Under the pieces are notes generated by a model, which was not told where the DNA came from, did no database searches, and saw nothing but the letters and a program-made list of their open reading frames with translations. A DNA stretch of 55,897 nt from Thioalkalivibrio sp. ALE14 (GTDB lineage: Bacteria; Pseudomonadota; Gammaproteobacteria; Ectothiorhodospirales; Ectothiorhodospiraceae), in NCBI RefSeq assembly GCF_000376845.1, contig NZ_AQXY01000018.1:1-55897 (forward strand), read 5' to 3'. Positions 1 through 55,897 of the stretch are shown here, in pieces. Made by a program: the position numbers and the translations under genes. The first letter of the stretch is position 1. Each line of letters starts with the position of its first letter.

Positions 1-598
1 GCTGCGCGGGCCGGGGTTTCCCTCGCTCCGAGGCTTTTCGCGGGCGGCGCTGAACTCGCTACGCCTTCGGCTCCGCTCAGACATCCAGCGCCTCTCCTCC
101 CGCGAAAAGCCTCTCCACTCGGCGCGACGACAACGGGGAGGGAGGTCAAGACAACGGCTATCCCGTTGTTATTGCCAGTGGATGATGGCTAGGTCTTCGA
201 ACATCCTGGGCACGCTCGGCCTGCGGCCGTTGCGTGCCGCGCCCGCGTAGCGGGCGCCGGGGGCGTTCAGGTCGCGATGCCTGTGGTCAGGCAGCAGTGC
301 GGGGATACCGCCTGTTTGGACCTGCCCATCCCGATATGAGCCCCTTGCGGAGGGCGTGCCAGGCCGGAGACAAGGCGCTGGATGTCTGAGCGAAGCGCAG
401 CGTAGCGAGTTCAGCGCCGCCGGCCTGGTGCGTCCGGAGCAAGGTCCCCGGGCGAATTGCGGGTGTCCTTCTTTGGGTCCTTTCTTGGACAAGCAAGAAA
501 GGACCTCGCGGCGCGCTGGCGAGTCAGCGCCTGGCAGGCGGCCGGACGAAGGCACGTAAACACCCGATGCGGAACCAGAACCAGCCACAACAAGGAAG
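1..598. repeat. Non-coding palindromic repeat, copy 1 (left end outside the window)
   Basis: This stretch holds no convincing gene and matches the repeat at 18435-19035 along its length. Its first ~136 bases differ from that copy at only about two positions. It contains a 15-bp inverted repeat (30-44 with 99-113), a longer inverted pair (46-92 with 374-418, ends well matched and middle diverged), a short hairpin (239-246 with 250-257, loop gta) and a hairpin with 12-bp stem (476-505). The right end near 555-598 corresponds to the right terminal inverted repeat of copy 2 but is more diverged. By alignment about 158 bases of its left side lie before the window. It sits at the 3' side of apaH. 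Open frames inside it are low-complexity and also appear on the opposite strand, so I treat them as spurious. Confidence 0.85.
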
Positions 599-650
599 AC
601 GGCCGGACGTAGGGCGAGTGCCCGGAGGGTGGCGCGCGGTAGCAGCCGGG

Positions 651-1484
651 TCAGGCGGGGCAGGGCGTCTGCCAGGTGGTGACGCGGGCCGGATCGCCCC
701 CGGTGTCGTCCAGGCGCGCGAGAGTCATGCAGTTGCCCCAGACACAGCCACTGTCCAGCGCCAGCCAGTCCGCCCCCACCCGATGGCCGAGCGCCGCCCA
801 GTGGCCAAACACGATCGGATGCCCGGCCGCCGCGCGGTCCGGCATCCGGAACCAGGGCGTAAGGTCGGGAGAGGCCTCCTCGGGCGGCCCGTTGCCGCTG
901 AACTCCAGGGCCCCGTCCTCGGCGAGGTAGCGCATGCGGGTGAAGGCGTTGACGCTGTAGCGCAGGCGATCAAAGCCCTCGAGACCGCGGCTCCACTGCG
1001 CCGGCTCGTTGCCGAACATGACCTCCAGAAAGGCGCATCGGCGAGACGGGTCGCTCAGTTCGGCCTCGACCCGCCGCGCCTCGGCCTGCGCGGTATCCAG
1101 GTCCCAGGCGGGCGGGATCCCGGCGTGTACCATCGTCCAGCCGCTGGCCGCGTCGGAATGCATCAACGGGCGCCGCGCCAGCCAGTCCAGTAACTCGCCG
1201 GCGTCCGGGGCGTCCAGCACCGCGCGCAGGGTGTCCTTGCCGCCGGGCGTGCGTACGCCCTGGGCGGTGGCGAGCAGGTGGAGGTCATGGTTGCCGAGAA
1301 CCGTCGTGGCGGCATCGCCCAGAGCCATGACCCGGCGCAGGCAGCCCAGCGAATCGGGCCCCCGGTTGACCAGGTCGCCGACCAGCCAGAGGTGATCCAC
1401 TGCCGGGTCGAACCGGACCTGCTCCAGAAGCCGGTCCAGCGGGGCCAGGCAGCCCTGGAGATCGCCAACGGCGTACAGTGCCAT
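651..1484 (-). CDS. apaH: Symmetrical bis(5'-nucleosyl)-tetraphosphatase
   Basis: ApaH hydrolyses Ap4A to two ADP in the cytoplasm, clearing alarmone-like dinucleotides. The 277-residue protein has normal family length and the calcineurin-type metallophosphatase signatures: GDLQGC at 7-12, GDLVNRGPDS at 36-45, GNHDLHLL at 64-71 and VHAGI at 119-123, which supply the metal ligands. It starts 14 bases after apaG ends and is the last gene of the adk-lptD-surA-pdxA-rsmA-glk-apaG-apaH unit, matching the E. coli order except for glk and adk. Identification is firm. Downstream lies a palindromic repeat rather than an obvious simple terminator. Confidence 0.95.
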   Translation of the reverse strand: MALYAVGDLQGCLAPLDRLLEQVRFDPAVDHLWLVGDLVNRGPDSLGCLRRVMALGDAATTVLGNHDLHLLATAQGVRTPGGKDTLRAVLDAPDAGELLDWLARRPLMHSDAASGWTMVHAGIPPAWDLDTAQAEARRVEAELSDPSRRCAFLEVMFGNEPAQWSRGLEGFDRLRYSVNAFTRMRYLAEDGALEFSGNGPPEEASPDLTPWFRMPDRAAAGHPIVFGHWAALGHRVGADWLALDSGCVWGNCMTLARLDDTGGDPARVTTWQTPCPA

Positions 1485-1498
1485 CGTGTCCGTCCGAC

Positions 1499-1897
1499 CT
1501 AGTGCAGGGTGCGCGGGACGGAGAGGGTGAACGGCGGGATCGGCGCGTCGAAGGTGTTGCCGCGTTCGTCGCGCATGCCGTAGGTGCCCTCCATGGTGCC
1601 CACCGGGGTCTCGATGACGGTGCCGCTGGTGTATTCGAAGCTGTCACCGGGCTCGATGCTCGGCTGTTCGCCGACTACGCCCTCGCCGCGGACCTCCTGG
1701 GTCTGGTCGCGTCCGTCGCGGATGATCCAGTGGCGGTTGAGCAGCTGTACGGTCAGCGCTCCCGCGTTGCGGATTACCACGTGATAGGCGAACACGTAGC
1801 GATCGTCATCCGGCTCGGACTGGTCTTCCACATAGGCGGTGGAGACCTCGATCTCGATGGTATGGGCTTCGGCGTCGTGCTCTTGGGGCTGATTCAT
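1499..1897 (-). CDS. apaG: ApaG domain protein
   Basis: ApaG is a small fibronectin-III-like beta-sandwich protein, long linked by position to Ap4A metabolism. Its biochemical role is unsettled. The 132 residues match the family length, with the typical glycine-rich loop GEGVVGEQP at 71-79 and a conserved C-terminal half (GTMEGTYGM near 100-108). It directly precedes apaH, the classic pairing. The N-terminal ~15 residues are acidic and variable. It lies 56 bases after glk, the widest gap in this operon, so an internal promoter there is possible but not seen. Confidence 0.95.
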   Translation of the reverse strand: MNQPQEHDAEAHTIEIEVSTAYVEDQSEPDDDRYVFAYHVVIRNAGALTVQLLNRHWIIRDGRDQTQEVRGEGVVGEQPSIEPGDSFEYTSGTVIETPVGTMEGTYGMRDERGNTFDAPIPPFTLSVPRTLH

Positions 1898-1953
1898 GCG
1901 GTTGGGGCTCCGGGTTCGTGAGCGGGAAACGCCTGTGCGCGGGCCGCCCCGGC

Positions 1954-2931
1954 TCAGGGTTTCACGGACCGGCTGGCGCAGACGGCTGCGCCGAGCAGGC
2001 CCGGTTCGGGATGCATGATAAGGGCCACGGGCAATTGCTCAAGCAGGTGGGTCATCGGTGGGCGATTACGGAAGGCGCTGCGAAAGCGCGGCCCACGAAA
2101 GGTGTCGACCCAGCGTGGGGCGATGCCGCCGGCCAGGTACACCCCGCCGGTGGGCAGGGCGGTCAGGGCCATATCCGCCAGCTGGCCGGCATAGAGGCCC
2201 ACGAAACGCTCGATTACGGCCGCGGCGGCGGGGTTGCCGGCGTGCGCCAGTTCGCCGATGGCGGCAGCGGGATCCGGGGTGCCCAGGGCCTTTGCCAGAT
2301 CCGGGTCCGGCTGCCGGTCCAGTTCGAAGTGGCCGATACGGGCGATCCCGCGCCCGCTCAGCAGGTGCTCGCGCGTGCAGTATCCCAGTTCGCGGGCGAC
2401 GAAGTCGGCCAGCGCGGCCTCTTCCGGCCCGCTGGGCGAGAAGCGGGCGTGGCCGCCTTCCCCGGGGTAGATGGTGGTGGCCCCGGGAGGCCCCACCAGG
2501 CAGGTGCCCAGGCCGGTGCCGGCCCCCACGACCAGGCGCAGCCCGGCCGGGTCGGGCGTGGCCGCCTGCAGGGTCTCGCAGTCGCCGGGCTGCAGGGCGT
2601 CGAGGCTGGCCCCGATGGCGGCGAAGTCGTTGACCAGGGTGACCGGCATGTCCAGGCGCTCGGCCAGGGCGGCCGCTTCCAGCGGTGGCCAGCTCAGGTT
2701 GGTGAGGCGTGCCCGGCCCTGATGCACGGGCCCGGCGACCGCGAGACCGGCGGCCGCGAAGGCATCCACCGTCGCAACCTCGGCACGCCATCGCTCGAGG
2801 ATGCTGGCGAGGTCCGGATGCTCGCGGCTGGGGTAGCGCCGGGTGTCGTGCAGGGACCAGCCATCCGCTTCGCGGTGGGCGCGGGCGACGCGAGTATTGG
2901 TTCCGCCGACATCGGCAACGATCAGGTCCAT
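1954..2931 (-). CDS. glk: Glucokinase (proteobacterial Glk family)
   Basis: The product should phosphorylate glucose to glucose-6-phosphate with ATP in the cytoplasm. The 325-residue protein begins with the phosphate-binding DVGGTNTR (7-14), carries the likely catalytic Asp in LVNDFAA (D102), and has the second nucleotide-binding loop GAGTGLGTC at 136-144 followed by EGGHARFSP. These are features of the non-ROK proteobacterial Glk family. It lies between rsmA (34-base gap) and apaG, breaking the usual rsmA-apaG adjacency. Composition resembles the neighbours, so there is no sign of recent transfer. Confidence 0.92.
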   Translation of the reverse strand: MDLIVADVGGTNTRVARAHREADGWSLHDTRRYPSREHPDLASILERWRAEVATVDAFAAAGLAVAGPVHQGRARLTNLSWPPLEAAALAERLDMPVTLVNDFAAIGASLDALQPGDCETLQAATPDPAGLRLVVGAGTGLGTCLVGPPGATTIYPGEGGHARFSPSGPEEAALADFVARELGYCTREHLLSGRGIARIGHFELDRQPDPDLAKALGTPDPAAAIGELAHAGNPAAAAVIERFVGLYAGQLADMALTALPTGGVYLAGGIAPRWVDTFRGPRFRSAFRNRPPMTHLLEQLPVALIMHPEPGLLGAAVCASRSVKP

Positions 2932-2965
2932 GGGGTCATGGTAGCCGATCGGGGGCGCCGGCTGT

Positions 2966-3769
2966 TCAGTTGACCGCGTCGTGCAGGCGCCGGGCCAGGG
3001 CCTCGAACCCGCCGATGTCGATGTTCTCGGGGCGTTCTCCCGGATCCAGGCCGGCGGCCTCGAGGTCGGCGATCTCGGCCAGGCCGGAGAGTCCGCGGCG
3101 CAGCGTCTTGCGGCGGCTGGAGAACGCCTGGTTGACCACCCGGGCGAAGGTCGGGTACAGCGCGGGCGCGACCCGTGGCTCGGCCAGGGGCGTGATGCGC
3201 ACCACGCTGGAGTAGACCTTGGGCGGGGGGTGGAAGGCCCCGGGCGGCACGGTGAACAGGGCCGTCGCCGAGGCGCGGGCGGCCAGCATCACGGTCAGGC
3301 GTCCGTAGCGCTTGCTGCCGGGCACGGCGGTCATGCGCTCGACGACCTCGCGTTGCAGCAGGAAGTGCATGTCGCGGATCGCGCCGACTTGCTCCAGAAG
3401 GTGGAACATCAGTGGCGTAGAGATGTTGTAGGGCAGGTTGCCGACCACGCGCCAGCCCCGCTCGGGCAGTGCGCCGAGTTCGGCCAGCTGCATGTCGAGG
3501 GCGTCGCCGACGTGCAGCTCCAGGCGCTCCGGCGGGAAACCGGCGCGCAGCCCGGCGGCCAGGTCGCGGTCGATCTCCACCGCCACCAGGTGGTCCAGGC
3601 GTTCCAGCAGCGCGGCGGTCAGGGCCCCGCGGCCGGGGCCGATCTCGAGCACTGCGTCCCCTGGCTGCGGGTCGATCGCCGCGACGATGCGCGCGAGGAC
3701 GCCGGTATCGTGGAGAAAGTTCTGGCCGAAGCGCTTGCGGATCGGCGACGAGGTCTTGATGCGGGTCAT
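2966..3769 (-). CDS. rsmA: 16S rRNA (adenine1518/1519-N6)-dimethyltransferase
   Basis: RsmA (KsgA) dimethylates two adjacent adenosines in the 3' terminal hairpin of 16S rRNA during 30S assembly. The reading frame is open far upstream, but I place the start at 3769. There ATG overlaps the pdxA stop as ATGA and the protein becomes 267 residues, the family size. The N-terminus then reads like other KsgA proteins, with KRFGQNFL at 12-19. The SAM loop EIGPGRGAL is at 42-50 and the catalytic NLPYNIS at 111-117. The longer upstream frame is a shadow of pdxA. Confidence 0.95.
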
Positions 3770-4824
3770 GCCCTGGTGGTGCTCCGGCGGGCGGCGGCGC
3801 GGGCCGCAAGCGTCTCGGCCAGGCGCTCGGCGGCCTGGAAGCTGCCGACCTCGGCGCGCCCCGTGCCGGCCAGGTCGAGTGCCGTGCCGTGGTCCACCGA
3901 GGTGCGGATGAAGGGCAGGCCCAGGGTGACGTTGATCGCGCCGCCGAAGCCAGAGTGCTTGAGGACCGGAAGCCCCTGGTCGTGATACATGGCCAGTACC
4001 GCGTCGACGCCTTCGAGCGCGCGCGGGGTGAATGCGGTGTCGGCCGGGAGCGGGCCGCGCAGGTGCATGCCGGCCTCCCGCAGGCGATCCAGGGTGGGGC
4101 CGATGATCTCGATCTCCTCGTGTCCGAGGACGCCGTCCTCGCCGGCATGCGGGTTCAGGCCGCAGACCGCGATCACGGGTTCCGCGATGCCGAAGTCGCG
4201 CCGCAGGTCGTGGTGGAGGACGCGGGTCACGGCCTCCAGGCGTTCGGGCGTAATGGCGTCGGGGACCGCGCGCAGGGGCAGGTGAGTGGTGACCAGCGCG
4301 ACCCGCAGGCCCTCGGTGGCCAGCATCATCACCGGCGTCAAAGCCCCGGCGCGTTCGGCCAGCCACTCGGTGTGCCCGCTGAACGCGATCCCGGCGCGGT
4401 TGATCACGCCCTTGTGGACCGGGCCGGTGACCATGGCCTCGAAGCGGCCGTCCAGACAGCCGTCGGCGGCCGTGGCCAGCAGGTCCAGCACGTGTTCGGC
4501 ATTGGCGGGGTCCAGGGTGCCCGCGACCACCGGGGCCGCTACGGGCACCGGAAGGATCTCCAGGGTGTGGGCCGGAGTGGCCTCGCGCGGGCGTTCCGGG
4601 TCGAAGTGCACCAGGCGCAGGGACTCGCCGAGCTGGCGGGCACGGGCCTCCAGGACGCCGGGATCGGCGATCGCGACACGCTGGGCCTGGCCGCGCTGCC
4701 GGGCCATGGCGATCAGGAGATCGGGCCCGATCCCGGCGGGATCACCGGCGGTCAGGGCCAGGCGCGGGACCGGGTGGGCCCCGCGCGGATCAGGAGCCGA
4801 AGCCGTCAACCCGGTATTCGACAT
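3766..4824 (-). CDS. pdxA: 4-hydroxythreonine-4-phosphate dehydrogenase
   Basis: PdxA oxidises 4-phosphohydroxy-L-threonine in the DXP-dependent pyridoxal phosphate pathway, supplying the substrate that PdxJ (also in this window, 38507) condenses. The 352-residue protein has [11 protein letters not shown] near 24-34, [21 protein letters not shown] and the metal-site motif [11 protein letters not shown] near residue 293. The annotated ATG overlaps the 3' end of surA by 35 bases. A TTG five codons downstream is the only obvious alternative. About 20 residues precede the conserved domain. The stop overlaps the rsmA start, implying translational coupling. Confidence 0.94.
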
Positions 4825-6232
4825 AGGCCTCGTCCCGCAGGCGGCGCAGCCACAGCTCGAGCTCTTCCTCGCGCTTGCGGTTCTGCAGGATCTCGCGGGC
4901 GCGGGCCCGGATCTGCTCGCGCGAGGTGTCCACCTCGCGGCGCTCCAGGACCTCGATGATGTGCCAGCCGAACTGGCTCTCTACCGGCTCGCTGACCACG
5001 CCCGGCTCCAGCGCCTGCATGGCCTCCTCGAAGGCGGGTACCAGCTCGCCCGGGCTGACCCAGCCGAGGGCGCCGCCCTGGGCGGCCGAGCCGGGATCGT
5101 CCGAGTTGGCGCGCGCCAGGTCCTCGAAGCTCGCGCCCTCGCGGATGCGGTTGTACAGGGACTGGGCCTGGCGGCGGGCGTCCTCGTCGCTGCGCACCTG
5201 GTCCGGACTGATCAGGATGTGGCGCACGCGGGTCTGCTGCACGCGGGTCTGGTCACCGCCCTCGCGGTCCAGCAGCTTCATGATGTGGAAACCGCTGGGC
5301 GAGCGCAGGACCTCGCTGACCTCGCCGGTGCGCATCAGCACGGCCTCGCGGGCGAATACCGTGGGGATCTCGCCGGCGGAGCGCCAGCCGAGATCGCCGC
5401 CTTCCAGGGCGTGGGGCCCTTCCGATTCGCTGATGGCAACGGTGGCGAAGTCCTCGCCCTCGCGCACCCGCTGGCGCAGTGCCTGAGCCTTTTCGCGGGC
5501 CTCGGCGATCTGCCCGGCATCGGCGCCCTGCGGCAGGGCCACCATGATCTGTGCGATGCGGTAGCGCACGCCGCGGTCGATGGCGCCGCTCTCGGAGGCG
5601 ATCAGGTCGGCGATCTCCTGGTCGGAGACGCGGACGCGCTGGTCCACCTGGCGGCGCTGCAGCTGGTTAACGGTCAGCTCGTGGCGGATCTGCTCGCGAA
5701 AGGCATTGAAGTCCACGCCATCCTGCATCAGCGCCCGGCGCAGCTGCGGCAGGGTCATGCGGTTCTCGCGGGCGATGTTCTCCATCGCGCGGTTCAGGGT
5801 CATCTCGTCGATGTTGATGCCGACGCGCTCGGCCTCCTGCAGCTGCACGCGCTCGACGATCAGGCGCTCCATCACCTGGCGCGCGAGCGTGTCCTGATCC
5901 GGTGGGCGGTTGCCGCGCTCCATCATTTGCTGGGCGACCAGGTTCATGCGCTCCACCAGCTCGCGCTGGGTGATCACGTCGTCGCCGACGACCGCCAGGA
6001 TGCGGTCGGTGAAGCGGTCGCCCTCGGGGGTAATGGGGGCGGCCGGGGCCCCGCTGTCGCGGGCGGCACCGGGCGTGACCGGGGCCTCGACCGCGCCCTG
6101 CGAGAGACCGCCAGTCGCGGGCCCGCTGGTCTGGGCCATGGCCGGCAGGCCGATGCCGTACAGCAGGACGGCCAGCAGCGGCAGCAAGGTGCGGGCCTTG
6201 CCGCGGCGGCGTTGTTCAGGGACGTGCGTCAT
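4790..6232 (-). CDS. surA: Periplasmic chaperone and peptidyl-prolyl isomerase SurA
   Basis: SurA escorts unfolded outer-membrane proteins across the periplasm to the BAM complex, and LptD, encoded just upstream, is a classic client. I chose the ATG at 6232, giving 480 residues. A basic N-terminus is followed by a hydrophobic signal segment (about 16-32) ending near PAMAQ. The frame extends 47 codons further but that part lies inside lptD and looks non-coding. After the SurA N-domain there are two parvulin domains, the second ending with [15 protein letters not shown]. The start overlaps the end of lptD by 17 bases. Confidence 0.95.
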
Positions 6233-8465
6233 ATCCGGCAATACCCTCGCGCAATAGCGAATCCACACCGGAATCGAACCGTGCCAGGCCGTCCAGTGTG
6301 AGTTGGAAATAGATCGAGTTGTCGTAGGTCTCGTCGAAGGCGTACGCGCGGCGCGCCACCACGCGGATACCATAGCAGCAACTACGATACTGAAGCCCGG
6401 CCAGAAGTTCGAGGTCGCGCTCTTCCTGCAGGCTGTAGTTCCAGCGACCGATGGCGTCGATGCGCTCGGTGACCGGCCACATCACGGAGACATCGGTCTG
6501 GTCGATGGAGCGCGCGCCGGCCTCGCGCTGGCGATAGCCCAGGTTGATCCGGGCGCGTTCGCTGGGGCTGTAGCCGACCGAGACCGCCGCCAGGGTGGTC
6601 TCGCCGGCGTCCTGGTTGTAGAGGATGGAACCGCGCCCGCTCCAGGCGTCGCCGATGCGCACGCGTCCCTCCAGCGCGAGGTCCGATCGCGAGTCGGTCA
6701 GCGGGTCCTGTCCCGGGCTCCGGCGGACCTCGCGGTCCTCGAGGTAGTGGATCTGGCCGACGGACAGGCTCAGGCGTTCGCGGCCGGTCTGCTGGTCGAA
6801 GATGCGGGTGGTCAGGGCGGTGGTGACCTGGTGGGTGTCGCCCACGCGGTCGGCGCCGACGAAGCGGTCCAGGCTGAACAGGTTGTCGAAGCTGAAGTCG
6901 GCCTCGCCGGTATCGAAAATCGGGATGTCGTCCTGGTTCCGGTAGGGCACGTAGCCGTAAAAGATGCGTGGCTCCACGGTCTGCAGGCGGCCATTGGCGA
7001 TGGAACGTTCGAAGATCAGCCCGGTGTCGATGGAGGCGCGCGGCACGGTGCGGCTGATCGATTCCGGACGGTCGTCCTGGGCGCGGCGGTCCAGTTCGTA
7101 GCGGGTATGGCGGACCCCGGCGGCGGGTTCGAAGAAGAAGCCGCCGGTGTCATGGCGCCAGCGCACCTCGGGATTCAGGTCGAGGCGGGTGCCCAGCGGG
7201 CGCCCGGACTGGTCCTCGCTGCGCTCGAAGCGCACCAGCTCGGTGTCGAGGTCCCAGGACAGGCCGTGGCCCAGGTATTCCCCCGCCTCCAGGGTGATCT
7301 GCGGCAGGCGCTGGTAGGGCTCGCCGGCGGCGCTCAGCTCGGGGTCGACGATCTGGTAGTCCTCGATGCGCGTGCGCAGGCGGTAGGCGGGCTGGTTCCA
7401 GGTCAGATCGGCGGAGCGCCGCAGGAAGGGCGTGGAGCCTCCATAGCGGTCCGAGTTGCCGAAATCGAAGAAATATTCGCGGTCGGAGACGTCCGCGGCG
7501 TCGAGGCGCAGGTTCAGGTTAGAGGTGATCCGGGTCTGGTGGCGCCACTGGGCGAAGTGCCGGTCCTCGCCGGTTTCGCGGTCGTCCGGCAGGTAGCGCA
7601 CGTCGAGTACGCCATTGTGCCGCGGCTGGAGGTAGCGGAACTCGGTGCCGAGCATCACGCCGCGGTCCTGCATGATGCGCGGCGTGAAGGTGGCGTCGTA
7701 GTTGGGCGCGATGTTCCAGTACCAGGGCGTCGCGAAATCGAACCCGGTGCGTCCGCCGGTGCCTGCGCTGGGCAGCAGGAAGCCACTCTTGCGGCGGTCG
7801 TCCAGCGGGAAGTTGATGTACGGGGTGTAGGCGATGGGTACGCCCTTGAAGCGAATCGTCGCGTTGCGGGCCACGCCCACGCCGGTCTCGCGATTGAGTT
7901 CCAGATCGCGGGTGCGCAGCCACCAGGAGTCGTTGCCGACCGGGCAGGTGGTGTATTCGGCATCCTCGAAGTCGTGAAGGTGCGGGGCCTGCTGAACGCC
8001 CAGCGCCGCGCTGCCCCGGGCCGGGATGGACTGCACCAGGAAATCGATTCTCCGGAACTCGCCGGTCTCGGCATCCAGGCGATACTCGCCGCCCTGGGTG
8101 TGCAGCAGCAGGTCCCCGTCGAACAGCCGGGTGTCGCCCTCGGTGCGGGCGGTGCCGGAGGCGCGATCGTATTCGAGGAAGTCGGTGTCCAGGCGCTGTC
8201 CGCCTTCGAACAGCTGGACGTTGCCCGAGGCCGATACGCGTTCGCCTTCGCGGCGAACGTGATCGGCATCAATCTCGGTCAGGCCACCCTTCAGGGTGCG
8301 CAGTTCGGGCCATTCGACGTCCGGGGCGAACTCGCATCCCGAAGGGCGTTCTTCCGCGGACAGCGCCAGCGGGAGCAGTGCGGCGGTCACCAGGCCAAGG
8401 CCCACCGCGATCTGCCGCGCGATCAGGCGAGGCCGCGGCACGGGGCTTGCGGGGCGGCGGCTCAT
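6216..8465 (-). CDS. lptD: LPS-assembly outer membrane protein LptD
   Basis: LptD is the beta-barrel that, with lipoprotein LptE, inserts lipopolysaccharide into the outer leaflet. The 749-residue product has a basic, hydrophobic signal peptide ending around residue 37, an OstA-like periplasmic jellyroll (roughly 55-160) and a long barrel region. Cysteines fit the family pattern: one soon after the signal peptide (GCEFAP), one at YTTCPVG and an adjacent pair late in the protein (YRSCCYGIR), where the inter-domain disulfides form. It lies 7 bases after adk and overlaps surA. Confidence 0.95.
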   Translation of the reverse strand: MSRRPASPVPRPRLIARQIAVGLGLVTAALLPLALSAEERPSGCEFAPDVEWPELRTLKGGLTEIDADHVRREGERVSASGNVQLFEGGQRLDTDFLEYDRASGTARTEGDTRLFDGDLLLHTQGGEYRLDAETGEFRRIDFLVQSIPARGSAALGVQQAPHLHDFEDAEYTTCPVGNDSWWLRTRDLELNRETGVGVARNATIRFKGVPIAYTPYINFPLDDRRKSGFLLPSAGTGGRTGFDFATPWYWNIAPNYDATFTPRIMQDRGVMLGTEFRYLQPRHNGVLDVRYLPDDRETGEDRHFAQWRHQTRITSNLNLRLDAADVSDREYFFDFGNSDRYGGSTPFLRRSADLTWNQPAYRLRTRIEDYQIVDPELSAAGEPYQRLPQITLEAGEYLGHGLSWDLDTELVRFERSEDQSGRPLGTRLDLNPEVRWRHDTGGFFFEPAAGVRHTRYELDRRAQDDRPESISRTVPRASIDTGLIFERSIANGRLQTVEPRIFYGYVPYRNQDDIPIFDTGEADFSFDNLFSLDRFVGADRVGDTHQVTTALTTRIFDQQTGRERLSLSVGQIHYLEDREVRRSPGQDPLTDSRSDLALEGRVRIGDAWSGRGSILYNQDAGETTLAAVSVGYSPSERARINLGYRQREAGARSIDQTDVSVMWPVTERIDAIGRWNYSLQEERDLELLAGLQYRSCCYGIRVVARRAYAFDETYDNSIYFQLTLDGLARFDSGVDSLLREGIAGYDARP

Positions 8466-8472
8466 CCCGGGT

Positions 8473-9114
8473 TCAGGACAGCATTTGGCGGATCTCGTCG
8501 AAGATCAGCTCGATGTCGCGGGTGCCATTGACGTGCCTGAGCAGGCCGTGACGATCGTAGTATTCGATCAGCGGCTGGGTCTGTTCCTCGTAGACCTTGA
8601 GGCGATTGACCACGGTCTCTTCGTTGTCGTCCGCGCGGTGGATCAGTTCGCCGCCGCACAGGTCGCACACGCCTTCCTTCTGTGGCGGGAAGGTATGGGT
8701 GTTGAATACCGCGCCGCAGTCCCCGCAGGAGACGCGGCCGGTCAGGCGCTGCTTGAGCTCCTCGAACGGGACGTCGATCTGGATCGCGCGGTCCAGCGGC
8801 GATTCGATGTCGGCCAGCATGGTGTCCAGGGCCTCGGCCTGGGCGACATTGCGCGGGAAGCCGTCGAGGATGAAGCCCTTCTGCGCATCGGGCTCCTGCA
8901 GGCGGTCGCGAATCAGGCCCAGGACCAGGTCATCGGGTACCAGATTACCGGACTCCATGGCGTCCTCGACTTGCTTCCCGAGTTCGGTCTGGGCGGCGAC
9001 CGCAGCGCGGAGCAGGTCACCGGTGGAGATCTGGGGGATACCGAAGGTGGCGACCATTTTCTTGGCCTGGGTGCCCTTGCCGGACCCCGGTGCACCCATC
9101 AGGACGATGCGCAT
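8473..9114 (-). CDS. adk: Adenylate kinase, zinc-type lid
   Basis: Adk interconverts ATP plus AMP and two ADP. The 213-residue long-form protein has the P-loop GAPGSGKGTQ at 7-16, the FILDGFPRN motif near 81-89 and a full LID domain. The LID carries four cysteines (130, 133, 150, 153) as two CxxC pairs, the zinc-binding arrangement that is absent from the E. coli enzyme. A good ribosome-binding site (AGGAG, plus-strand 9121-9125) lies 6 bases before the ATG. It heads the operon that runs to apaH, an unusual position for adk. Confidence 0.95.
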   Translation of the reverse strand: MRIVLMGAPGSGKGTQAKKMVATFGIPQISTGDLLRAAVAAQTELGKQVEDAMESGNLVPDDLVLGLIRDRLQEPDAQKGFILDGFPRNVAQAEALDTMLADIESPLDRAIQIDVPFEELKQRLTGRVSCGDCGAVFNTHTFPPQKEGVCDLCGGELIHRADDNEETVVNRLKVYEEQTQPLIEYYDRHGLLRHVNGTRDIELIFDEIRQMLS

Positions 9115-9238
9115 GATTCACTCCTGCTGCCCGGTGCCGCGCGCGAACCGCGGCACAAGCCGGGTATCGAGCGGCACGGTGAATGGCTCCGGTGAACGGT
9201 TGGCAGAAAACCAGCACAAACCGTTTCCCGAGCGCGGT

Positions 9239-9268
9239 CTTATACCGCCTGAGGCCGATGCGCCGCAA
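9239..9268 (-). promoter_or_regulatory. Candidate sigma70 promoter for adk operon
   Basis: On the minus strand TTGCGG (9263-9268) and TATAAG (9239-9244) are separated by 18 bases, upstream of adk with a leader of about 120 bases. The hexamers are reasonable and this is the only gap large enough to hold the promoter for the eight-gene unit. It was read by eye, without scoring. Confidence 0.4.
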
Positions 9269-9336
9269 CCGCGCGATCCCGCCGGTGTCTCCTGGGTCGG
9301 TCGGACGACGGGTGCCATTGCGGGGGCTCTCCCCTG

Positions 9337-9342
9337 TATAAT
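9337..9342 (+). promoter_or_regulatory. Consensus -10 element before ppa
   Basis: A perfect TATAAT, preceded by TG, lies 36 bases before the ppa start. No good -35 hexamer sits at 17 bases, so recognition may rely on the extended TG motif. The region is shared with the divergent adk promoter. Confidence 0.5.
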
Positions 9343-9378
9343 CCAGCGCTCTTCAAAGCAATCGGAAACTACTCAAGC

Positions 9379-9915
9379 ATGGACCTTAACCAGATCGAAG
9401 CCGGCAAGGATCTCCCCAACGACATCAACGTGGTGATCGAGATCCCCACCCAGGGCCAGCCCGTCAAGTACGAGATGGACAAGGACAGCGGCGCCCTGGT
9501 GGTCGATCGCTTCATGGCGGTCGCGATGTTCTACCCGTGCAACTACGGATTCATTCCGAACACGGAGTCGGAAGACGATGACCCGGTGGACGTGCTGGTC
9601 ATCACCCCGGTGCCGCTTCTGCCGGGCTCGGTCGTGCGCTCGCGTCCGATCGGCATGCTGAAGATGACCGACGAGGCCGGGGTGGACGCGAAGATCCTGG
9701 CGGTGCCGGTGGACAAGCTGTGCACGCAGTCCAAGAGGTTCCAGGGCCCGGAAGACGTGCCGCAGGAATTGCTCGACTCGATCAAGCACTTCTTCGAGCG
9801 TTACAAGGAGCTGGAGAAGGGCAAGTGGGTCAAAGTGGAAGGCTGGGTTGGCGCCGAGGAAGCCAAGGCGGAGATTGTTGCCAGCTACAAGCGTTACCAG
9901 AAGAGCAAGATCTGA
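9379..9915 (+). CDS. ppa: Inorganic pyrophosphatase (family I)
   Basis: This cytoplasmic enzyme hydrolyses pyrophosphate to two phosphates and so drives biosynthetic reactions to completion. The 178-residue protein matches the E. coli-type family I length. It has the acidic metal-binding signature DDDPVD at 66-71, the substrate region [11 protein letters not shown] around 52-62 and the conserved ending with KRYQKSK. It is divergent from adk, has its own -10 element, and is followed by a terminator-like hairpin at 9956-9972, so it is probably monocistronic. Confidence 0.96.
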
Positions 9916-9955
9916 CGCCGCGACGCGCTGCATGCAGCGGTCGGCAGGTGCCGGG

Positions 9956-9980
9956 CCGTCCCTGTGGGACGGTTCGGCTT
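9956..9980 (+). terminator. Candidate terminator after ppa
   Basis: A 7-bp perfect stem (CCGTCCC, loop TGT, GGGACGG) at 9956-9972 is followed by a modest T-containing tract (TTCGGCTTT). It separates ppa from mrdA. Confidence 0.45.
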
Positions 9981-10028
9981 TCGCGTGGGCGCTCGCCGGG
10001 CCGGGTCGTGGCGTCGTGACCTCCTGAG

Positions 10029-11906
10029 ATGGCCGAACGCGACGCCTACGGCGAGGAACAGCAGGATCGCGAGCGTTTCGTTGTGCGCATCCTGCTGGCG
10101 CTGGTGGTGCTGGCGGCCATCCTGCTGGCGCTGGGCTGGCGGCTGTCGGGGCTGCAGGTGGGCGCGCATTCGCACTTCACCACGCTGTCGGAGAACAACC
10201 GCCTGCGGGTGGAGCCGATCGCCCCCACGCGGGGGGTTATCCGCGACCGCAATGGTGTCCTGCTGGCGGGGAATCGCGCGTCCTATCAGCTGGAGATCAC
10301 CGTCGAGCAGGCGGGCAATCTCGATTCCCTGCTGGCCCGGCTGCGGGGGTATCTGGAGCTGAGCGAGGCGGATGTCGAGCGCTTTCGCCGCGGCGTGCGC
10401 CAGCGCCGGCCGTTCCAGCCGGTGCTGCTGAAGGCCGGGCTGGACGACGAAACGGTGGCGCGCATTGCGGTCTCGCGCCACGAGCTGCCAGGGGTCGAAA
10501 TCGAGGCGCGCCCGCTGCGTTTCTACCCGCTTGGCTCCAAGTTCTCGCACGCGGTCGGCTACGTCGGGCGCATCAATCGGCAGGATCTGCAGCGGGTGGA
10601 CGGAAGCGCCTATGCCGGCACCTCGCATATCGGCAAGAGTGGCATCGAGCGCTATTACGAGGAACTGCTCCACGGTCGGCCAGGTTATCGCCAGGTGGAG
10701 GTGAACGCCCAGGGCCGGGTGATCCGCGAGCTGTCGGTGACGCCGCCGCAACCGGGTACGGACCTGACCCTGACCCTGGACGTGAATCTCCAGCAGGCGG
10801 CCTATCGTGCGCTGGCCGGGCGGGATGGCGCCATTGTGGCCATCGATCCGGACAACGGGGAGGTGCTGGCGCTGGTCAGTGCCCCCGGTTTCGATCCCGA
10901 GGCCTTTGTCCACGGGATCTCGCAGGCCGATTTTGCCGCAGTGCGCGATGACAAGCGCCGGCCGCTGTTCAATCGTGCCCTGAGCGGCCAGTATCCGCCG
11001 GGTTCGACCGTCAAGCCGCTGGTGGCGCTGGCGGCGCTTGACGAAGAAGTCACGACTGCCGAGCGCGAGATGTTCGCCCGTGGGTATTACCAGCTTCCGG
11101 GGCACGAGCGGCGCTATCGTGACTGGCGTCGCGAGGGCCATGGCAGGGTGGACATGTCCCGCGCCATCGCGGTGTCCTCGGACGTCTATTTCTACGATCT
11201 GGCCCATACCATGGGGATTGATCGCATGGTGCCGATCCTGGGCGCGTTCGGGGTAGGGCAGCGCACCGGGATCGACTCCACCGGGGAGCGCTCCGGGATT
11301 CTGCCCAGTCGCGACTGGAAACGGGCCACGCATAACGAGGTCTGGTTCCCCGGCGAGACCCTGATTACCGCGATCGGTCAGGGCTACATGCTGTCCACGC
11401 CCCTGCAGATGGCCGATTTCACCGCGGCGCTGGCCGCCCGTGGCGAGCGCTACCAGCCGCATCTGCTGCGCGCGATGGATAACGGGACCGGGGAGCCGGA
11501 ATATCCGCTGCCGGTGACACGCGAGCCGGTTGTCGTCGAAGAAAAGCACTGGGACGCGATCCACGGTTCCCTGGTGGAGGCGGTCAATGCCCGTCACGGG
11601 ACCGCGTGGGGCAGTGTCGGCAGCACCCGTCCGGAATACACCATTGCCGGCAAGACCGGCACCTCGCAGGTGTTCAGCCTGGGCGAGGACGAGGAGTACG
11701 ACGAGGAGGAGCTGGCCCGGCGCCTGTGGGATCATGCCCTGTTCGTGGGCTACGCCCCGGCCGAGGATCCGCGGATCGCCGTCGCGGTGCTGGTCGAGCA
11801 CGGGGGCTCCGGCGGCCGGGTGGCCGCGCCCGTGGCTCGCCAGGTGATGGATGCCTATCTGCTGGAGGGGGCGGGTATGACCCTCGAGGCCTCGGAGGAC
11901 GAATGA
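10029..11906 (+). CDS. mrdA: Penicillin-binding protein 2, elongasome transpeptidase
   Basis: PBP2 is the D,D-transpeptidase that cross-links new lateral-wall peptidoglycan, working with RodA encoded next. The 625-residue protein has a short acidic cytoplasmic tail, one membrane anchor (about 20-38), a pedestal domain and the transpeptidase domain. The motifs are STVK with nucleophile S326, SSD at 383-385 (the SxD form usual for PBP2) and KTG beginning at K542. The stop codon overlaps the rodA start as ATGA. Confidence 0.95.
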   Translation: MAERDAYGEEQQDRERFVVRILLALVVLAAILLALGWRLSGLQVGAHSHFTTLSENNRLRVEPIAPTRGVIRDRNGVLLAGNRASYQLEITVEQAGNLDSLLARLRGYLELSEADVERFRRGVRQRRPFQPVLLKAGLDDETVARIAVSRHELPGVEIEARPLRFYPLGSKFSHAVGYVGRINRQDLQRVDGSAYAGTSHIGKSGIERYYEELLHGRPGYRQVEVNAQGRVIRELSVTPPQPGTDLTLTLDVNLQQAAYRALAGRDGAIVAIDPDNGEVLALVSAPGFDPEAFVHGISQADFAAVRDDKRRPLFNRALSGQYPPGSTVKPLVALAALDEEVTTAEREMFARGYYQLPGHERRYRDWRREGHGRVDMSRAIAVSSDVYFYDLAHTMGIDRMVPILGAFGVGQRTGIDSTGERSGILPSRDWKRATHNEVWFPGETLITAIGQGYMLSTPLQMADFTAALAARGERYQPHLLRAMDNGTGEPEYPLPVTREPVVVEEKHWDAIHGSLVEAVNARHGTAWGSVGSTRPEYTIAGKTGTSQVFSLGEDEEYDEEELARRLWDHALFVGYAPAEDPRIAVAVLVEHGGSGGRVAAPVARQVMDAYLLEGAGMTLEASEDE

Positions 11907-13021
11907 TCAGCGTGACCGGCCGCGAGATGTCGATCAGCCAGTGGGTCCTGCGCAGCCTGCGCCTGGACAGCGTGCTGCTGGTGCTGCTGTCCATCCTGCT
12001 GCTGCTGGGGCTGGCCGTGCTGTTCAGTGCGTCCGGGGAGAGCGTGGTGGCGGTCGAGCGTCAGCTGATGCGCATCGGCCTGGGGGTGGTTGCGATGCTG
12101 CTGGTGGCCCAGATATCGCTGCATGGCCTGCGCGCGATCTCGCCGTGGCTGTTCGTGGCCGGGGTTTTGCTGTTGCTGGCGGTGATGTGGGTCGGCGATG
12201 TCGGCAAGGGTGCGCAGCGCTGGCTGGACCTCGGCTTCATGCGCTTTCAGCCCTCGGAGATCATGAAGCTGGCCGTGCCGATGATGGTGGCCTGGTATCT
12301 GTCGCTGCGCAGTGGGCGGCCCCGTTTCCGCGATCTTGTGGTGACCGCCGCGCTGATCCTGGTTCCGGTCTACCTGATCATGCAGCAGCCGGATCTCGGG
12401 ACCTCGATGCTGGTCGGGGCCGCGGGCTTTCTGGTGATCTTCCTCGCGGGGCTTGGCTGGCGCTGGTTTGTCGGGCTCGGGGTGGCGGTCGCGGGTGCGG
12501 TCCCCATCCTGTGGTCACAGATGCTGGACTATCAGCGCCAGCGGGTGCTGACCCTGTTCAACCCGGAGTCCGATCCGCTGGGGGCCGGCTATCACATCAT
12601 CCAGTCGAAGATCGCGATCGGCTCCGGCGGTCTGTACGGCAAGGGCTGGCTGAACGGGACCCAGTCGCAGCTCGAGTTCCTGCCGGAGCGCTCCACCGAC
12701 TTCATTTTTGCGGTCTACGCCGAGGAATTCGGCTTTATCGGTGTCGCGCTGTTGCTGCTGCTGTATTTTGCGATTGTTGCGCGCGGGCTGTGGATCGCCG
12801 CGCTGGCACAAGACCGCTATGCCCGGTTGCTGGGCGGGAGTATCAGCCTGACCTTTGCGGTCTACATGGTAGTCAATATCGGCATGGTGACCGGCCTGTT
12901 GCCGGTGGTCGGCGTGCCGCTGCCCCTCGTCAGTTACGGGGGAACGTCTCTGGTGACCCTGATGGTCGCCTTCGGTATTCTCATGAGCATAGCCTCCCAG
13001 AAACGCCTGGTGAATCGATGA
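11903..13021 (+). CDS. rodA: Rod-shape SEDS peptidoglycan glycosyltransferase RodA
   Basis: RodA polymerises lipid II into glycan strands during cell elongation, paired with PBP2. The 372-residue product is strongly hydrophobic with about ten membrane helices. It carries SEDS hallmarks: SGESVVAVERQ in the first loop, DVGKGAQRWLDLG, FQPSEIMKL, QQPDLGTS and GTQSQLEFLPERSTDFIFA. The ATG at 11903 overlaps the mrdA stop and gives a normal length. The frame is open further upstream inside mrdA, but that part is not hydrophobic and is a shadow. Confidence 0.95.
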   Translation: MISVTGREMSISQWVLRSLRLDSVLLVLLSILLLLGLAVLFSASGESVVAVERQLMRIGLGVVAMLLVAQISLHGLRAISPWLFVAGVLLLLAVMWVGDVGKGAQRWLDLGFMRFQPSEIMKLAVPMMVAWYLSLRSGRPRFRDLVVTAALILVPVYLIMQQPDLGTSMLVGAAGFLVIFLAGLGWRWFVGLGVAVAGAVPILWSQMLDYQRQRVLTLFNPESDPLGAGYHIIQSKIAIGSGGLYGKGWLNGTQSQLEFLPERSTDFIFAVYAEEFGFIGVALLLLLYFAIVARGLWIAALAQDRYARLLGGSISLTFAVYMVVNIGMVTGLLPVVGVPLPLVSYGGTSLVTLMVAFGILMSIASQKRLVNR

Positions 13022-14049
13022 CTCTGACCCTGAGCCCCGTATGGACCCGCCTGGCCCGTCCGTTCCTGATGCCGGTCGGACTGGCGCTGTCCCTGGTGGC
13101 CGTGTCGCTTCCGGTGGCGGCGGAAAGTGAATTCCGCGCCGGCGATCCGCCGTATCTCGAGCGCGACGAGGTCCAGGCCTTCATTGACGAGCAGGTGGAG
13201 GCCGGCCGCGAGCGCGAGGCCCTGGAGGCGATGTTTGCCGCGGCCGACCCGCAGCAGCGCATCCTCGACCTGATCTCGAGCCCAGCCGAGGCCCGGCCGT
13301 GGAAGGATTACCGTCCGATCTTCATCACCGATGCGCGCATCGAGCGCGGGCGCGAGTTCATGCAGGAGCACGAACTCTGGCTCCAGCGGGCCGAGGACCG
13401 CTTTGACGTGGAGCCGAAGATCATTGCCGCGATCATCGGGGTCGAGACCTACTACGGCCGCAACACCGGCGGCTTCCGCGTGTTCGATGCCCTGGTGACC
13501 CTGGGCTTTGACTACCCGCCCCGGTCGGATTTCTTCCGCCGCGAGCTGGGCGAATTCCTGACGCTGGTGGACGAGGAAGGCCTCGATCCGCGCGAGACGC
13601 GCGGCTCCTACGCCGGCGCCATGGGGCGTGGCCAGTTCATCTCGTCCAGCTATCGCCACTATGCGGTGGACTTCGACGGCTCCGGCCAGCGCGACTTGCT
13701 GAATTCCTGGCCGGACGCGATCGGGTCGGTGGCCAACTACTTCCGCGAGCACCACTGGAACCACCGCGAGCCGGTGGTGGCGCAGGCCCGGGTCGAGGGC
13801 GATGCCCACGAGGCGCTGATCAGCCGCAACTACCAGGCCCGCTTCGGTCTGGACGAACTGGCCGAACACGGCATCTACCCGGACGAGGCCGTGGACGAGG
13901 ATGGCCAGTACTCGTTCATCCGCCTCGAGGGTGAGGATGGCTACGAGTACTATCTGGGGTATCCCAATTTCTACGTGATTACCCGCTACAACCGGAGCCC
14001 GCTGTATGCAATGGCCGTCCATCAGCTGGCCGAGGCGCTGGCGGAATAA
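13018..14049 (+). CDS. mltB: Membrane-bound lytic murein transglycosylase B
   Basis: MltB (GH103 family) cleaves glycan strands, forming 1,6-anhydro-muramyl ends, and takes part in wall turnover. The 343-residue product has an N-terminal signal segment (about 15-36, ending PVAAES) without an obvious lipobox, so it may be periplasmic rather than a lipoprotein as in E. coli. The catalytic Glu is probably E143 in [26 protein letters not shown] and the C-terminal [11 protein letters not shown] are typical. Its ATG overlaps the rodA stop, and its end overlaps rlpA by 44 bases. Confidence 0.93.
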
Positions 14050-14998
14050 CCCACGCCGGGCGGGTGCGGGCTGCGCCGCGTTCGCGGCTTCGCTGGCGCT
14101 GATTCTGGCGGGTTGTTCGTCCACGCCCGACCGCGAGGCCGACCCGGATCGCCCGCTGGGCGATGCCGCGTATGACAGCTACCCCGACCCTGCGGATGTG
14201 CCACAGGATCTGGCCCTGATCCCGGAACCGGAACCGCGCGACGAGCCGCCCAGCCGCTACGGCAATCCGCCCGAGTACGAGGTCTTCGGTCAGCGCTATC
14301 GCACCCTGCGGACGAGCGACGGCTTCGAGGAAGAGGGCTACGCGTCCTGGTATGGAACCAAGTTTCACGGGCGGCGCACTTCCAGCGGGGAACCGTATGA
14401 CATGTACGCGATGACCGCGGCCCACAAGTCGCTGCCGCTGCCGAGCTACGTCGAGGTCACCAACCTGGACAACGACAAGCGGGTGGTCGTGCGGGTGAAC
14501 GATCGCGGGCCGTTCGTCGACGGGCGCATCATCGATCTTTCCTACGCCGCCGCCCATCGCATCGACATGACCGATGCCGGGGTGGCGCGCGTGCGCATCC
14601 GGTCGGTGGGTCCGGGCGATACAGCACCGGCGCGGGTGGCGGAGGCACCGGAGCCTGCACCGCTCGAGGTGGCCGCAGCGCCCCGGCCGGAGGCCGCGGC
14701 CGAGCCGCAGGATGCCGCGCCGGCCGCGGCCCGTTCCAATGGCGAGGCGGCCGGGCCCGGGCGTTTCGTGCAGGTCGGTGCGTTTGCCGAACGCCATTCG
14801 GCCGAGCAGGTGCGCGAGGATCTGCGTGCGCTCGGGTTCGAGCCGGTGCGGATCTCCAGCGTCGAGCGCGACAACGGGGCGGAACTGCATCGCGTGCGCA
14901 TCGGCCCGCTGCCCGACGGCGATGCGGTCCGCTCGATTACCGATCGTCTGCAAGGCGCGGCGCATGTGGATTACCGCGTGGTGAACGACGCGCCGTAG
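14006..14998 (+). CDS. rlpA: Rare lipoprotein A, septal-ring lytic transglycosylase family
   Basis: RlpA is an outer-membrane lipoprotein. In Pseudomonas it acts as a lytic transglycosylase on denuded glycan strands. The 330-residue product has a lipobox LILAGC with Cys37, a double-psi beta-barrel domain (about 105-200, with [18 protein letters not shown] and [13 protein letters not shown]), an Ala/Pro/Glu-rich linker and a C-terminal SPOR domain (about 250-328) that should bind denuded peptidoglycan. The start overlaps mltB by 44 bases. No closer in-frame start precedes the signal peptide. Confidence 0.93.
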
Positions 14999-15066
14999 TC
15001 GCCCTTGTTCCCGTTGTTGTCCGGCCCGTTCCGGGCCCCAGTTCTGCTATCGTAGACCGGTCCTTC

Positions 15067-15072
15067 AGGAGG
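15067..15072 (+). promoter_or_regulatory. Consensus ribosome-binding site of dacA
   Basis: A perfect AGGAGG lies 12 bases before the dacA ATG and supports that start. The 86-base gap before it also holds a short GC palindrome (GGCCC/GGGCC at 15023-15037). Confidence 0.6.
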
Positions 15073-15084
15073 TCCTTCCCAATC

Positions 15085-16344
15085 ATGAATTCGTCCGTCC
15101 GCACCCCGTTTCTGCCGCTGTTGATGGCCTGCCTGCCGGTGATCCTGGCGCTCGTGCTCGCGCTGGTTCCAGCGCAGGCGCAGGAGTCGGAGTTGCCCGT
15201 GGCCGGCACCGGCGCCAGCGTGCCTGGCGGCATCCCGCGGCCGCCCTCGGACGTGACGGCGGCGAGTTATGTGCTGATGGATTTCGACTCCGGCCTGTTG
15301 CTCGCCAGCCGGGACCCGCTGGTGGAACGCGAGCCGGCCAGCCTGACCAAGCTGATGACCGCGTACACGGTGTTCGGCGAGATCACCGACGGCCGCATGG
15401 CGCTGGATGACGTGGTCACGGTGAGTGAACGCGCCTGGCGGACCGGGATGACCGGGGCATCGCGCATGTTTATCGAGGTCGGCGAGGAGGTCGCGGTCGA
15501 GGACCTGCTGCGCGGGATGATCGTTCAGTCGGGCAACGATGCCTCCACCGCCCTGGCCGAGCATGTCGCCGGCTCCGAAGGGGCCTTCGTCGACATGATG
15601 AATTCCCAGGCCCGCGAACTGGGGATGCGCCAGTCCTACTTTGCCAACCCGCACGGGCTGCCCTCCGACGAGCGGCAGTACACCACCGCGCAGGACATGG
15701 CGCTGCTCGCTCGGGCCCTGATCCGGGACTTTCCGGATCTCTACGGCTACTACAGCGAACGCTCCTTCGAGTACAACGACATCTCGCAGAGCAATCGCAA
15801 CATGCTGCTGTGGCGCGATGCCGGATTCGACGGCCTGAAGACCGGCTGGACCTCGAGCGCGGGCTACAATCTGGTCTCGTCCGCCAAGCGCAACGACCGC
15901 CGGCTGGTGGCAGTGGTCATGGGTATCGAGGCAGCCGATCATCAGCAGGGCGGCACGCGCCGTGCGAACGAATCCCAGGCGCTGGTGAACTGGGGCATGC
16001 GGTTTACCGCCACCCGCAAGGTATTTGATGGCGGGCACGAGCTGGGAACGCCACGGATCTACCGCGGGGCACAGACCGAGGTGGCCGTGGGCCTGGCCGA
16101 GGACTTCTGGGTCATGGTCCCGCCGGGGCGCGAGGAGGATCTGGATGCCTCGATGGAGGTGAACCAGCCCCTGGAGGCGCCGCTCGCCGCAGGCGATGCA
16201 GTGGGCGAGGTCGTGGTGCGCCTGAATGGCGAGGTCATCCGGACCCAGCCGCTGGTCGCGTTGCAGCCGGTGGAGCAGGGCGGTCTGGTCCGTCGCCTTT
16301 GGGATGGCGCGGCCCTGGGTATCCAGGCGGCCTGGCCGTTCTGA
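15085..16344 (+). CDS. dacA: D-alanyl-D-alanine carboxypeptidase (PBP5/6 family)
   Basis: This enzyme trims the terminal D-Ala from pentapeptide side chains in the periplasm, limiting cross-linking. The 419-residue product has a signal peptide (about 1-33, cleaved after AQA), the S11 peptidase domain with SLTK (S86, K89), SGN at 149-151 and KTG at 252-254, then the PBP5-type C-terminal beta domain. The final residues (VRRLWDGAALGIQAAWPF) could form the amphipathic membrane anchor. It lies in the elongasome cluster and is followed 14 bases later by a D-amino-acid aminotransferase. Confidence 0.94.
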   Translation: MNSSVRTPFLPLLMACLPVILALVLALVPAQAQESELPVAGTGASVPGGIPRPPSDVTAASYVLMDFDSGLLLASRDPLVEREPASLTKLMTAYTVFGEITDGRMALDDVVTVSERAWRTGMTGASRMFIEVGEEVAVEDLLRGMIVQSGNDASTALAEHVAGSEGAFVDMMNSQARELGMRQSYFANPHGLPSDERQYTTAQDMALLARALIRDFPDLYGYYSERSFEYNDISQSNRNMLLWRDAGFDGLKTGWTSSAGYNLVSSAKRNDRRLVAVVMGIEAADHQQGGTRRANESQALVNWGMRFTATRKVFDGGHELGTPRIYRGAQTEVAVGLAEDFWVMVPPGREEDLDASMEVNQPLEAPLAAGDAVGEVVVRLNGEVIRTQPLVALQPVEQGGLVRRLWDGAALGIQAAWPF

Positions 16345-16358
16345 ACTGCGGGTTACCC

Positions 16359-17255
16359 GTGAGCATTGCCTATTTCAACGGGGACTACCTGCCGCTGGAG
16401 CAGGTGCGGATCTCGCCGCTGGACCGCGGCTTCCTGTTCGGGGACTCGGTCTACGAGGTCATCCCCAGCTATGCCGGCGAGTTTTTCCTGCTGCCCGACC
16501 ATCTCGAGCGGCTGGCGCGGTCCCTGGCGGCCATCCGCATCCCCAACCCGTTCGATCGTGAGGGGTGGAGCGCGGTGCTGGCGGAGCTGCTGGCGCGCAA
16601 TGCCGATCCCGCGACACCCGATCTCGGGGTCTACCTGCAGGTGACTCGTGGCGTGGCCCCGCGCGACCATGCCTTCCCCTCGGATACACGGCCGACCGTC
16701 CTGGCGATGGTCAGCCCGATCCGTCCCCTCCCCGACACCATCCGCGCGGAGGGTGTGGCGGCCGTGACGGCCGAGGACCGCCGCTGGGGGCACTGCGACA
16801 TCAAGGCCACCACGTTGCTGGCCAATGTCTTGAATCGCCAGGATGCGACCGAACAGGGCGCCGCCGAGGCCATCCTGTTGCGGGACGGCCAGCTGACCGA
16901 GGGCGCGGCAAGCAATGTCTTCGTGATCCTGGATGGACAGGTGCTGACCCCGCCGCTGGATACGTCGGTGCTGCCGGGCGTGACCCGCTTGCGGGTGCTC
17001 GACCTGGCGCGCGAGCTGGGTTATCCGGTAGAGGAGCGCGCGGTCAGCGCGGACGAGCTGGCCCGGGCCGGGGAGATATGGCTGACCAGTTCGACGCGCG
17101 AGATCCTCCCGGTCACGCGCCTGGATGACTGCGCCGTGGGCACGGGCCAACCCGGACCGGTATGGCGGGCCGTGCACGCTGCCTACCAGGCGGCCAAGCC
17201 CGGTGCGCATGGTGCGCATGTGCGTGAACCCCTGCAGTCCGGAGGTGCCGCATGA
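16359..17255 (+). CDS. dat: D-amino-acid aminotransferase (class IV PLP enzyme)
   Basis: The product belongs to fold-type IV aminotransferases and most resembles D-alanine aminotransferase, which interconverts D-amino acids and 2-oxo acids. I use the GTG at 16359 (298 residues) because the conserved N-terminus (IAYFNGDYLPL) begins there; an ATG 20 codons upstream would overlap dacA. The PLP lysine is K149 in CDIKATTLLANVL, and LTEGAASNVFVI is the family signature. Location after dacA, which releases D-alanine, suggests recycling. A branched-chain or aminodeoxychorismate-lyase-like specificity cannot be excluded from sequence alone. Confidence 0.85.
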   Translation: MSIAYFNGDYLPLEQVRISPLDRGFLFGDSVYEVIPSYAGEFFLLPDHLERLARSLAAIRIPNPFDREGWSAVLAELLARNADPATPDLGVYLQVTRGVAPRDHAFPSDTRPTVLAMVSPIRPLPDTIRAEGVAAVTAEDRRWGHCDIKATTLLANVLNRQDATEQGAAEAILLRDGQLTEGAASNVFVILDGQVLTPPLDTSVLPGVTRLRVLDLARELGYPVEERAVSADELARAGEIWLTSSTREILPVTRLDDCAVGTGQPGPVWRAVHAAYQAAKPGAHGAHVREPLQSGGAA

Positions 17256-17515
17256 GCGATCGCGAGACCCTGATCGAGTTTCCCTGCCGTTTTCCGGTGA
17301 AGGTGATGGGTGACGCCCACCCGGAGCTGATGGAAGCGGTCGAGGGCTGTGTGGCGGAACATCTCGACGCCGAGGACGCGGTGATCCAGCAGCGCGCCTC
17401 GCGCGCCGGCCGCTTTGTCGGCATCACCATCACCTTCACCGCGACCAGCCAGGAACAACTGGACGCCTTCTACCGGTCCCTGGGCCGTTGCGACCGGGTG
17501 CGCATGATCCTGTGA
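17252..17515 (+). CDS. ybeD: DUF493 / YbeD family protein
   Basis: A small 87-residue ACT-like-fold protein of the YbeD family, whose function is not established; it is commonly encoded between dacA and lipB, as here. Conserved features are [14 protein letters not shown] near the start and the ending [14 protein letters not shown]. Its ATG overlaps the dat stop (ATGA), and its TGA overlaps the GTG start of lipB, so the three genes are translationally chained. Confidence 0.92.
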
Positions 17516-18216
17516 CGCCTGGGCGGGTCGAGGTACGCGAACTCGGGCTGCAGCCCTACGTCCCGGTATGGCAGGCGATGCAGCTCCACGGGCGCGAGCG
17601 CGGGGCCGCTGACCCCGACGCCCTGTGGTGCGTGCAGCACCCCCCGGTCTTCACCCAGGGGCGCAATGGCCGCCCCGAACACCTGCTCGATCCCGGGGCC
17701 GTGCCGGTGGTGGCGATCGACCGCGGCGGGCAGATCACCTATCACGGGCCCGGCCAACTCGTCATCTACACTCTGCTGGATCTCAGGCGGCTCGGGATTG
17801 GCGTGCGGCGTCTGGTCGAGTGCCTGGAACAGGCCATCATCGAGACGCTCGCCCAATGGGGTATCGCGGCCGAACGTCGGGCGAATGCGCCCGGCGTCTA
17901 TGTCGGGCACGCAAAGATCGCGGCACTCGGCTTGCGGGTGCGGCATGCCCGCAGCATCCATGGCCTCGCCCTGAACGTTGCGCCGCTGCTGGCGCCGTTT
18001 GCGCGGATCAACCCCTGTGGCTATGCGGGCCTGGCGACCACTTCCATGCAGGCGCTCCTGGCCGGGCCGGTCGCAATCGACCGCGTTCGCGACGCGCTCC
18101 TGGCGAATCTCGCCGCACAGCTATTCCCGGACCGGGATTCTCCATTCCTGCATGAGCCGGCGCTGCCAGCCGAGCTGGTGCGGGTCCAGGCCCTGGGGCG
18201 TTGCCCGGCGCCGTAA
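17512..18216 (+). CDS. lipB: Octanoyl-[acyl-carrier-protein]:protein N-octanoyltransferase
   Basis: LipB transfers octanoate from ACP to lipoyl domains, the first step of lipoate synthesis; LipA (19175-20131) then inserts sulfur. I choose the GTG at 17512, overlapping the ybeD stop as GTGA, giving 234 residues. With this start the catalytic dyad falls at K135 (HAKIAALG) and C169 (INPCGYAG), the same numbers as in E. coli. [14 protein letters not shown] is the substrate motif. Unlike the common arrangement, lipA is not co-oriented here but convergent, with a large palindromic repeat between the two genes. Confidence 0.94.
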
Positions 18217-18370
18217 CACGTCGCCCGCGTTTCCGAAGGCTGGCCATGCCCTAGCCTTTGGAGCTTTTCGTGCCGCCTGCCTGGTTGTGGCTGGTCCCGG
18301 TTCGTCGTCCGGTGTTTACGGTGCCTTCGTCGAGCCGCCTGCCACGCGCTCTCTCGCGAGCGCACCGCGA

Positions 18371-18400
18371 GGCACTTCTTTGCTCGTGCAAAGAAGTGCC
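18371..18400. terminator. Perfect hairpin in left half of repeat
   Basis: A 13-bp perfect stem with a TCGT loop, containing TTCTTTG/CAAAGAA. It is about 155 bases after the lipB stop and could serve as a bidirectional terminator in the convergent interval, although there is no long T tract. Confidence 0.4.
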
Positions 18401-18911
18401 CAAGAAACACGCCCGACTGCCGCGACCCCGGCCCGCTGCGCGGGCCGGGGTTTCCCTCGCTCCGAGGCTTTTCGCGGGCGGCGCTGAACTCGCTACGCCT
18501 GCGGCTCCGCTCAGACATCCAGCGCCTCTCCTCCCGCGAAAAGCCTCTCCACTCGGCGCGACGACAATGGGGGGTTCAAGGTCAAAACAACGGCGATTCA
18601 CACGTGCATGCCAATAGATGAAGGCTGGGTCTTCCGGCATCTGGGCACGCTCGGCCTGCGGCCGTTGCGTGCCGCGCCCGCGCTGCGGGCGCCGGGGGCT
18701 TTCGGGCGGCGATGCCTATGGTTAGGCGGAAGCGTGGGGATACGGTCGGTTTTGACCTTCGCCTCCCGTATGAAGCCCCTCGCGGAGGGCGTGATGGGCC
18801 GGAAGAAGGCGCTGGATGTCTGAGCGAAGCCGCAGGCGTAGCGAGTTCAGCGCCGCCGGCCCAGCACGTCCGGAGCGAGGTTCCCGGGCGGAATCCGGGT
18901 GTCCTTCTTTG

Positions 18912-18941
18912 GGTCCTTTCTTGGACAAGCAAGAAAGGACC
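18912..18941. terminator. Perfect hairpin in right half of repeat
   Basis: A 12-bp perfect stem (GGTCCTTTCTTG and its complement) with a 6-base loop. The identical structure occurs in copy 1 at 476-505, so it is a conserved part of the repeat. Confidence 0.4.
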
Positions 18942-19174
18942 TCGGGGCGCGCTGGCGAGTCAGCGCTCGGCAGTATGTGGACCGGAGCTACCGTAAACAC
19001 CGAAGGACGAACCGGGACCAGCCACAACCAGGCAGACGGCGAGTCCAAGCCCCCAGAAACAACCGATGATCAACCCGGCCTGGTTACTGGGCGCCTTGGC
19101 GCGGACCCGTGAACGTCCGAAGCCACCCGGACGCGCAACGGACGCGTTGCCCGGCACGGCCTGCCCGGGGCGGG

Positions 19175-20131
19175 TCAGGCGGTTTCGAGGCCCTGGGCCT
19201 GGAGGTCGGCGTGATAGGACGAGCGGACCATCGGACCGCTGGCCACCTGCTTGAAGCCCATCTCGCGCGCCCGCTCGCCCAGCTCGTCGAACTCCTCGGG
19301 CGCGAGGAAGCGCGTGACCGGCAGGTGATGGCGCGACGGCTGCAGGTACTGCCCCAGGGTCAGCATGTCGCAACCGTGATCGCGCAGGTCCTGCAGGACC
19401 TCCAGCAACTCCTCGCGGGTCTCGCCCAGGCCCAGCATCAGGCCGGACTTCGTGGGGACGCCGGGATGCTGCTCGCGGAACTGCCGGAGGAGCTCCAGCG
19501 ACCAGGCATAGTCGGCCCCGGGGCGCGCCTCGCGGTACAGCCGCGGGACGGTCTCCAGGTTGTGGTTGAAGACGTCCGGCGGCGCCTGGTGCATGATCTC
19601 CAGCGCGCGGTCCATGCGCCCGCGGAAATCGGGCACGAGGATCTCGACCCTGGTGTCCGGGTTCCGGCTGCGGACCTCGCGGATGCAGTCGACGAAATGA
19701 CCGGCACCGCCATCGCGCAGGTCGTCGCGATCCACCGAGGTGATGACGACGTAGTTCAGTCCCAGGGCCTGGATGGTCTCGGCCAGGTGGCGCGGTTCGT
19801 CGGCGTCCAGGGCCTCGGGGCGGCCGTGGGCGACGTCACAGAACGGGCAGCGCCGGGTGCAGATGTCGCCCATGATCATGAAGGTGGCGGTGCCGTGGGC
19901 GAAGCATTCGCCCAGGTTGGGGCAGCTCGCTTCCTCGCAGACGGTGTGCAGCTTCTGTTCGCGCAGGATGCCCTTGATGCGCTGCACTTCGGGGCGCGCC
20001 TGGCTTTGGGCGCGAATCCACTTCGGCTTGCGCTGCGGGCGTTCGGTCGGGTTGATCTTGACCGGGATGCGGGCAACCTTGTCGGCGGCGCGCTGCTTCT
20101 CTCCGGGCTGGGGGCGGGTGCGTGTATCCAT
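19175..20131 (-). CDS. lipA: Lipoyl synthase (radical SAM)
   Basis: LipA inserts two sulfur atoms into the protein-bound octanoyl group made by LipB. I place the start at the ATG at 20131 (318 residues); the frame extends upstream into the HDOD gene but that part is not LipA-like. Both iron-sulfur motifs are present: auxiliary cluster [12 protein letters not shown] (C65, C70, C76) and radical [11 protein letters not shown] (C91, C95, C98). The C-terminal RSSYHA that ligates the auxiliary cluster is intact. It follows the HDOD genes by 62 bases on the same strand. Confidence 0.96.
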
Positions 20132-20193
20132 GGACCTTCCCTGAATCTCTCTGGCGGCCGGGGTACAGCCGGCCGGCGTGGGGCGATACCGGG

Positions 20194-21399
20194 TCAGGCG
20201 ACCTGACGGATCAGTGCCTCGACTTCCTGCCGCGCGGTCTCGATGGACGGCAGGCTGCCATCCTCGTCGAGGATGAAGCCGAGCCGTTCCAAGGCGCGCA
20301 GATCGGCAAGCGGGATGCGGTCGGCGAGCGGGTCGTCCTCGGCATCCCGCGGGCACGCGGCACGGGCGATCCGCACGATGTCCGTCAGGACCGGGGCCTC
20401 GGGGTTTTCCGGGCCGCCGGAATCGCGAATAGCGTCGATGATATCGGATGCCAGATCCCATTGCTGAGCAACCAGTTCGCCGATCAGGCCTTCCAGCCGG
20501 AACAGTACGCGCTCGACCTCTTCCGGCGTACGCCCCGGATGGGAGCGGGCGATCTCGGCGATTACGGGCAGGGCCCCCACCCGATGCAGCAGGCCGGCGA
20601 GCAGGGCGGTCTGTGGATCGACCGCCTCGCACTGGTCGGCCAGCACGCAGCTGATCGCCGCGATGCGGGCAGAGCGGCGCCAGAGGCGTTCGAGCAGATC
20701 GTGGTAGGGACTGTCGCGATGAATGAAGACCTGGTGCATCGCCAGGGCCATCACCAGCTGGCGGGTGCGCTCGAGCCCCAGGCGCGCAACCGCGTCCTGC
20801 AGGCGGGCGACCTCGCGGCGGCTCCCCATGGCGGGACTGTTGGCCACGCTCAGCAGGCGCCCGGCAACGCTCGGGTCTTCCTCGATGATGCGGGTGGCCT
20901 CGGCGATCGAGACATCCGGATCCTTCAATGCCTGCTGCAGGTGCAGCGCGACCTCGGGGAGCTGGGGCAGAGCGAGTTCGCCCGAGTAGGCATGGGTGTA
21001 GATGCTGCCGAACAGCTCACCCTCGAGGTCGGACAGTTCGATCTCGCTGACTTCCACGCTGTCCTGTCCGCCGCCGTCCACCAGCGTCTCGAAGACCTTG
21101 CGGTCCAGCATTGCCAGGGTCGCGCGCGTCGCGGCGATTGCGTGGCTGTGGTAGTCGTGGGGTTCGAACAGCGGATTGAGGGCCTCGCTGGAGTCGCCTT
21201 TCAGCATGACCGAGTTGCGGCCGCTGGCCAGGATCATGCGGCCCTCTAGCAGGAAGATCATGCTGCGGAATTCGTCCCGCGCATGCAGCTTGAAGCCCGG
21301 GTCCACCGTCATGGTGCGGGCATGCTGCAGCAGCTTGTTGCGGGCGCGTTCGCTCAGCTCGGCGAACGGACGCAACTGGGGAAGGCGTTCCTCGATCAC
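20194..21399 (-). CDS. HDOD-domain protein with N-terminal cyclic-nucleotide-binding-like domain (1)
   Basis: The 401-residue protein starts with GTG. Residues ~15-115 look like a cyclic-nucleotide-binding beta-roll ([16 protein letters not shown]) but without a clear phosphate-binding cassette. Residues ~135-340 are an HDOD domain ([41 protein letters not shown]), related to HD phosphohydrolases but lacking catalytic histidine-aspartate pairs. HDOD proteins generally act in signalling, for example cyclic-di-GMP, motility or stress. No partner kinase or GGDEF gene is nearby. It is a paralogue of the gene immediately upstream, 6 bases away. Specific function unknown. Confidence 0.82.
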
Positions 21400-21405
21400 C
21401 GTGGT

Positions 21406-22617
21406 CTAGACGTTGAACATGGCACGGAGTTCCGCCAGGTCCCCGGCGCGTTCCTCGAGGAACGCGATCGGTTCGCCCGGGGGCGGCGGGTCGATCCCGA
21501 GGACGTCGAAGGCAGCGACATCGGCCGCATCGGGCACGGTCTCGCCTTCGGCGCGGCGTGCGGCCCATTCCCCCACGAGGGCGATGCTGGCGTAATCCGG
21601 CTCGCCGGCGCGATAGCCCCAGTCACCGGCGTGCTCGGCGACGGTGACCAGGTCACTTCCGAGGTCCCAGTAGTTGATGACCAGGACGCCGGCGAGGTTG
21701 CCCAGGCGCCGGACCAGCGACTGGACGCGTTCGGTGTCGGGGTGATCCTCGCGCAGCTCCGCGAACTGGATGATCGGGACCGCGCCGATGCCCGCGACCA
21801 GTCCGGCCAGCAGGGCCCGTTCGCGGTCCAGCTGCTTCAGCGAGTCCGCGATCAGGTAGCTGTAGGCGGACTGCAGGGCGCCATGTTTCCAGCTGGCCTC
21901 CATGGCGTCGCGAGTGGAGGCGTGCTTGGCCTTGAACGCCTGGCGCAGGGCCATGTTCATCGCCAGCATGCGGGTGTTGCGAAAGCCCAGGCGGTTGACC
22001 GCTTCGCGCACGGACTGGATCTGCTTGGCGGCGCGGAACAGTGGGCTGTTGGTGGCATGCAGCAGGGCGCCGGCAATGGTGCCGTCGCGTTGGATGACCT
22101 CGGTCAGCTTGTCCAGGTCCGCGTCCGGGTCGTTGGTCAGTTCCTGGATGCGCAGGGCGATCTCCGGCATGGTCGGCAGCTCCAGCCGGTTGCTGGTGAT
22201 CAGGTCATAGAGTTCGGCGAAGAAGGCGCCCTCGGTATCGTCCAGATCGGTGTCGTGCACCACCAGCGAGGCGCTGTGGGCCTTTTCCAGCGCCGCTGTG
22301 GGGATCTCGAGCATCCGGCAGGCCTTCTCGGTAATCAGGAAGTCCTGCTGGCCGATGTTCTGGTCGAACATCTGCAGGGGGCTGTCGGGGTCGGCCGCAT
22401 CCAGGGTGATACGGGCCGGAGCACCGCCGCTGACACGGACCAGCTGGCCACTCACCATGAACAGGTAGCGGTCCTCGACCTCCTGGGGGCGCAGGCGACG
22501 CCCGGCCTCCAACTCCCGAGCCTGGCAGGCCCCGGCCAGTTCGCGGCGGGCCTGCTCCGACAGACTGGAGGTCAGGTCCAGGTCCTGAAGCAGGGCGTCA
22601 ATGCTGGTGCTATCCAT
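21406..22617 (-). CDS. HDOD-domain protein with N-terminal cyclic-nucleotide-binding-like domain (2)
   Basis: The 403-residue ATG-initiated protein shares the architecture of its downstream neighbour: a beta-roll domain (about 15-115, DRYLFMVSGQLVRVSGGAP), an acidic linker, then HDOD (about 135-345, ELPTMPEIALRIQELTNDPDADL, IQRDGTIAGALLHATNSPLF). The two are alignable yet clearly diverged, which suggests an old tandem duplication and possibly a heteromeric pair. The stop lies 6 bases before the neighbour's GTG, so the two are surely co-transcribed. Biological role not recognised. Confidence 0.82.
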   Translation of the reverse strand: MDSTSIDALLQDLDLTSSLSEQARRELAGACQARELEAGRRLRPQEVEDRYLFMVSGQLVRVSGGAPARITLDAADPDSPLQMFDQNIGQQDFLITEKACRMLEIPTAALEKAHSASLVVHDTDLDDTEGAFFAELYDLITSNRLELPTMPEIALRIQELTNDPDADLDKLTEVIQRDGTIAGALLHATNSPLFRAAKQIQSVREAVNRLGFRNTRMLAMNMALRQAFKAKHASTRDAMEASWKHGALQSAYSYLIADSLKQLDRERALLAGLVAGIGAVPIIQFAELREDHPDTERVQSLVRRLGNLAGVLVINYWDLGSDLVTVAEHAGDWGYRAGEPDYASIALVGEWAARRAEGETVPDAADVAAFDVLGIDPPPPGEPIAFLEERAGDLAELRAMFNV

Positions 22618-22698
22618 GGGGCGGTTCCCGATCCGTGCTGTACCAATCCGTTCCCGCGCCGCTGCGCCGTGTGGCGGCCAGCGGGGGTTGCGCGCGGT

Positions 22699-23256
22699 CT
22701 ACTCGACGGATGCCAGTGTAGCATCCGATCCGGTGACGGGAACCGGTGGCGTGGCCGCTTCGCGGCAGGTGAAGCGCGGCCGGTCGTCGTGGTCGATCAG
22801 GTCGTGGGATTGCAGGAAGCGGCGCGCGTCGGCGGCATCCTCGCGAAACCATGCGGTGGTGCTGCCCAGGCGGAAGCTGTAGCCCCAGGTGTCCATGTCC
22901 CGCATCAGCCGCTCGCGGCCGACGCCGGGCAGCTCGTCAGCCAGCAGGATCTGCAGGTAGCAGACACCGCATTCCTCGAGGTCGTCGCCCCCCGCGTTGG
23001 TGTGCAGGGTGGCGCGCCGCGCGGCGTCCATGCAGATGACGTGCCCGGCCTCGTGCAGGGCCGAGTGGATCGGCGTGTCGGGACGCACATGGATGTCCCG
23101 GCCGATGATGCCGGCCTCGGGCTCGCCCCACCAGGTGCCGGGCAGCGGGGCCTGTTCCGGGTGGGCCACCAGGCGCAGCCCGTAGCGCGCCAGCAGGTCC
23201 GCGAGGGCATCCCGCAGCCCGGGGTCGCCACAGCGCTGGATACCGGAGGCGTTCAT
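22699..23256 (-). CDS. Uncharacterised protein with HExxH metalloprotease-like motif
   Basis: I do not recognise a named family. I use the ATG at 23256, overlapping the preceding gene's stop as ATGA, giving 185 residues; 38 further codons upstream are probably non-coding. The motif ALHEAGHVICMD places H68, E69 and H72 as a gluzincin-like zinc site, with acidic residues soon after (GGDDLEECGVC, 89-99) that could supply a third ligand. Six cysteines are scattered along it. There is no signal peptide or membrane segment, so it is probably cytoplasmic. It could be a peptidase or a catalytically repurposed zinc protein. Confidence 0.75.
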   Translation of the reverse strand: MNASGIQRCGDPGLRDALADLLARYGLRLVAHPEQAPLPGTWWGEPEAGIIGRDIHVRPDTPIHSALHEAGHVICMDAARRATLHTNAGGDDLEECGVCYLQILLADELPGVGRERLMRDMDTWGYSFRLGSTTAWFREDAADARRFLQSHDLIDHDDRPRFTCREAATPPVPVTGSDATLASVE

Positions 23257-23657
23257 GGTTCCTGTTGGCCGGGCAGGGCGGTGGTGCGTTTGCGGCTGCG
23301 TCGCGGGCACTCCTCGGGGTGTTCCCGGCACCAGGCGTCGACCCGCTCGGTGAGGTCGTCCTGAAAGCACAACAGGTAGAATCGGGCCTGTTCGCGGTTG
23401 GCGATGGCGGGGCGTCCCAGGGTGTCCACCACCCCGGTGCGCAGCGCCGCGATGATGGCATTGGCGGCCTTTTTCTGCGGCCAGGCGGTGATCTGCTCCC
23501 AGGCCTCGGGCGTGAAGTACAGCCGCAGGAGGTCCGGGCGGGTCGTCAGGAGCATGCGGGTTACGTTGCGCAGCGTCGTTTCGGCCTCGTCCCAGTCATG
23601 GACGAGCCCCCCTTCCAGCAGGCGCTCGATCTCCTCGCGGCCCTTGGGCGACAGCAT
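23253..23657 (-). CDS. Small uncharacterised protein, partner of the HExxH gene
   Basis: A 134-residue protein of unknown family. The N-terminal half is acidic and helical in appearance (SPKGREEIERLLEGG, WDEAETTLRNVTRML). A central segment (EAWEQITAWPQKKAANAII) precedes a Cys-containing, basic C-terminus. No signal peptide or membrane helix is evident. It begins 20 bases after the BolA-family gene and its stop overlaps the HExxH gene start by four bases, so the two products are likely made together. I cannot assign a function. Confidence 0.7.
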   Translation of the reverse strand: MLSPKGREEIERLLEGGLVHDWDEAETTLRNVTRMLLTTRPDLLRLYFTPEAWEQITAWPQKKAANAIIAALRTGVVDTLGRPAIANREQARFYLLCFQDDLTERVDAWCREHPEECPRRSRKRTTALPGQQEP

Positions 23658-23677
23658 GGGCAGGCGACGCGGACGCC

Positions 23678-23917
23678 TCAGGCGTCCGGGGCTTCCTCCG
23701 GCGTGAAGGCGCGGATGGACAGGGCGTGCACCTCGCCGGAGTCGATCTGGTCACGCACGGTGGCGTAGACGGTCTGGTGCTTCTTGACCGCGTTCATGCC
23801 GGCGAATTGCGGGCTCACGACCAGGGCCTCGAATTTGCCCTCGCCGCCGGTGACCTCGACCTTCTCGGCCTCCGGCAGGCCGGCGCGGATGAGTTCGGCC
23901 ACTTGGCTGGCTTCCAT
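23678..23917 (-). CDS. ibaG: BolA/IbaG family protein
   Basis: A 79-residue BolA-fold protein. Family members pair with monothiol glutaredoxins in iron-sulfur and iron trafficking. The ATG at 23917 is preceded by a G-rich Shine-Dalgarno-like stretch and gives the IbaG (YrbA) length; the longer frame lacks similarity. The core reads VEVTGGEGKFEALVVSP followed by FAGMNAVKKHQTVYA, with the His near residue 48 that can contact a cluster. The motif order suits IbaG better than stress BolA, but the exact subfamily is uncertain. Confidence 0.88.
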   Translation of the reverse strand: MEASQVAELIRAGLPEAEKVEVTGGEGKFEALVVSPQFAGMNAVKKHQTVYATVRDQIDSGEVHALSIRAFTPEEAPDA

Positions 23918-23955
23918 AATGTATCCCCAGGTTGGTGCGAATGGACTCGCCGCGG

Positions 23956-23984
23956 ATGATAGCCGGGCGCCTGGCTCGACAGAA
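23956..23984 (-). promoter_or_regulatory. Candidate promoter for ibaG
   Basis: On the minus strand TTCTGT (23979-23984) and TATCAT (23956-23961) are spaced by 17 bases and end about 40 bases before the start. The -10 is fair and the -35 weak. Confidence 0.3.
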
Positions 23985-24112
23985 GTGCCCCCACGCGGGG
24001 AACTCGTTCGCCGCGCAGGGCTCACACGGAAACACCTGCACGGAAAGTCGGGGTGGCTTGGGTTGGCCCGAGCCGTCTCGTTAGCGTAGAAGGCACTGCG
24101 CTACCATCATGT

Positions 24113-24142
24113 GATTAGCGTTTGGCATGATTACCGTTTGGC
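24113..24142 (+). promoter_or_regulatory. Tandem 14-bp direct repeat before the persulfide-dioxygenase-like gene
   Basis: GATTAGCGTTTGGC (24113-24126) and GATTACCGTTTGGC (24129-24142) differ at one base and have a 16-base period, 26 bases before the ATG. They look like tandem operator half-sites. A sigma54-like reading (TGGCATG then GTTT) fails because the required GC at -12 is missing. Confidence 0.4.
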
Positions 24143-24167
24143 CCGCGGGCCCATGGAGGCGAAGGCA

Positions 24168-24920
24168 ATGATCTTCAAGCAACTGTTCGAGGACGAGTCG
24201 TCCACCTACACCTATCTGCTGAGCTGCCCGGATACCGGGAAGACGGCCCTGATCGATCCGGTCATCGAGACCGTCGACCGCGACCTGCGCGTGCTGCAGG
24301 AGATGGGCCTGAGCCTCGACTACGTCATCGAGACCCATATCCACGCCGACCACATCACCGGTGCGCGGATGCTGCGCGAGAAGACCGGCTGCAAGCTGGG
24401 TGGGCCGGCGATGGACGAACTGCCCTGCCGCGACTTCGGTCTGCGCGAGGGCGAGCCCTTCCAGGTGGGCAACCTCGTCGTGAACCCTCTCTACACCCCG
24501 GGGCACACCGATGCGCACCACGCGTACCTGATGGACCACGTGGGCCTGAAGATGCTGTTCTCCGGCGACGCCCTGCTGATCGAGGCCTGCGGCCGCACCG
24601 ACTTCCAGTCGGGGGATGCGAAGACCCTCTACCACTCGATCCAGGACAAGTTCTTCACCCTGCCGGACGAGACCCTGGTGTACCCCGCGCACGATTACGA
24701 GGAGCGCCAGATCACGACCATCGGTCAGGAGAAGATGCGCAACCCGCGCCTGGGCAAGGGCAAGCCGGAGGCGGAGTTCGTCAAGATCATGGACGAGATG
24801 GACCTGCCGTACCCGAAGAAGATCGACTGGGCCCTGCCCGGCAACGAGGGCTGCGGGATCTGCCCGGACAACCTGCCGGACGACAAGAAGCGCCTCTGCG
24901 AGACCGATCAGCAGGGCTAG
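24168..24920 (+). CDS. MBL-fold persulfide dioxygenase-like protein (ETHE1 family)
   Basis: ETHE1-type enzymes oxidise glutathione persulfide to sulfite, an arm of sulfide oxidation. The ATG at 24168 has GGAGG nine bases upstream and yields 250 residues. THIHADH at 56-62 (H57, H59, D61, H62), GHTDAHH with H113, SGDALLI with D134 and YPAHDY near 175 are the metal-site motifs of the beta-lactamase fold. ETHE1-type GRTDFQSGD follows. The C-terminal tail is longer than usual and has a cysteine pair (GCGICPDN). Sulfur metabolism would fit the presumed host. A hairpin follows the gene. Confidence 0.82.
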   Translation: MIFKQLFEDESSTYTYLLSCPDTGKTALIDPVIETVDRDLRVLQEMGLSLDYVIETHIHADHITGARMLREKTGCKLGGPAMDELPCRDFGLREGEPFQVGNLVVNPLYTPGHTDAHHAYLMDHVGLKMLFSGDALLIEACGRTDFQSGDAKTLYHSIQDKFFTLPDETLVYPAHDYEERQITTIGQEKMRNPRLGKGKPEAEFVKIMDEMDLPYPKKIDWALPGNEGCGICPDNLPDDKKRLCETDQQG

Positions 24921-24930
24921 TCCGCCGCTG

Positions 24931-24958
24931 CCCGGTGGCTCCGCCCGGAGCCACCGGG
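24931..24958 (+). terminator. GC-rich hairpin after the MBL gene
   Basis: A perfect 12-bp stem (CCCGGTGGCTCC and its complement) with a GCCC loop, starting 11 bases after the stop. There is no T tract, so termination may need Rho or pausing. Confidence 0.5.
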
Positions 24959-25017
24959 CCTGAATGTTCATCCGGTGGGCGGTTTTTCCCGTTCACCGGA
25001 CCCCGTACACTCCCGCG

Positions 25018-25896
25018 ATGACCGACCCCGCACCCGTCGACCCCCAGGGCCCGTTCGAGTCGCTTCGCCCGCTGGATCGCCTGCGGGCGATCATGGCGCG
25101 GCTGCGCGATCCCGAGTCCGGCTGCGCCTGGGACCGGGCACAGACTGCCGGGACCATCGTCCCGTTCACCCTGGAAGAGGCCTTCGAGCTGGCCGACGTG
25201 ATCGCCCGCGATCAGGGCGAGCCGGCGGATACCCGGGAGCTGCGCGACGAACTTGGGGATCTGCTGTTCCAGGTGGTGTTCCAGGCGCGCATCGCCGAGG
25301 AAGCGGGTCGCTTCGACCTCGATGATGTTGCCCGGGCCATCGGTGACAAGCTGGTGCGCCGGCACCCGCACGTGTTCGCCGATGTCGAGCATGCCTCGGA
25401 TGCGGCGCGCGAGGCGGCCTGGGAGGCGGAGAAGGCGAAGGAGCGTGCCGATCGCGCCCAGACCAGTGCCATGGACGACATCCCGCTGGCGCTGCCGGCG
25501 CTGGCGCGCGCGGTCAAGAGCCAGCGTCGCGCGGCCCGGCTCGGCTTCGACTGGGACGATCCGGCGCCGGTGGTCGACAAGATCCACGAGGAGCTGGCCG
25601 AGGTGCAGGCTGCCGTGGATGACGGCGAGCCGCCGGAGCGCATCGCCGAGGAGGTTGGCGACGTGCTGTTTGCCGTCAGCAACTGGGCGCGCCACCTGGG
25701 GGTGGACCCGGAGAGTGCGCTGCGCGGCAGTACCCGGAAGTTCGAGGCCCGCTTTCGGGACATGGAGGCCCTGGCGGCCGAGGGCGGGCAGGGGCTGGGT
25801 GAACTGGACTTCGATGCCCAGGAGGCCCTTTATCAGGAAGCCCGCCGCCGTGAGCGCGGTGGCCGCAAGGAAAACGAGACCAAGGATCCGACATGA
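25018..25896 (+). CDS. mazG: Nucleoside triphosphate pyrophosphohydrolase MazG
   Basis: MazG hydrolyses NTPs and dNTPs to monophosphates and pyrophosphate, a house-cleaning role also linked to ppGpp control. The protein (292 residues from the ATG at 25018) has the duplicated all-alpha fold: the first ExxE unit LEEAFELADVI with DELGDLLFQVVF, and the second KIHEELAEVQAAV with EEVGDVLFAVSNWAR. The ATG is preferred over the frame's earlier in-frame start because conservation begins at LDRLRAIMARLRDPESGCAWD. The C-terminus is basic. It overlaps the next gene by four bases. Confidence 0.93.
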   Translation: MTDPAPVDPQGPFESLRPLDRLRAIMARLRDPESGCAWDRAQTAGTIVPFTLEEAFELADVIARDQGEPADTRELRDELGDLLFQVVFQARIAEEAGRFDLDDVARAIGDKLVRRHPHVFADVEHASDAAREAAWEAEKAKERADRAQTSAMDDIPLALPALARAVKSQRRAARLGFDWDDPAPVVDKIHEELAEVQAAVDDGEPPERIAEEVGDVLFAVSNWARHLGVDPESALRGSTRKFEARFRDMEALAAEGGQGLGELDFDAQEALYQEARRRERGGRKENETKDPT

Positions 25897-26621
25897 CCGA
25901 TGCTGTCGAACTGCCCGACCACTTCCTGCCGGCCCGGATCGAGACGATCGAGCAGGTCACGCCGCTGATCAAGGTGTTCACCCTGGCGGCGGACCCGCAG
26001 CGCTTTACCAGCAAGGCGGGGCAGTGGCTGGACCTGGTGATCCCCCAGCCGGAAGGCAAGCCCTTCGTTGGCGGCTATTCGGTGGTCTCCGCGCCGCGCG
26101 CGGACGGCCGTCTGCAACTGGCCATCAAGTACGCCGACCACCACCATGCGACTCATTACCTGCACCGAGTCGCGCAGGAAGGCGACACCGTTTACATCAC
26201 CCCGGGGCAGGGCAGCTTCTTTTTCGAGCCCGGCATGGCGAAGAACGTCGTGCTACTGGGCGCCGGGATCGGTGTGACGCCGCTGTTCGGCATTCTGCGC
26301 GCGATCCACGCCGACATGCCCGAGGTCTACGCGCATCTGGTGTACAGCGTGGCGCACCAGGACGAGGTGCTGTTCCCGCAGGAGCTTGCGGCCATGGCCG
26401 AGGCGCCGAATATCGATGTAAGCCTGACGGTGACCCGCGAGGCCGAGGACTGGCTGGGCCATACCGGGCGTATCAGCCATCGGTTGCTGGAGTCGCTCGA
26501 TTTGCCGCGCGATGCGCTGTTCTACTTCTGTGGCTCGCGCGAGTTCATCGAGGACATGGCCACGCTGCTGGCGGAATGGGGCATCCCCGAGGCCCAGCTG
26601 AAATACGAGAAGTGGTGGTAG
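25893..26621 (+). CDS. Ferredoxin-reductase-fold FAD/NAD(P)-binding oxidoreductase (OXNAD1-like)
   Basis: The 242-residue protein has an N-terminal flavin-binding barrel and a C-terminal NAD(P)-binding domain (GAGIGVTPLFGIL from 123, YFCGSREFIEDM near 211) and ends in YEKWW. The canonical flavin motif RxYS is replaced by GGYSVVSAP (60-68), without the arginine. No iron-sulfur domain is attached, so it must pass electrons to or from a separate partner. These features resemble OXNAD1-type reductases more than classic ferredoxin-NADP reductase. Its ATG overlaps the mazG stop. Substrate unknown. Confidence 0.82.
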   Translation: MTDAVELPDHFLPARIETIEQVTPLIKVFTLAADPQRFTSKAGQWLDLVIPQPEGKPFVGGYSVVSAPRADGRLQLAIKYADHHHATHYLHRVAQEGDTVYITPGQGSFFFEPGMAKNVVLLGAGIGVTPLFGILRAIHADMPEVYAHLVYSVAHQDEVLFPQELAAMAEAPNIDVSLTVTREAEDWLGHTGRISHRLLESLDLPRDALFYFCGSREFIEDMATLLAEWGIPEAQLKYEKWW

Positions 26622-26643
26622 CGCGCAAGCGCCGCCCTGAATT

Positions 26644-26818
26644 CGTCATTGCGAGTCGCCGCAGGCGATGAAGCACAAAAGCAGCGAAGCTGCGTTGAAC
26701 GGCCGCAGGCCGGCCCGAAGGGCGAGCGGAGCGAGTAATCCCCCAACGCTGGTAGTGCGTCGAGATCAGATGGCTTGCGGATGCCGATTGCTTCGTCCCG
26801 ATGCTCCTCGCAATGACG
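26644..26818. mobile_element. 175-bp inverted-repeat element (MITE-like)
   Basis: Perfect 12-bp terminal inverted repeats, CGTCATTGCGAG at 26644-26655 and its complement at 26807-26818. A GAAGCA-type motif follows each end on the inside. The interior is GC-rich with short palindromes and no reading frame of note. Similar CGTCATTGCGAG...GAAGCAATC repeats are, from memory, common intergenic elements in many bacteria. It occupies the gap between the convergent 3' ends of the OXNAD1-like gene and nadB. Confidence 0.75.
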
Positions 26819-26825
26819 GGACGGC

Positions 26826-28466
26826 TTACGGCCGGCGGGTGTCGCCCGGGCGCAGGGCGTTTTCGGGGGCGAGGATGGTCGGCTGGCCGTCCAGGGCCGG
26901 GTCGGTGTCCGGGTAGTCGCGGATGAAGTGCAGCCCGCGGCTTTCCTTGCGCGACAGGGCGCTCTTCACAATGATCTCGGCGACCATGGCCAGGTTGCGC
27001 AGCTCCAGCAGGTCCGGGGAGATGCGGAAGTGGCTGTAATACTCGTGGATCTCTTCCTGCAGGATGCGGATGCGTCGCTCGGCGCGGTGCAGGCGTTCGC
27101 GAGCGCGCACGATGCCCACGTAGTCCCACATCAGCCGGCGCAGCTCGTCCCAGTCGTGGGCGACCACCACCTCTTCCTGTGATTCGGTGACCCGCGATTC
27201 GTCCCAGGCCGGCGGTACCGGCAGCTGCTCGGGGGCGGGCAGATCGGTCTGCGAAAGGATGTGATCGGCGGCGGCGCGGGCGTAGACCAGGCACTCCAGA
27301 AGCGAGTTGCTGGCCATGCGGTTGGCCCCGTGCAGGCCGGTGTAGGAGACCTCGCCGGCGGCGTAGAGACCCGGCAGATCGGTCTGGCCGAAGTGGTTCA
27401 CCATGACGCCGCCACAGGTGTAGTGCGCGGCCGGAACCACCGGCAGCGGTTCCCGGGTCATGTCGAAGCCGTACTCCAGGCAGCGCTCGTAAATCGTGGG
27501 GAAGTGCTCGCGGATGAACTCGGCCGGCTTGTGGCTGATGTCGAGGTTTACGTGGTCGATGCCGAGGCGCTTCATCTCGTGGTCGACCGCGCGGGCCACG
27601 ATGTCGCGCGGGGCCAGTTCGGCGCGCTCGTCGAAACGCGGCATGAAGCGCTCGCCGTCAGGCAGGAGCAGCACCCCGCCTTCGCCGCGCACTGCCTCGG
27701 AGATCAGGAACGACTTCGCCTTCGGGTGGAACAGGCAGGTCGGGTGGAACTGCATGAACTCCATGTTCGCGATGCGGCAGCCGGCGCGCCAGGCCATGGC
27801 GATGCCGTCGCCGGTGGAGCCGTCCGGGTTGGAACTATAAAGGTAGACCTTGCTGGCGCCGCCGGTGGCGAGGATCACGGTGGGGGCGAGGATGGTCTCC
27901 ACCTCGCGGGTCCTGGCGTCCTGTACGTAGGCCCCGACCACGCGGCGGGTGCCGTCCACCGGCTGGGTGATCAGGTCCACGGCGACGTGGCGTTCAAAGA
28001 CCTCGATGCTGCCCTGGCCCGAGGCGTTACGTACCAGTGCCTCCTCGATCGCGCGGCCGGTGGCATCGGCGGCGTGCGCGACCCGGCGTGCGCTGTGCCC
28101 ACCCTCGCGGGTCAAATGCAGGCGGCTGCGGCCCTCCAGGGGCTCGCGGGTGAAGGGGACGCCCAGGTTGAGCAGCCAGTGGATCGCTTCGGGGCCGGCC
28201 GCGACGGCGCGGCGCACGGCATCCGGGTCGCACAGGCCGGCGCCGGCATCGAGGGTGTCCTGGATGTGGGCGTCGAAGGAGTCGGTGCGGTCGAGGACAG
28301 CCGAGATACCGCCCTGGGCGTAGCGGGTGGAGCCCTCGTCCACCGGGCCCTTGCTGATTACGGTGACGCGGCGATGCGGGGCCAGGTGCAGGGCTGCGGA
28401 GAGCCCCGCCGCGCCGCTTCCGATCACGAGGACGTCCGCCAGGCGCGGTTGTTGTACTGTCCCCAT
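26826..28466 (-). CDS. nadB: L-aspartate oxidase
   Basis: NadB oxidises L-aspartate to iminoaspartate, the first step of de novo NAD synthesis (NadA follows, not in this window). The 546-residue flavoprotein has the FAD Rossmann loop [11 protein letters not shown] near 17-27, [13 protein letters not shown] near 46-58 and [27 protein letters not shown]-region variants and [15 protein letters not shown] are as in succinate dehydrogenase-type flavoproteins. Length and start are normal. It is divergent from rpoE, as in many gammaproteobacteria, across a 144-base region with an operator-like palindrome. Confidence 0.95.
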
Positions 28467-28512
28467 GGGTCAGGTAACGTGCTGCGCTTGTTGCCAGAGC
28501 AAAATGTGGCCC

Positions 28513-28535
28513 TTGCGCAACACTGTTGTGCGCAA
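28513..28535. promoter_or_regulatory. Palindrome in the nadB-rpoE intergenic region
   Basis: TTGCGCA at 28513-28519 and TGCGCAA at 28529-28535 form inverted half-sites around a smaller CAACA/TTG palindrome. It lies just upstream of the predicted rpoE -35 and 47 bases before nadB. It could be a regulator site for either gene. No known consensus was matched. Confidence 0.4.
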
Positions 28536-28537
28536 AG

Positions 28538-28566
28538 CGAACTTAATGCGAGTCAGGCGGTCCATG
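28538..28566 (+). promoter_or_regulatory. rpoE: Candidate sigma-E promoter of rpoE
   Basis: CGAACTT (28538-28544) matches the sigma-E -35 GAACTT and, 16 bases later, TCCAT preceded by G (28560-28565) resembles the sigma-E -10. The predicted start is about 40 bases before the rpoE ATG. This predicts autoregulation as in E. coli and Pseudomonas. The -10 is imperfect. Confidence 0.5.
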
Positions 28567-28610
28567 CACCATAGATTACCGGAGACCGGTGGGCTGGCGG
28601 GAGTCCCCGC

Positions 28611-29192
28611 ATGAGCGAGAAGGCTTCCGACGAGGCCCTGGTCAAGCGAGTTCAGAAGGGCGACAAGGCGGCTTTCGACATTCTGGTGCTGAAGTATCAG
28701 CACAAGATCGTCAATCTGGTCGGGCGCTACGTCCACGACCACGCGGCGGCCCTGGACGTGTCCCAGGAGGCCTTTATCAAGGCCTACAAGGGGCTGGCGA
28801 ACTTTCGCGGCGAGAGTGCGTTCTATACGTGGCTCTACCGCATCGCCATCAACACGGCCAAGAACCATCTTGTCTCCCAGGGACGACGTCGGCCCGAGGC
28901 CGAGGTTGATGCGCAGGACGCGGAACAGATGGGCGGCGACTCCGCCCTGAAGGACAGTGCAACCCCGGAGGGGGAGCTGTTGTCCGAAGAGATTGAAGGG
29001 GCGGTGCGAAGCACCATCGAGGAACTGCCCGACGACCTTCGGATGGCCATCACGCTGCGCGAGATCGAGGGACTGAGTTACGAGGAGATCGCGCAGACGA
29101 TGGGATGCCCGATCGGCACGGTCCGGTCGCGTATCTTCCGGGCCCGCGAGGCCATCGACCGGACCCTGCGTCCGTTGTTAGACAACAACTGA
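28611..29192 (+). CDS. rpoE: RNA polymerase sigma factor RpoE (AlgU)
   Basis: This ECF sigma factor directs the envelope-stress response. The 193-residue protein has region 2 (about 20-90, DVSQEAFIKAYKGLANFRGESAFYTW split over core-binding and -10-recognition helices) and region 4 (about 135-185, LREIEGLSYEEIAQTM, GTVRSRIFRARE). It is nearly collinear with Pseudomonas AlgU. The next gene is its anti-sigma factor, whose ATG follows the stop with no gap. Its own sigma-E-like promoter lies upstream. Confidence 0.96.
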   Translation: MSEKASDEALVKRVQKGDKAAFDILVLKYQHKIVNLVGRYVHDHAAALDVSQEAFIKAYKGLANFRGESAFYTWLYRIAINTAKNHLVSQGRRRPEAEVDAQDAEQMGGDSALKDSATPEGELLSEEIEGAVRSTIEELPDDLRMAITLREIEGLSYEEIAQTMGCPIGTVRSRIFRAREAIDRTLRPLLDNN

Positions 29193-29768
29193 ATGAGTAG
29201 CGCCATGAAAGAACAAGTCTCCAAGAGCGAACGTCTGTCGGCCCTGGTGGACGGAGAAACGGATGACTTCGAGACGCGTCGCCTGATGGATGAACTGGTG
29301 AAGTCCGAAGAAGACCGCGCCCAGTGGGAGCGCTATCACCTGATCGGCGACAGTCTGCGTGGCGGGCTGCATCGTACCGCGCCCGCGAATTTCATGGACG
29401 GCCTTCACGCGGCCCTGGCGGACGAGGCACCGCTGTCGGTCGCCCGCAAGCCGGATCATCCGCGCTGGCTGAAGCCGGTGGCCGGGACCGGCGTGGCCGC
29501 CGCAGTGGCCATGGTCACCCTGGTCGGGATGCAGATGATCGGTCCCGACACGGGTGCCCCGGAGGCGACGCCAGTCGCCAGCGAGACCACCCCGGCACAG
29601 GTAGCGGACGGCGTCCAGCGCGTCAGCACCACGGGGGGCGAGACGCCGGCCGCCGAGCGGGAAGGGCTGGATCCACGCTTTGCCCGTTATCTCGAAAACC
29701 ATGCGGAACTGACCGGGCCGGGCTCCACCGCCCTGGGACGCGTTCGCTATTCGGTGAGTGACGAGTAA
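29193..29768 (+). CDS. rseA: Anti-sigma-E factor RseA (MucA)
   Basis: RseA spans the inner membrane, holding RpoE through its N-terminal domain until regulated proteolysis releases it. The 191-residue product has the cytoplasmic anti-sigma domain (about 10-75, ERLSALVDGETDDFETRRLM), one membrane segment around 96-113 (VAGTGVAAAVAMVTLVG) and a periplasmic tail. The first ATG directly abuts the rpoE stop. A second ATG at 29205 is an equally possible start that would remove four residues. Sequence similarity to RseA is modest, but position and domain layout are decisive. Confidence 0.92.
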   Translation: MSSAMKEQVSKSERLSALVDGETDDFETRRLMDELVKSEEDRAQWERYHLIGDSLRGGLHRTAPANFMDGLHAALADEAPLSVARKPDHPRWLKPVAGTGVAAAVAMVTLVGMQMIGPDTGAPEATPVASETTPAQVADGVQRVSTTGGETPAAEREGLDPRFARYLENHAELTGPGSTALGRVRYSVSDE

Positions 29769-29771
29769 CGC

Positions 29772-30749
29772 GTGATGCGCCGCGGCCTGCCGTACGCCCT
29801 GGTTGCCGCCACTGCGCTCTGCTGCCTGCCGTTGCCGGCCCTGGCGGGGGATTCGTCCCCCGCCGACTGGCTGCAGCGCATGACCGGCAGCCTGCATTCG
29901 GAGAGCTACCAAGGGACCTTTGTGCTCCAGCGCGATGACCGGCTGGACGCGATCCGCGTGGTGCACGCCGCCGAAAACGGCGGCTACCGCGAACGCCTGG
30001 AGACCCTGACCGGTGCCCCGCGCGAGATCCTGCGCTCGGTCGACCGTCTGAGCGCCCTGAAGGGCGCGCGGGCGGCCGCTGGCGAGGCGCCGCACTGGCC
30101 GGCGGGTGCTCCGGTGTTTCTGCTCGAGCGCCATGATCACTATGAGCTCATGGACATGGGCGTGGACCGCGTCGCGGGCCTCGATTGCCGCATGATCCTT
30201 GCGCGGGCCCGGGATACCCTGCGCTACAGTCACCGCTACTGCCTGCACGCCACGACCGCGCTGCCCCTCCTTAGCGAGCTGTACGACGGGCATGGGAAGT
30301 TGCTCGAGCGCCTGGCCTTTACTGCTCTGGAACACCTGGACGAGGTCGCGGACGCGGCGCTCGAGCCCACTCGCGAGGACGCCGAGCATGTCGAGGTACG
30401 CGCCGATCATGGCCACAAAAAGCCGGAGTGGGACGAGCAGACCGGCATGGATGGCTGGAGCTTCGGGGATCTCCCGGAAGGCTTTACCGCAATCGCGGTG
30501 ACCGAACGCCAGGTCGGGGATGACCAGGCGCGCCTGCGCCACTTTGTGCTGAGCGACGGTCTCGCCTCGGTCTCCGTGTACATCGAAAAGACCAGCGGCG
30601 AGCAGATGTTCGAGGGCACCACCCGCGCCGGTGCCACGCACGGCGCCGCGCGCTCGATCGCCGGGCATCAGGTCACCGCGGTGGGGGATGTCCCGCGCGC
30701 CACGGTACAGGGTGTGCTGGATGCGGTGGTGCATCATCCCGGTGACTGA
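29772..30749 (+). CDS. rseB: Periplasmic sigma-E regulatory protein RseB (MucB)
   Basis: RseB binds the periplasmic part of RseA and protects it from DegS cleavage until it senses LPS or lipoprotein intermediates. The 325-residue product has a signal peptide ending near LPALAG (about 1-26), a LolA-like N-terminal domain (WLQRMTGSLHSESYQGTFVLQ) and a C-terminal domain with WSFGDLPEGFTAI. The frame opens with GTG at 29772 and an adjacent ATG at 29775; either may be used. It is 3 bases after rseA. Confidence 0.94.
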   Translation: MMRRGLPYALVAATALCCLPLPALAGDSSPADWLQRMTGSLHSESYQGTFVLQRDDRLDAIRVVHAAENGGYRERLETLTGAPREILRSVDRLSALKGARAAAGEAPHWPAGAPVFLLERHDHYELMDMGVDRVAGLDCRMILARARDTLRYSHRYCLHATTALPLLSELYDGHGKLLERLAFTALEHLDEVADAALEPTREDAEHVEVRADHGHKKPEWDEQTGMDGWSFGDLPEGFTAIAVTERQVGDDQARLRHFVLSDGLASVSVYIEKTSGEQMFEGTTRAGATHGAARSIAGHQVTAVGDVPRATVQGVLDAVVHHPGD

Positions 30750-30769
30750 CCCGTACGTGGGGTGCCGAC

Positions 30770-31258
30770 ATGAGTGAATGGATCCGCGAACAGGGCACCG
30801 TGCTCTCGGTGGAGGGCTACGCGGCACGTGTGCGCATCGAGCGACAGTCCACCTGCGGCAGCTGTTCCGCCCGCACTGGCTGCGGCAGCGGGGTGCTTTC
30901 CGAGGTCCTGGGACGCAAGGCGGTGGAGGTGTCCATCGGTCATCCCGGGACGCTCCAGCCGGGCGATACTGTGACCCTGGGCATCCGTGACCAGGCCCTG
31001 GTATCGGGGGCGCTGGCGATGTACCTGCTCCCGCTGGCCGGCCTGGTGGCCGCGCCAGCCCTGCTGATGTGGGGTGCGCCCAGTCTGGGCGAGGGCCTGC
31101 ACCTGCTGGCCGGTGCCGCCGGCTTTGCCGCGGGCCTTTTCGGGGTGCGTGTCTGGCTGCGCCGACGCGCCCCGGATCTGGCACCGGTACTGCTGGAGCG
31201 TCACCCGGCCGCGGGAACGCACACCCCTTCCGCGTCCGTGATCACGCCACGGACCTGA
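30770..31258 (+). CDS. rseC: RseC/MucC family regulator
   Basis: RseC is an inner-membrane protein with a modest positive effect on sigma-E and a reported link to SoxR reduction. The 162-residue product has an N-terminal domain with cysteines C29, C32 and C38 (CGSCSARTGCGSG), a metal or cluster-like spacing typical of the family. Two membrane helices follow at about 75-100 and 107-127. The C-terminal tail is basic. It starts 20 bases after rseB and ends the rpoE-rseABC unit. Confidence 0.93.
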   Translation: MSEWIREQGTVLSVEGYAARVRIERQSTCGSCSARTGCGSGVLSEVLGRKAVEVSIGHPGTLQPGDTVTLGIRDQALVSGALAMYLLPLAGLVAAPALLMWGAPSLGEGLHLLAGAAGFAAGLFGVRVWLRRRAPDLAPVLLERHPAAGTHTPSASVITPRT

Positions 31259-31276
31259 CCGGTTGCCCTGCCTGCG

Positions 31277-31305
31277 GGAACTTGTGGGCGGGCCCGGGTT
31301 TCTAG
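31277..31305 (+). promoter_or_regulatory. degP: Candidate sigma-E promoter of degP
   Basis: A perfect sigma-E -35 GGAACTT (31277-31283) and TCTAG (31301-31305) at 17 bases lie about 35 bases before the degP start. This agrees with DegP being a classic sigma-E target. Confidence 0.6.
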
Positions 31306-31339
31306 AGCGATGAACCTACGACTTCCCAATGCGGGTTAG

Positions 31340-32764
31340 ATGATGATGAAACCGATGCAATGGGCACTGGTGGCCCTGACCTTCCTGGCGCTGTCGTTGC
31401 CGGCTTCGGCACGCATGCTGCCGGACTTTGTGCCGCTGGCGGAGGAACACAGCCCGGCGGTGGTGAATATCGCCACGACCCGCGAGCGCGAGAATCCGCA
31501 TCGCAGCCAGATGCCGGATTTCGAGGGCTCGCCCTTCGAGGACCTGTTCGAGCGCTTTTTCGGCGGGCCGGGCGGTGAGGGCCGGCGCGGACCGGAGAGC
31601 TTCGAGCGCAACTCCCTGGGTTCCGGCTTCATCTACACCGAGGACGGCTACATCATCACCGCGAACCACGTGGTGGATGGGGCCTCCGAGGTCGTGGTGC
31701 ACCTGTCCGACCGCCGTGTGTTCGACGCCGAGATCGTCGGCAAGGACCCGCAAAGCGACGTCGCCCTGCTGAAGATCGACGCCGAGAACCTGCCGACCCT
31801 GAAGCTGGGCTCCTCGTCCGACCTGAAGGTCGGCGAGTGGGTGCTGGCGATCGGTTCGCCATTCGGCTTTGATCACTCGGTCACGGCCGGGATCGTGAGT
31901 GCCAAGGGGCGCAGCCTGCCGACCGAGAACTATGTCCCCTTTATCCAGACCGACGTGGCGATCAACCCGGGCAACTCGGGCGGACCGTTGCTGAACCTCG
32001 ATGGCGAGGTGATCGGGATCAACGCCCAGATCTACAGCCGCACGGGCGGCTTCATGGGGTTGTCCTTCGCCGTGCCCATCGAGATGGTGGAAGACGTGGT
32101 GGAGCAGCTGCGCGAACACGGCGAGGTGACACGCGGCTGGCTGGGCGTGCTGATCCAGGAAGTCACGCGCGAGCTGGCCGACTCCTTTGGCATGGACAAG
32201 CCCGCGGGTGCGCTGGTGGCACGCGTGCAGGCCAACAGCCCGGCGCAGAAGGCCGGGTTCGAGACCGGTGACGTGATCCTGTCGTTCAACGGGATCGAGG
32301 TGCCCAACTCCTCCGCTCTGCCGCCGATTGTTGGACGCACGCCGGTGGGCACCGAGGCTGAGGTCGAGGTGCGCCGGGGTGACGAGACCCGCACCATCAC
32401 AGTCGAGATCGAACGCCTCCCGGACGACATCTCCGCCCAGCGTGGCGGCCCGCAGCGGCAGGCACCGGAGCAGGCCGAGCCGCAAAGCCTGCTGGGGATG
32501 ATTCTGGAACCGCTGGATCCCGAACGCGCCGCGGAACTGGACGTGGATGCCGGGCTGGTGGTGCAGGATGTCGTCGACAACCCCGCGCGCTCGGCCGGGG
32601 TGCGTGCCGGCGATGTGATCGTGCAGTTTGGCGGTCACGCGGTTGATTCGGTGGATACGCTGGAGCAGCTGATCGCCGAGGTCGGCGAGCGGCGCACGGT
32701 GCCGGTGCTGGTGTACCGCGGCGACAATCCGACCTACATCGCCCTGCGCGTCCCGCGGGACTGA
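31340..32764 (+). CDS. degP: Periplasmic serine protease/chaperone DegP (MucD, HtrA)
   Basis: DegP degrades or refolds misfolded periplasmic and outer-membrane proteins. The 474-residue product has a signal peptide (about 1-25, ending PASA), a trypsin-like domain with triad H110 (TANHVVD), D140 (SDVALLK) and S213 (NPGNSGGP), and two PDZ domains (about 265-360 and 380-470). A Gly-rich LA loop occurs near 70-85. Three consecutive Met codons begin the frame, so the exact start is uncertain by a few residues. It has its own sigma-E promoter and is followed by a strong terminator. Confidence 0.95.
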   Translation: MMMKPMQWALVALTFLALSLPASARMLPDFVPLAEEHSPAVVNIATTRERENPHRSQMPDFEGSPFEDLFERFFGGPGGEGRRGPESFERNSLGSGFIYTEDGYIITANHVVDGASEVVVHLSDRRVFDAEIVGKDPQSDVALLKIDAENLPTLKLGSSSDLKVGEWVLAIGSPFGFDHSVTAGIVSAKGRSLPTENYVPFIQTDVAINPGNSGGPLLNLDGEVIGINAQIYSRTGGFMGLSFAVPIEMVEDVVEQLREHGEVTRGWLGVLIQEVTRELADSFGMDKPAGALVARVQANSPAQKAGFETGDVILSFNGIEVPNSSALPPIVGRTPVGTEAEVEVRRGDETRTITVEIERLPDDISAQRGGPQRQAPEQAEPQSLLGMILEPLDPERAAELDVDAGLVVQDVVDNPARSAGVRAGDVIVQFGGHAVDSVDTLEQLIAEVGERRTVPVLVYRGDNPTYIALRVPRD

Positions 32765-32804
32765 ATCCGCCACCGGGGGCGCCCCCCGGGGCTGCCATGG
32801 AGAA

Positions 32805-32847
32805 GGGAGGGCTGTCGGCCGGGCCGGCAGCCCTCCCGATTGTTTGT
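32805..32847 (+). terminator. Intrinsic terminator after degP
   Basis: A 10-bp perfect stem (GGGAGGGCTG at 32805-32814 with 32828-32837), extended by about four inner pairs, is followed by GATTGTTTG. It ends just before the next gene's ATG at 32850, so that gene must be read through or have a promoter overlapping it. Confidence 0.65.
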
Positions 32848-32849
32848 GG

Positions 32850-33089
32850 ATGACCGAACTGACGCTTTATCACCGCGAGAGCTGCGGTCTCTGCCATGAC
32901 ATGCTGGCCGAGATCATGGCCCTCAAAAGCCGTTATACTTTCGCGCTTACGGTCGTCGACATCGACGAGGACCCGGAGCTGCAGGCGCGTTTCAACGTCA
33001 AGGTCCCGGTGCTTGCGGTCGACGGCGACATTCTCTGCTGCCATTTCCTCGACCGAAAGGCACTGCTGGACCAACTGGCCCCTGCATGA
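32850..33089 (+). CDS. Glutaredoxin-like (DUF836) small protein
   Basis: A 79-residue thioredoxin-fold protein with the CxxC motif ESCGLCHDM (C12, C15) and the cis-proline motif VPVLAVDG. It resembles the glutaredoxin-like family often found beside lepA or lepB in gammaproteobacteria. The ATG at 32850 is preferred; a TTG two codons upstream would fall in the terminator tail. The stop overlaps the lepA start (ATGA), suggesting coupling. Redox partner unknown. Confidence 0.85.
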
Positions 33090-34894
33090 CCGAAACCCGC
33101 CTTACCCGCAATTTCTCCATCATCGCGCACATCGATCACGGCAAGTCGACGCTGGCGGACCGCCTGATCCAGGGCTGCCACGGCCTGACCGAGCGCGAGA
33201 TGTCGGAGCAGGTGCTCGACTCGATGGACCTGGAGCGCGAGCGCGGCATCACCATCAAGGCGCAGAGCGTGTCGCTGTACTACCACGCCCAGGACGGTGA
33301 GCGCTATCAGCTGAATCTCATCGACACCCCGGGGCATGTGGACTTCTCCTACGAGGTCTCGCGCTCGCTGTACGCCTGCGAGGGGGCGCTGCTGGTGGTG
33401 GATGCCTCGCAGGGCGTCGAGGCGCAGAGTGTCGCCAACTGCTACACCGCGATCGACCAGGGCCTGGAGGTCGTCCCGGTACTCAACAAGATCGACCTGC
33501 CGGCCGCCGAGCCCGACCGGGTCGCCGCCGAGATCGAGGATGTGATCGGCATCGAGGCGACCGACGCGCTGCGCGTGTCCGCCAAGACCGGCGAGGGCAT
33601 CGCCGAGCTGCTGGAGGAGATCGTGCGTCGCATCCCGCCGCCGGAGGGCGATGCCGAGGCCGCGCCCAAGGCGCTGGTGATCGACTCCTGGTACGACAAC
33701 TACCTGGGCGTGGTTGCGCTGGTGCGGGTCAAGGCCGGGCGCTTCCGTGCCGGGCAGAAGATCAAGGCGATGTCGGTGGGGCGCGCCCACGAGGTCAGCC
33801 GCGTCGGCGTGTTTACGCCCAAGCCGGTGGACCGGCAGACGCTCGAGGTGGGCGATGTCGGCTACCTGATTGCGACCATCAAGGACATCTCCGGGGCCAA
33901 GGTCGGTGACACGTTTACCGATTTCAACAACCCGGCCGACGAGCCGGTACCGGGCTTCCAGGAGATCCAGCCACGGGTGTTCGCCGGGCTGTTCCCGGTC
34001 AGCGCGGATGACTTCAACGACCTGCGCGAGGCGCTGGACAAGCTGCGCCTGAACGACGCAGCGCTGTCGTTCGAGCCGGAGACCTCGCAGGCGCTGGGCT
34101 TCGGCTTCCGCTGCGGCTTCCTCGGCATGCTGCACATGGAGATCGTGCAGGAACGCCTGGAACGGGAATACGACCTGGACCTGATTACCACGGCGCCCAC
34201 CGTGGTCTACGAGGTCGAGCGCAACGACGGTGAAGTGATCACGGTCCACAATCCGTCCGAACTGCCGGCCAACAACGAGGTCGCGGAGATCCGCGAGCCG
34301 ATCATCGAGGCGAACATCCTGGTCCCGCAGGAGTACGTGGGGGCGGTGATCACCCTGTGCGTGGAGAAGCGCGGGGTGCAGACGAAGATGCAGTACCTCG
34401 GCCGCCAGGTGCAGTTGTCCTACGAGTTGCCGATGTCGGAGGTGATGCTCGATTTCTTCGACCGGTTGAAGTCCGCCACACGCGGCTACGCCTCGTTCGA
34501 CTATCAGCCCCTGCGCTTCCAGGCGGCCCCGCTGGTGCGCGTGGATATTCTGATCAACGGCGACCGCGTGGATTCACTCTCGGCGATCGTGCATCGCGAT
34601 CATGCCGAGTCGCGCGGGCGCGAGATCATCGAGCGCATGGCCAAGATTATCCCGCGCCAGATGTACGAGGTCGCGATCCAGGCGGCGATCGGTTCCAAGA
34701 TCATCGCCCGCGCCACGGTCAAGGCGATGCGCAAGAACGTGCTGGCCAAGTGCTATGGCGGTGACGTGACCCGCAAGCGCAAGCTGCTGGAGAAGCAGAA
34801 GGCCGGCAAGAAGCGCATGAAATCGATCGGCAAGGTGGATGTGCCGCAGGAGGCCTTCCTGGCGGTGCTGTCGGTGGACGACGACAAGAAATGA
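33086..34894 (+). CDS. lepA: Elongation factor 4 (LepA) GTPase
   Basis: LepA is a ribosome-bound GTPase implicated in initiation or 30S biogenesis and in back-translocation under stress. The 602-residue protein has G1 AHIDHGKST (14-22), the RGITIKAQ switch, DTPGHVDF (G3), NKIDLP (G4), EF-G-like domains and the LepA-specific C-terminal domain rich in Lys/Arg ([17 protein letters not shown]). The length is standard. lepB follows after 67 bases. Confidence 0.97.
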
Positions 34895-34961
34895 CAATCA
34901 GGCCCGGGGCCCGGACGGGGCGCCGGGCAACCCCCGGGGGGCCGGGAACAGAGGACACGGC

Positions 34962-35732
34962 ATGGCAAATCTCGAACTGATCCTGGTGCTGGCGACTGCC
35001 GTGACCGGCCTGATCTGGCTGGGCTGGGTGATCCTGCGGCGGCGCCGCAGCCCGGAGCGCCAGCGCGAGATGCCCTGGTTCGTGGACTACTCGCGCTCGT
35101 TTTTCCCGGTGCTGCTGATCGTACTGATCCTGCGCTCGTTCGTGGCCGAGCCCTTTCGCATCCCCTCCGGCTCGATGATGCCGACCCTGCTGGTGGGGGA
35201 CTTCATCATGGTCAGCAAGTTCTCTTACGGGATCCGTCTGCCGGTCACGCGTACCAAGGTCTTCGACACCGGCGAGCCGGAGCGCGGCGAGGTGGCGGTG
35301 TTCAAGTACCCTCGCAACCCGCAGGAAGACTACATCAAGCGCGTGATCGGCCTGCCGGGCGACACCATCGCCTTCCGTGATCGGGTGCTGTACGTGAACG
35401 GCGAGCCGCAGCCGGCCGAGCGCGTGGGCACCTTCGAGGGCGAGGGCTCCGGGCAGGTGATGTCGGGGGCCTCGATCTTCGAGGAGACTCTGGACGACCG
35501 CACCTACAACACCCTGATGCGCGAGCAGCAGGCGAGCCTGGACGGCTCGGTGACGGTGCCCGACGGGCACTACTTCATGGTTGGCGACAACCGCGACAAC
35601 TCCAACGACAGCCGCGTCTGGGGGTTCGTCGCCGAGGAGCACCTGGTGGGCCGGGCGCTCTTCATCTGGCTGCATTGGGATTACAATGAGGGCTACCGGG
35701 ACTTTTCCCGGATCGGTCAGGCGATTCGCTAG
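34962..35732 (+). CDS. lepB: Signal peptidase I
   Basis: LepB cleaves signal peptides from exported proteins at the outer face of the inner membrane. The ATG at 34962 gives 256 residues; an upstream extension in frame has no hydrophobic character. Two membrane helices (about 4-23 and 46-62) flank a basic cytoplasmic loop. The catalytic dyad is S71 in PSGSMMPTL and K126 in YIKRVIGLPGD. GDNRDNSNDSRVWGFV is the conserved box E. The 256-residue size is smaller than E. coli LepB but normal for many relatives. Confidence 0.95.
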   Translation: MANLELILVLATAVTGLIWLGWVILRRRRSPERQREMPWFVDYSRSFFPVLLIVLILRSFVAEPFRIPSGSMMPTLLVGDFIMVSKFSYGIRLPVTRTKVFDTGEPERGEVAVFKYPRNPQEDYIKRVIGLPGDTIAFRDRVLYVNGEPQPAERVGTFEGEGSGQVMSGASIFEETLDDRTYNTLMREQQASLDGSVTVPDGHYFMVGDNRDNSNDSRVWGFVAEEHLVGRALFIWLHWDYNEGYRDFSRIGQAIR

Positions 35733-35773
35733 GTCCGTTCCGCGGGCGCAGGCATACAGGGGGCAGGGCATTC

Positions 35774-36151
35774 ATGCGACATTCCAGACACTCGATGCAG
35801 GGCGCGGGCGCGGTCACGATTCTTGCGCTGATCTTCCTGGCGTTGCTGGTCGGCACGTTCGTGATCAAGATGGGCACGCAGTACACCCAGTTCCTCACCG
35901 TGCGTTCGATCATGCAGGACGTGGCCACCCAGACGGGTGCCGCTGACAAGAGCGAGCGCGAGCTGTGGCGCGAGATCAATCGCCGCTTCCAGATCAATTC
36001 GGTGTATGACGGGATCGGGGAAGAAGACTTCAGCGTGACCGAGAGCGGCGACGGCCGCCGCCTGCACCTGGAGTACGAGGTCCGCCGCGAATTCCTCGGC
36101 AATGTGGACGTGGTCGCGCGCTTCTCGAACACCGAGACGCTTGCTCCCTGA
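35774..36151 (+). CDS. DUF4845 membrane protein
   Basis: A 125-residue protein with one N-terminal membrane helix (about 10-31, GAVTILALIFLALLVGTFVI) preceded by a short basic segment, and an acidic periplasmic or soluble domain. DUF4845 proteins are regularly encoded between lepB and rnc in gammaproteobacteria, as here. The QGAGAV start resembles a pilin-like N-terminus, but no prepilin cleavage site is convincing. Function unknown. Confidence 0.88.
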   Translation: MRHSRHSMQGAGAVTILALIFLALLVGTFVIKMGTQYTQFLTVRSIMQDVATQTGAADKSERELWREINRRFQINSVYDGIGEEDFSVTESGDGRRLHLEYEVRREFLGNVDVVARFSNTETLAP

Positions 36152-36199
36152 CGGGGGCGGTGTCGATTGCCTTCGTTGCATGCCGTGCAGGGAGTTTCC

Positions 36200-36877
36200 G
36201 TGAGTCGCGACTTTCGCAGCCTGCTGCCGCCGGCCGTGCGCGATGGCGAGGGTGTCGGTCAGGCGCTGACCCATCGCAGCGCCGGCGGTCGCAACAACGA
36301 GCGCCTGGAATTCCTCGGGGATGCCGTCCTCGGGCTGGTGATTGCCGACGCCCTGTACGAGAAGCTGCCGGATGCCCCGGAAGGCGATCTGACCCGCCTG
36401 CGCGCCGCGCTGGTCAACCGCGAATCGCTGGCGGCGCTGGCGCGCGAGACCGGTCTCGAGGGCACGCTGAACCTGGGCCAGGGCGAGCGCAAGAGCGGCG
36501 GCCAGCGGCGCGACTCCATCCTGGCCGACGCGGTCGAGGCCCTGATCGGGGTGACCTACCGCGAGGCGGGGATGCAGGCCGCGCGCGAGTTCACCCTGGC
36601 GCTGTACGCCGAACGCCTGAATGATCTGCCGTCGGCCGAATCGCTGAAGGACCCCAAGACCCGGCTGCAGGAGCAGTTGCAGGGGCGCAATGCGGAACTG
36701 CCCGTCTACGAGGTGCTCGAGGTGGCCGGCCCGGACCACAAGCGCCAGTTCACCGTCGCGGTGCATCTGCCCACCCAGGGCTGGGGTCAGCGCGGCCAGG
36801 GGTCCTCGCGGCGCCGCGCCGAGCAGGCCGCGGCCGAGGCTGCCCTGAAACGCCTGCAACAGGTACAGGAACAATGA
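36200..36877 (+). CDS. rnc: Ribonuclease III
   Basis: RNase III cuts double-stranded RNA, including rRNA precursors. I use the GTG at 36200 because GGGAG precedes it by 5 bases and the protein then has 225 residues; the frame's earlier TTG has no ribosome-binding site. The catalytic signature ERLEFLGDAVL lies at 34-44, DAVEALIGVTY follows and a C-terminal double-stranded-RNA-binding domain (about 155-222) is present. It overlaps era by four bases, the usual rnc-era coupling. Confidence 0.94.
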   Translation: MSRDFRSLLPPAVRDGEGVGQALTHRSAGGRNNERLEFLGDAVLGLVIADALYEKLPDAPEGDLTRLRAALVNRESLAALARETGLEGTLNLGQGERKSGGQRRDSILADAVEALIGVTYREAGMQAAREFTLALYAERLNDLPSAESLKDPKTRLQEQLQGRNAELPVYEVLEVAGPDHKRQFTVAVHLPTQGWGQRGQGSSRRRAEQAAAEAALKRLQQVQEQ

Positions 36878-37794
36878 CCGAGATTGAAGACAGTGCGGGC
36901 GACGCCACGCGCTGTGGCCTGGTGGCGTTGATCGGCCGGCCCAACGTGGGCAAGACCACGCTGATGAACCGCCTGGTCGGCGAAAAGCTGGCGGCGACGA
37001 CGCGCCGGCCCCATACCACGCGTCATCGCATCCTCGGGATCGTGACCGAGGGGCAGGATCAGGTCGTTCTGATGGATACCCCCGGCATCGATACCGAGCG
37101 TACCCAGCTGGTGAACCGGGTCCTGAATCGCACGGCCAGTCAGGCGCTGGCGGATGCCGACCTGGTCTGCTTCATCGTTGAGGCTGGCCAGTTCGGGCCC
37201 GGCGACGAGCGGATCGAGGAAAACATCCGCCATTCCGGGCGCCCGGCGCTCCTGGTCATCAACAAGGTCGACCAGCTGCGCGAGAAGGAGGAGTTGCTGC
37301 CGTTCATCGAGGCCCGTGCCGCGAGCTTCGACTACGCCGGCGTGGTCCCGCTTTCGGCGAAGACCGGCTCCAATCTGGAGGGGCTGATCGCGGAGATCCG
37401 GGCACATCTCCCGCAGGGGCCGTTCCTGTACGACCCCGACCAGCTGTCCGATCGCCCGCAGCGCTTTCGTGCCGAGGAGATGATCCGCGAGTCCATGCTC
37501 GAGCACCTGGGGCAGGAGGTCCCGTACTCGGTGGCGGTGCGCGTCGAGGACTGGTCCGACGAGCCGCGCACCACGCACATCGACGCCGTGATCCTGGTCG
37601 AGCGCGACAGCCAGAAGGGCATCGTGATCGGCAAGGGCGGGCAGCGCCTCAAGCGCATTGGTCAGGCCGCGCGGGTCCAGCTGGAAGAACTGCTGGAGCG
37701 CAAGGTGATGCTGCGCCTGACCGTGCGCGTGGAGGCCGACTGGACGCGCAGCCCGCGCGCCCTGCGCGAACTCGGCATCGAAGAACCGCGATGA
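36874..37794 (+). CDS. era: GTPase Era, 30S assembly factor
   Basis: Era binds 16S rRNA near its 3' end and links 30S maturation to growth. The 306-residue protein has GRPNVGKT (21-28), TTRHRILGI (switch I), DTPGID, NKVD, SAKTGSNLEGL and a C-terminal KH domain (about 205-290) with VIGKGGQRLKRIG. Its ATG overlaps the rnc stop, and recO follows after 16 bases. Confidence 0.97.
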   Translation: MTEIEDSAGDATRCGLVALIGRPNVGKTTLMNRLVGEKLAATTRRPHTTRHRILGIVTEGQDQVVLMDTPGIDTERTQLVNRVLNRTASQALADADLVCFIVEAGQFGPGDERIEENIRHSGRPALLVINKVDQLREKEELLPFIEARAASFDYAGVVPLSAKTGSNLEGLIAEIRAHLPQGPFLYDPDQLSDRPQRFRAEEMIRESMLEHLGQEVPYSVAVRVEDWSDEPRTTHIDAVILVERDSQKGIVIGKGGQRLKRIGQAARVQLEELLERKVMLRLTVRVEADWTRSPRALRELGIEEPR

Positions 37795-37810
37795 GGGCCC
37801 CGCGACGGGC

Positions 37811-38470
37811 ATGAGCGGCGCGGGGTCGGCGGTCACCCAGGGGGTGGTGCTGCACGCCCGCCCGCTGCGCGAGAACAGCCGCGTGCTGGATCTGCTGACC
37901 GCCGAGGCCGGCCGCGTGTCGGCGGTGGTGCGCGGAAAGGCCGGGTCCGTGCAGCCGTTCGTGCTGCTGGATCTGGCCTGGCGCGGTCGCGGCGAGCTGC
38001 CGACCCTCAGCGTGGCCGAGCAGCAGCGCGTCTTCCCGCTGACCGGGCGGTCCCTGGTCTGCGGGTTGTACCTCAACGAACTGATCCTGCGCCTGTATCC
38101 GCGCGAGGCCCCGATCCCCGAGGCCCTGCCCGCATTGTTGTCCGCCTATGCCCGGCTGGCCGCCGGCGAGCGCGCTGATACCGTTCTGCGCCGTGCCGAG
38201 TGGACCCTGCTCGCACCACTGGATTCCGGCCTGGAGCATGTGGACCCGGACGCGCTGGATCCCGACACCTGGTATCGCTACGACCCGGACGGGGGGGTGG
38301 AGCCGGTGGCCGCCGGCCGCGGCGAGGCAATCCCCGGTGCAGCGCTGCGGGCGCTGGCCAGCGGGCAGACTGTCCCGGATAATCAGGCCCGCGTCAGCCG
38401 CGACTTCATGCGTCGGCTGATCGACACCCACCTGGCCGGCCGGCCGCTGCGGACCCGGGGTCTGCTGTAG
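37811..38470 (+). CDS. recO: DNA repair protein RecO
   Basis: RecO anneals SSB-coated strands and helps RecR load RecA in the RecFOR pathway. The 219-residue protein has the N-terminal OB fold (VVLHARPLRENSRVLDLLTAEAGRVS) and the helical C-terminal domain (CGLYLNELILRLYPREAP). As in other gammaproteobacterial RecO proteins, no zinc-finger cysteine quartet is seen. Position after era and before pdxJ is typical. An overlapping downstream ribosomal site was not apparent. Confidence 0.93.
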   Translation: MSGAGSAVTQGVVLHARPLRENSRVLDLLTAEAGRVSAVVRGKAGSVQPFVLLDLAWRGRGELPTLSVAEQQRVFPLTGRSLVCGLYLNELILRLYPREAPIPEALPALLSAYARLAAGERADTVLRRAEWTLLAPLDSGLEHVDPDALDPDTWYRYDPDGGVEPVAAGRGEAIPGAALRALASGQTVPDNQARVSRDFMRRLIDTHLAGRPLRTRGLL

Positions 38471-38506
38471 GCTTTCCGGACCCCACCCACACAAAGGCAC
38501 CGCAAC

Positions 38507-39274
38507 ATGTCGCATCCTGCTCCGCTGAAGCTCGGGGTCAATCTCGATCACATCGCCACCATCCGCCAGGCGCGCCATACGCCGTATCCGGACCTGATGC
38601 AGGCGGTGCGCCTGGCCGAGGCCAGCGGGGCCGATTCCATCACCCTGCACCTGCGCGAGGATCGCCGCCACATCCAGGACGATGATGTGTTCGGGATCAA
38701 GCCGCGGCTGAAGGTCCCGATGAACCTGGAGATGGCGGCCACCGAGGGGATGCAGGCGATTGCCCTTAAGCTGCGCCCCGAAGCCTGCTGCATCGTGCCG
38801 GAGAAGCGTGAGGAGCTGACCACCGAGGGTGGGCTGGATGCCGTGGGACAGCGGGAACGCCTGCGCGAGTTCGTCGCGCCATTGACCGCCGCCGGGATCG
38901 AGGTCTCGCTGTTCGTGGAGCCGGACCCGCGCCAGCTGGAGGCCGCGGTGGCGATCGGCGCCCCGGTGGTCGAGCTGCACACCGGTGCCTACGCGAATGC
39001 CCGCGATGCAGCGGAGCGCGAGCGTCTGCTCGCCGGCATCAACGAGGCCGCCGCCGCCGGCCAGGCCATGGGGCTGGTGATCAACGCGGGCCACGGACTG
39101 GACTACGACAATGTGCGGCCGATTGCGGCCAACCCGGTCTTTCACGAGCTGAATATCGGGCACTCGATCGTGGCGCGGGCCCTGTTCACCGGCCTGCCCG
39201 AAGCCGTCAGCCACATGCGGGGCCTGATGGATGCCGCCCGCGAGGGGCTGCCGGCCGGGCAATATCCGGTCTGA
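38507..39274 (+). CDS. pdxJ: Pyridoxine 5'-phosphate synthase
   Basis: PdxJ condenses the product of PdxA with 1-deoxy-D-xylulose 5-phosphate to pyridoxine 5'-phosphate. The 255-residue TIM-barrel protein has LGVNLDHIATIRQAR (8-22), SITLHLREDRRHI, LEMAATEGM, VPEKREELTTEGG, ELHTGAYA and NAGHGLDY, all family signatures. Together with pdxA in the other operon, two key B6 steps are present in this window. Confidence 0.96.
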   Translation: MSHPAPLKLGVNLDHIATIRQARHTPYPDLMQAVRLAEASGADSITLHLREDRRHIQDDDVFGIKPRLKVPMNLEMAATEGMQAIALKLRPEACCIVPEKREELTTEGGLDAVGQRERLREFVAPLTAAGIEVSLFVEPDPRQLEAAVAIGAPVVELHTGAYANARDAAERERLLAGINEAAAAGQAMGLVINAGHGLDYDNVRPIAANPVFHELNIGHSIVARALFTGLPEAVSHMRGLMDAAREGLPAGQYPV

Positions 39275-39281
39275 GCCGGCC

Positions 39282-39674
39282 ATGATCCTCGGTATCGGGA
39301 CCGACCTGGTGCAGGTGGCGCGCATGCAGGGCATGTGGGAGCGCCACGGCCCGCGCCTGGCCGAACGGATCCTGCATCCGCTGGAACGCGCGGAGCTGCC
39401 GTCCGCGCACCCGGCCGGCTTTCTCGCCCGGCGTTTCGCGGCCAAGGAGGCCCTGTCCAAGGCCCTGGGCTGCGGGGTGGGCGCGGACATGGCGCTGGTC
39501 GAGGCGGCGGTGACGCACGACGCACGAGGTCGGCCCGAATTCCTGCTGGAGGGCCGCGTCCGCGCCACGGCCGCGCGCCTGGGGGCCGGAACCATTCACC
39601 TCAGCATCAGCGACGAGCGCGAATACGCCCAGGCCTTCGTGATCGTGGAGGCTGCCCACGCCGTTCGGCGCTGA
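39282..39674 (+). CDS. acpS: Holo-[acyl-carrier-protein] synthase
   Basis: AcpS transfers 4'-phosphopantetheine from CoA to acyl carrier protein. I choose the ATG at 39282, 7 bases after pdxJ, because the conserved IGTDLV (D8 metal ligand) begins there. The protein has 130 residues. RFAAKEALSKALG around 51-63 holds the second acidic metal ligand E56. HLSISDEREYAQAFVIVE is the C-terminal motif. It is the last gene of the lepA-to-acpS run. Confidence 0.95.
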   Translation: MILGIGTDLVQVARMQGMWERHGPRLAERILHPLERAELPSAHPAGFLARRFAAKEALSKALGCGVGADMALVEAAVTHDARGRPEFLLEGRVRATAARLGAGTIHLSISDEREYAQAFVIVEAAHAVRR

Positions 39675-39690
39675 CCCGCTGCCGCCGATA

Positions 39691-39728
39691 CCCCCAGTCC
39701 GGGCCGGGCGCGCTTGCCGGACCGGGGG
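39691..39728 (+). terminator. Hairpin after acpS overlapping the hflK promoter
   Basis: A 12-bp stem with one mismatch (39691-39702 with 39717-39728) and a 14-base loop. There is no T tract. Its right arm contains the hflK -35 hexamer. Confidence 0.4.
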
Positions 39729-39742
39729 TGGCTCCCTAGAAT
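39714..39742 (+). promoter_or_regulatory. Sigma70 promoter of hflKC
   Basis: TTGCCG (39714-39719) and TAGAAT (39737-39742) are spaced by exactly 17 bases. The hflK ATG is 75 bases downstream. Confidence 0.65.
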
Positions 39743-39816
39743 GATGCCCCTTATGCCTGCCGGTGTCCGCGGACGCCGTGTCGGGCCAGCCCTGAGCGAG
39801 CGACGGAGTCCAGTCA

Positions 39817-41034
39817 ATGCCCTGGAACGAACCGGGAAACAACAACCGCGATCCCTGGAGTGGGGGTGGCGGCGGTCAGCGCGGTAGCGGTGGCGGCGGG
39901 GGCGGCAATCAGCCCCCCGACCTCGAGGAGATGATGCGCAAGCTGTCGCGTCAGCTGAACGGCATCTTCGGCGGAGGCGGCAGTGGCGGGTCGGGCGGTT
40001 CCGGCAGCGGCATGGGCCGTGGGGCCCAGGCGCTCGTCAGCCTGGGCCTGATCATCGCTGTCGTGGTCTGGCTGGCCTCCGGTTTTCATATCATCTCGGA
40101 AGGCGAACGCGGCGTGGTGCTGCGCTTCGGCGAGTTCCAGCAAGTGAAGAACCCGGGGCCGGGGTGGCACCTGCCGTACCCGATCGAGCGCGTCGAGATC
40201 GAGAATGTCGACAACGTGCGCACGCTGTCCCATCGCGCACTGATCGTGACCGGTGACGAGAACATCATCGATGTCGACGTCGCCGTGCAGTACCGCATCC
40301 TCGACCTGGTCGACTATCTGTTCAACGTGCGCGACCCCGACACTACCGTGAATCAGGTAATGGAGTCGGCGATCCGCGAACGTATTGGCAAGAACAACCT
40401 CGACTTTATTCTTGGCGAGGGCCGTGGCGAGATCGCCTCCTCCTCGCGTGTGGTGATGCAGGAGAATCTGGATGCCTATGGCGCCGGTATCATCGTGACC
40501 GCCGTTTCCATGCAGCAGGCGCAGCCGCCGGAGCCGGTGCAGGAGTCCTTCGCCGACGCCATCCGCGCCCGCGAGGACGAGGTGCGCTTCCGCAACGAGG
40601 CCGAGGCCTACGCCAACGGCGTGATCCCGCGGGCCCGTGGCCAGGCCGCCCGCATCATCGAGGAGGCCGAGGGCTATCGTGACCAGGTGATCGCCCGGGC
40701 TGACGGGGACGCCGCGCGCTTCGACCAGTTGCTGGTCGAATACCAGCAGGCACCTGAAGTGACCCGTGATCGTCTGTATCTGGAGGCCGTCGAGGCCGTG
40801 CTCGAGGATTCGCGCAAGCTGATGCTGGATGTCGGCAGCAGCAATAACCTGATGATGCTGCCGCTGGATCAGCTGTTCCAGGGGACGGCGCGCAGCGGGG
40901 GCAATTCCGGTGATACACCGACACCGCGACCGCTGGATACCAGTCGCAGTGTCTTCAGCAACAGTGGCTCGGGTACGAGCAGCCGGCTGGGTGACCGCGA
41001 CCCCGCCGCCCAGCGTTCGCGGGAGGTGCGCTAA
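39817..41034 (+). CDS. hflK: FtsH protease modulator HflK
   Basis: HflK and HflC form a cage around the membrane protease FtsH and limit its access to substrates. The 405-residue protein has a Gly/Asn-rich cytoplasmic N-terminus (about 1-67), one membrane helix (about 72-90), an SPFH domain starting at SEGERGVVLRFGEF and a coiled-coil region (RAREDEVRFRNEAEAYANG). The tail is Ser/Asp-rich. Its TAA overlaps the hflC ATG by one base, with a strong GGGAGG site just upstream. Confidence 0.95.
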   Translation: MPWNEPGNNNRDPWSGGGGGQRGSGGGGGGNQPPDLEEMMRKLSRQLNGIFGGGGSGGSGGSGSGMGRGAQALVSLGLIIAVVVWLASGFHIISEGERGVVLRFGEFQQVKNPGPGWHLPYPIERVEIENVDNVRTLSHRALIVTGDENIIDVDVAVQYRILDLVDYLFNVRDPDTTVNQVMESAIRERIGKNNLDFILGEGRGEIASSSRVVMQENLDAYGAGIIVTAVSMQQAQPPEPVQESFADAIRAREDEVRFRNEAEAYANGVIPRARGQAARIIEEAEGYRDQVIARADGDAARFDQLLVEYQQAPEVTRDRLYLEAVEAVLEDSRKLMLDVGSSNNLMMLPLDQLFQGTARSGGNSGDTPTPRPLDTSRSVFSNSGSGTSSRLGDRDPAAQRSREVR

Positions 41035-41918
41035 TGCTCCGCATAGCCGGTATTGCCGTGGTCGTGCTCGGTATCGTCGTCGCCTTGTCGACCTACACGG
41101 TCGACGAGCGTGACCGTGTCATCAAGTTTGCCCTGGGCGAGATCCGCGAGGTCGACCCCGCCCCGGGGCTGCACTTCAAGTTTCCGCTGATTCAGAACGT
41201 CGAGAAGTTCGACGCCCGGATCATGACGCTGAACATCCCGCCGGATCGGTTCCTGACCTCCGAGGCGAAGAACATCATCGTCGATTTCTACGCCAAGTGG
41301 CGGATCGACGACGTCGGCCAGTTCTACCGTGCCACGCGCGGCGACGAACGCCTGGCCGAGGAGCGTCTGGCGCAGATCCTGCGCGATGGCATGCGTAACG
41401 AGTTCGCCCGTTTCGAGCTGCAGGACGTGGTCGCCGGCGAGCGCCTGACCATCATGGGGGCCGTGCGCCAGACGGCGCTGGAGACCGCACAGGAGCTGGG
41501 GATCAACCTGGTCGACGTGCGCATCCGCCGCATGGACCTGCCGGACGAGGTGTCCGAGTCGGTGTACGAGCGCATGCGCGCCGAGCGTCAGCGTGTGGCC
41601 CAGGACTTCCGTGCCCGCGGACAGGAAGAGGCCGAGCGCATCCGGTCGCGAGCCGACCGCGAACGCACCGTGATCCTGGCGAACGCCTATCGCGACTCGG
41701 AGGAAATCCGGGGTGCGGGCGATGCCCGGGCAACCGAGACTCTCGGGCGCTCGTTCGGCGAGGACCAGGAGTTCTTCCGGTTCTATCGCAGCCTGATCGC
41801 CTATCGCAACAGCATGAGTGGCGATAACAGCACCTTCATCCTGGAACCGAACTCCGAGTTCTTCCAGTATTTCAACGCCCCCGGGGGTGAACGGCCGGCC
41901 CCGCTTCAGGCTCGCTAG
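41034..41918 (+). CDS. hflC: FtsH protease modulator HflC
   Basis: HflC is the second component of the HflKC cage. The 294-residue protein has an N-terminal membrane helix (about 4-20), an SPFH domain (DERDRVIKFALGEIREVDPAPGL split across strands), the characteristic RIRRMDLPDEVSESVYERM helix and a C-terminal segment with NSEFFQYF. Translation is coupled to hflK by a one-base overlap. The terminator-like hairpin downstream separates it from hisZ. Confidence 0.95.
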   Translation: MLRIAGIAVVVLGIVVALSTYTVDERDRVIKFALGEIREVDPAPGLHFKFPLIQNVEKFDARIMTLNIPPDRFLTSEAKNIIVDFYAKWRIDDVGQFYRATRGDERLAEERLAQILRDGMRNEFARFELQDVVAGERLTIMGAVRQTALETAQELGINLVDVRIRRMDLPDEVSESVYERMRAERQRVAQDFRARGQEEAERIRSRADRERTVILANAYRDSEEIRGAGDARATETLGRSFGEDQEFFRFYRSLIAYRNSMSGDNSTFILEPNSEFFQYFNAPGGERPAPLQAR

Positions 41919-41969
41919 CGAGGCGGAAAGCCGGGCAGCCGCGGCTGCCTCGAAGGTGGCCGTATGCAG

Positions 41970-42000
41970 CGGGCCCGGTAGCTTCCGGGCCCGACTTTTG
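41970..42000 (+). terminator. Terminator-like hairpin after hflC
   Basis: A perfect 9-bp stem (CGGGCCCGG, loop TAGCTT, CCGGGCCCG) at 41970-41993 followed by ACTTTTG. It lies 52 bases after hflC and 58 before hisZ, so it could end the hflKC transcript or attenuate read-through. Confidence 0.6.
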
Positions 42001-42050
42001 CCGGGCGGCTGCCCGGGTCGGCTGGGTTTCAGTACAAGGGCAGGGACGAC

Positions 42051-44536
<2,486 letters not shown>

Positions 44537-44700
44537 TCCGTCGGCGAACGCCGGGGCGCTCCAACGGGCCGGGCCCGCAAAGGGGCGCGGCGGGCCGGGG
44601 GCACGCAGGCGACCGCGATGCGCACACGCAAGAAGGCGCACCCCATCCATCCGGATGTTGCGTCATCAAATGAATCAGGGAGTCGGGAGAAGCCTGAAAA

Positions 44701-44787
44701 TGGTGCCGAGGAGAGGACTTGAACCTCCACGGGGTTACCCCCACTAGCACCTGAAGCTAGCGCGTCTACCAATTCCGCCACCTCGGC
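44701..44787 (-). tRNA. tRNA-Leu (anticodon CAG)
   Basis: On the minus strand an 87-base gene begins GCCGAGG and ends with a paired CCTCGGC acceptor arm plus an encoded CCA (44701-44703). The D-arm motif AATTGGTAGACGC, the anticodon loop TTCAGGT with CAG at 44751-44753, a long class II variable arm (GTGGGGGTAACCCC) and the T-loop GTTCAAGTC are readable. It decodes CUG, the dominant leucine codon in this GC-rich genome. It is antiparallel to both neighbours, purA and rnr. Confidence 0.96.
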
Positions 44788-44796
44788 ACGAGGGAC

Positions 44797-44820
44797 GACA
44801 CACCGGTAAAACCGTGTGTC
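44797..44820 (-). other. Hairpin in the tRNA-Leu 5' leader
   Basis: GACACAC pairs with GTGTGTC and, after a one-base bulge, three more pairs close an A-rich loop, about 10 bases upstream of the mature tRNA 5' end. It may help 5' processing or serve as a terminator against purA read-through. Confidence 0.4.
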
Positions 44821-44839
44821 CTGCGCTTCAGGAGCGCGC

Positions 44840-44868
44840 AATATAGTGCGCGCCCGGGAAGCTGTCAA
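44840..44868 (-). promoter_or_regulatory. Near-consensus sigma70 promoter of tRNA-Leu
   Basis: On the minus strand a perfect TTGACA (44863-44868) and TATATT (44840-44845) are separated by exactly 17 bases, with a GCGC-rich discriminator after the -10, as expected for a stringently controlled stable-RNA promoter. Confidence 0.75.
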
Positions 44869-44955
44869 CGCCCCGGGGCCGGAAAGTCGGCGCTCGGGAC
44901 GACGTGCCGGCGGCGCGGGCGAACGCCGCGCTGCGCAACAAAATTCCGCATGCCT

Positions 44956-44961
44956 CATAAT
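44956..44961 (+). promoter_or_regulatory. Possible -10 element for rnr
   Basis: CATAAT lies 71 bases before the rnr start in an otherwise GC-rich stretch. The -35 position shows only a weak match, so the assignment is tentative. Confidence 0.3.
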
Positions 44962-45031
44962 GGGCGCTTTGCGCGCCCGGCCGGATCCCCGGCGAGGGGC
45001 TGCCCATAGCAACATCCACAGAGTTCACTGA

Positions 45032-47668
45032 ATGCCAAGACAACGCCGCAAGACCGCCGCCGATCCCAATTTCGAGCGCGAGGCGCAGAAATACGACAAC
45101 CCCATTCCCAGCCGCGAGTTCATCCTCGGGCTCCTGCAGGAAGCCGACAATCCACTGTCCTACGACGAGATTGCCGAGCGCCTGGAGATCAGCGATGACG
45201 ATCGCCTGGAGGCCCTGCGCCGCCGCCTGAAGGCGATGGAGCGCGATGGCCAGGCCCTGTGCAACCGCCGCGGCGCCTACCTGCCGGTCAATCAGGAAGA
45301 TCTGATCCGCGGTCGCGTGATCGGCCATCCGGATGGCTTCGGTTTCCTGGTGCCGGACGAGCAGGACGACGACCTGTTCCTTTCACCCAAGCAGATGCGC
45401 GGCGTCTTTCATGGCGACCGCGTGCTGGCGCGCGTCATGGGCGTGGATCGCCGTGGACGCCGCGAAGGCGGGATCGTGGAAGTCCTGGAGCGCAATACCA
45501 CGCAGGTGGTCGGTCGCCTCAAGATCGAGGACGGCGTCGGCGTCCTGACCCCGGACAACAAGCGCATCACCCACGACATCCTGGTGCCGCCGGATGGCCT
45601 GGGCGAGGCGGAGGACGACCAGATCGTGGTCGTGCGCATCCGCGAGTCGGCCTCGCGCACCGCGCGCCTGCGCGGCGACGTCCAGGAGGTCCTCGGCGAA
45701 CACATGGCGCCGGGCATGGAGATCGATATCGCGATCCGTGCCCATGGCCTGCCGCACGAGTGGCCGGACGAGGTCACGGCCGCCGCCGACGAACTGGGTG
45801 CCGAGGTGGCCGAGGCGGACAAGAAGGGCCGCCTCGACCTGCGCGAGAAGCCGTTTGTCACCATCGACGGTGACGACGCCCGCGACTTCGACGACGCCCT
45901 GTATTGCGAGCCGGAAGGCAAGGGCTGGCGCCTGTGGGTCGCGATTGCCGATGTGTCGCATTACGTCGAGCGCAACGCGGCACTGGACCGCGAGGCGAGC
46001 ACCCGCGGCACCTCGGTGTACTTCCCGAACAACGTCATCCCGATGCTCCCCGAGGCCCTGTCCAACGGTCTGTGTTCGCTGAACCCGAACGTGGACCGCC
46101 TGAGCATGATCTGCGAGATGGAGATCGGTGCGCGCGGGGCCCTGAAGAGCTACCGCTTCCACGAGGGCCTGATCCGTTCGCATGCACGCCTGATCTATGA
46201 AGACGTCGCCGCGATGCTCGATGGCGATGCGGCCCTGCGCGAGAAGAACGCGCATGTGATGCCCCACCTCGAGACCCTGCACAAGGTCTTCAAGTCGCTG
46301 CACGCGGCGCGCAATCGCCGCGGCGCGATCGACTTCGATACCACCGAGACGAAGATCGTCTTCGGCGAGGACCGCAAGATCGAGAAGATCGTCCCGACCG
46401 AGCGCAACGATGCCCATCGCCTGGTCGAGGAGTGCATGATCATGGCGAACGTGGCCGCTGCGCGCTTCCTCAAGAAGCACAAGGTGCCGGCGCTGTACCG
46501 CATCCATGACCAGCCACCGGCGGACAAGGTCGAGGAACTGCGCGAATTTCTCAACGGCGCGGGCCTGAGTCTCGGGGGTGGGGCGGAACCCACTCCGGCC
46601 GACTACACCGCGGTCCTGAAGGCCGCGCGCCAGCGCACGGACCAGCAGCTGATCCAGACGGTGCTGCTGCGTTCGCTGAGCCAGGCGGTGTACGCCCCGG
46701 AACTGGATGGCCACTTCGGTCTGGCGCTGGACGACTACGCCCACTTCACCTCGCCGATCCGACGCTATCCGGATCTGCTCGTGCACCGTGGCATCCGTCA
46801 CGTGCTGCGTAAGGGGGGCGCCAAGGCCTTCCCGTATTCGCACGGGGACATGGAACAGCTGGGCGAGCACTGCTCGATGGCGGAACGCCGGGCCGACGAC
46901 GCCACCCGCGACGCTGTGGCCTGGCTGAAGGCCGAGTACATGCAGGACAAGGTGGGCGAGACCTTCGTCGGCGTGGTTTCCGGTGTCACCGGCTTTGGCC
47001 TGTTCGTGGAGATCAAGGACGTCTACATCGAGGGCCTGGTACATGTCACCAGCCTGGATAACGACTTCTATCACTTTGATCCGGCGCGCCACAGCCTGAC
47101 CGGCGAGCGCGGAGGCCGGGTGTTCCGCATTGGCGACGAGCTCAAGGTCCAGGTCGCGCGGGTCAGCCTCGATGATCGCAAGATCGACCTTGCCCTGGCC
47201 GAGGAGCCGGGCAAGCCCAAGCCCACGGATGCGCCGCCCAAGAAGCGCAGCCGCCGCAGCAAGCGCCGCAAGGATGCGGACGCCGCCCCGGTGGAGGCCG
47301 CTGCCGAGCCGGCAACGCCCGAACCGGAGGCGCCCGCTGGCGACGACGAGGCCCCGGCGCCGAAGAAAAAGCGCCGCCGTCGCGGCGGGCGTCGCCGTGG
47401 CGCCGCGTCCGGTGAGTCGAATCCGGCCAGCGAACCGGCAGGCCCGGATGCCGGGCCCGAGCCGGGGAACGAGGCAAGCCCGCCGAGCGAGCCGCACGAC
47501 GACACCCCGGATGCCCCGGAACCCGGCAACGAGGCGGTTCCGCCGCCGCGGCCCGAGGCCGACAAGGACGGGAACACCATTGCCGAGCCCGAGGCGCAGC
47601 CGGCGGACAAGAAACCCGCGGGCTCCGGCCGTCGCCGCAGTCGCCGTCGGCGTCCGTCCTCGTCCTGA
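45032..47668 (+). CDS. rnr: Ribonuclease R
   Basis: RNase R is a processive 3'-to-5' exoribonuclease that degrades structured RNA and takes part in ribosome and tmRNA quality control. The 878-residue protein has an N-terminal winged helix (about 30-90), two cold-shock domains, the RNB catalytic domain with DGDDARDFDDALYCEP near residue 280, an S1 domain (about 640-725) and an unusually long, low-complexity tail of about 150 residues. The tail alternates Lys/Arg clusters with Ala/Pro/Glu/Asp-rich stretches. The start at ATG 45032 follows the tRNA region; rlmB follows 109 bases later. Confidence 0.95.
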   Translation: MPRQRRKTAADPNFEREAQKYDNPIPSREFILGLLQEADNPLSYDEIAERLEISDDDRLEALRRRLKAMERDGQALCNRRGAYLPVNQEDLIRGRVIGHPDGFGFLVPDEQDDDLFLSPKQMRGVFHGDRVLARVMGVDRRGRREGGIVEVLERNTTQVVGRLKIEDGVGVLTPDNKRITHDILVPPDGLGEAEDDQIVVVRIRESASRTARLRGDVQEVLGEHMAPGMEIDIAIRAHGLPHEWPDEVTAAADELGAEVAEADKKGRLDLREKPFVTIDGDDARDFDDALYCEPEGKGWRLWVAIADVSHYVERNAALDREASTRGTSVYFPNNVIPMLPEALSNGLCSLNPNVDRLSMICEMEIGARGALKSYRFHEGLIRSHARLIYEDVAAMLDGDAALREKNAHVMPHLETLHKVFKSLHAARNRRGAIDFDTTETKIVFGEDRKIEKIVPTERNDAHRLVEECMIMANVAAARFLKKHKVPALYRIHDQPPADKVEELREFLNGAGLSLGGGAEPTPADYTAVLKAARQRTDQQLIQTVLLRSLSQAVYAPELDGHFGLALDDYAHFTSPIRRYPDLLVHRGIRHVLRKGGAKAFPYSHGDMEQLGEHCSMAERRADDATRDAVAWLKAEYMQDKVGETFVGVVSGVTGFGLFVEIKDVYIEGLVHVTSLDNDFYHFDPARHSLTGERGGRVFRIGDELKVQVARVSLDDRKIDLALAEEPGKPKPTDAPPKKRSRRSKRRKDADAAPVEAAAEPATPEPEAPAGDDEAPAPKKKRRRRGGRRRGAASGESNPASEPAGPDAGPEPGNEASPPSEPHDDTPDAPEPGNEAVPPPRPEADKDGNTIAEPEAQPADKKPAGSGRRRSRRRRPSSS

Positions 47669-47777
47669 GGCGACCGGTGCGCCCGCATCCGTCCGCACGG
47701 TCATGCGCGGCCCCGGCATCCCCGGGCGTCGACTCGGGGTTCCTGACCGGTGAGCGCCGGGCGCTCGGAGCCGGGCG

Positions 47778-48554
47778 ATGAGCAAGGGGGGCAAGGGCAG
47801 CCGCGCGGAGACCTTCGGCGGGATCCATGCGGTGGCGGCCGTTCTGGAGCACGCCCCGGAAAGGGTCAAGCGCCTGCAGCTGGCCACCGATCCGGTGGAG
47901 CCCGCCCTGGAGCGCCTGCTGCAGCGGGCCCGGGACTGCGGCCTGTCGGTCGAACGGGTCGGTCGCGAGCGCCTCGACCAGCAACACCCCGGCTTCCAGA
48001 ACCAGGGCGTGATCGTGCACTGCACCCCGCGTCCGGTCGTGGATGAAAAGGCCCTGATCCGGCGGGTCCGCGACGGCCTGGACCTGCTACTGGTGCTCGA
48101 CGAGGTGACCGATCCGCACAATCTCGGCGCCTGCCTGCGCACCGCCGATGCGGCCGGCGCCGGCGCGGTGGTCATGCCGCGCCACCACAGTGCGGCCCTG
48201 ACCCCTGCGGCCATCAAGGTGGCCTCCGGCGCGGCCGAGACCGTTCCGGTCGTGACGGTGGGCAATCTCGCGCGCACGCTGGCCTCGCTGAAGGACGCCG
48301 GCATGTGGACCGTGGGTCTGGCGGGCGAGGCGGGGGAGAGCCTCTACCGGGTGGACCTGCGCCTGCCGACCGCGATCGTGATGGGGGCCGAGGGCGAGGG
48401 CCTGCGCCGCCTGACCCGGGAGGCCTGCGATCATCTGGTCGCGCTGCCGATGCGGGGCACGGTGGAGAGCCTCAATGTCTCCGTCGCCACGGGGGTCACC
48501 CTGTTCGAGGCCGTGCGTCAACGCCAGGCCGGGCCGGAGCCGAGCTCGAGCTGA
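47778..48554 (+). CDS. rlmB: 23S rRNA (guanosine2251-2'-O)-methyltransferase
   Basis: RlmB methylates G2251 in the P-loop of 23S rRNA. The 258-residue SPOUT protein has the substrate-binding N-domain (GGIHAVAAVLEHAPERV) and the knotted SAM-binding domain with LDEVTDPHNLGACLRTADA, IVMGAEGEGLRRL and the LNVSVATGVTLFE motif. Position after rnr and before rpsF is conserved in gammaproteobacteria. Confidence 0.95.
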   Translation: MSKGGKGSRAETFGGIHAVAAVLEHAPERVKRLQLATDPVEPALERLLQRARDCGLSVERVGRERLDQQHPGFQNQGVIVHCTPRPVVDEKALIRRVRDGLDLLLVLDEVTDPHNLGACLRTADAAGAGAVVMPRHHSAALTPAAIKVASGAAETVPVVTVGNLARTLASLKDAGMWTVGLAGEAGESLYRVDLRLPTAIVMGAEGEGLRRLTREACDHLVALPMRGTVESLNVSVATGVTLFEAVRQRQAGPEPSSS

Positions 48555-48614
48555 GGAAAGCCTTCCCTTCGGGCCTCCCGGTGTGGCGTCCCCGTCGGTT
48601 TCCCCGGCTTTGGC

Positions 48615-48643
48615 TTGTTGTTGCCGCCCGCTTCGGTTATCGT
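48615..48643 (+). promoter_or_regulatory. Candidate promoter of the rpsF operon
   Basis: TTGTTG (48615-48620) and TATCGT (48638-48643) are 17 bases apart, with a leader of about 85 bases before rpsF. The -10 is imperfect but spacing and position suit a ribosomal-protein promoter. Confidence 0.45.
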
Positions 48644-48659
48644 ATCGCGCCTTTCTGCC

Positions 48660-48712
48660 CCGCGGGTGCGCCCGCGGAGTCGAACCCTTGCCTCACCGCG
48701 TGGACGGGAGGC
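48660..48712 (+). promoter_or_regulatory. Structured leader of rpsF (possible S6:S18 autoregulatory element)
   Basis: Two stem-loops precede rpsF: a perfect 7-bp stem with loop TGCG (48660-48677), and GCCTC pairing with GAGGC around an inner CCG/CGG pair with one bulged A (48690-48712). A CCG-containing stem near the start is a hallmark of known S6:S18 leaders, but I have not verified the full consensus. Confidence 0.35.
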
Positions 48713-48734
48713 TGATACCCGCAAGGAGTTCCCG

Positions 48735-49139
48735 ATGCGTCACTACGAAGTTGTATTCCTGGTCCACCCGGACCAGAGCGAGCAGGTCCCGGCGATGATC
48801 GAGCGCTACAAGGGCCTGGTCGAAGGCCACGAAGGCAAGATCCACCGCCTGGAAGACTGGGGCCGCCGTCAGCTGGCCTACCCGATCCAGAAGCTGGTGA
48901 AGGCCCACTACGTGCTCATGAACATCGAGGCCTCGGAAGAGGCGATGGAAGAGCTGGCCAGTGCCTTCCGGTTCAACGATGCCGTGCTGCGCCACCTGGC
49001 GATGCGCATGGAAGAGGCCGTGACCGAGACCTCCCCGCTGGCCAAGGGCCAGGAAGAGGAAGGTGCCAAGGGCCGTCGCCGCGAGCGCGACGACGAGGGT
49101 GGCGAAGCCGCCTCCGACGACTCGGCCGCCGCCGAGTAA
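48735..49139 (+). CDS. rpsF: 30S ribosomal protein S6
   Basis: S6 binds S18 on the 30S platform. The ATG at 48735, with AAGGAG seven bases upstream, gives 134 residues. [31 protein letters not shown] and the helix [11 protein letters not shown] are typical, and [13 protein letters not shown] precedes an acidic C-terminal tail rich in Glu, Asp, Ala and Ser. Such acidic S6 tails suit modification by RimK-type glutamate ligases, though none is encoded here. Confidence 0.97.
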
Positions 49140-49181
49140 GTCCCGCCCGTTCGTTGACCGATTGATTGAAGGAGATCTGAC

Positions 49182-49406
49182 ATGGCCCGTTTTCCGCGTC
49201 GCCGCAAGTACTGCAAGTTCACCGCCGAAGGCATCGATTACATCGATTACAAGGACCTGAACCTGCTCAAGGGTTTCGTCACCGAGACCGGCAAGATTGT
49301 GCCCAGCCGCGTCACCGGCACCAGTGCGAAGTACCAGCGTCAGCTGGCTACCGCCGTGAAGCGTGCGCGCTTCCTCGCCCTGCTGCCGTACAGCGACAAC
49401 CACTAA
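49182..49406 (+). CDS. rpsR: 30S ribosomal protein S18
   Basis: S18 forms a heterodimer with S6. The 74-residue product begins with basic [13 protein letters not shown] and includes [20 protein letters not shown] and the RRSxx-like [24 protein letters not shown] single cysteine is present rather than a zinc-binding set. It follows rpsF by 42 bases with GGAG in the gap. Confidence 0.97.
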
Positions 49407-49437
49407 GACACGTACCGGTTCGCCGGGGGCCGTCGCC

Positions 49438-50358
49438 ATGCGCGTACTGGCCGAATTCGCGATGAAAAGCCGGGGCCGCGCCGTGGGCGCGGTCGCCGGC
49501 TTTGGCGTGGCAGGATTGTTCCTGCCGCCGGTGGCCCTGCTCAGCAGTGCGCTGATCGCGCTGGTGGGCCTGCGCATCGGGCTCGGGCAGGCGCTGCTGG
49601 TGATGGCGCTGTCCGCGGTCGTGCTCGGGGTGGCGATGTTTGCCCTGATGCCCGAGGCCCCGCTGTTCGCGGGTCTCGTCGCCGGAGTGGTGCAGTGGGC
49701 CCCGGTCGCGCTGCTCGCCGAGCTGCTGCGGCGTACGGTCTCGTGGCGCATGACGCTGCAGGCCGCGGCCGGGGTCGCCGGTCTCGGGGTGCTGGCGGTG
49801 CACATGCTGGTCCCGGATCTCGAGTCCACCTGGGCCGAGACCGGCATGGCGCTGCTGGGGCCGCTGGTCGAGGGCAGCGAAACCGGCCCGCAGGAACTGG
49901 AGGCGGGGCTGCGTCGCGCCGCCCCGTATCTGACCGGGCTGTTTGCCGGGATCCTGCTGCTGAGCCTGACGCTGGCGGTGCTGCTGGGCCGCTACTGGCA
50001 GGCCCTGCTGTACAACCCGGGGGCGTTCGGCGAAGAGTTCCGGGCGCTGCAGTTCGGACGCGCGATGAGCGCGGCCACGCTGCTGCTGGCAGGGGTCGGG
50101 CATCTGGGCCCGGTCCCGCTGGCCACCGAGCTGGCGTTCATCCTGGCGGTGCTGTTCTTCCTGCAAGGGATCGCGCTGATGCACGCGCTGACCCTACGCC
50201 AGGGGATGAGCAGTTTCTGGCTGGTGGGGATGTATGTCCTGCTGGCCCTGGCGCTGCCGCAGATGTTTCTGCTGCTCGCGACCATCGGGGTCATCGATGC
50301 CTGGGCGGATATCCGCTCGCGGCTGGGGCCGGGCCAGGCGGACAACAGTGATTCGTGA
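49438..50358 (+). CDS. DUF2232 polytopic membrane protein
   Basis: A 306-residue, strongly hydrophobic protein with about eight predicted membrane helices, from the ATG at 49438. Members of this family sit between rpsR and rplI in many proteobacteria and are of unknown function, perhaps a transporter-like fold. The longest loop is acidic (VEGSETGPQELEAG, about 140-160). The insertion between ribosomal genes is conserved, so expression may follow the ribosomal operon, but a hairpin and -10 element before rplI suggest partial separation. Confidence 0.85.
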   Translation: MRVLAEFAMKSRGRAVGAVAGFGVAGLFLPPVALLSSALIALVGLRIGLGQALLVMALSAVVLGVAMFALMPEAPLFAGLVAGVVQWAPVALLAELLRRTVSWRMTLQAAAGVAGLGVLAVHMLVPDLESTWAETGMALLGPLVEGSETGPQELEAGLRRAAPYLTGLFAGILLLSLTLAVLLGRYWQALLYNPGAFGEEFRALQFGRAMSAATLLLAGVGHLGPVPLATELAFILAVLFFLQGIALMHALTLRQGMSSFWLVGMYVLLALALPQMFLLLATIGVIDAWADIRSRLGPGQADNSDS

Positions 50359-50377
50359 GACCGACCGCGGGTCGGTG

Positions 50378-50383
50378 TAGAAT
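50378..50383 (+). promoter_or_regulatory. Possible -10 element before rplI
   Basis: TAGAAT lies 45 bases before the rplI ATG and is followed by a short GGCCCC/GGGGTC hairpin. The -35 region is weak. Confidence 0.35.
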
Positions 50384-50427
50384 GCGGCCCCTTCGGGGTC
50401 TGATCAAACGTTACAGGAATACCAAAG

Positions 50428-50877
50428 ATGGAAGTCATTCTGCTGGAAAAGATCGACAACCTCGGCACCCTGGGTGACCGCGTCAACGTGCGCCCGGGCT
50501 TTGCGCGCAACTATCTCCTGCCGCAGGGCAAGGCCACGTTCGCCACCGCCGAGAACATTGCCGAGTTCGAGGCGCGCCGCGCCGAACTGGAGAAGGCAGC
50601 CGCCGAGGCCCTGGCTGCGGCCGAGGCACGCAAGGAAAAGCTGGATGGCACCGTGCTCGAGATCACCGCGAAGTCCGGTGGCGAAGGCAAGCTGTTCGGC
50701 TCCATCGGTCCGGCCGACATCGCCGACGCCCTCACCGCCAAGGGCACCGAAGTCGAGAAGAAGGAAGTGCGCATGCCGGAAGGCCCGCTGCGTACCACCG
50801 GCGAGTTCGAGGTCGGTCTTCACCTGTACTCGGACGTGGATGTCGATATCCGCGTCGTCGTGATCGGCGAAGAGTGA
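50428..50877 (+). CDS. rplI: 50S ribosomal protein L9
   Basis: L9 binds domain V of 23S rRNA and influences translational fidelity. The 149-residue protein has the N-terminal globular domain ([33 protein letters not shown]), a long connecting helix rich in Ala, Glu and Lys (about 45-75) and the C-terminal domain. A final VRVVVIGEE is typical. dnaB follows 67 bases later. Confidence 0.97.
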
Positions 50878-50944
50878 GCCAAAGGATGTCGGGAGGGTGG
50901 CCCCACCGGGTCGCTGATACCCGGCAGATGGGCGGGTTCGCTGC

Positions 50945-52321
50945 ATGAACTCGCCCATGACCCCGAATCCGCGGGTTCCCCCGCACTCCGAAGAGGCCGA
51001 GCAGGCCGTCCTCGGAGGCCTGATGCTGGATAACGCCGCCTGGGACCGGGTGGCGGACCGCATCACCGCAGAAGACTTCTATCGCCACGATCACCGCCTG
51101 ATCTTCCGGGCGGTGTCCACGCTGGCGGATCGCAATGCCCCGTTCGACATGGTGACCGTGTCGGAGCAGCTGGACCGCACGGCGGAACTGGAATCCGCCG
51201 GCGGCATGGCCTATCTCGGGCGCCTCGCTTCCGAAACCCCCAGTGCCGCGAACATCGTGGCCTATGCCGATATCGTCCGCGAGCGCTCCATCCTGCGCTC
51301 GCTGATCTCGGTGGGGACCGAGATCGCCGATTCCGCCTATACCCCCGACGGCCGTGACTCCAAGGAACTGCTGGACGTGGCGGAACAGAAGGTGTTCCGT
51401 ATTGCCGAGCAGGGCGCTCGGGGTGCCCAGGGCTTTCGCGGGATGAAGCCGCTGCTGACGGCGGCGGTGAACCAGATTGAAGAGCTCTACGAGACCAAAA
51501 ACCCCATCACGGGGATCGCCACGGGCTATGAGGACCTGGACGCCCTGACCTCCGGGCTGAATCCGGGCGATCTGGTGATCGTGGCCGGGCGCCCGTCCAT
51601 GGGCAAGACCTCGTTCGCGATGAATATCGCCGAGTACGTGGCGATGAAGAACGCCGAACCGGTCGCGATCTTCTCCATGGAGATGCCGGGCGAGCAGCTG
51701 GCCATGCGCCTGCTCTCGTCGATGGGCCGGATCAACCAGCAGAAGCTGCGCTCCGGCCGGCTGGAGGATGGCGACTGGCCGCGCCTGACCAGTGCGGTGC
51801 AGATGCTCTCCGAAGCGCCGCTGTACATCGACGACACCCCGGCGCTGTCGCCCACCGAGCTGCGCGCCCGCACGCGCCGCCTGATGCGCGAGCACAAGGG
51901 GCTCAAGCTGATCGTGGTCGACTACCTGCAGCTGATGCAGTTTCCCGGGGCCGGCGAGAGCCGCGCCCACGAGATCTCCGAGATCTCGCGCGGCCTGAAG
52001 GCCCTGGCCAAGGAGCTGAGCGTGCCGATGATCGCGCTGTCGCAGCTCAACCGTTCGCTGGAACAGCGGCCGAACAAGCGTCCGGTAATGTCGGACCTGC
52101 GCGAGTCCGGGGCCATCGAGCAGGACGCCGACATCATCGCCTTTGTCTATCGCGACGAGGTCTACAACGAGGAATCCCCCGATAAGGGCACGGCGGAGAT
52201 CATCATCGCCAAACAGCGTAACGGCCCCATCGGCACCGTGCGCCTGACCTTCCGCGGGCAGTTCACGCGCTTCGAGAACTATGCCCCCGACGTCTACGGC
52301 GAGATGGGCCACCAGGCCTGA
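50945..52321 (+). CDS. dnaB: Replicative DNA helicase DnaB
   Basis: DnaB unwinds DNA at the replication fork as a hexamer. The 458-residue protein has the N-terminal primase-interaction domain (PHSEEAEQAVLGGLMLD), a linker and the RecA-like helicase core with Walker A GRPSMGKT near 215-222, IFSMEMP, Walker B LIVVDYLQLM and the arginine-finger segment. No intein interrupts the P-loop. The order rplI-dnaB-alr is as in E. coli relatives. Confidence 0.97.
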   Translation: MNSPMTPNPRVPPHSEEAEQAVLGGLMLDNAAWDRVADRITAEDFYRHDHRLIFRAVSTLADRNAPFDMVTVSEQLDRTAELESAGGMAYLGRLASETPSAANIVAYADIVRERSILRSLISVGTEIADSAYTPDGRDSKELLDVAEQKVFRIAEQGARGAQGFRGMKPLLTAAVNQIEELYETKNPITGIATGYEDLDALTSGLNPGDLVIVAGRPSMGKTSFAMNIAEYVAMKNAEPVAIFSMEMPGEQLAMRLLSSMGRINQQKLRSGRLEDGDWPRLTSAVQMLSEAPLYIDDTPALSPTELRARTRRLMREHKGLKLIVVDYLQLMQFPGAGESRAHEISEISRGLKALAKELSVPMIALSQLNRSLEQRPNKRPVMSDLRESGAIEQDADIIAFVYRDEVYNEESPDKGTAEIIIAKQRNGPIGTVRLTFRGQFTRFENYAPDVYGEMGHQA

Positions 52322-52329
52322 CCAGCGGC

Positions 52330-53439
52330 GTGAAACGCGCGGCCACCCTCCAGCTCCATCCCGAGGCCCTGCGGCACAACCTGGCCGTGGCGCGCCGCCT
52401 GGCCCCCGGTGCCCCCATGTGGTCGGTGATCAAGGCCGAGGGTTACGGCCACGGTCTGCTGTGGGCCGCCGAGGTGCTGGGGGCGGACAGCGACGGCCTG
52501 GCGGTTTCGCAGGTCGGCGAGGCGCGTGCGCTGCGCGCTGCCGGCTTCGGCGGGCCACTGCTGGTCCTGCAGGGGCCGCGGGACGTCACCGAGGCGCATG
52601 CCTGCATCGAATTCGCCCTGCAGCCCGTTGTGCACGACCCCGCGCAACTCGAGCTTCTCGATGTCGCCGGAGTCACGCTCCCCGAGGTCTGGGTCAAGGT
52701 CAACACCGGCATGAACCGCCTGGGCTTCGAGGCGCGTCGAGCGGGTGAGGTCGCCGCCCGCCTGCAGGCCACCGGGCACGGGCACGCGGGTCTGCACTGG
52801 ATGACCCACCTCGCCTGCGCCGATGCGCCCGACCACCCGCAGAATGCCCGGCAGCTGGCCTGCTTTGCCGACACCGTGGCAGCGTTCCCGGGATACCGCA
52901 GTGTGGCCAACTCGGCTTCCCTGTTCGCGGGCTGGGGCCGCGGCGGCGACGCGGCCCCAGCCGGTGACTACTGGGCACGCCCCGGCATCATGCTCTACGG
53001 CGCACATCCGGCCTCGGTCCCGGAGGCGCGCCCGCCCGAGGGGCCCGAGGGGGACCTGCGCCCGGCGATGACCGTTCGCGCCCCGATCATCGCGACCCAG
53101 TCGCTGGAGCCCGGCGAGTCGGTCGGTTATGGCGCGACCTGGACGGCCAGCGGACCCGGCCGGGCCGGGATCGTCGCGATGGGCTATGCCGACGGTTATC
53201 CGCGCCACGCCCCGTCGGGTACCCCGGTCCGTGTGCAGGACCGGATTTGCCCGCTGATCGGGCGCGTCTCCATGGACATGCTGGCGGTGGACCTGAGCGG
53301 GGTGCCCGAGGCGCAGGTCGGCGACATGGCGACGCTGTGGGGCGAGGGGTTGCCGGTGGAACGCGTCGCGCGCGCGGCGGGCACGATCAGCTACGAGCTC
53401 CTGACCCGCGTGGCGGACCGTCTGCAGCCGGCACGCTGA
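52330..53439 (+). CDS. alr: Alanine racemase
   Basis: Alr makes D-alanine for peptidoglycan, complementing the D-amino-acid enzymes encoded near 16 kb. The 369-residue fold-type III PLP protein starts with GTG at 52330, 8 bases after dnaB. The PLP lysine is K35 in VIKAEGYGHG, GYGATW carries a candidate catalytic tyrosine, and GYADGYPR with RVSMDMLAVDLSG completes the signature. The 3' side is followed after 21 bases by a MITE-like element. Confidence 0.95.
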   Translation: MKRAATLQLHPEALRHNLAVARRLAPGAPMWSVIKAEGYGHGLLWAAEVLGADSDGLAVSQVGEARALRAAGFGGPLLVLQGPRDVTEAHACIEFALQPVVHDPAQLELLDVAGVTLPEVWVKVNTGMNRLGFEARRAGEVAARLQATGHGHAGLHWMTHLACADAPDHPQNARQLACFADTVAAFPGYRSVANSASLFAGWGRGGDAAPAGDYWARPGIMLYGAHPASVPEARPPEGPEGDLRPAMTVRAPIIATQSLEPGESVGYGATWTASGPGRAGIVAMGYADGYPRHAPSGTPVRVQDRICPLIGRVSMDMLAVDLSGVPEAQVGDMATLWGEGLPVERVARAAGTISYELLTRVADRLQPAR

Positions 53440-53460
53440 TACACTGTCGCATCCCGCATT

Positions 53461-53778
53461 CTAGGGAAACGCTGATTAATGTATACACTCGCGTTGGCAC
53501 CCCAGGTTTTCCGAGACAAGGCGCGTCGAGTAGCGGGTAGTGGTTCTACCCGCCCGTTTTTGATTGCTTCGGGGCGCAACGCAGGATCGGGGAACCTGGG
53601 GTGCCAACCCCACAAGCTATTGAGAACAGGGGCTCGGCCGCCCGTTAGTGACGAAAACGGGCGCGCGCACGGCGTTGCGCCTCCCTTGTGCAGAATGACT
53701 GCAAGGCGGTCACCGCGCCTTGTTCGCACGCAAAAGCGACTCGAGCGCGAGCGTGTACATTAATCAGTGTTTCCCTAG
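53461..53778. mobile_element. 318-bp MITE-like element upstream of metZ
   Basis: Terminal inverted repeats of 33 bp (53461-53493 and 53746-53778, 30 of 33 matching) begin and end with CTAG, which may be the duplicated target. Nested inverted repeats fill the inside: 53493-53508 with 53593-53608 (16 bp, perfect), 53516-53525 with 53714-53723 and 53551-53560 with 53654-53663 (10 bp each, perfect). The only frame (94 codons) is low-complexity and not credible. The end lies 9 bases before the metZ ATG. It resembles a deletion derivative of an insertion sequence with a CTAG-type (YTAR) target, such as IS5-like elements. Confidence 0.82.
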
Positions 53779-53787
53779 GATGCCGCG

Positions 53788-54978
53788 ATGACCGACTTCG
53801 ACCCCACCGATTACGACCCGCAGACTGTCGCCATCCGCCATGGCTACCGGCGCACGCCCGAGGGCGAGCACTCCGAGGCGATCTTCCCGACCTCGAGCTT
53901 CGTGTTCGGCTCGGCCGCGGAGGCCGCGGCGCGCTTTGGCGGCGAGAGCCCGGGTAACATCTATTCGCGCTTCACCAACCCCACCGTGCGCACCTTCCAG
54001 GACCGCCTGGCGGCGCTGGAGGGTGGGGAGGCCTGTGTCGCCACCGCCTCCGGCATGTCCGCGATCCTCGCGACCATGATGGGGCTGCTGAAGGCCGGCG
54101 ATCACGTGGTCTGCTCGCGTTCGGTGTTCGGCACCACCACCGTGCTGTTCAACAACTACCTCGGGCGCTTCGGCGTGGAAGTCACCTACGTCGAGCTGTC
54201 GAATCTGGAGGCCTGGGAGGCCGCCACACAACCCAATACCCGGCTGTACTTCTGCGAGACGCCGTCCAACCCGCTGGGCGAGGTGGTGGACATCGCCGCG
54301 CTGGCGGAGATCGCGCACCGCCACGATGTGCTGCTGGCCGTGGACAACTGCTTCTGCACGCCGGCCCTGCAGCGCCCGCTGGATCTGGGGGCCGACATCA
54401 TTATCCACTCGGCGACCAAGTTCCTCGACGGCCAGGGCCGTTGTCTGGGCGGCGCGGTGGTGGGCGACGCCGAGCACGTCGGCAAGGACGTCTATGGCTT
54501 CCTGCGCACCGCGGGTCCGACGCTGTCGCCGTTCAACGCCTGGGTGTTCCTGAAGGGGCTGGAGACCCTCGCCTTGCGCATGCGCGCTCACAGCGACAAC
54601 GCGCTGGCCCTGGCGCAGTGGCTGCAGGCCCATCCGAAGGTCACGGCGGTGCATTACCCGGGCCTGCCGGATCACCCGCAGCACGCGATCGCGAAGCAGC
54701 AGCAAAGCGGATTTGGCGGGGTGCTGAGCTTCGAGGTCGCCGGCGGGCGCGAGGCTGCCTGGTCGGTGATCGACGCCACCCGGTTCCTGTCGATCACCGC
54801 CAATCTCGGCGATGCCAAGACCACGATCACCCATCCGGCGACCACTACCCACGGTCGCGTCGACCCGGACAAGCGCGAGGCACAGGGCATTACCGAGGCC
54901 CTGGTGCGCGTGGCGGTGGGGCTGGAGGCGGTTGGCGACATCGAGCGCGATCTGGCGCACGGCCTGGACGCGCTCTGA
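53788..54978 (+). CDS. metZ: O-succinylhomoserine sulfhydrylase
   Basis: MetZ makes homocysteine from O-succinylhomoserine and sulfide, the direct-sulfhydrylation route to methionine, which fits a sulfur-oxidising lifestyle. The 396-residue Cys/Met-metabolism PLP enzyme has IYSRFTNPTVRTFQ, ATASGMSAI, the PLP lysine K211 in HSATKFLDGQGRCLGG, and the ITHPATTTHGR motif near the end. Its ribosome-binding site (AGGA at 53776-53779) straddles the border of the element immediately upstream, so the element may have replaced its native leader. Distinguishing it from cystathionine gamma-synthase relies on the overall motif pattern. Confidence 0.9.
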   Translation: MTDFDPTDYDPQTVAIRHGYRRTPEGEHSEAIFPTSSFVFGSAAEAAARFGGESPGNIYSRFTNPTVRTFQDRLAALEGGEACVATASGMSAILATMMGLLKAGDHVVCSRSVFGTTTVLFNNYLGRFGVEVTYVELSNLEAWEAATQPNTRLYFCETPSNPLGEVVDIAALAEIAHRHDVLLAVDNCFCTPALQRPLDLGADIIIHSATKFLDGQGRCLGGAVVGDAEHVGKDVYGFLRTAGPTLSPFNAWVFLKGLETLALRMRAHSDNALALAQWLQAHPKVTAVHYPGLPDHPQHAIAKQQQSGFGGVLSFEVAGGREAAWSVIDATRFLSITANLGDAKTTITHPATTTHGRVDPDKREAQGITEALVRVAVGLEAVGDIERDLAHGLDAL

Positions 54979-55008
54979 CGCGACCGGCCGACGGGCGCCA
55001 GAAACGCT

Positions 55009-55719
55009 ATGTCGACCTCCATGCCAGGTGGTGCCCCAACGCAACCCCGCCGGCGTCCGCGCTGGCGTGTCCTGCTGACGGTCGTCATCGGGTTTCACCT
55101 ACTGGGGTTCCTGTCTTCGCTGGACGCGCTGATGTCCACCCGGACGCCGCAGGGCGCCGTAGCCTGGATCGTCTCGCTCAACACCGTGCCGTATGTGGCC
55201 GTGCCGGCCTACTGGGTGTTCGGCGCCAGCGAGTTTCGCGGCTATGTGGTCGCGCGCCGTGACGAGGACTCCAGTCTCGCCCGCGCGCTGCAGCCGAAGA
55301 CCGAGGAGCTGTGGTCGCACCAGTACATCGCCGAGGAACCCAGCAAGCACCTGGACGGGGTGCAGCGGCTTGCGCGCTGGCCGTTCCTCCACGGCAATGA
55401 GGTCGAACTGCTGGTGGACGGCAAGGCGACCTTCGACAGTATCTTCCGCGGGATCGAGCAGGCCGAGCGCTACCTGTTGGTGCAGTTCTACATCGTGCGC
55501 GACGACGATCTCGGGCGGGAATTCCAGCGACGGCTGGTGGAACGTGCCGAGGCCGGGGTCGAGGTCTATTTCCTGTACGACGAGATCGGCAGCTACCGCT
55601 TGCCCGGGAGCTACCTGGACACCCTGCGCGAGGCGGGCGTCCATGTGCAGCATTTTCACTCTACCCGCGGGCGGGGTAATCGCTTCCAGCTGAACTTCCG
55701 CAACCATCGCAAGACCTGA
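55009..55719 (+). pseudogene. cls: Cardiolipin synthase gene disrupted by an insertion sequence (5' part)
   Basis: The frame encodes the N-terminal half of a cardiolipin synthase: two membrane helices (about 22-44 and 50-68), a cytoplasmic linker (HGNEVELLVDGKATFDSIFRG near 126) and the first phospholipase D region. The similarity stops at NFRNHRK, just inside the first HKD motif (HxK retained, remainder lost); two codons later a stop appears in foreign DNA. A complete enzyme would have two HKD motifs and about 480 residues. The rest presumably lies beyond the insertion. As it stands it cannot be catalytic. Confidence 0.85.
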
Positions 55720-55897
55720 TTAGCGACGAGAGTCAGCCAGGCTCACTGGGTGAGCCACCCCCGGGCGTACGCTGAGGCTACACAGCGAGCGGAGGGTGCC
55801 ACCATGGCGCAGAATCGGATTCAGTTTCAGCCGGGGATGTCGTTGCCGGCATTCATCGCCCAGTACGGCACCGAGGCCCAGTGCGAGGCGGCGCTGG
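55714..55897 (+). mobile_element. IS1595-family insertion sequence, left end (continues beyond the window)
   Basis: Foreign sequence begins at or just after 55714, where the cls frame ends. A hairpin (GGCTCAC, loop TGG, GTGAGCC, 55740-55756) lies before the transposase gene. The right end and target duplication are outside the window, so the boundary is a best estimate. Confidence 0.75.
55804..55897 (+). CDS. IS1595-family transposase, N-terminal fragment (runs off the window)
   Basis: The first 31 codons read MAQNRIQFQPGMSL then PAFIAQYGTEAQCEAAL. This matches the characteristic start of ISXO2/IS1595-type DDE transposases, where the zinc-ribbon domain follows. A strong GGAGGG lies 7 bases before the ATG. 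Only the amino-terminal tip is visible, so activity cannot be judged. It is oriented with the disrupted cls gene. Confidence 0.78.
   Translation, partial: MAQNRIQFQPGMSLPAFIAQYGTEAQCEAAL

Follow-up and report, generated by a model that had tools for sequence, protein, structure and literature searches.

What is the long palindrome that lies between lipB and lipA in Thioalkalivibrio sp. ALE14? A first-pass annotation of this DNA, a stretch of 55,897 nucleotides to which we refer as the window, had described a nested inverted repeat at positions 18277-19035 and offered three guesses on its nature, namely a MITE-like transposon, a paired non-coding RNA locus, or a strong convergent terminator. 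The names of both genes are taken over from that annotation; lipB was compared to relatives by tblastn. The features discussed below are listed in Table 1.

Table 1 Features of the element between lipB and lipA and of its second copy, in window coordinates.
Feature	Positions	Strand	Remarks
Second copy, cut by the contig start	1..598	+	86% identity
Right-half pseudoknot motif of second copy	458-503
lipB, left neighbour	17488..18216	+	convergent
Terminator-like hairpin of lipB	18231..18263	+	ahead of the element
Whole element (core and terminal inverted repeats)	18272..19040	.	repeat search, copy comparison
Left end repeat	18272..18329	+	copy of the ~61-bp repeat, also solo or in tandem elsewhere
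Left pseudoknot, predicted	18371..18411	- (RNA)	S2 18411-18408; L1 (putative third strand) 18407-18402; S1 18400-18389 with 18382-18371; loop with S2' 18388-18383
Left long hairpin	18464..18547	-	contains the inner arm
Asymmetric centre	18528..18806	.	without recognised conserved gene
Right inner arm	18807..18860	+	GATGTCTGAGCG...GCGAGTTC hairpin region
Right pseudoknot, predicted	18900..18941	+ (RNA)	S2 18900-18903; L1 (putative third strand) 18905-18910; S1 18912-18923 with 18930-18941; loop with S2' 18924-18929
Right end repeat	18983..19040	-	inverted
lipA, right neighbour	19178..20200	-	convergent

The inverted repeat proved to be real, and the element extends about 5 nt further on each side. 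In a repeat search of the window, the end arms (58 nt) were found to be 90% complementary and the inner arms (54 nt, 18474-18527 with 18807-18860) 96% complementary. The A/T-rich hairpin proposed for each half corresponds to 12-bp stems at 18371-18400 and 18912-18941. The description as a two-armed palindrome needs refinement: the complete halves are only about 72% complementary, and about 280 nt in the centre are asymmetric. The halves represent paralogous modules, which face in opposite directions and are about 72% alike. The palindrome is not a product of chance, as the core could be aligned over 21 full copies from several genomes (majority consensus of 733 nt). Outside the core lie more loosely conserved end repeats of about 61 bp, which occur also in tandem on contig C28 and as one solitary repeat on contig C10 of the same genome. 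Loci in two other genomes of the genus (L022 and L023) carry the same modules with a different centre, and their terminal inverted repeats differ too and start with TGAGCTGGCGCTGCGG; this suggests a fixed core around which the ends can be exchanged. Some lipB/lipA copies (L141, L144, L147, L149, and L150) have a short GTTGTTGATCAACAAC-like palindrome that either extends the S1 stem described below at its base or takes the place of this base.

By sequence search, we found the element at 19 places in its own genome, comprising 12 full-length copies, 6 copies cut by contig ends, and 1 rearranged copy (C21); the copy noticed earlier at the start of the window is one of those that are cut. Six contig ends of the assembly fall inside element copies (position 1 of the window, the start of C24, and the ends of C5, C13, C26, and C28), so draft assemblies may undercount the element. 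Further genomes of the genus were positive as well, with matches in 17 of 30 (E up to 0.001, own genome included), and at the level of the family 20 of 38 genomes, belonging to 2 of 4 genera, were matched. A best match to LipA was found in all 30 genomes of the genus, and the element lies beside lipA in 13 of them, in 4 of which contig ends fall inside it. It was not detected at the other 17 lipA loci, among them L167, where the contig stops; four of the 17 were inspected and have lipB-lipA gaps of 117, 83, 70, and 234 nt. In one genome (G004, locus L161) the lipB-lipA gap contains a different inverted repeat. The lipB/lipA element is present in reversed orientation in two species (L143 and L147), and in two species (L149 and L150) both of its halves resemble the right half.

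When the flanks of 126 element pieces were clustered by single linkage, each of the 19 places shared a group with one or more loci from other genomes; a few links may be spurious (two loci of the own genome are merged in one group), and loci fetched twice inflate group sizes. Together with the occupancy of 13 of 30 lipB/lipA loci, this grouping points to an old resident. Among 27 full copies, mean identity was 86.1% within the own genome (66 pairs), 87.8% at orthologous loci (25 pairs), and 87.1% at non-orthologous loci between genomes (249 pairs). These nearly equal values suggest that positions are inherited while sequences are homogenised.

Each half contains a 12-bp hairpin with a 6-nt loop, and the adjacent tail is complementary to that loop. 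Along the outward strand, each module consists of S2, the pyrimidine loop L1, the 5' arm of S1, a loop with S2', and the purine arm of S1; across modules, S1 comprises 12-14 bp and S2 about 4-5 bp. Comparison of the modules shows that the outward strand of each can fold into an H-type pseudoknot. A complement of at least 4 between loop and tail was present in 66 of 90 unique pairs, a set that still includes a few wrong-strand rows, compared to a mean of 16.4 and a maximum of 26 in 2000 permutations; 5 of the 90 pairs were without a complement of 3 or more. Wrong-strand or spurious rows were dropped ahead of a set of 83 modules. From its alignment A4 (80 modules, three references omitted), in which stems of different length are out of register and which was therefore not counted, 35 modules with the longer stem (A5) were picked by eye for a common stem length; another 22 with the shorter stem (A6) were chosen by hand, and 26 of the 83 modules belong to neither set.

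In the 35 gap-free aligned modules, 93.6% of the pseudoknot cells are paired, with 99.5% in S1 (11 G.U cells and 2 unpaired cells) and 75.7% in S2 (24.3% unpaired). Changes on both sides were observed in 11 of 16 pairs (7.9 in shuffled alignments), and there were 97 double-change cells (25.4 in shuffled ones). The covariation score was 0.467 vs 0.180 after shuffling, with 0 of 500 shuffles as high, and reached at most 0.139 when the alignment was slid. The number of further pair types (23) was not above that of the shuffles (20.9; 84 of 500 as high), and 5 of the 12 S1 pairs are invariant in these modules. S1 and S2 covary in the manner expected of two interlocked helices. The repeat is present in many copies, its modules covary, and no named IS was met; this differs from a single-copy repeat with neither covariation nor transcription, or a derivative of a characterised IS, which the first-pass annotation had named as refuting outcomes.

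In the 35 modules, each of the 245 positions at which L1 is set against the purine arm in one parallel register (245 of 245) combines T with A or C with G, a count which needs no parsing of modules. When L1 and arm partners were shuffled, the mean fraction was 0.852 and the maximum 0.918 (2000 shuffles), and an antiparallel register with an equal number of positions fits at 221 of 245. The C/G positions of L1 and arm shift jointly through three places in these modules, with one double and one empty case. The 22 modules with the shorter stem, chosen by hand, have a register of their own, at which 129 of 131 positions fit; L1 and arm agree on the C/G place in 21 of these modules. L1 is a mirror of the stem and not a direct repeat, and its C follows the G where the G of the purine arm moves. 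Among 53 asymmetric modules, 48 have a second A-run in the arm that is equal to the final T-run of L1 (maximum of 31 in 5000 shuffles); the 53 comprise 48 mirror, 3 direct, and 2 other cases, and 4 of the 83 modules were left unparsed. Of the five misfits, two (L192 and L206) are misreadings by the pattern of arms that carry two Gs.

Two other counts were set aside. A first mirror-repeat parse of 49 modules, which often took the base of the stem for the third strand, yielded 17 exact mirror and 2 direct cases and, by closeness, 25 modules nearer to the mirror, 16 nearer to the direct repeat, and 8 ties. A 7-mer mirror test, in which a base from outside the triplex was counted as well, resulted in 31 mirror, 6 direct, and 15 tied cases (n = 52).

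L1 thus matches the purine arm as parallel Hoogsteen U.A-U and C+.G-C triples would. One could argue that covariation of this kind is a by-product of hairpin self-correction, i.e. of template switching at quasi-palindromes, rather than a sign of function. Such correction can hold S1 and S2 complementary; however, it yields inverted repeats and not a mirror relation between L1 and S1, and the core persists over many genera and two phyla, so that we regard this explanation as hardly credible. Comparison shows a conserved pseudoknot fold with a sequence-matched third strand; that it acts as RNA, and at transcript ends, is what we infer.

Telomerase RNA and the SAM-II riboswitch contain major-groove triplex pseudoknots, in which the triples are located in loop 1, and the pyrimidine third strand of the outward strand sits in the corresponding place. 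The likeness extends to the H-type architecture, to a pyrimidine loop 1 on a purine-pyrimidine stem, and, as predicted for the modules, to U.A-U and C+.G-C triples. In contrast to those RNAs, the modules are dispersed, paired bacterial repeats without evidence of kinship to them, and their triplex is deduced from covariation only. As to the strand, modules with an S2 of at least 4 show 13 S1 mismatch cells that would be G.U on the outward strand vs 2 on the inward strand, one of the latter being a wrong-strand row. The few wobble-like mismatches of S2, judged by eye, run opposite to this trend and are G.T on the inward strand (L176, L202, one L192 module, and one L012 form). Minimum free energy folds of the two halves had z-scores of -3.0 and -4.1 on the outward strand, compared to -2.0 and -5.5 on the inward strand, and folding energy thus leaves the strand undecided.

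A further indication of RNA comes from some relatives. TwoAYGGAY RNA (RF01731) is a candidate structured RNA listed in PMC2864571. When 20 loci were scanned against Rfam, L187 and L213 had a match to it on the outward strand, immediately 5' of the pseudoknot, with scores slightly over the gathering score (46.0 and 44.2 vs 43); by coordinates, it also lies 5' of the pseudoknot in genomes G184, G255, and G281. The right inner arm of the window element occupies about the same place as the TwoAYGGAY hairpins in some relatives. The element resembles TwoAYGGAY in being a candidate structured RNA, and in these relatives the TwoAYGGAY hairpins precede the pseudoknot without a break on one strand. As to differences, the Rfam alignments in L187 and L213 stop before the pseudoknot, and the family had no match in the three Thioalkalivibrio genomes searched (G000, G008, and G012). 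It likewise gave no match at 17500-19600 of the window (E up to 5), nor in L001 at the gathering score. Our Rfam scans returned no model for the pseudoknot itself. In L040, the 20-locus scan also detected a cobalamin riboswitch, which lies apart from the element. All 6 matches from a scan of the lipB/lipA locus were implausible, far below gathering scores, and were discarded.

The clan of RF01731 in our scan, CL00106, is one that we take to comprise CsrA-binding RNAs. The element might accordingly encode a small RNA that titrates CsrA/RsmA-type proteins via GGA loops, with the pseudoknot as a stable 3' end. The position of RF01731 in L187 and L213 would fit this, as would the observation that 14 of the 23 RF01731-positive genomes (23 of 370 matched, 14 over the cut-off) are also positive for the pseudoknot motif, compared to 85 of 370 overall. 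Yet 9 of the 23 are motif-negative, other modules carry a different hairpin at that place, and RF01731 had no match in the three Thioalkalivibrio genomes mentioned above; we regard titration as very unlikely.

The structure could also act in DNA, as an extruded cruciform or as single-stranded DNA with an H-DNA-like intramolecular triplex, with an effect on replication or supercoiling between convergent genes. In favour of this, T.A-T and C+.G-C triplexes form in DNA too, and the palindromic character of the element is strong. We nevertheless consider this option unlikely, as the G.U bias of the S1 mismatches to one strand (13 vs 2), the interlocked S2 helix, and the TwoAYGGAY neighbour are RNA-like features. 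Among the three original guesses, the paired non-coding RNA locus is the one best supported, with a covarying pseudoknot in each half and some evidence that points to RNA from the outward strand.

The gene context bears on what such an RNA might do. Of 13 copies in the own genome with genes called on both sides, 9 are flanked by convergent, 4 by co-directional, and none by divergent genes; most of these genes are supported by Pfam, those at L033 rest on base composition only, the right neighbour at L002 is an integrase fragment, and L006 was counted as convergent on Pfam evidence against the call of the script. As background, the 48 neighbouring gene pairs of the window comprise 5 convergent, 37 co-directional, and 6 divergent pairs according to the same simple caller, which is rough, misses lipA, and likely errs elsewhere. 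This contrast (9 of 13 vs 5 of 48) supports a role at transcript ends. Within 18150-19250, three terminator-like sites were predicted (shuffles: mean 1.3, sd 1.3), one of which is lipB's own, and no sigma-70-like promoter site was found. The lack of such a site and the presence of lipB's own terminator-like hairpin weaken the transcript-end role. At the 6 of 7 Ilyobacter places that were examined, for which the gene table is incomplete, 1 convergent, 3 co-directional, and 2 divergent contexts were observed, and a 3'-UTR role is therefore not general. The proposal of a strong convergent terminator thus retains only the convergent majority in the own genome: the 4 co-directional copies, the hairpin that lipB has ahead of the element, and the missing convergent bias in Ilyobacter speak against it, and a pure terminator role is disfavoured.

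Beyond the genus, we searched with R1, a covariance model of the 46-nt motif that describes the hairpin only, whose E-values are rough, and whose strict filters lose weak matches. In the Gammaproteobacteria, 85 of 370 genomes and 71 of 272 genera were positive at a per-genome E of up to 0.001, 3 of the 85 belonging to Thioalkalivibrio. Among 397 Pseudomonadota genomes, 69 were positive, including 21 outside the Gammaproteobacteria, of which 20 are members of family f192. Blastn with one 52-nt module gave no match in phages or in E. coli genomes. Of 72,556 plasmid records, 8 matched a 49-nt form (Caballeronia 5; Ilyobacter, Chitinibacter, and Variovorax 1 each). The match on the plasmid of Ilyobacter (Fusobacteriota) was confirmed by R1 (58.2 bits), and this replicon contains 7 places. 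These AT-rich Fusobacteriota copies on pILYOP01 (L236-L246) retain the predicted pseudoknot, and most of six of them have an ACTCGC...GCTCAGACAG hairpin resembling that of the window element.

Pairing is widespread as well. An inward-facing second full-length motif was found about 350-760 bp away in 15 of 27 non-Thioalkalivibrio loci (L171-L197; E up to 0.1, flanks of at most 1.5 kb), and 16 of 19 motif hits on one Caballeronia replicon form 8 inward pairs 430-460 bp apart. Family f192 also has some motif pairs (L203 and others) with the opposite arrangement, in which the two motifs point outward at a distance of about 65-80 bp.

The element might be a selfish, non-autonomous one, similar to MITEs or REPINs, in which the modules serve as recognition ends and a trans-acting transposase or reverse transcriptase reads the folded RNA, or single-stranded DNA, as a tag; host benefit would be unneeded, and placement on the 3' side of genes would be what selection leaves. 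A dispersed multi-copy family with inverted ends and without a recognised gene (as judged from alignment gaps) is MITE-like, and to this extent the initial suggestion of a MITE stands. The regular inward pairs on the Caballeronia replicon and at 15 of the 27 loci, the patchy occurrence that reaches Fusobacteriota, and the 6 Ilyobacter copies without a gene-orientation rule point in the same direction. In contrast to MITEs, a parent transposon with the same ends was not met at the loci examined, loci are common to several species, and no target duplication was seen by eye at lipB/lipA when compared to the short gaps of L151, L152, and L153, the site being an old one.

The comparison with REP/BIME/REPIN sequences leads to a similar picture. 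According to PMC3733652, these are intergenic palindromic repeats with units of 20-40 bp, often arranged as inverted doublets. The element shares the intergenic palindromic character and the inverted doublet, but it is much larger, as anticipated by the first-pass annotation (about 760 bp with a core of 733 nt vs 20-40 bp units), and no RAYT-type gene was flanked by it at the loci examined. Specifically, 26 loci drawn from 77 Y1_Tnp places (L111-L137 less L136, some of them overlapping, with all 5 places of the own genome included) carry no piece of the element or of its end repeat, and Y1 transposase genes occur in the element-free genomes G002 and G003. One of these loci (L121; G005:C1:1652462-1657093) contains four tandem Y1-transposase-like genes, about 1.4-1.5 kb apart. 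A selfish origin and maintenance is, on balance, a serious possibility short of being probable.

We favour an RNA-level transcript-end structure borne on a MITE-like repeat, with the selfish recognition tag as a close rival, and both may hold. Tentatively, we regard the element as an ancient, dispersed, non-coding repeat of two structured modules in inverted orientation, whose outward RNA would form a sturdy structure at transcript ends, an assignment drawn from comparison of sequences. A transcript from either neighbour would pass through the first module in the inactive sense and would have the folding sense at the second one, which lies close to the far end of the element. There, the triplex pseudoknot might hinder 3'-5' decay or onward transcription, and a convergent gene pair would gain one barrier for each gene. 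Entry into loci would be rare and MITE-like, with copies kept alike by recombination. The outward-facing pairs of f192, the failures of S2, and the inward lean of the S2 G.T mismatches weaken this reading. The protonation that a C+.G-C triple requires counts against it as well.

Palindromic repeats of the dispersed type are known, as are triplex pseudoknots, and their union has not been described as far as our searches show; among the top-ranked results of a literature search with partial full-text coverage, we found no description of the element or of the pseudoknot. Overall, the modules probably represent a bacterial RNA family that spans Pseudomonadota and reaches into Fusobacteriota, with a telomerase-like triplex pseudoknot in paired, inward-facing repeats and a role in either transcript-end protection or their own mobility. 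To our knowledge, few triple-helix pseudoknots are known. A third strand that is legible from covariation alone in dozens of genera would provide a large natural data set on triplex rules and a ready test system. It would further place the TwoAYGGAY candidate RNA within a larger architecture, and it would account for one type of long palindrome found between the genes of proteobacteria, where genome assemblies can break.
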